Part shown: positions 1-22,327 of the stretch, one piece after another | How the letters are laid out: each line of letters starts with the position of its first letter | How positions within the stretch are numbered: position 1 is the stretch's first letter | Notes under the pieces: model-generated | What the model was told of the DNA's origin: nothing | The model's input: the letters and a program-made list of their open reading frames with translations, nothing else | Databases searched by the model: none | IMG/VR virus record: IMGVR_UViG_3300026518_000063 | Span: 1-22,327 of that record | Direction: 5' to 3' (one strand) | Source of the DNA: a virus | Length of the DNA stretch: 22,327 nucleotides | Translations under genes and position numbers: made by a program

Positions 1-58
1 TGCAGCGAGTCCATTTCGGCACTGTGTATTCTTTTCCATTATATGTTACTGTTTTCAT
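1..58 (-). CDS. Small phage protein, N-terminus only (cut by window edge)
   Basis: Only 19 codons are inside the window. The readable N-terminus is MKTVTYNGKEYTVPKWTRC, which looks like the start of a small phage protein with a short beta hairpin (the YNGKEYTVP segment). It is the third gene of a leftward operon and begins 18 bp after the stop of the preceding gene. A GGAGG lies upstream, but the 12-nt gap to the ATG is longer than usual. No function can be assigned. The start is plausible rather than proven, because the rest of the gene is not visible. Confidence 0.5.
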   Translation of the reverse strand, partial: MKTVTYNGKEYTVPKWTRC

Positions 59-75
59 TTTTTGTGATTTCCTCC

Positions 76-258
76 TTACCACGGTAAAATGTCAAAGATA
101 TAATCTGGTTCTAGGCCAAACTCCTGTGCTAGTACTTCCTCTGGGTTGGCACCATCTTCCACAAGTTCGCGAGTATAATTCAGTTGCTCGTTGGCCTCTT
201 CTAATGATAGTTTGTCCCTATTCATTAGTACTGCGATAATCTCATTATGTTCTAGCAT
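76..258 (-). CDS. Small acidic phage protein with GLEPDY motif
   Basis: This encodes a 60-residue acidic protein, predicted mostly helical, ending in a GLEPDYIFDILPW segment. I have an impression of similar short acidic proteins with an FGLEPDY-type ending in other phages, all of unknown function, but could not check it. The start is supported by GGGGAGG seven nucleotides before the ATG, and the ATG lies one base beyond the stop of the upstream gene, so the two are probably translationally coupled. It has no membrane segment, no Cys pair and no catalytic motif. It is likely an accessory gene of the leftward transcript. Confidence 0.7.
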   Translation of the reverse strand: MLEHNEIIAVLMNRDKLSLEEANEQLNYTRELVEDGANPEEVLAQEFGLEPDYIFDILPW

Positions 259-259
259 T

Positions 260-517
260 TCAAACCTCCCCTTTCCAAACTGGCAGGTCGAAGGGTACTT
301 TCTTCATACCTACTGGTTCCTGCACCCAATGGTGACCGGTACGAAATACTACGAATGTATCACTACCATTTTGTTTGAATACTTCCACATCATAGCCTGA
401 TGCTTTAATCATTTGGATAATATGCCTAATGGGTAGTGGTACTTCCCATCCTAGGAGTACAAGTCCATCTATTGGGACTGTACTAAACCCTAGTTGTTCT
501 TTTGTCAATCTTTGCAT
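260..517 (-). CDS. Hypothetical phage protein, first gene of a leftward operon
   Basis: This encodes an 85-residue protein I do not recognise. Residues 18-25 (DGLVLLGW) and 54-59 (TFVVFR) read like buried beta strands around one amphipathic helix (RHIIQMIKASGY), suggesting a small alpha/beta fold. The start has GGGAGG followed by CAACA and then ATG, a strong ribosome site. It is the first gene after a sigma70-like promoter about 40 bp upstream, and its stop is followed after one base by the next start. No membrane segments or metal-binding motifs are visible. Confidence 0.7.
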   Translation of the reverse strand: MQRLTKEQLGFSTVPIDGLVLLGWEVPLPIRHIIQMIKASGYDVEVFKQNGSDTFVVFRTGHHWVQEPVGMKKVPFDLPVWKGEV

Positions 518-556
518 TGTTGCCTCCCTTTTGTGGGTTATTCCTAACCGAGCTTT

Positions 557-585
557 ATTTTACCATAAATTCCCCACAAAAGCAA
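557..585 (-). promoter_or_regulatory. Sigma70-like promoter TTGCTT-N17-TAAAAT
   Basis: On the minus strand TTGCTT (580-585) and TAAAAT (557-562) are separated by exactly 17 bp. The predicted start of transcription lies about 30 bp before the ATG at 517. The -35 hexamer is identical to that of the promoter upstream of the HNH-like gene. Confidence 0.6.
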
Positions 586-605
586 TAGGCAATATTTAAC
601 CGAAT

Positions 606-1190
606 TCAATGCCTGTGAATCTCTTTTGATAATTCTTTCACCTCTTGGAGTATTTCATCATCTCTTGTTGTTATGTATCTTCTCTGAAGACGAACCAGCT
701 TCCTGATGGCTTTTTCTTTATCCACATAGCGGGTGCCGTATACCTTCTGGAGATTATCATACGCATCATTTTGAAGATCACCATCTAGATGTTTGACTCT
801 GAACTTATCATTCTTTGCTATGTCACCTTCTATGTATATTAGGGCCAGCCTATCTGCGTAGTATTGCTTACCCATAATCTTGATACGTCTCTTACCAGTG
901 CTGGAAATAGTCCCTGCTCTGTGGCCTATCATATTACTACGATTAGAGTGCATCGGCTTCTGCTTCCAGATAAATACACCAGTTTGGGGATTGTATTCCA
1001 GAAATGACCAGAGTAATTCCTGTGTGAGAATTCTTGGCCTACCTTTTGGAATGTTATTACCATTTACTGGTGGCTTATCCAAAGTTTGTGTCTGGCTTCC
1101 AACAGGTGGAAGCTTGTCCACAAGATGGATTGTATTTTCCTCCTGGTGTAAAAAGCCATCCATCATCTTTTGCATATCATTCTCATTCAT
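606..1190 (-). CDS. HNH-endonuclease-like protein
   Basis: This 194-residue protein resembles the small HNH endonucleases that are frequent in phage genomes. The N-terminal 50 residues are low complexity. Residues 57-76 (LLWSFLEYNPQTGVFIWK) match the usual NPxTGxFxWK lead-in, and residues 89-112 hold the GHRAGT...GKQYYADRL segment. Residues 132-150 (VKHLDGDLQNDAYDNLQKV) carry the HNH core, with His134 and Asn146 in the expected places. The normally conserved His of the AHRLAW motif is Asp113 here, and the D before the core His is Lys133, so cleavage activity is doubtful. A C-terminal basic helix may bind DNA. AGGAG precedes the ATG and a good promoter lies upstream. It could be a homing-type nuclease or a retired DNA-binding derivative. 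Confidence 0.75.
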   Translation of the reverse strand: MNENDMQKMMDGFLHQEENTIHLVDKLPPVGSQTQTLDKPPVNGNNIPKGRPRILTQELLWSFLEYNPQTGVFIWKQKPMHSNRSNMIGHRAGTISSTGKRRIKIMGKQYYADRLALIYIEGDIAKNDKFRVKHLDGDLQNDAYDNLQKVYGTRYVDKEKAIRKLVRLQRRYITTRDDEILQEVKELSKEIHRH

Positions 1191-1211
1191 AACAGGCTCC
1201 TATCTGAAGCA

Positions 1212-1240
1212 ATTATACTATAATTACGGCAGGAAAGCAA
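1212..1240 (-). promoter_or_regulatory. Sigma70-like promoter TTGCTT-N17-TATAAT
   Basis: On the minus strand TTGCTT (1235-1240) and a perfect TATAAT (1212-1217) are 17 bp apart, just upstream of the HNH-like gene that starts at 1190. It sits at the edge of the repeat-rich gene-free region, so the first TATGGGTGC repeat (1272-1280) lies about 30 bp upstream of the -35 box. Confidence 0.65.
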
Positions 1241-1310
1241 GAGCTGGCTGGGATGGTGAGCTGTTAAAAAGTATGGGTGCTAGACTTCCGATTTTAGGGC
1301 TATAAAGCCT

Positions 1311-1335
1311 GTTTAGAGTCTAACCAGCAATAGGG
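1311..1335. repeat. Imperfect palindrome GTTTAGA-GT-CTAACC followed by AGCAATAGGG
   Basis: GTTTAGAGTCTAACC is an imperfect inverted repeat followed by AGCAATAGGG. Closely related sequences occur at 3541-3564, 10889-10915 and 19617-19640. Upstream, at 1300-1317, the reverse complement of the outward arm (CTAAACAGGCTTTATAG) is present, so two half-copies face away from a shared centre. Confidence 0.45.
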
Positions 1336-1395
1336 ATTCGGCCCTAATCGGTGGCAAATTTGCAATTTTGGCGCACTTTTGCACCCTCATAACAC

Positions 1396-1439
1396 TTTAG
1401 CACCCATAGGGGCCGCCTATATTGTCTATGGGTGCAAAA
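1396..1439. repeat. Inverted repeat TTTAGCACCCATAG / CTATGGGTGCAAAA
   Basis: The arms at 1396-1409 and 1426-1439 are complementary at 13 of 14 positions and separated by 16 bp. The centre-to-centre distance of about 30 bp (close to three helical turns) suits a dimeric DNA-binding protein. The same arrangement recurs at 1756-1800. A variant single site (TTTTGCACCCTCAT) lies at 1377-1390. Confidence 0.7.
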
Positions 1440-1566
1440 TCGCGGAAAATTACAAGCCCACCAAGTATTTAAACACTAAATTTGTTGATTTTCTACTTCA
1501 CCATTTATCTATATACACAAAAAATATAGGGTTATAAAGCAATGAATTAGAATAAATAGCACTTTT

Positions 1567-1707
1567 ATAATATTACTAATAATTTTTATATATTTATTAC
1601 TCACCCTATAAATTACTATTACTTCTCATAAATTACTAATATCCCACATAATTTCTAATAACCTTACATTTTTTATATATAATAATCATCTATGTAATAA
1701 TATTCTC
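1567..1707. repeat. AT-rich degenerate tandem repeat with 20-bp period
   Basis: Units beginning with ATA recur at 20-21 bp steps: 1567, 1588, 1608, 1628, 1648 and 1668. The best-matching pair is ATAAATTACTATTACTTCTC (1608-1627) and ATAAATTACTAATATCCCAC (1628-1647); the others are degenerate. The 20-bp step is about two helical turns, so any bound protein or bent A/T tract would be phased on one face of the DNA. This fits a DNA-unwinding element or iteron array, but very AT-rich sequence can look periodic by chance. Confidence 0.45.
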
Positions 1708-1755
1708 CCAAGATGTATTATATCACTACAGCATTTATCTGCATATTTTTGGCAA

Positions 1756-1800
1756 TTTAGCACCCATTATTTAGGGGAAGGGGGTGTATGGGTGCAAAAG
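1756..1800. repeat. Second inverted repeat TTTAGCACCCAT / TATGGGTGCAAAAG
   Basis: The arms are TTTAGCACCCAT (1756-1767) and TATGGGTGCAAAAG (1787-1800), with start-to-start spacing of 31 bp against 30 bp in the copy at 1396-1439. A further single copy, TTTAGCACCCATA, is at 1912-1924. Together the two pairs bracket the AT-rich core of the gene-free region. Confidence 0.7.
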
Positions 1801-2003
1801 TGCTATGAAGGTGCTTTTTCGCCCGTTTTTGGGCCTTCAGCATAGGGATTTGTCCCAAAAAACGCTTTTCAATACCCATTTCAAAGCATTAAACTCCCCT
1901 TTTTTGGCCCATTTAGCACCCATACTTATTTTACCCACACCTTTTCTTATTTCTATCCCAAACAATGCCTAAAATACCCACCAAAATTTTTATTCCAAGC
2001 ATC

Positions 2004-2032
2004 AAAAAGGCGCAGCTTTCGCCACGCCCTTT
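2004..2032 (-). terminator. Rho-independent terminator of the SprT-like operon
   Basis: On the minus strand AAAGGGCG pairs with CGCCTTT around a short inner GC-GAAA-GC stem, followed by TTTTT. It lies 33 bp beyond the stop of the last tiny gene of the SprT-like operon. On the plus strand it is followed by TTTGTTTT, so it may also insulate the repeat region in the other direction. Confidence 0.7.
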
Positions 2033-2064
2033 GTTTTACATCCATTTGCTGCCATTTACTACCA

Positions 2065-2151
2065 TCAACCACCACCATACAGCCATGCCATAAACATCAG
2101 CAGCCAAAACATCAAACAACACAATGCCACTATTACATTTTCTTTCCTCAT
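2065..2151 (-). CDS. 28-residue single-pass membrane peptide
   Basis: This is a very short frame of 28 codons. It starts MRKENVIVAL, then continues as a hydrophobic run (ALCCLMFWLLMFMAWLY) long enough to cross the membrane once, and ends in three glycines. The positive N-terminus predicts a cytoplasmic N-terminus. It is supported by a perfect GGAGG six nucleotides before the ATG; that site lies in the last codons of the upstream gene, whose stop is two bases from the ATG. It is the last gene before a terminator. It may be a small membrane effector, for example in superinfection or lysis timing, but no family is recognised. Confidence 0.55.
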   Translation of the reverse strand: MRKENVIVALCCLMFWLLMFMAWLYGGG

Positions 2152-2153
2152 TT

Positions 2154-2312
2154 CTAACCTCCTAGCCCTAAAAACTTACTATTTATCCTATCCACCAACC
2201 CGCGTTGTTCCGGCCAAACCATACGGCAGTACTGCAACCAATCCTCTAGCCTTACTCCCGCACGTCGTTTGGTTCCTGTCACCTTCTCAAGCCTTCCAAT
2301 CATCTTATTCAT
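2154..2312 (-). CDS. Small basic hypothetical protein (52 residues)
   Basis: The product has 52 residues, starts MNKMIGRLEKVTGTKRRAGV and ends KFLGLGG. It is basic, with a KRR cluster, a RLEDWLQYCRMVWPEQRG helix-like middle and two Trp residues, so it could be a small nucleic-acid or protein-binding factor. No family is recognised. The start is supported by AAGGAGG located inside the last codons of the SprT-like gene, with its ATG one base after that gene's stop. The sequence GGAGGCTTGAA before the start is identical to that before the SprT-like gene, which strengthens the case that both are translated. Confidence 0.65.
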   Translation of the reverse strand: MNKMIGRLEKVTGTKRRAGVRLEDWLQYCRMVWPEQRGLVDRINSKFLGLGG

Positions 2313-2313
2313 T

Positions 2314-2736
2314 TCAAGCCTCCTTTATCTTAAACACAATCTTCGTACGAGTCTGCACGCGCATTTTATATTCTGGATAACACCTATCTAATGTATCTGC
2401 CTTAATTGGCACATTCAAGCAATTTAAAATTTCCATAAATCTACTGCGCCAGACCTGATTATGATGATTACCATACGGTACTAAGGCATGGGCCAACTCA
2501 TGACAGAGTGTTTCCACTATATCTTTACGGTTCCATTGCTGTAAAATCCAATTTGCCAATACCACTTTCCCGGCGTTATGTCCATCACTTCTACTATTTA
2601 CTAAATCACAGCTCCAAGCATATCCCGCCCTTGTCTGCTCTTTATAATCCACCACTAGCCGTACTCTATCCACATGTGGTATGTGCAAAAACTGTGCTTT
2701 GACAACTTCTACCATCTGCTCTAATTCTTTCTTCAA
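2314..2736 (-). CDS. SprT-like zinc metalloprotease
   Basis: This 140-residue protein carries the SprT-type zinc site: residues 79-83 are HELAH, followed by GNHHNQVW, where His92 with Trp96 fits the third zinc ligand of the HExxH...HGxxW pattern. Glu80 would be the catalytic base. The C-terminus (KMRVQTRTKIVFKIKEA) is beta-like and no Cys-based zinc ribbon is seen, so this is a minimal version. The gene starts with TTG: GGAGGCTTGAA immediately precedes it at ideal spacing, and the next gene has the same leader with ATG. The family includes SPRTN/Wss1 proteases that cut proteins crosslinked to DNA. The phage role is unproven, but removing proteins from replicating DNA is plausible. It is first in a three-gene operon that ends in a terminator. 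Confidence 0.8.
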   Translation of the reverse strand: MKKELEQMVEVVKAQFLHIPHVDRVRLVVDYKEQTRAGYAWSCDLVNSRSDGHNAGKVVLANWILQQWNRKDIVETLCHELAHALVPYGNHHNQVWRSRFMEILNCLNVPIKADTLDRCYPEYKMRVQTRTKIVFKIKEA

Positions 2737-2775
2737 TTCAAGCCTCCTAATCTTATTCTACCACCACCAAACAAA

Positions 2776-2799
2776 GGGGCCGACCCGAAAGCCGACCCC
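2776..2799 (-). terminator. Rho-independent terminator after the 129-residue gene
   Basis: On the minus strand GGGGTCGGC pairs with GTCGGCCCC over nine positions (two G-T wobbles) around a TTTCGG loop, followed by TTTGTTT. It begins nine bases after the stop of the gene ending at 2808. The SprT-like operon downstream probably depends on read-through or on a weak promoter I could not identify. Confidence 0.75.
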
Positions 2800-2807
2800 T
2801 TAAACCC

Positions 2808-3197
2808 CTATGCCATTGCTGCCAGCATCTGCTCGACAGCCACTTCAACAATCTCTTCAGGCTGCCCTGATAGAGCTTCCCGCAACTTGGCAACTGCTGC
2901 CTCTCTCTGAGCCTTTCTCTCCTCAGCCTTCTTATTCACCCTTCCTACAATGCCGTCTACCAAACGCTGCGCTGCGATATGACCTTCCTTCAGACCTTTT
3001 GGCTGGCCCTTACTATTCTTGCCAGCCATTGCCGCGCTGATACGGGTACGAAAACCTCCGTCTAGTACGTAACGCAGCACTTCGGCAGTCAATAGTACTT
3101 TGTACTCTTCACTATCAAAGATGACATGTGCCACCAATCCGTCTTCAGTCTGCTCCAGCTCGCCCAGTTCATAAGGCATTTTTTTCTTTGTACTCAT
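2808..3197 (-). CDS. Hypothetical phage protein with C-terminal coiled coil (129 residues)
   Basis: The product starts MSTKKKMPYELGELEQ. This inner ATG is chosen over one nine codons upstream because GAGGAG lies seven bases before it. The first 60 residues look beta-rich. Next comes YVLDGGFRTRISAAMAG, then a charged linker and a long helix rich in Glu, Lys and Ala (about 75-129) that probably forms a coiled coil. The RI....AG pattern resembles the segment in the protein encoded at 3644-4066, so the two may be distant paralogues. No catalytic motif is visible. It is followed by a strong terminator and preceded by a candidate promoter, so it is probably expressed alone and at a high level. Confidence 0.7.
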   Translation of the reverse strand: MSTKKKMPYELGELEQTEDGLVAHVIFDSEEYKVLLTAEVLRYVLDGGFRTRISAAMAGKNSKGQPKGLKEGHIAAQRLVDGIVGRVNKKAEERKAQREAAVAKLREALSGQPEEIVEVAVEQMLAAMA

Positions 3198-3338
3198 TTC
3201 AAGCTCCTCTGGCCGTCTGGCCATCTTTATTCAGTTTGCCAATGGGCGTGCGCCATTGCTCGCAGGAGATTTGTTCGTGTTCATTCTTCCGGCTGCCTAC
3301 TTCCGCCGCAAGGAAGATTTTACTCCAAATTTGTAGCA

Positions 3339-3367
3339 ATTACAACCCATGACGTTTGGCAATCAAA
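3339..3367 (-). promoter_or_regulatory. Candidate promoter TTGATT-N17-TGTAAT
   Basis: On the minus strand TTGATT (3362-3367) and TGTAAT (3339-3344) are 17 bp apart. An overlapping alternative is TTGTAA (3340-3345) with TAAAAT (3317-3322), also 17 bp apart. Either would give a leader of 110-140 nt for the gene starting at 3197. Both are moderate matches. Confidence 0.35.
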
Positions 3368-3385
3368 ACTGGCCAGCCTGTCATG

Positions 3386-3522
3386 CCGAATGGGCCACCC
3401 CCCCCCTTTCGGCTTGCGGGCGGGAGAAAAAGACTTTCCTAGTTCCGTACAAAAATTATCGAATTGCTCAATTCTTGGAAATAGGACTCGTAGTAAGTGG
3501 AAGTAGGGAGTCCTCATGAGGA
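3386..3522. other. Gene-free interval with hairpin and two palindromes
   Basis: No gene is supported between 3198 and 3643. Besides the promoter candidates, the stretch holds three symmetric elements. GCCGAATGGG (3386-3395) can pair with CCCTTTCGGC (3404-3413) with one mismatch, enclosing a run of eight C residues. GAATTGCTCAATTC (3461-3474) is palindromic around a short centre. TCCTCATGAGGA (3511-3522) is a perfect 12-bp palindrome. These could be operators or transcript structures upstream of the 129-residue gene. None is followed by a T run on the minus strand, so terminator function is unlikely. Confidence 0.4.
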
Positions 3523-3582
3523 GTGGGGTTCCTTCTTGGTGGTTAGGGTCTAAACAGGGATTTGGTAATAATTCCACATAGA

Positions 3583-3608
3583 AAGGGCACCCATTTCTGG
3601 ATGCCCTT
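3583..3608 (-). terminator. Hairpin terminator of the 140-residue gene
   Basis: On the minus strand AAGGGCATCC pairs with GGGTGCCCTT (ten pairs, one G-T) around AGAAAT and is followed by TTCTATG. It is located 36 bp after the stop at 3644. The T run is short, so termination may be partial. Confidence 0.6.
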
Positions 3609-3643
3609 GAGGAGCCTTTAGGGTGAGTTAAAGGCTATCTTGG

Positions 3644-4066
3644 TTAGAGTACGTCAGACAGCTTGGTTGACAGTTCAACAAAGACGTCGGGCTGTTCATC
3701 CTTACGGACACAATCCTTAGCATTCTGAACTGCTGTCTGATAATCTTCAAGGGACTCAATACCATCAAGAGTACGAGCCAGGAAGGATTCAGCAGACTCT
3801 TTCCGTCGACCACCACTGATACCACCAGCAGCATCTTCGAAATCGATCTTTTCGAGCATTTCAATCCTAGCTGCGAGTTTCTTTTCATCATCAGCGACAC
3901 CAGCACTGGAATTGTCGATGCGCAGTTTCAGACCACGTGCGAACTCACGCATAACGTAAGATGGGTTGATCTTCTTGAAGTCGATGGTCTTCACCACATC
4001 GCCAACACTAATAACAATATTGGTACCCTGAACATTAACATCTGTTGCATAGATTTTTGTTGCCAT
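3644..4066 (-). CDS. Hypothetical phage protein, strongly promoted (140 residues)
   Basis: The start at MATKIYATDVNV is chosen because GAGG precedes it by eight bases; a longer frame begins inside the promoter and is rejected. The N-terminal 45 residues (VQGTNIVISVGDVVKTIDF) read as beta strands. They are followed by SYVMREFARGLKLRIDNSSAG, a charged helix, a GGISGGRRKES turn and an acidic helical C-terminus. The middle segment resembles that of the 129-residue protein encoded at 2808-3197. It is the only gene between its promoter and a hairpin terminator, so it is expressed alone from the strongest-looking promoter in the window. Such isolation would fit an abundant small DNA-binding or host-takeover protein, but no family is recognised. 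Confidence 0.75.
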   Translation of the reverse strand: MATKIYATDVNVQGTNIVISVGDVVKTIDFKKINPSYVMREFARGLKLRIDNSSAGVADDEKKLAARIEMLEKIDFEDAAGGISGGRRKESAESFLARTLDGIESLEDYQTAVQNAKDCVRKDEQPDVFVELSTKLSDVL

Positions 4067-4151
4067 TTTAATTACCTCATTATAAGAGCACATAACGTGC
4101 TTTGTTGTATTTACTCCAGCATTAACAACATCTCCGCTGCAGCATTTGCTA

Positions 4152-4180
4152 TTTATAATACTTTCAAGGCACGTTGTCAA
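4152..4180 (-). promoter_or_regulatory. Strong sigma70-like promoter TTGACA-N17-TATAAA (leftward)
   Basis: On the minus strand a perfect TTGACA (4175-4180) is 17 bp from TATAAA (4152-4157). The leader to the ATG at 4066 is about 80 nt and holds a small hairpin (AGCAC-ATAAC-GTGCT, 4087-4101). It faces away from the terminase promoter, with 20 bp between the two -35 boxes. Confidence 0.8.
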
Positions 4181-4200
4181 GGGGTTTATTTTTTAATTGC

Positions 4201-4229
4201 TTGACATTTGGTGTACCTTGCGGTATGGT
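4201..4229 (+). promoter_or_regulatory. Sigma70-like promoter TTGACA-N17-TATGGT (rightward, virion genes)
   Basis: A perfect TTGACA (4201-4206) is 17 bp from TATGGT (4224-4229), about 28 bp before the terminase small subunit ATG. The -10 box is imperfect (four of six), so it may be weaker than its leftward partner or need an activator. Confidence 0.7.
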
Positions 4230-4257
4230 TTATAAAAATTATGGTAAGGAGTTATTC

Positions 4258-4707
4258 ATGGCTGATTTAGCAAAGAATTATGAATTATCAAATCAAAATG
4301 AGTTAATAGCACTCATGGTCGCTAGAGGATGTTCAGGCAAGGAAATTGCACTGGAGGCTGGATGTAGTATGACGCACATCAATACTCTAAAGAACAGTCC
4401 TCTTTTTATTATGCGAGTGAAGCAGCTTAGGGATGAATTGCTTCAAGATGGTACGTTACTAGAACTCCGTATGCAGAGGGTTGCAGAAGAATCATTGGAT
4501 TGCATTTCAGAAATTGTTACAATGCGTAACGTTGGTGATTTACAACTCATGAAACTACAGGCAGCTAACGCTCAAATGATACTTGCTAAGGCAGGCTTTG
4601 GGGAGACTTCCAATGTTAATGTGAATAGTAAAACACAAAGTATTAGTGCTATGCTTAAACCTGAAGAAATGGCAGAACTCCGTGAACGGCACGCAGCTCA
4701 GCACTAA
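4258..4707 (+). CDS. terS: Terminase small subunit
   Basis: This 149-residue protein would recognise phage DNA and load it onto the large terminase. Residues about 15-45 form a helix-turn-helix (ALMVARGCSGKEIALEAGCS followed by MTHINTLKNSP), the usual N-terminal fold of small terminases. It is followed by a helical oligomerisation region (MRVKQLRDELLQDG and on) and a short basic tail. The ATG at 4258 is chosen because AAGGAG lies six bases upstream; the longer frame from 4174 would run through the promoter. It overlaps the large-subunit gene, as is common. Position and fold make the call firm although the sequence family varies widely. Confidence 0.85.
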   Translation: MADLAKNYELSNQNELIALMVARGCSGKEIALEAGCSMTHINTLKNSPLFIMRVKQLRDELLQDGTLLELRMQRVAEESLDCISEIVTMRNVGDLQLMKLQAANAQMILAKAGFGETSNVNVNSKTQSISAMLKPEEMAELRERHAAQH

Positions 4708-6154
4708 GCAAATACATAGTGTTCTGTTCGAGAATATTGATTTATTCGCTCGAACAGTTATGCCGGATTATTTTAGTACAAAATTCGCACCATTTCATAA
4801 AGAAATTTTTGATGTTTGGGATTCTGATGAAGAATATGTATTGTTGGTCATGCCACGTGGTTGGGGTAAGACAACTCTCGTGCAGATGCTAATGGCTAGG
4901 GAAGGTTTATATGGTCGTAGTAATTTTAGCTTACTTATATCAGATACGGCTGATCAAGCAGAAGAGAAGTTAGAAGCATTAAAAAGTGAGTTCGAGAATA
5001 ACGATAGGATATTGCAATTATTTGGAGAACAGTATAAAAAGAAGAAATGGCTGAAAGGTAATTTTACAATCCAGAATGGTTGTACATATAAAAGTAAGGG
5101 TGCTGGCCAGAGTATGCGTGGTATTAAAGAAGGTTTCAGAAGGCCAGATCTAATAGTCGTAGATGATCTAGAAAACGAAGAAAGCGTTGGTACACCACAG
5201 CAAAGAGAAAAACTTCATAAATGGTTCTATGCAGTCTTGTTACCAACTGCAATTAGAACTGGCAAACGGGTCAGGCTTGTTGGTACCATTATTGAGGCAG
5301 CCAGCTTCATTACGACTATTATGGAACAAACAAAGGAAGAGGTTCGCCAAGGGCTTAAACCAACATGGCATATTATTGTATTTGGCGAACTCGATGATGA
5401 TGGTAAAAGTCGTTGGCCAGAGTTCAAATCAACAAAGCAGATACTTACCGAAAAGCAAGAATATGCAAGTGCAAATAGGTTGGATGTTTGGTATCGTGAG
5501 AAGCAATCAACAATCGTTAGTGATAATGGCCGTTTGCCACCTAAGTTAATTAAGCGTGTACAGTATGAGAATGAGAATGATCTTTATAATGCAATGAATT
5601 CTTGTATTGCAGTCATTGTTAGCCATGACCCAGCTATTAGTGATAATCCTAAGGCTGATCGTGCAGCTATTGTTGTAGTAGGCTTTACTGGTGATTCAGT
5701 AATAGTTTTTGCTGGACATCGTCAAGTAGGTATGCCTCCTGATGATCAGGTTATAAAGGCATTAGACTACGCTAATAGATTCAGAGCAAATGCTATTGTT
5801 TATGAAAAGGTAGCATTTCAGCAAGCCTTGAAATTTTCTTATGCCAGACTAAAAGGTCGGTTTGCTTACACACCGATTGTTGAAGGCTACTCGGTTCCTA
5901 GGGGTAAATCCAAACAGCTTAGGATTGAACACGCCATTAGGTCTATATTACTATCAGGTGATTTTTACTGTATTTCGGAAGTTTATGATATAGTTTACGA
6001 AGAGATGGCTGCGTTTCCGAATGGCAAGAGAGATTTCATAGACAGTATAGCACAGGCAATACATTATCAGGTGGAAAATGACCTGTATGCACCACAAGAT
6101 ATCGCTGGAGTTAATACATACCAGCCAGTAGGAGAAGGCTCATGGGCAGTGTGA
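4682..6154 (+). CDS. terL: Terminase large subunit (packaging ATPase and nuclease)
   Basis: This is the motor that pumps DNA into the prohead and cuts it. Counting from the GTG at 4682 (490 residues), the ATPase shows Walker A PRGWGKTT at 58-65, Walker B DLIVVDDLENEE at 156-167 and the coupling motif LVGTII at 199-204. The nuclease half shows Asp316 in SHDPAISD, Glu375 in YEKVAF and Asp451/Asp454 in KRDFIDSIAQA, matching the acidic residues of the RNaseH-like fold. The frame is open from a GTG at 4646, but that start overlaps the small subunit by 62 bp and neither start has a clear ribosome site, so the first 12 residues are uncertain. It is followed by the portal with a 13-bp overlap. Confidence 0.93.
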   Translation: MNGTQLSTKQIHSVLFENIDLFARTVMPDYFSTKFAPFHKEIFDVWDSDEEYVLLVMPRGWGKTTLVQMLMAREGLYGRSNFSLLISDTADQAEEKLEALKSEFENNDRILQLFGEQYKKKKWLKGNFTIQNGCTYKSKGAGQSMRGIKEGFRRPDLIVVDDLENEESVGTPQQREKLHKWFYAVLLPTAIRTGKRVRLVGTIIEAASFITTIMEQTKEEVRQGLKPTWHIIVFGELDDDGKSRWPEFKSTKQILTEKQEYASANRLDVWYREKQSTIVSDNGRLPPKLIKRVQYENENDLYNAMNSCIAVIVSHDPAISDNPKADRAAIVVVGFTGDSVIVFAGHRQVGMPPDDQVIKALDYANRFRANAIVYEKVAFQQALKFSYARLKGRFAYTPIVEGYSVPRGKSKQLRIEHAIRSILLSGDFYCISEVYDIVYEEMAAFPNGKRDFIDSIAQAIHYQVENDLYAPQDIAGVNTYQPVGEGSWAV

Positions 6155-8004
6155 ACAATAAAGAATTGGTGAACGATGCAGATATTGTTAAATTATTTCA
6201 ATCAGTAGACTTTGATCGTTCAATAGTACAATATGCAGTTAATCGTATGTTGGCTAGTGAACTTAGTATGAGTAATAATATTTCCTCATGGACTGCTGCT
6301 GAACGTCAGTATAATGCAGAACTAATCCAGAAGCCAGAAGATATTGACAGGAAAAAGAATGCCAAAGACAGTCCTATTTATGTACCGCTTAGGATTCCAT
6401 ACACCTATGCCGCTGTGCAGACATATCTTACATATTTGCTTGCCTTATTCACAAAAAGACGTCCAATGTTTCAGCTTATGGGTGCGAATCCTACACACGA
6501 AGAAACAGCAAAGATGATGGAGAATGTACTTCACAATAATGCAATCAATCGTGGTTATGTTATACAGCTACACACATGGCTTAGGGATGCTTTAATCTAT
6601 AATAGAGGTATTATCTGGCGTGATTGGTATAAGCAAATTACTAAGAAAGTACGTATCACACAACAGCAACTTAATGGCCAACCTATCGGGGAACCAATAA
6701 AAGAACTTGTGGAACAGATAGACGATGAAGGTAACGATATCTTCACGAGTAGTCCATTCGATACCTATTTTGATCCAGGCGTTACGATGCAGAAGTTTCA
6801 AGAAGGTGAATTTGTTGCTCGTGTTTATTACCAGACGTGGACTAAGGTGTTGGAATCAGTACAAAAAGGTATTTATTGGAACGTCCTTGATAGGATTCCA
6901 CTAACCAGTACTACTGCTTGGAAAAATCGTCTTAGGGGAGTACTTCCAGGAACAGAGCAAAATACTTCACAAATTGGTAACCGGCATCCAACAGTAGAAA
7001 TTATAGATATGATTGTTAGACTTGTTCCTGTAGACTGGCAATTAGGTTCCAGCATATTCCCAGAGTTTTGGCGACTTCGCATTGCTAATGGTGCAACAGT
7101 TTTAAGGGCTGAAAAACTTAATATATTTGAATTCCCTTGTTATGTAATTGAGCCAGAGTTCGATGGCAGGACACTTCATACCAAAGGTTTGATTCAGATG
7201 ATGGAACCACTGCAAGAAGTCCTATCATGGCTTATCAATAGCCACATGGATTCTGTTCGACGCACTATAAATAATAAACTAATCATTGACCCCAGTATGG
7301 TCGAATGGGATGATGTAGTAAGTAACAGACCTTATATAAGAATGTCAAAACGTGGCTATGGCCGCCAACCATCACAAACAATGCATCAACTGCAAGTGCA
7401 TGACGTTACTCAAACACATTTAAGGGATATTGAAATAGTTACAGATTTACTTACAAAAATTAGTGCAGCTACTGAAAATTTCATGGGTGTTGTAAACCAA
7501 GGAGGTAGAAAGACTGCCACTGAGGTAAGGACTTCCAATACACTTGCTGGCAGCCGAATAGAAAAAGTTGCATTGGTAATAGGCCATCAAGGGTATATTC
7601 CACTCACACGTGGTCTTGTTAATGGCATACAGGATAATTTATCTATCGGCCTTTATTATAGAGATTTTGTACAAAGTGATGGAACGAATCAAATTCAGAT
7701 TACACCAGATCAAATTAAGGATGGGCACTTCAGCTATCCTCCTGTTGATCCAACAATCCCTGTTGATCGCCAAGCCATTGCACAGACTTGGGGACAACTT
7801 ATTGGAATAGTAGGCCAGAGTCCAGCATTGGCTCAAACATATGATGTTGGTAAAATGATTAATGAATGGGCAGAACTCGGTGGTATTAAGAATCTAGATA
7901 CTTTTAGAGTCCAAGCACAGGTGGGACAAACAACACAAGGAGATGCAAATGGACAATCAGGAAGTACCATTAAGCCAAACTTTGGCAGACAGACTACTCA
8001 GTGA
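6142..8004 (+). CDS. Portal protein
   Basis: This 620-residue protein forms the ring at the capsid vertex through which DNA passes. The call rests on its place directly after the large terminase, its size and typical features: a helical N-terminal part with TYAAVQTYLTYLLALF (probable wing or clip packing), an SPFDTYFDPGV segment as in podovirus-type portals, LHTKGLIQMMEPLQEVLSWL and a MDSVRRTINNKLIIDPS stem region, then a Gln-rich C-terminus. GGAGAAGGCTC precedes the ATG, which lies inside the end of the terminase gene. The sequence family resembles portals of short-tailed phages with the SU10-type capsid, an assignment made by eye. Confidence 0.88.
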   Translation: MGSVNNKELVNDADIVKLFQSVDFDRSIVQYAVNRMLASELSMSNNISSWTAAERQYNAELIQKPEDIDRKKNAKDSPIYVPLRIPYTYAAVQTYLTYLLALFTKRRPMFQLMGANPTHEETAKMMENVLHNNAINRGYVIQLHTWLRDALIYNRGIIWRDWYKQITKKVRITQQQLNGQPIGEPIKELVEQIDDEGNDIFTSSPFDTYFDPGVTMQKFQEGEFVARVYYQTWTKVLESVQKGIYWNVLDRIPLTSTTAWKNRLRGVLPGTEQNTSQIGNRHPTVEIIDMIVRLVPVDWQLGSSIFPEFWRLRIANGATVLRAEKLNIFEFPCYVIEPEFDGRTLHTKGLIQMMEPLQEVLSWLINSHMDSVRRTINNKLIIDPSMVEWDDVVSNRPYIRMSKRGYGRQPSQTMHQLQVHDVTQTHLRDIEIVTDLLTKISAATENFMGVVNQGGRKTATEVRTSNTLAGSRIEKVALVIGHQGYIPLTRGLVNGIQDNLSIGLYYRDFVQSDGTNQIQITPDQIKDGHFSYPPVDPTIPVDRQAIAQTWGQLIGIVGQSPALAQTYDVGKMINEWAELGGIKNLDTFRVQAQVGQTTQGDANGQSGSTIKPNFGRQTTQ

Positions 8005-8194
8005 TGAGCGTGCATATAGCCTTGTTGTGTCACTTTTTCAGGAATATATTAAGGAAGTACGTAATGAAATGTGTGCATTAAAATTACTTGACATTTCAGC
8101 CATTGCCGAATACAATCAGTTGCAAGGTGAGTTAAGGGCTTATGAATCAATTGTTGATTTAGCAAAACCAAAACAAGGAGATTATAATGCCTGA
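7949..8194 (+). CDS. Small helical protein between portal and scaffold
   Basis: This 81-residue, mainly helical protein starts MDNQEVPLSQTLADRLL. The second ATG is chosen because AAGGAG lies six bases before it; the first ATG is part of that spacer. The middle (LVVSLFQEYIKEVRNEM) and end (QLQGELRAYESIVDLAKP) are amphipathic and could form a helical hairpin. It overlaps the portal by 56 bp and the scaffold-like gene by 8 bp, so all three are probably translated as a block. Genes of this size and place in related phages are usually listed without function; a role in prohead assembly is only a guess. Confidence 0.75.
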   Translation: MDNQEVPLSQTLADRLLSDERAYSLVVSLFQEYIKEVRNEMCALKLLDISAIAEYNQLQGELRAYESIVDLAKPKQGDYNA

Positions 8195-8921
8195 TACAAA
8201 CCCACAGGACTTAGAGCCTGTACAAAACCAGCAGGTTGATCCTAAGCCTAATGATCAGCCAGCACAAGAACCAGTGCAAGAGCCAGTGCAGACACAACCT
8301 GTGCAGACTCCAGTAGATCCTGCAGTCGATGCTGCATCATTGATTGCAGAAAATACGGATTTGATTACACAAATCAATTCCATGATGCAGCAGCCAGTTA
8401 GCCCTCCAGTGCCTAGCACTCCACCACAGGCGAGTGGTGATGATGGTTACAAATTCGATGATTCTATCCTTGATAATGTCATCGATGATCCTAGGTCGTT
8501 TGCAAACCATATTGCAAAGACAATCGCTGATAGTATTAGTCAGCAGGCGCCAATGATTGTTCAGACCCAATTACAACAGCAAATGCAGGCAGAGCAGTAT
8601 GCTCAGCAGTTACACGATACGTTTTATAAAGCTAACCCTAATCTTGTTGGTCAGGAAGCCATTGTTGGCGCAGTTGCAAATCAGCTTCAGCAGCAATACC
8701 CAACTTTGACAGATCAGCAGCTTTTACAGCTGACTGCACAGACAATGAATAAACGTGCTAGTACAAATGTTACAGAACAACGTGTAGCTAATGAGACTGT
8801 AATCCCAATGCAGCAAGCCGGTATGGCAGGCAATGTTTCGCCTCAGCCGCAAATACCAGAAGCACAGTCTGATATGTTGGATATGCTCAAAGATGCAAAT
8901 GCTGGACAATCATTCTTTTAG
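8187..8921 (+). CDS. Probable scaffolding protein
   Basis: This 244-residue protein is rich in Pro, Gln, Val and acidic residues. The N-terminal 90 residues look disordered and contain short EPVQ/QPVQ/TPV repeats. The middle (about 90-115, DDSILDNVIDDPRSFANHIA) and the Gln-rich region after it (QTQLQQQMQAEQYAQQLHDT) are helical, and the C-terminus ends QSFF. Position between portal and major capsid, low complexity and helical C-terminal half are the usual signs of a scaffold, which shapes the prohead and then leaves or is degraded. AAGGAG precedes the ATG. A minor capsid or protease role is less likely, since no Ser-His protease motif is seen. Confidence 0.7.
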   Translation: MPDTNPQDLEPVQNQQVDPKPNDQPAQEPVQEPVQTQPVQTPVDPAVDAASLIAENTDLITQINSMMQQPVSPPVPSTPPQASGDDGYKFDDSILDNVIDDPRSFANHIAKTIADSISQQAPMIVQTQLQQQMQAEQYAQQLHDTFYKANPNLVGQEAIVGAVANQLQQQYPTLTDQQLLQLTAQTMNKRASTNVTEQRVANETVIPMQQAGMAGNVSPQPQIPEAQSDMLDMLKDANAGQSFF

Positions 8922-8931
8922 GAGGTAACAT

Positions 8932-10194
8932 ATGCCATATCAAGGCCCATTTGCCACTACTAATATCAGTGGCCAAACAACAGATGCAATTGCAGGACAA
9001 CGTCCTGAAAATTGGCGACAAACTTTCTTACGTTTGTATCCAACTACACAGAAAAATTCGCCTTTGGCAGCATTGACTGCTAAGATGAAATCGAAAGAAC
9101 TAACAGATGATCCAGTATTCCATTGGTTTGAGAAAGACATTCCGGTATTTTATGCATACATTAACCTGGCTGCCGGTTATACAGCAGCTGCTACGTCATT
9201 AGTAATTGATGATGGTGCTGGTGTAGGCATGGCAATGCGTGTGCGTGCAGGACATCAGATTCGTGTTGAACGTACTGGAGAAGTAATGTGGGTGACTTCC
9301 AATCCAGTAAACGCTACGACAATTACGGTTGTTCGTGGTATGGGTTCTACAGCAGCAGCTCCATTGCTTGACAATGACGTTTTGACTATTCTCGGTACTG
9401 TACACGGTGAAAATGCAGATGTTCCGCAGGCAGTCAATCATACTGGTTTGCCTTTCAGTAATGTCTGCCAGATTTTTCGTGAGCCATTTTCTTTGTCTGG
9501 TACAGCAAATGCTACTACATTGCGTACTGGTGATGCATACAAAGAAAAACGGTTGGATGCAATCGAACAGTACAATATGCAGCTTGAAATGGCTTTCTGG
9601 TTTAGTCAGCAGCAGCAGACTTCTGGTCAGATTGTTGGTGGTACTGGACTTCCAGAGCGTTCAACTGGCGGCCTGTTTGAATATATTATCACCAATGGTA
9701 TGGATGCAGCAGCTCCTGCAGCGGGTAGTAATTTGCCTGGAACAGCAGCACCTAATACTGTTAACATCGGCGAATTTGAGAATGCTCTTGAGCAGCTTTT
9801 CCGTTATGGCAGTAATGAAAAGTTAGCCTTCTGTGGTTCTGGTGCTTTGCTTACGATGCAGAAGATTCAGCGACTTTCTTCTGTTGTTGAAGTGATGCCG
9901 GGAAATGATAAGTTTGGTTTTGGCATGGCTAAATGGCTAACACCATTTGGTACACTTAACCTTATTAATCATCCGCTTTTCAGTGCACATCCTGTGCATC
10001 GTTATACACTGGCTGCTGTTGATCTTCCGAACTTGCGTTATCGCTATATGAAAGGTCGTGATACAGCATTGATGAAGAATCGTCAGGGTAATGGTGTTGA
10101 TGGTATCATTGATGAATTTATGGGCGAGTGTGGTTTGGAAGTGCAGCATGAGAAAACTCATGGTTACATTCTGAACATGCGTAACGCTGCATAA
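8932..10194 (+). CDS. Major capsid protein, SU10/DUF5309-like
   Basis: This 420-residue protein would form the capsid shell. The N-terminal part (GQRPENWRQTFLRLYPTTQK, then SPLAALTAKMKSKELTDDP, then FHWFEKD) has the pattern of the SU10-type capsid family: a Leu-rich helix, a short lysine loop, then a W-F/W-E motif. Residues about 85-165 form a beta-rich insertion (SLVIDDG, IRVERTGEVMWV, TTITVVRGMGST) that is typical of the family. The C-terminal half carries the helices and strands of an HK97-like A domain. A strong AGGAGG site precedes the ATG. A stable hairpin follows the stop, as expected after the most expressed gene. Confidence 0.88.
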   Translation: MPYQGPFATTNISGQTTDAIAGQRPENWRQTFLRLYPTTQKNSPLAALTAKMKSKELTDDPVFHWFEKDIPVFYAYINLAAGYTAAATSLVIDDGAGVGMAMRVRAGHQIRVERTGEVMWVTSNPVNATTITVVRGMGSTAAAPLLDNDVLTILGTVHGENADVPQAVNHTGLPFSNVCQIFREPFSLSGTANATTLRTGDAYKEKRLDAIEQYNMQLEMAFWFSQQQQTSGQIVGGTGLPERSTGGLFEYIITNGMDAAAPAAGSNLPGTAAPNTVNIGEFENALEQLFRYGSNEKLAFCGSGALLTMQKIQRLSSVVEVMPGNDKFGFGMAKWLTPFGTLNLINHPLFSAHPVHRYTLAAVDLPNLRYRYMKGRDTALMKNRQGNGVDGIIDEFMGECGLEVQHEKTHGYILNMRNAA

Positions 10195-10195
10195 T

Positions 10196-10230
10196 AGGAG
10201 ATAGCCCCACCTTCGGGTGGGGCATTTCTT
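10196..10230 (+). promoter_or_regulatory. UUCG hairpin between ribosome site and start codon of adaptor gene; probable partial terminator
   Basis: AGGAG (10196-10200) is followed by a perfect stem GCCCCACC (10204-10211) and GGTGGGGC (10216-10223) closed by TTCG, then ATTTCTT and the ATG at 10231. The straight distance from the ribosome site to the ATG is 30 nt, too far for normal initiation. If the 20-nt hairpin folds, the gap falls to 10 nt. No other ribosome site is near the start. The hairpin plus ATTTCTT also reads as a modest terminator that would reduce transcription after the capsid gene, so it could act at both levels. Confidence 0.7.
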
Positions 10231-10827
10231 ATGACCACATTAAGTATATTAACTTCTGATGTTGGCGAGTTTCTCGACAGAAGCGATTTGTCTGCAAAAA
10301 TTCCATTGTTTGCGAAATTAGGACAATTATTTCTCGAACGCAAATGGTTACCCAAGTTTTTATCTACTACTATTACTGTAACAATCTCAGGTAAGCAGTT
10401 TTTAATTCCATCCGATTCTCTTGGTGTAAGAAATGTTTGGCTTTATACTGGCAATAGTACAACTAAGCTTACACGAAAAGATGAATTATTTGTTAGACAA
10501 AATAGTTCGTCGAATAAATATTATTGGCGTGATCAATCTGTTTGTGAGTTAGTCTCTGCACCAGCGGCTGGTTCTACCATCAGGTTACAGTATATACAAA
10601 AAGCAACTTTATTAGTTAATGCCAGTGATAGTAATAAATGGACACTTGGTGCTTATGATCTCTTTTTCTGGGCAACTGTAATGCAAGCAGCATTATATCA
10701 AGACAATGTAGAAATGGCAACTACAGTGCAGAATATGATGACAAGCCTTGCTGATGATTTGGAACTCTTCTATGTAATGGAAGAACATAGCGATCAGGCA
10801 AGTACTGCTGGTGATTACGATGTCTAA
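10231..10827 (+). CDS. Head-tail adaptor protein, SU10-adaptor-like
   Basis: This 198-residue protein follows the capsid gene and probably forms the ring joining portal and tail nozzle. The N-terminus (MTTLSILTSDVGEFLDRSDL, then IPLFAKLGQLFLERK) is the common adaptor opening of short helices. A beta section follows (TTITVTISGKQFLIPSD, LGVRNVWLYTG, STIRLQYIQKATLL). The C-terminus is helical (DLFFWATVMQAALYQDN, then MMTSLADDLELFYVMEEH). The agreement of the N-terminus with adaptor proteins fixes the start at 10231 even though the only ribosome site lies behind a hairpin. Its end overlaps the tailspike gene. Confidence 0.8.
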   Translation: MTTLSILTSDVGEFLDRSDLSAKIPLFAKLGQLFLERKWLPKFLSTTITVTISGKQFLIPSDSLGVRNVWLYTGNSTTKLTRKDELFVRQNSSSNKYYWRDQSVCELVSAPAAGSTIRLQYIQKATLLVNASDSNKWTLGAYDLFFWATVMQAALYQDNVEMATTVQNMMTSLADDLELFYVMEEHSDQASTAGDYDV

Positions 10828-13800
10828 TGCCATAGCAATAGGAACTGTTACTGCTAGTGCAGCTGGTAGTATTACTGATGCAAATGCTGTTTATACCCTA
10901 AACAGCTTTATAGGATACGACCTCTATTTGCCAGATGTCAATAAACATTTTGTAATAACATCAAATGATGCTACAACCTTATTCTTTGCTGATACTTATA
11001 TTGCAGAAGTGGGTATTGATTTTAGAATAGTTTTGTCTAGCGATACGCAACAAACTATTTTAAATAGACAATCAGGTTGGAAACTTATTACCAGTAGTAC
11101 TAATATCAATACACGTGATGTTGCCCTCGTTGACACTACAAATGGTGTAATTACATTAACAATGACGTCAAGTCCAGCTTTTGGCGATTCATTTTTCATT
11201 TTCGACGGTTCTACGGCAGGTTCATGGGGAACTAATAATGTAATAATAAATCCTAATGGCAATACCATTCTTGGGTCTGCTACAAATTATATGTTAACAC
11301 ATTCAAATGGCTGGGCTGAGTTCATCTATGACGGCACTACTTGGCAAGTAAGGCAATCGCAAGTAATACCAACAGTTCCTGTTACTTCAGTAGCTGGTAA
11401 GACTGGCGCTGTTACATTGACAACCGCTGATGTAACTGGTGCAGAAAATACAGCAAATAAGGACGCACCCAATGGCTATGCGGGCTTGGACGCCAATGGT
11501 GAGTTAACTAAGCTTCCTGCTGGGGCAGCCGCAGCACCTGCGGGAGCAGTGTTACGGCAAGATGGTTCATGGGTGTTTATTACTTTTGTTAATGTTCTTG
11601 ATTATCTTACCACAACGGAGAAGGCCGACGTTCTCGCTAGGACTGCTCTTGTTGATGTGACTACTTCTGTGCAGAATGCTATAAATGCAGTGTCAGCCAC
11701 AGGTGGTACTTTGTATTTTCCTGCTGGAATATACAGGGTCTCCGGTGTCGCTACAGCAGGCGCAGCGCTTTCTGTTAATGCCCAGTATTCCGGTGAAACC
11801 TATGATGGTCAGAAGCCTTTAAGGGTTAATATAACCGGTGACGGTGCAGGCAGTTCAATAATAAAGAATGTTTCAACTGACCCAACTGTCTATGCGATTC
11901 GTCTATACGGTGATGCAACAGGTTCAACACAGTCACACTCATACGAAACCTTTGAACATATTGGCATTGATTGTTCTGCAACGGGTGCTCGTGGCTTGCT
12001 TATACACAGTAAAGCGTATTATCGTGTAAAAGACATTCATATAAACAACGCGAATATTGGGCTACATCTAGTTTCCACCTTGTCCAGTTCATTTTCTAAT
12101 ATGACAATTAACTGGGGCGGTACTGGCATTATGTTTGATCGCACCTACTCAGCCACGGGTAGCGCTGGTGCGGCAGTAGGCTTCTCGAATTGCAACAGCA
12201 ATACATTCTCGGATTGTATGATTGCGCAGAATTCTGCTTTTGCAATGAACATGGGGACATCGGCCAATAATGCCGTGGCTGAATTGGCAATCATTGGCTG
12301 TGATGTATCTGCTAATGGTACGATGGGTTCAGCCACTGGTGGCGTACGACTCGTAACATCAGAAATTGAAGGCGCGGTTGCAGCTAATATTCAGAATTGT
12401 TATTTTGAAATTAACAAAGGGGATTTTGATTTAGCCTTTATAAACATTGGCACGACGGTGAGCGACCTGCGCGCAGTAGTCCAAGGCTGTCTGTTTCTCC
12501 GCGATTCTGCTTCTTTATACACTACACGCAATTTGCAGGCCCAGGGGACGGATGCCAATAATACCATCGAGGTACTATGTATTGGTAACGCCTTCCAATC
12601 AATGGGTTCATATGCAGCTAATTCTGCACGGCCATTTACTACAGAGTTCGCATTCTCCACTATATGGGATTATCATAATTCTTTCGATAATGACGCTGGG
12701 CTTACAAATAGCACATATACGGCAACAAATAATACTGCTACTGCTGCAAGTAGGGATATTTATCTTATAGATTATATACCCACAGCTTACCATGCTGAGA
12801 TTGCAGCAAAGAATCTTGCTTCCGTGTATGATGCAACGACAGATTTTAATACCGCATATGCCGCAGCGGTTGCAGCAGGGGTTAATCTGATTCTGCCTGC
12901 CGGATTATTGCAGTTTTCCAGTACACTGACCATAACAGATGATGGTGTGAATATCATCGGTCAGGGGGGCGGTTGGCAGACAGATCAAACTACCGGCAAT
13001 GATATGCGTGAGCAGGCCGGGACGATTCTTAAACGTCTTGGTACATCGGCTACGTCGATAATTTCATTTGAAAGGGCGGCCACCTCGCTCAACAATATTG
13101 CATCATCAGGGTTGTTTGGTGTTCTTATTGATGGCGAGAATTATAATGCAGGAACACCTGTCGAAACTGCGACAGTGGGCTTACAGGTATTATCTGCATT
13201 TGGTTGTAAGTTTGAAGATGTCGCATTTCAGCATTGCACTACGCATGATATTTATATGGGTGTAATACCAACTGCCAGTGGTGACCCAAGAGATTCTCAA
13301 TTTAATCGTTTTTCACGGATTGTGTGTAGGGAACTTAATTCCTGTAATCCGATTTATTTACACGGCGATGCATTAGCAAACAGTAGCTTTAATACTTTTG
13401 ACACGGTTGAAATCGTCCATCGTAATGGAACGGCATTTAAGTTTGGTTCTTCAGACACTAACTTAGTGAATCAATTATTGCTGTTCCGTAATGCCGGCAC
13501 AGCCGTTGGCATTGAGTTTATGGGCGGCACCACAACCGACTATGCAAGGGACAATAACGTCGCTTGGGCAGACCCAGGGGCCGGCGGCGTAGTTGCTCGT
13601 GCGGGTACGGTCTCCTCGACTAATAATACAATACTGTATAGCCCCGGCAATGGGGCACCTATTCCAACAGTAGAAACTGGCGCCACCCTGATGTACCAAT
13701 CTGATTCAGGTGTGTTCGGTGGCAACAGGATATTTAATGATACGGTAAATATCGCAGTCATACAGGAAGCAGGTGTCCCGTTAACAACTAAGTACTCTCT

Positions 13801-14443
13801 TGCAGGGCATACCCATACTCAATATGCTTTAACATCCCATACTCATACGCTTAGTTCATTGTCCGGTGCTGTTACCAATTCACAACTTCCAACTCTCATA
13901 AGCCAACCTAATATCAGTGGCAGTACAATATCTGCGGGCAACTTTAGTGCTTATTCAAGTGTCATAAATGTTTGGGAAACTATAGCAGGCTTCTTAAGGG
14001 TTGGCCCAACGCAATGGGTAACAGCAAACGGTGATATAAACTGTAACCGCATATATGCTGCAGGCGCCCCTATTTGTTATGTTCTTGAAGCAGTAAACGA
14101 TGGTGACATTGACGAACAGGCATGGGATGACCGCATTCCGAACAATACCTACACGGAAGATGATGGCTCAGAGAGGGAAGAAGTAACACTGAATGAGGGG
14201 GCGAGAAAGTTTAAGGCCCGGCTTGGAACTGAGTATGACCCTCTTGACATGGATAAGTATGAGAAGCACTGGCGTGATAAAGGTCATCTTACTTCTATGC
14301 CAAGTAAAGAAGCCTACGATAACGGCACGCTTGATCCTATTTCAACTTATGGTTGGATACAGCGTCTTGTAGAAACAGTTGAGATACAAGCAGTGCACAT
14401 TGCAAATCTTAATGCGCGACTTAAAGCGCTTGAGTCGAAATAA
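10820..14443 (+). CDS. Tailspike or tail fibre with two beta-helix regions
   Basis: This 1207-residue receptor-binding protein starts at the ATG inside the end of the adaptor gene; a GTG three codons earlier is possible. Residues about 1-190 form a beta-rich virion-binding part. A linker (TSVAGKTGAVTLTTADVTGA, then NGYAGLDANGELTKLPAG) is typical of phage fibres. A first pectin-lyase-like beta-helix opens near 275 (SVQNAINAVSATGGTLYFPA), and a second near 670 (AYAAAVAAGVNLILPAGLLQ, then INIIGQG-like VNIIGQGG). HTHTQYALTSHTHT near 996-1009 is an HxH metal-binding fibre motif. The last 120 residues are charged and helical (DMDKYEKHWRDKGHL, ending LNARLKALESK) and probably trimerise. Such beta-helices often cut capsular or O-antigen sugar; active residues cannot be assigned by eye. 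Confidence 0.85.
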   Translation: MSNAIAIGTVTASAAGSITDANAVYTLNSFIGYDLYLPDVNKHFVITSNDATTLFFADTYIAEVGIDFRIVLSSDTQQTILNRQSGWKLITSSTNINTRDVALVDTTNGVITLTMTSSPAFGDSFFIFDGSTAGSWGTNNVIINPNGNTILGSATNYMLTHSNGWAEFIYDGTTWQVRQSQVIPTVPVTSVAGKTGAVTLTTADVTGAENTANKDAPNGYAGLDANGELTKLPAGAAAAPAGAVLRQDGSWVFITFVNVLDYLTTTEKADVLARTALVDVTTSVQNAINAVSATGGTLYFPAGIYRVSGVATAGAALSVNAQYSGETYDGQKPLRVNITGDGAGSSIIKNVSTDPTVYAIRLYGDATGSTQSHSYETFEHIGIDCSATGARGLLIHSKAYYRVKDIHINNANIGLHLVSTLSSSFSNMTINWGGTGIMFDRTYSATGSAGAAVGFSNCNSNTFSDCMIAQNSAFAMNMGTSANNAVAELAIIGCDVSANGTMGSATGGVRLVTSEIEGAVAANIQNCYFEINKGDFDLAFINIGTTVSDLRAVVQGCLFLRDSASLYTTRNLQAQGTDANNTIEVLCIGNAFQSMGSYAANSARPFTTEFAFSTIWDYHNSFDNDAGLTNSTYTATNNTATAASRDIYLIDYIPTAYHAEIAAKNLASVYDATTDFNTAYAAAVAAGVNLILPAGLLQFSSTLTITDDGVNIIGQGGGWQTDQTTGNDMREQAGTILKRLGTSATSIISFERAATSLNNIASSGLFGVLIDGENYNAGTPVETATVGLQVLSAFGCKFEDVAFQHCTTHDIYMGVIPTASGDPRDSQFNRFSRIVCRELNSCNPIYLHGDALANSSFNTFDTVEIVHRNGTAFKFGSSDTNLVNQLLLFRNAGTAVGIEFMGGTTTDYARDNNVAWADPGAGGVVARAGTVSSTNNTILYSPGNGAPIPTVETGATLMYQSDSGVFGGNRIFNDTVNIAVIQEAGVPLTTKYSLAGHTHTQYALTSHTHTLSSLSGAVTNSQLPTLISQPNISGSTISAGNFSAYSSVINVWETIAGFLRVGPTQWVTANGDINCNRIYAAGAPICYVLEAVNDGDIDEQAWDDRIPNNTYTEDDGSEREEVTLNEGARKFKARLGTEYDPLDMDKYEKHWRDKGHLTSMPSKEAYDNGTLDPISTYGWIQRLVETVEIQAVHIANLNARLKALESK

Positions 14444-14458
14444 TAAGGAGAGTATAGT

Positions 14459-14788
14459 ATGAGTACATTAGCAGTAGATTTTAATAGCAATCCAATCCCA
14501 GCATTCAGGGAACCACGCACAGGAGCGACGCAGACCATTAACACAGTTGCGGCTGCTTCCGCAAAAACAGTAGCAGCACTTTCGGCTGGCATGTACCGAA
14601 TTTTCATTCCGAAAACAGTTACTGGCATCCTGAGATTTGCATCTGGCCCATTCGCAACTGTTGCGGCCGCGGCAACTGATATGCCGCGTGAGGCAGGTGA
14701 GTATTTCGCTTATATCAATGCGGGAGATTCTATCGCTGTATACGACACGGTCGGCGGTGCAGTTGTAGAAATCACACTGATGCCATGA
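14459..14788 (+). CDS. Small tail-associated protein of unknown role
   Basis: This 109-residue protein is Ala/Thr-rich and predicted all-beta (MYRIFIPKTVTGILRFASG, then EYFAYINAGDSIAVYDTV and AVVEITLMP). The Leu/Ile/Val pattern resembles a small beta sandwich such as those in decoration or fibre-cap proteins. There is no signal peptide. A clear AAGGAG lies before the ATG, and its stop overlaps the next gene's start (ATGA). Since it lies between two receptor-binding genes, it may be a fibre accessory or a partner of the next protein. No family is recognised. Confidence 0.7.
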   Translation: MSTLAVDFNSNPIPAFREPRTGATQTINTVAAASAKTVAALSAGMYRIFIPKTVTGILRFASGPFATVAAAATDMPREAGEYFAYINAGDSIAVYDTVGGAVVEITLMP

Positions 14789-16590
14789 GCATGTTAGTTA
14801 AACTCGGTAAATTATCACGAATCGGGGGCGGCGGCATTAGCTCCATCCCCGGCTTCGGCGTATTCAATCTGGATTTCCTCGATTTGCAGGATGCCCACGG
14901 CAACACTGGCACATTCACTCGTGCTGGTATCGCTAATGTGCCTGATTGGCAGGGCGTGTTGCAGTCTATTCCGCTGGATACATGGCGGGTGAACAGAGGG
15001 CACTATGTTGAGAATCTGATTAATTATAGTGAGGATTTGACTAATGCTGTTTGGCATAAAAACAGAAATACGACAGCCACAAAAACCAATGGTATAAACA
15101 CGATAACCTTTACTGCTGCAACAGCGGATACTTGGGGGCAGTTTGATGCCTTATATTATAATCTATTTGGTACAACTGGCGATTTATTTCGAGTTACGGT
15201 TGAACTAAAAGGTATTGCAGGGGAGACAATGATCTTCGCCCGTTATTCAGACGGCGATCCAGGGACTCAGATTACGCACACATTTTCTGGTCAGTGGGAA
15301 ACGATTTCAATCGTTGCGCCTTCCCCACAAGTTAATCCAGCACCGACTTGGGGGTCTATATATTTTAATCGTAAAATGGCTAATACAGTTACAACCCTAC
15401 AGATCAGGAAAGTATGGGCTGTAAACGTCAAGGGCATGCCAGCCTCATACATCCCACCGTATGCCCCGCGCCTCACGGCAGCGCCGGCATTCAAATGGTT
15501 CAACAATGATGGCAGTAATTTGTCTGTTGTGAATAACGTTGTTACTGATAGTGGCGTATCTAATCCACTCCACCCCACCGTAGTAATCAACGGAGAGCAG
15601 ACCTATCTTGACCTCACCGACTACGCTACAGGCCAGCCGGTGGCAGCGGGCGGCATGCGTGCGTATGGGGGCAGGTATTACAAGACTGCTGCTGGTGGCA
15701 CGACGAACGGAGCTAGTCCACTGGTTGATACTGGTGTTACTGACTGGGTAGATCAGGGGATTTATCAGCCTGATTATGGCATGTTGTTTGAGGGCGGAGG
15801 GACTAACCTGTTTGTTAATCCTTTAGCCCCTGCAACGCAGACGATTGCACTCACCGCAACAGGCGACTATACGCTATCAGTTGGCGATACTGGAGATACA
15901 GGGACAATAGCTATCGCAGCAGGAACGGCGACAATCACTGGAGCGGGTACTGCATCGGTAGGCGCTGTTGTGACAATCAACTGCTCCGCCATAGGCACAG
16001 TCGTGCTTACCGTTACAGGCACGCTAACGCGTGCGCAGTTCGAGGCTGGTTCCGTATCCACGTCGTTCGTCAACGGCATCCGTCAAAACGAACTTGGCAA
16101 TCTCAAGTTCCCCACTACACAGGGCTGGGGTGGTGCTAATGCATTCCCGCATGCAGCGGGTTCATTGCTGTTCAGTGGCAGCCCGCAGCATGATTTGAGT
16201 CAGCATGGTAATTACAATAATCCTATTCTGTCATTAGATACGGTAAATGGATTGCTTTATCAGGGCTGGCAGCAGGCCATAGCGTCTACTGACGGTGCAA
16301 ATCCAGTGCAGCCTTGGCAAAACACAGCCTACCTCCGCAACCAATCAGTCCAGTACGGCGTAGAGTGGGACGATAGCGTACCGCAGTTCCGTGTCGGTTA
16401 TCGCGTAGCAAACACTGGTATGGCGTGGGTTTGGGGCGCTTACAGCCCGTATGATGGCGCATTCACTGACACCGGCTTCTTGCAATTCTTTGCCAATACC
16501 GTAGGTGCGCTGCCGTGGGTAGTTCGTAATACCATCATATTTAATAAGGCTCTCACTACACAAGAGTGGGACAATTATATAGTCCCATGA
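14785..16590 (+). CDS. Receptor-binding or tail fibre protein with lectin-like domains
   Basis: This 601-residue protein begins with a short anchor (LGKLSRIGGGGISSIPGFGV) and FTRAGIANVPDWQGVLQSIP, an opening common in phage fibre proteins. Residues about 75-225 (RVNRGHYVENLINYSEDLTN, NAVWHKN, TFTAATADTW) are a carbohydrate-binding-module-like beta sandwich. A Gly/Ala-rich section follows (TIALTATGDYTLSVGDTGDT, then TGTLTRAQFEAGS) that is typical of tail proteins binding sugars. The C-terminal 170 residues, with AGSLLFSGSP, VQYGVEWDDS and NTIIFNKALTTQEWDNY, look like a concanavalin/laminin-G fold. It has no beta-helix. Its GC content is clearly higher than that of the capsid block. It starts and ends with ATGA overlaps, so it is translationally coupled to both neighbours. 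Confidence 0.75.
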   Translation: MSMLVKLGKLSRIGGGGISSIPGFGVFNLDFLDLQDAHGNTGTFTRAGIANVPDWQGVLQSIPLDTWRVNRGHYVENLINYSEDLTNAVWHKNRNTTATKTNGINTITFTAATADTWGQFDALYYNLFGTTGDLFRVTVELKGIAGETMIFARYSDGDPGTQITHTFSGQWETISIVAPSPQVNPAPTWGSIYFNRKMANTVTTLQIRKVWAVNVKGMPASYIPPYAPRLTAAPAFKWFNNDGSNLSVVNNVVTDSGVSNPLHPTVVINGEQTYLDLTDYATGQPVAAGGMRAYGGRYYKTAAGGTTNGASPLVDTGVTDWVDQGIYQPDYGMLFEGGGTNLFVNPLAPATQTIALTATGDYTLSVGDTGDTGTIAIAAGTATITGAGTASVGAVVTINCSAIGTVVLTVTGTLTRAQFEAGSVSTSFVNGIRQNELGNLKFPTTQGWGGANAFPHAAGSLLFSGSPQHDLSQHGNYNNPILSLDTVNGLLYQGWQQAIASTDGANPVQPWQNTAYLRNQSVQYGVEWDDSVPQFRVGYRVANTGMAWVWGAYSPYDGAFTDTGFLQFFANTVGALPWVVRNTIIFNKALTTQEWDNYIVP

Positions 16591-16676
16591 GCATTGTGTT
16601 TTGGGTACTACTTTATTTTGCCTTGCTCGTAGCACTGTGCTGGAGGGCGTGGGCGGTAGGAGAAAGGGATGACTGA
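16587..16676 (+). CDS. 29-residue membrane peptide at the head of the lysis block
   Basis: The product is 29 residues: MSIVFWVLLYFALLVALCWR followed by AWAVGERDD. It is one transmembrane helix with a short charged tail. The ATG overlaps the stop of the fibre gene (ATGA), and its own stop lies 6 bp inside the next gene, whose ribosome site (AGGAGAAAGGG) sits in its last codons. It has no ribosome site of its own, so it would depend on coupling. The exact fit between two genes and the hydrophobicity argue that it is real. It could be a tiny holin-like or regulatory peptide. Confidence 0.55.
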   Translation: MSIVFWVLLYFALLVALCWRAWAVGERDD

Positions 16677-17022
16677 TGCAACTGAACGACGGTTGGCTGC
16701 TTTATTGGCTCAGATGAAAGAGATGCTTGAGGACAGACTACCCGCTGAGATGCCCGAAAAACGTCCTGATTGGCAGGTTTATACGTTTCTTGCCGGTGTG
16801 ATCTTTATGAGTGGCGCTTTATGGTATCAGGTGCTCGGCAATACTCGCTCAATGCATGAACTAATGGCGCGTGATACAGCACAGCATAAAGAAATACACA
16901 AAGAAATTGACGCGAACAGAGATAACCTTACCGCGCATTTACAATGGGAATTGCAGCATGAATTAGCACAGAAAGATGCCGTTATCAGGCAACTAGAGCA
17001 GAAGGTGACGAATGAACATTGA
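16669..17022 (+). CDS. Single-pass membrane protein, candidate holin
   Basis: This 117-residue protein has a cytoplasmic N-terminal helix (about 1-36), one transmembrane segment at about 37-57 (VYTFLAGVIFMSGALWYQVL) and a long hydrophilic coiled-coil C-terminus (about 60-117, ending EQKVTNEH). One membrane span with a large periplasmic tail is the layout of class III holins such as T4 T, but no sequence match to T can be claimed. AGGAGAAAGGG precedes the ATG. The 11-bp overlap with the lysozyme gene supports a lysis role. It could instead be an antiholin or a second spanin-like protein. Confidence 0.65.
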   Translation: MTDATERRLAALLAQMKEMLEDRLPAEMPEKRPDWQVYTFLAGVIFMSGALWYQVLGNTRSMHELMARDTAQHKEIHKEIDANRDNLTAHLQWELQHELAQKDAVIRQLEQKVTNEH

Positions 17023-17422
17023 GGAATTGCTAATCAGGCACGAAGGCGTGCGGCACAAGATGTACAGAGATTCGCTCGGCGTCCCGACGATTGGCGTAGG
17101 ACACAACCTAACCAAGCCGCTAAGTGATAGAGCGATAGACCAGATACTGCGGGACGACATTGAGGACGCTCGAAGCGACTGCGCTCAGTTTCCTTGGTTC
17201 GTTTACCTTGATTCCGTTCGTCAAGCCGTGGTGTTGGATATGGTGTTCAACATGGGTGTGCATAGGTTCAAAGGGTTCCGCAATACCATCGGGCATATAC
17301 AGGCAGGGCAATACAATGCGGCAGCTATGGAGATGCTTGATAGCGTATGGGCTAATCAGGTTGGCCGTAGGGCAGACGAGTTAGCTGAGATGATGCGTTC
17401 CGGTGAGTGGCCCAATGCTTAA
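17012..17422 (+). CDS. Endolysin, T4-type lysozyme (glycoside hydrolase 24)
   Basis: This 136-residue muramidase cleaves the glycan chain of peptidoglycan at the end of infection. Glu11, Asp20 and Thr26 occupy exactly the positions of the T4 lysozyme triad (LLIRHEGVRHKMYRDSLGVP, then TIGVGHN). The C-terminal lobe holds QAVVLDMVFNMGVHRFKGF and a helix ending DELAEMM. There is no signal peptide or signal-anchor helix, so it must leave the cytoplasm through a holin hole. It lacks a separate wall-binding domain, as usual for phages of Gram-negative hosts. The start is fixed by AAGGTGA and by the agreement of residue numbering with T4. Confidence 0.95.
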   Translation: MNIEELLIRHEGVRHKMYRDSLGVPTIGVGHNLTKPLSDRAIDQILRDDIEDARSDCAQFPWFVYLDSVRQAVVLDMVFNMGVHRFKGFRNTIGHIQAGQYNAAAMEMLDSVWANQVGRRADELAEMMRSGEWPNA

Positions 17423-17612
17423 AGAGCGCGACGGCTCCCGCCATAGTCTGAGTCGCTGTATATTCGCAGGCTCGTGGCTGATCGTGTTGGCGGGCGCCGT
17501 GAACTATCTCTGGTTTCATGGCCCTGACGTAGCTGCATTGGCCGGAGCATTGCTTACTCCTGCCGGCTTGGTATATGCTGGGCGAGAACACACGAAGCGA
17601 GGTGAAGTATGA
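17415..17612 (+). CDS. Two-span membrane protein, candidate holin
   Basis: The 65-residue product starts MLKERDGSRHSLSRCIF. Two hydrophobic segments lie at about 17-34 (FAGSWLIVLAGAVNYLWF) and 38-56 (DVAALAGALLTPAGLVYAG), separated by a tight HGP turn, and a basic tail ends in HTKRGEV. This hairpin with both ends inside is the class II holin layout. The ATG at 17415 is preferred to a GTG four codons upstream because GGTGAG is correctly spaced. It overlaps the lysozyme stop by 8 bp. It is the best holin candidate by topology, although 16669-17022 competes. Confidence 0.65.
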   Translation: MLKERDGSRHSLSRCIFAGSWLIVLAGAVNYLWFHGPDVAALAGALLTPAGLVYAGREHTKRGEV

Positions 17613-17725
17613 AACCTATATTACTCTACAGGATATTGAATACTCCGCATGCACTTTTGCATGTACTGGGGTGGTATGCTGTGGTTGGGTGCGAAGCCAA
17701 AATATGTAAGTGGGGTGACGAATAA
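17609..17725 (+). CDS. 38-residue hypothetical protein
   Basis: The product is a 38-residue protein that begins MKPILLYRILNTPHALLH and ends EAKICKWGDE. The middle (LLHVLGWYAVVGCEA) is moderately hydrophobic and could sit on or in the membrane; two Cys five residues apart could form a disulfide if exported. GAGGTGA precedes the ATG, which overlaps the stop of the upstream gene (ATGA), and its stop overlaps the next start (TAATG). Such exact packing on both sides is strong support for translation. No family is recognised. Confidence 0.6.
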   Translation: MKPILLYRILNTPHALLHVLGWYAVVGCEAKICKWGDE

Positions 17726-18261
17726 TGATTGAGAATGAAGTTGAAGAAAAATATATCTGCTTTGACGGTATGGCGGGTGTGCAGCACATCGAATCTATAC
17801 GTAAATATCTCGATTATATGGAAGAGCATCTATTTAATATTCGCAGGGCTTTTGTTGAACTATCCGATGCCTGTGAGTCTATGCCTTGGGTTGGCGATGA
17901 TTACTGGTGGCACACAGTCCGGATAGAAGTAGAAAAGCATGACCTATCAAAGTTTTCTGATGAAGAATTCTTGCCTTATGTTCGAGCTTTCTTCCCAATA
18001 GATGGAGAAGAAAAAACTCCGCTGGGTGCGGCATGGGAACACCACAAAGAACATAACCACCATCATTGGGAAACTGTTGAGAATACAACTGATATTATCC
18101 ATATGGTAATTGACTGGACAGCTATGGGATACAAGTTCGGAGACACTGCCGAAGAGTATTACAAGCGGAACGCGGATAGGATCATATTAAGTCAAGATCA
18201 CATTGAATTTATGCAAAAGCTATTCGCCGCACTTAAACAATACCGCAAGGGTAGAGCATGA
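17725..18261 (+). CDS. DUF5662-like protein
   Basis: This 178-residue soluble protein has a histidine-rich pattern: KHDLSKFSDEEFLPYVRAFF (71-90), AAWEHHKEHNHHHWE (102-116) and MVIDWTAMGYKFGD (127-140), then YYKR and a helical C-terminus. This is the signature of the DUF5662 family, found in phages and bacteria, whose function is not known to me. His72-Asp73, His106-His107 and the HNHHH cluster could bind a metal, somewhat like HD-type hydrolases. GGGGTGA precedes the ATG. It lies between lysis membrane genes, but nothing in it suggests a lysis role, so it may be an inserted accessory gene. Confidence 0.8.
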   Translation: MIENEVEEKYICFDGMAGVQHIESIRKYLDYMEEHLFNIRRAFVELSDACESMPWVGDDYWWHTVRIEVEKHDLSKFSDEEFLPYVRAFFPIDGEEKTPLGAAWEHHKEHNHHHWETVENTTDIIHMVIDWTAMGYKFGDTAEEYYKRNADRIILSQDHIEFMQKLFAALKQYRKGRA

Positions 18262-18446
18262 ATCCATTGGCCCTACTCAGTCTAGTCAAAGATCAGAAAG
18301 AGCGCGTCACATGGGCGCTCATCGCGCTTGGTCTATTGTACTGGACATGGAACACAGCCAGCGACGTAGGACAGTTAAAGGCGCAGGTTGGCTATCAGGA
18401 GCAAGCCATGAAGCTGATGACTCAGCAGCTCAATGAATGTAAATAA
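18258..18446 (+). CDS. Small single-pass membrane protein (62 residues)
   Basis: The product starts MNPLALLSLVKDQKERVTWA. A transmembrane helix lies at about 17-34 (VTWALIALGLLYWTWNT). It is followed by a short coiled-coil-like tail (DVGQLKAQVGYQEQAMKL) ending NECK. The ATG overlaps the preceding stop (ATGA), with AGGGTAGAG upstream. It resembles a shortened inner-membrane spanin in layout but is followed by a full spanin pair, so it is more likely a holin partner or antiholin. No family is recognised. Confidence 0.65.
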   Translation: MNPLALLSLVKDQKERVTWALIALGLLYWTWNTASDVGQLKAQVGYQEQAMKLMTQQLNECK

Positions 18447-18456
18447 GGAGGCAATA

Positions 18457-18678
18457 ATGACATTTACAATCGGAACAGTATTCATTGAGTTCGTAGCAAC
18501 AGGGGTGGTTGGCTTAATCGCTGGCTTCCTGATCGGCGCGAACTGGTACAAGCGTAAAGGGAACGGTACGGTTAAAAGCACTGTGTCGGCAGAGATTGCA
18601 GCGGCAAGAGCTAAGGCTAATGCTGAGTTCCAAGCTGAAAAGAAGCGTATTATCGAGAAGGCCAAAGAGCAAATCTGA
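18457..18678 (+). CDS. Small membrane-anchored coiled-coil protein (73 residues)
   Basis: The start MTFTIGTVFIEF is chosen because a perfect AAGGAGG lies six bases upstream; a start eight codons earlier has none. A glycine-rich transmembrane helix (FVATGVVGLIAGFLIGANWY) is followed by a basic stretch (KRKGNG) and an Ala/Lys/Glu helix (VSAEIAAARAKANAEFQAEK and on). The positive residues after the span suggest the C-terminal helix is cytoplasmic. Its stop overlaps the spanin start (TGATG). The layout would fit a pinholin, an antiholin or an ATP-synthase-b-like stalk, but none is proven. Confidence 0.65.
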   Translation: MTFTIGTVFIEFVATGVVGLIAGFLIGANWYKRKGNGTVKSTVSAEIAAARAKANAEFQAEKKRIIEKAKEQI

Positions 18679-19271
18679 TGTTTCCCATGCTTGGCTTAGT
18701 AGGAGGAAAAACTATCGGCAAGTACATTGCCATAGGGCTTGCTGCTGTAGCTATGGTGGCGTTTATCTACATCGGATGGAACTCGTACAACAACGCCATA
18801 GCCAAGGCTGCCAGCGTTGAAATAAAACTGCATGAGGCCAACAAGGAGACAGCGGAGGCGAACCGGAATATAGAGGAGTTAGCCAATGAACTCAACGAAC
18901 AACAGGAACAATCCGCACAAACCATCCATCGCATTCAGCGACTTGCCAGACTACGAGCGAAACGCGCAGATGATACTTCTGCGACGCTCGCTCGCTTGTT
19001 TAATACTATGGATAATGGCGATGCTATTGCTCAGCTTAACCGGATGCTGTCTGTTCAAGTCCGACGAATCAACGGTGAAAGCGACCAAAGTAGTGGTGCA
19101 AAAGCCTCAGATAGTTCTACCAGCCAGACCAGTAGTGCAGACACCATTACTCCATTCGCCTGTATCGACAAAGAAACCGCAACCGTAATGCTGCACAACC
19201 TGACAGTACTAGCTGACTATGTTGATGACGTAGAATCGTTAAGGAGTTCTCATGCAACAACTACAAATTAA
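18678..19271 (+). CDS. Rz: Inner-membrane spanin (i-spanin, Rz-like)
   Basis: This 197-residue protein has an N-terminal signal anchor (KYIAIGLAAVAMVAFIYIGW, about 15-34), a periplasmic coiled coil at about 36-95 (AASVEIKLHEANKETAEANR and on), and a Ser/Thr-rich linker near 134-152. The tail holds a Cys (TPFACIDKETATVML). This is the layout of Rz, which spans the periplasm and fuses inner and outer membranes with its partner after lysozyme has acted. The partner gene is embedded in another frame inside it, as in lambda-like pairs. At 197 residues it is longer than lambda Rz (153). It implies a host with an outer membrane. Confidence 0.85.
   Translation: MFPMLGLVGGKTIGKYIAIGLAAVAMVAFIYIGWNSYNNAIAKAASVEIKLHEANKETAEANRNIEELANELNEQQEQSAQTIHRIQRLARLRAKRADDTSATLARLFNTMDNGDAIAQLNRMLSVQVRRINGESDQSSGAKASDSSTSQTSSADTITPFACIDKETATVMLHNLTVLADYVDDVESLRSSHATTTN
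18886..19188 (+). CDS. Rz1: Outer-membrane spanin lipoprotein (o-spanin, Rz1-like), embedded
   Basis: This frame lies wholly inside the i-spanin gene. MILLRRSLACLILWIMAMLL continues to LSLTGC, a classic lipoprotein signal (two Arg, hydrophobic core, LTGC lipobox). The mature part is Pro-rich (KPQIVLPARPVVQTPLLHSP), as in Rz1. From the ATG at 18886, which has AGGAG seven bases upstream, the protein is 100 residues with the lipid-bearing Cys at 54. From the ATG at 18970 it is 72 residues with Cys at 26, a more normal signal length but with a poor ribosome site. The 18886 start is listed for its ribosome site; the shorter form is a serious alternative. Confidence 0.85.
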   Translation: MNSTNNRNNPHKPSIAFSDLPDYERNAQMILLRRSLACLILWIMAMLLLSLTGCCLFKSDESTVKATKVVVQKPQIVLPARPVVQTPLLHSPVSTKKPQP

Positions 19272-19629
19272 AAGCCTTAGCCACATGTCATACCTACCAA
19301 AGTATCATAATGGTTCTGTATCACTTGATATCTGTTCATGCCAAAATATTACAATACAAGCTGGTAAGGTTAAAGAGATTCATACAGCATTGAAATTATT
19401 CATGCCAAGTGGGTATATTGGAGTCCTAACAGGTTTGAAATCTAACGCACAAAAGTATGGCATATCACTAATGCTTGGTGTGGAATATATTGATAAGAAT
19501 AACACAAACGAGCTTACTGTATTACTGGAAAATAAATCAGAAGCGCATTTTGATGTACATCAGGGTGATATCATTGCGAAGTTGATACTACTTCGTGCTG
19601 AGCAGCCTAGAATAGTGTTTAGACCCTAA
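19252..19629 (+). CDS. dUTPase-fold protein with degenerate motifs
   Basis: This 125-residue protein resembles trimeric dUTPases: motif 1 GSVSLDICS (Asp26), motif 2 LKSNAQKYGISL (Lys63-Ser64 in place of Arg-Ser), motif 3 GVEYIDKNNTNELTVLLENK and motif 4 QGDIIAKLIL (104-113). The catalytic-loop Tyr and Gly of motif 3 (usually GVIDxxYxG) are missing, and there is no C-terminal glycine-rich motif 5, since the protein ends RIVFRP. dUTP hydrolysis is therefore doubtful; a nucleotide-binding, signalling or purely structural role is more likely. AAGGAG lies five bases before the ATG, which is inside the end of the i-spanin gene. Its AT-rich composition matches the following tail genes rather than the lysis block. 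Confidence 0.7.
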   Translation: MQQLQIKSLSHMSYLPKYHNGSVSLDICSCQNITIQAGKVKEIHTALKLFMPSGYIGVLTGLKSNAQKYGISLMLGVEYIDKNNTNELTVLLENKSEAHFDVHQGDIIAKLILLRAEQPRIVFRP

Positions 19630-19631
19630 AC
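19617..19631. repeat. Perfect inverted repeat GTTTAG-ACC-CTAAAC
   Basis: Six-base arms are separated by ACC across the stop of the dUTPase-fold gene, followed by AGCGATAGGAG, which is also the ribosome site of the nozzle-like gene. It is nearly identical to 10889-10906 (GTTTATACCCTAAACAGC) and related to sites at 1311 and 3541. Confidence 0.5.
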
Positions 19632-19648
19632 AGCGATAGGAGAACCAC

Positions 19649-21616
19649 ATGCCAGAGTTTAAGAATCACATAAAGCTAACAGGTGGCCAGATAACAGATT
19701 TGTCCTTCGACAATGCTACTGTTAATAACTATCGTGTTTTGCAAAACTGTATCCCTACTGCTGAAGGTATTAAACCATTGCATGCTCTCTGCGATGCTAT
19801 TGGGCCAACAATAGGTGGGTTGTTAGGCAATACTATTGGTATGCCTATTTACATTTATAATAATACAGCATATTTTATAACTGTGTGGAATGCAAATGAC
19901 ATCGCTTTATACAAAATACCTGTGGATTTTGTATCTGATAATCATGCGACAACATCAACATCTCTTATTGCTCACTTCATAACATTAAATCAATTACCAC
20001 CGGCACAAAGACTCTGGACTCAAATGACAAATGAAGAACAGATAGTTGCTATGTTGAAAAATATCATACATAGATATGGTGATTATATTGTTTATAATAT
20101 GTCATATATGTCAATGCACCAGAATCTAATAACCAATACACCTATGAGTAATTTATACTATCTTGACATCATAACAGCAGGTGCTGCAGCAAAGGCATTA
20201 GACGACATTGATGGTAGTGTTACATTAGCAGCGCCTAAAGCAGAATTTTATGTTGTGGATGATGAATACTTATTGGCTATTGGTGGTTTTGATAGTTATA
20301 GTGCTAATATAACGTCTAATACTGTTGCTGCAGTTATTGGAGATACTGTAATTACTGTAGGAAGTACTTCCTTAATGGCTACTACTGATTATATAATGCT
20401 CCAGCTTGATGATGGAAAATGGTATGCTAATACTATTGCCAGTTTCACGCCTACAACAATTACACTAGGTAGTGGTATATTACAGCCAATGGCTATTGGT
20501 AATACCATTAGATATCAATCTAATACAAAAGGTTTTGAATACCATCCAGAAAGAATTAGATGGAATCATCCAGATGCTATTGATCGCTGGTTACCGTCTA
20601 CCAGAATTCCTCCATCTAATTTAGCTGGATGGAAAGTTATGACTTCAGTTTCTCGTATTGTAGATGTGTTCAAATTCAATGGCAGTGTTTATATTGTAAC
20701 TATTGACAATCTTTATCGCGCGACTAAAGTTGGTGGTGAAACAGGTTATAGTTTGACAGCATTGAATATTAACTTGAAACTTGGTATTGGTGCTGAATAT
20801 TCTATTGTAGTTAAATCTGATTCAGTGTTTATATTAACACTTGATGGTTTGTATGCATTTAATGGTATTACATTAACACCTTTAAGTAGTAGTACATCAG
20901 AAGGATTATTCAACAAGACATGGTTTGAGAGTAATATTAGTAATACAATATATCAGAATGACCCAACCTATCCTACAAACGCTGCAATGCAAAGTATACA
21001 GATAGGAATACAGGTAGCCGCAATTGACTGCATTTTTTGGTTTGTAACATATGGTAATGGAGTTAATGCAAAAAATATGATTCTTGTCTATAATTATGAA
21101 TTAGGTATTGGTTCATATTTATTACCTCCAGCAAATGAAATTTGGTATCCAGTACAAGGTGAACAAGTAGGACTTGCTGTGTATGATAAAACAGCTAATA
21201 CCACAAGATGTTTTGCAATCCGGCCTAAGACTACAAGTTCAATACCTCCTGATGCTGAAATAATAATTGAAAGCGGATTTATAACAGATGATCCTAAAAC
21301 ATCACAAAATTTAATGCTTAATCGAATGTTTTTCACTCAAGCCTCAAAACAGAGTTCTGATATTTTTTCTGGATTGACTGTATCTGTTAATGGTTATAAT
21401 CAGGATAATGTTTTGCATCAAACTAAAACTGTTGGTACATTTAGTTCATCATATGCAAGAGGTTTTTTAGATACTAGAATTAGTGGCCGGTATGTTAATT
21501 TTCAACTGCGAGGCAGTCCTAATGCTTGGACTGATTGGGCAGCAAATCTTAACCAAAAAGATTCAGCACTTCGTACATTTAGTTTTGCTCTGACAAAACG
21601 TGGAGGTAGATCATGA
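19649..21616 (+). CDS. Tail nozzle-like (tubular) protein
   Basis: This 655-residue, beta-rich protein probably forms the short tail tube or nozzle. Evidence is partly position: a large virion gene in a podovirus-like order after adaptor and fibres. In the sequence, the N-terminus (GGQITDLSFDNATVNNYRVL, then QNCIPTAEGIKPL) matches the usual opening of tubular tail proteins, where GxxTxDxS-type residues lead into CxPTxEGxxPL. Repeated strand patterns follow (VYIVTIDNLYRATKVGGE, VFILTLDGLYAFNGITLTPL), suggesting a propeller. SD GATAGGAG precedes the ATG. Composition is AT-rich, like the capsid block. Confidence 0.75.
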   Translation: MPEFKNHIKLTGGQITDLSFDNATVNNYRVLQNCIPTAEGIKPLHALCDAIGPTIGGLLGNTIGMPIYIYNNTAYFITVWNANDIALYKIPVDFVSDNHATTSTSLIAHFITLNQLPPAQRLWTQMTNEEQIVAMLKNIIHRYGDYIVYNMSYMSMHQNLITNTPMSNLYYLDIITAGAAAKALDDIDGSVTLAAPKAEFYVVDDEYLLAIGGFDSYSANITSNTVAAVIGDTVITVGSTSLMATTDYIMLQLDDGKWYANTIASFTPTTITLGSGILQPMAIGNTIRYQSNTKGFEYHPERIRWNHPDAIDRWLPSTRIPPSNLAGWKVMTSVSRIVDVFKFNGSVYIVTIDNLYRATKVGGETGYSLTALNINLKLGIGAEYSIVVKSDSVFILTLDGLYAFNGITLTPLSSSTSEGLFNKTWFESNISNTIYQNDPTYPTNAAMQSIQIGIQVAAIDCIFWFVTYGNGVNAKNMILVYNYELGIGSYLLPPANEIWYPVQGEQVGLAVYDKTANTTRCFAIRPKTTSSIPPDAEIIIESGFITDDPKTSQNLMLNRMFFTQASKQSSDIFSGLTVSVNGYNQDNVLHQTKTVGTFSSSYARGFLDTRISGRYVNFQLRGSPNAWTDWAANLNQKDSALRTFSFALTKRGGRS

Positions 21617-21939
21617 GTACTAAAAGTGGTAGTGTACCATTATTAAAACTACCTACTCCACCACATGATGCAAATAATCAAGATGCTATGAATAATTGGA
21701 TTTTTCAAGTACAATTTGCAATACAAGCATGGGCAGATAATTTAATCACTAAGATTAAAGAAATGGAAAGTCTTTCTATAAATGGGCAAGGATTGAACTT
21801 GCCAACTTATGCACCTGATGCTATAGTAGAAAAACGAGATGGTGTAATTGTAATGTTCGCTAATGACCCGAATAATGCAGGTGGTGGTTTTGGTCTTTAT
21901 CGATATAATGCTTCAACAACAAAATGGGAAAAGGTATAG
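21613..21939 (+). CDS. Small tail-associated hypothetical protein
   Basis: This 108-residue protein starts with an ATGA overlap on the nozzle-like gene. An N-terminal helix (AMNNWIFQVQFAIQAWADNL, then ITKIKEME) is followed by a beta C-terminus (IVEKRDGVIVMFANDPNNAG, then GFGLYRYNASTTKWEKV). The ending looks like a short carbohydrate- or protein-binding beta motif seen in tail proteins. With a Trp-rich helix and no signal peptide, it is probably a small virion part that binds the nozzle or fibre. No family is recognised. Confidence 0.7.
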   Translation: MSTKSGSVPLLKLPTPPHDANNQDAMNNWIFQVQFAIQAWADNLITKIKEMESLSINGQGLNLPTYAPDAIVEKRDGVIVMFANDPNNAGGGFGLYRYNASTTKWEKV

Positions 21940-21948
21940 GAGATAAAA

Positions 21949-22327
21949 ATGGGCTTTAATTTTGGTAGTTTTATACATCATCCTGGTCGAGCAATTCAAC
22001 ATCTTGTTCATAATCCAGCAGGTGCGATTCTTAATAAAAATATTCGTGGGTCTAGTTTTTATCGCAATGTAGGTCGTCCATTAGTTAAAATTGGAACTGG
22101 AGCATTAGAAGGCTTTGCCTTAGGTGGGCCAGTAGGTGCTGCTGTTGGTGCTACATCAGCAGCACTTGGTGGTGGTCTTACTAATAACCCTTTTAGACCT
22201 TTACCAAATTTAGTTGGGCCAGCTTTAGCTTCTAGTGGAGTTGGTGCATTACAAGGTACAGGGCTTGGTGGTACACTTGCAGGCACAACTGGTACAGGTA
22301 TTCATGGATTATCATTTTTGAATGGTG
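21949..22327 (+). CDS. Gly/Ala-rich virion protein, N-terminal 126 residues (cut by window edge)
   Basis: The frame is open to the window end. It starts MGFNFGSFIHHPGRAIQHLV, continues with a basic section (NKNIRGSSFYRNVGRPLVKI), then a Gly/Ala-rich hydrophobic segment (GFALGGPVGAAVGATSAALG, about 53-75) that could insert in a membrane. AGGAG lies seven bases before the ATG. Gly-rich membrane-active segments at this gene position are typical of internal virion proteins that are ejected with DNA in short-tailed phages, so an ejection protein is the leading idea. The rest of the gene is needed to decide. Confidence 0.65.
   Translation, partial: MGFNFGSFIHHPGRAIQHLVHNPAGAILNKNIRGSSFYRNVGRPLVKIGTGALEGFALGGPVGAAVGATSAALGGGLTNNPFRPLPNLVGPALASSGVGALQGTGLGGTLAGTTGTGIHGLSFLNG

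Follow-up and report, generated by a model that had tools for sequence, protein, structure and literature searches.

The window, by which we mean the whole stretch of DNA analyzed here (22,327 nucleotides; record IMGVR_UViG_3300026518_000063), is a 22.3-kb IMG/VR fragment covering half of a podovirus genome of about 45 kb. Its plus strand carries terS, terL, portal, scaffold, MCP, and tail genes, and the minus strand of the left part holds small early genes (HNH, SprT-like, and others); the replication genes of the phage are absent from the fragment. Judged by MCP and portal, the annotated relatives are podoviruses of 43–45 kb, namely Caulobacter phage Kuura, Vibrio phage VS-ABTNL-3, Microcystis phage Mel-JY34, and Desulfofustis phage LS06-2018-MD01, with the PaMx41-type phages as more distant relatives. 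The small terminase of the window clusters with the relatives' genes adjoining terL, and no close relative of the window was confirmed by HNH, portal, or MCP protein. The region of interest follows the HNH gene. As originally described, it is gene-free: positions 1191–2153 wholly enclose no ORF longer than 62 amino acids. The features discussed below are the following.

606–1190, minus strand: HNH endonuclease gene (phrog_99, E 1e-18), left border of the gene-free region
1272–1280, minus strand: GCACCCATA site 1 (outer left), paired with 1916–1924
1369–1445, no strand: left arm of a long imperfect inverted repeat, identical at 45 of 77 positions to the reverse complement of 1750–1826
1400–1408, plus strand: GCACCCATA site 2, mirror partner 1787–1795
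1427–1435, minus strand: GCACCCATA site 3, mirror partner 1760–1768, 18 bp from site 2
1446–1749, no strand: AT-rich core, 82.5% AT at 1505–1705
1750–1826, no strand: right arm of the inverted repeat, collinear with 1369–1445
1760–1768, plus strand: site 4, GCACCCATT, one mismatch, mirror partner 1427–1435
1787–1795, minus strand: GCACCCATA site 5, 18 bp from site 4, mirror partner 1400–1408
1916–1924, plus strand: GCACCCATA site 6 (outer right), paired with site 1
2314–2736, minus strand: SprT-like gene (PF10263), right of the element
3644–4066, minus strand: gene of an uncharacterized family (third-iteration HMM, E 1e-14)
4252–4707, plus strand: small terminase gene (phrog_2538), where the late arm starts

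Five exact GCACCCATA copies and one with a single mismatch alternate strictly in orientation over a span of 653 bp. Dinucleotide shuffles gave 0.28 exact copies of the 9-mer per window (maximum two) and at most three copies of any 9-mer per 653 bp, compared with the five observed. The cluster seen in the original prediction is therefore real and lies beyond shuffle expectation. A weight matrix built from the six sites and run over the whole window returned these same sites as its top six matches, and the stray copies are isolated (an exact one at 6477 within the portal gene and one with one mismatch at 3587). The spacing of 30 and 31 bp given for the two close pairs has to be corrected, as both are exactly 18 bp apart (27 bp from start to start). 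All six sites form three mirror pairs (1400/1787, 1427/1760, and 1272/1916) with a common center at 1597.5–1598, and the outermost pair belongs to a 17-nt inverted pair (1266–1282/1914–1930, 94%). This symmetry, together with the longer collinear inverted arms, had been overlooked earlier. The strongest inverted repeat of the window (1381–1408/1787–1814, 28 nt, 89%) lies within these arms. The repeats indeed flank the most AT-rich DNA of the window, 1505–1705 being its highest-AT 200 bp, and the core contains a further inner inverted pair (1512–1535/1658–1681, 24 nt, 83%) with A6/T6. An AT-rich region adjoining repeated candidate protein sites, which is a feature of origins, is thus present as far as sequence features tell.

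The motif itself was not found in relatives, either by a motif-pair scan of IMG/VR, whose two matches were both unrelated, or by a distant blastn comparison of the region with phages. GCACCCATA is specific to the phage of the window, and what the relatives share is the architecture and not the sequence. We collected 80 IMG/VR loci with a portal-profile search and self-aligned them for inverted repeats with a cut-off of at least 32 bits. Between −6 and −1 kb of terL (201 kb), 25 loci had such a repeat, compared with four matches in the remaining 1.13 Mb, which corresponds to an about 35-fold enrichment per base over the rest of the contigs. Three of the four matches outside this zone fall in early-arm gaps of Kuura and of the Vibrio phage, where they surround a T8 run in the latter. 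In each of the 12 near-complete IMG/VR genomes checked, the strongest inverted repeat genome-wide sits −2.1 to −4.6 kb from terL, at the same place as the longest or only A/T run of 8 or more; this holds for Mel-JY34 and the Desulfofustis phage too, in both position and A/T run. Counted per locus, the repeat surrounds the longest or only A/T run in 22 of 24 cases, and two further genomes have a strong repeat spanning the contig end. Among the loci, L070 and L072 are one genome. The clade-wide layout is a single long imperfect inverted repeat around an A-tract, present once per genome, 2–5 kb upstream of terL.

The arms in relatives are 25–129 bp long with 70–92% identity, and they enclose cores of 62–380 bp in which A8 to A18 is typical; unlike these, the core of the window has only A6/T6 and no A-run of 8 or more. 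C-runs on the left and G-runs on the right of the A-tract are common, GACCCCC being enriched about 20-fold in the elements. The arms show periodicities of 8, 10, and 11 bp and no coding periodicity of 3 bp, and the AT content of the central 60 bp exceeds that of the genome by roughly 0.1–0.3. The element is always upstream of terS, at a distance from the terminase genes that varies between −2 and −7 kb (−7.0 kb from terL in the Vibrio phage). Several relatives have a weak repeat or none, and one (L057) has an inverted repeat without an A-run. In a broader MCP-related set, only one of nine loci with enough upstream sequence had the element, and that one had already been counted, which implies that the trait is limited to a clade. 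Among MAG contigs retrieved with the portal profile and having enough upstream sequence, two carry the element (L160 and L164), and in PaMx41-type phages (Fredfastierviridae) it is not clearly present. Chance or an assembly artefact, which could appeal only to the AT-rich composition, is refuted to near certainty by the shuffles and by the reappearance of this layout in the genomes of isolates and in independent metagenomes. The repeats of the window belong to a clade-wide element, of which we found no published description in the open-licence literature searched.

Other repeats came to light in the same survey. Kuura (L013) has a second gene-free region at 35206–35755. It contains AACACCCCCA-type sites as well as several strong inverted repeats and may be an additional control region or an alternative origin. 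In L016, eight same-strand copies of one AT-rich 9-mer at 31763–32317 form an internal repeat array inside a capsid-annotated gene. The AT-rich phage on a Clostridia MAG contig (L165) has strong inverted repeats roughly −8 kb and +7 kb from terL, one of them built on ATGATTTAATCAT, far from the usual position of the element.

Comparison of the ORFs near the element brought up a family of proteins of 140–215 amino acids, for which iterated HMM searches identified 64 members in the loci, including the gene at 3644–4066 in the window. Of 16 complete genomes, 13 carry the family, with 22 matches in total, none of them more than about 2.2 kb from the element; Kuura, the Desulfofustis phage, and G010 are without the gene. 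The position of the family gene tracks that of the element (r = 0.92, median distance 372 bp; about 2 kb in the window) and stays with it even where the element is far from terL, as in the Vibrio phage. Five genomes have one paralogue on each side of the element. The family corresponds only to phrog_28928, labelled as of unknown function, so that PHROGs offers no functional label, and Pfam gave no match. The window's own member matched neither Pfam nor PHROGs. AlphaFold2 models with pLDDT of 85 and 79, the latter for the window protein, consist of a small beta domain and a helical part. Searching solved structures with these models gave nothing convincing (best PDB E 0.57, VIA-align Z below 4), and a library of viral structures returned only unnamed proteins, probably of the same family. 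In view of these weak fold-search results, neither a known fold nor a function can be claimed for the family. From the position of its gene, we infer that it might bind DNA.

The arrangement of the genes bears on whether the element could be an operator or a centromere-like site, at which a dimeric repressor or a partition protein would bridge the arms and loop the DNA, thereby controlling early transcription or the segregation of an episome. Inverted sites around a bendable core fit such looping. P1 parS and lambda cosB are also built from inverted protein sites on either side of a bend, bridged by protein, with IHF at the bend; they resemble the phage elements in the inverted sites on both sides and differ in IHF, whose consensus was not found in the elements. 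One phage of the PaP2 type, the distantly related Shea, is maintained as an episome (PMC13348215). However, the genes flanking the element have the same direction in many genomes, including the window, where early genes lie on both sides of it, and no partition genes were identified among the window's own genes. Moreover, transcription of the family gene runs towards the element in many genomes, again including that of the window; the element is therefore not the promoter of this gene, and a simple operator becomes less likely. We consider this explanation improbable.

The long arms could also pair in a transcript and act as a structured RNA or a transcription terminator instead of a DNA site, and mismatches of the G-U type lean to one strand (74 versus 53). 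This lean is not significant (p = 0.08), however, an Rfam search gave no match, no terminator-like site was predicted in 1191–2153, and cores of 60–380 nt and A-tracts would be left unexplained, making an RNA function very improbable. A tRNA search found none, and for a compensatory-change test there were no moderately diverged close pairs covering the repeat.

Replication origins usually show the features seen here, namely a single copy, a gene-free setting, an AT-rich or A-tract core, inverted periodic sites, and a linked protein gene; long collinear arms are unusual for them. Because this combination of a dyad and an AT-rich core is conserved at a syntenic position across the clade, the best single reading of the region is a cis-acting, single-copy site of the replication-origin type, which we hold tentatively, with somewhat less than even confidence. 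In more general terms, the element is probably a place at which copying or processing of the phage DNA begins. A turning point of the GC skew, which would be a supporting sign of an origin and not a strict requirement, had been expected at the repeats; the cumulative minimum of the window lies instead at 4165, the early/late strand switch. Only about six of 16 relatives have a skew change-point near the repeat, with inconsistent sign. DnaA boxes are few in the elements, neither the linked family nor the flanking genes of the window (half of the genome) matched an initiator gene, and the surroundings of the element yielded no RepA_N protein. The origin originally proposed thus gains from the conserved syntenic architecture and loses from the GC skew, the few DnaA boxes, and the terminal repeat of Kuura discussed below.

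Known origins offer partial parallels. The iterons of RepA_N-type origins (pSK41, pTZ2162, and the PLE satellite) are arranged as inverted repeats that converge on a poly-A tract (PMC7145576), with arms of 3–13 bp versus 25–130 bp in the phage element. Herpes simplex OriS has inverted initiator boxes on both sides of an AT-rich spacer and could form a hairpin (PMC12543377); the virus and its initiator are unrelated, and the layout alone is comparable. If the element is an origin, a phage DNA-binding protein would occupy the repeated short sites in the two inverted arms, here the GCACCCATA sites, and the same protein would bridge the arms and strain the AT-rich or A-tract core. The strained core might then melt, allowing the phage replisome to load. 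The family encoded beside the site may supply this binding protein, and one end of the packaged genome may coincide with the site or be set by it.

This last possibility leads to a serious rival, because the terminal repeat of Kuura begins inside the element. The element could be a concatemer-junction (packaging) site, with the inverted repeat at the start of a direct terminal repeat helping the terminase and the replisome to nick, fold back, and duplicate the repeat. In T7, the palindrome left of the terminal repeat is thought to serve nicking, fold-back, and repeat duplication; it is a 19-bp imperfect palindrome centered 190 bp left of the repeat, which we take to be the position of the T7 hairpin end reportedly found by Chung, Nardone and Hinkle (1990). 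The T7 junction, like that of Kuura, has a dyad close to where a direct terminal repeat begins; it differs in its short palindrome and the lack of an A-tract. The 606-bp terminal repeat of Kuura, a published PhageTerm result (PMC9959647), is exact in the sequence record (1–606 = 43208–43813). Its left edge at 43208 falls between an A12 run (43143–43154) and the right arm (43219–43248), and its right edge is just upstream of terS, the gene that the element precedes throughout. In IMG/VR relatives (L018–L097), there is an excess of contig ends between the portal gene and the element relative to the opposite side of that gene (KS p = 2e-4, a weak signal), which may reflect genome ends or assembly difficulty. 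On the other hand, the ends are mapped in one relative only, Kuura, and none of five phages (T7, T3, SP6, phiKMV, and LUZ24) has a comparably long inverted repeat at the edge of its terminal repeat. The element also shifts relative to the terminase genes, with its gene family staying beside it; the cut points of circularly closed contigs are spread over many positions; and packaging leaves the A-tract and the periodic sites unexplained. We regard a packaging site as the main alternative, somewhat less likely than an origin. Separately, Kuura has a C9/G6 hairpin, GCCCCCCCCCTTGGCGGGGGGC, at 568–589, 17 bp left of the right edge of its terminal repeat.

The origin and packaging roles could coexist in one element; in phage ICP1, the pac site is proximal to a predicted rolling-circle origin (PMC7145576). 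More speculatively, and in our view unlikely, the elements might represent an undescribed widespread phage module, in which a giant poly-A-centered inverted repeat and an adjacent DNA-binding family, often with two flanking paralogues, would start replication and fix the packaged end.

In most podoviruses known solely from metagenomes, neither replication origins nor genome-end signals are mapped. A computable signature present once per genome would allow the prediction of origins or ends in an uncultured phage clade, and the linked uncharacterized family is the likely binding partner of the element. Kuura is an isolate in which the origin and packaging readings can be separated.
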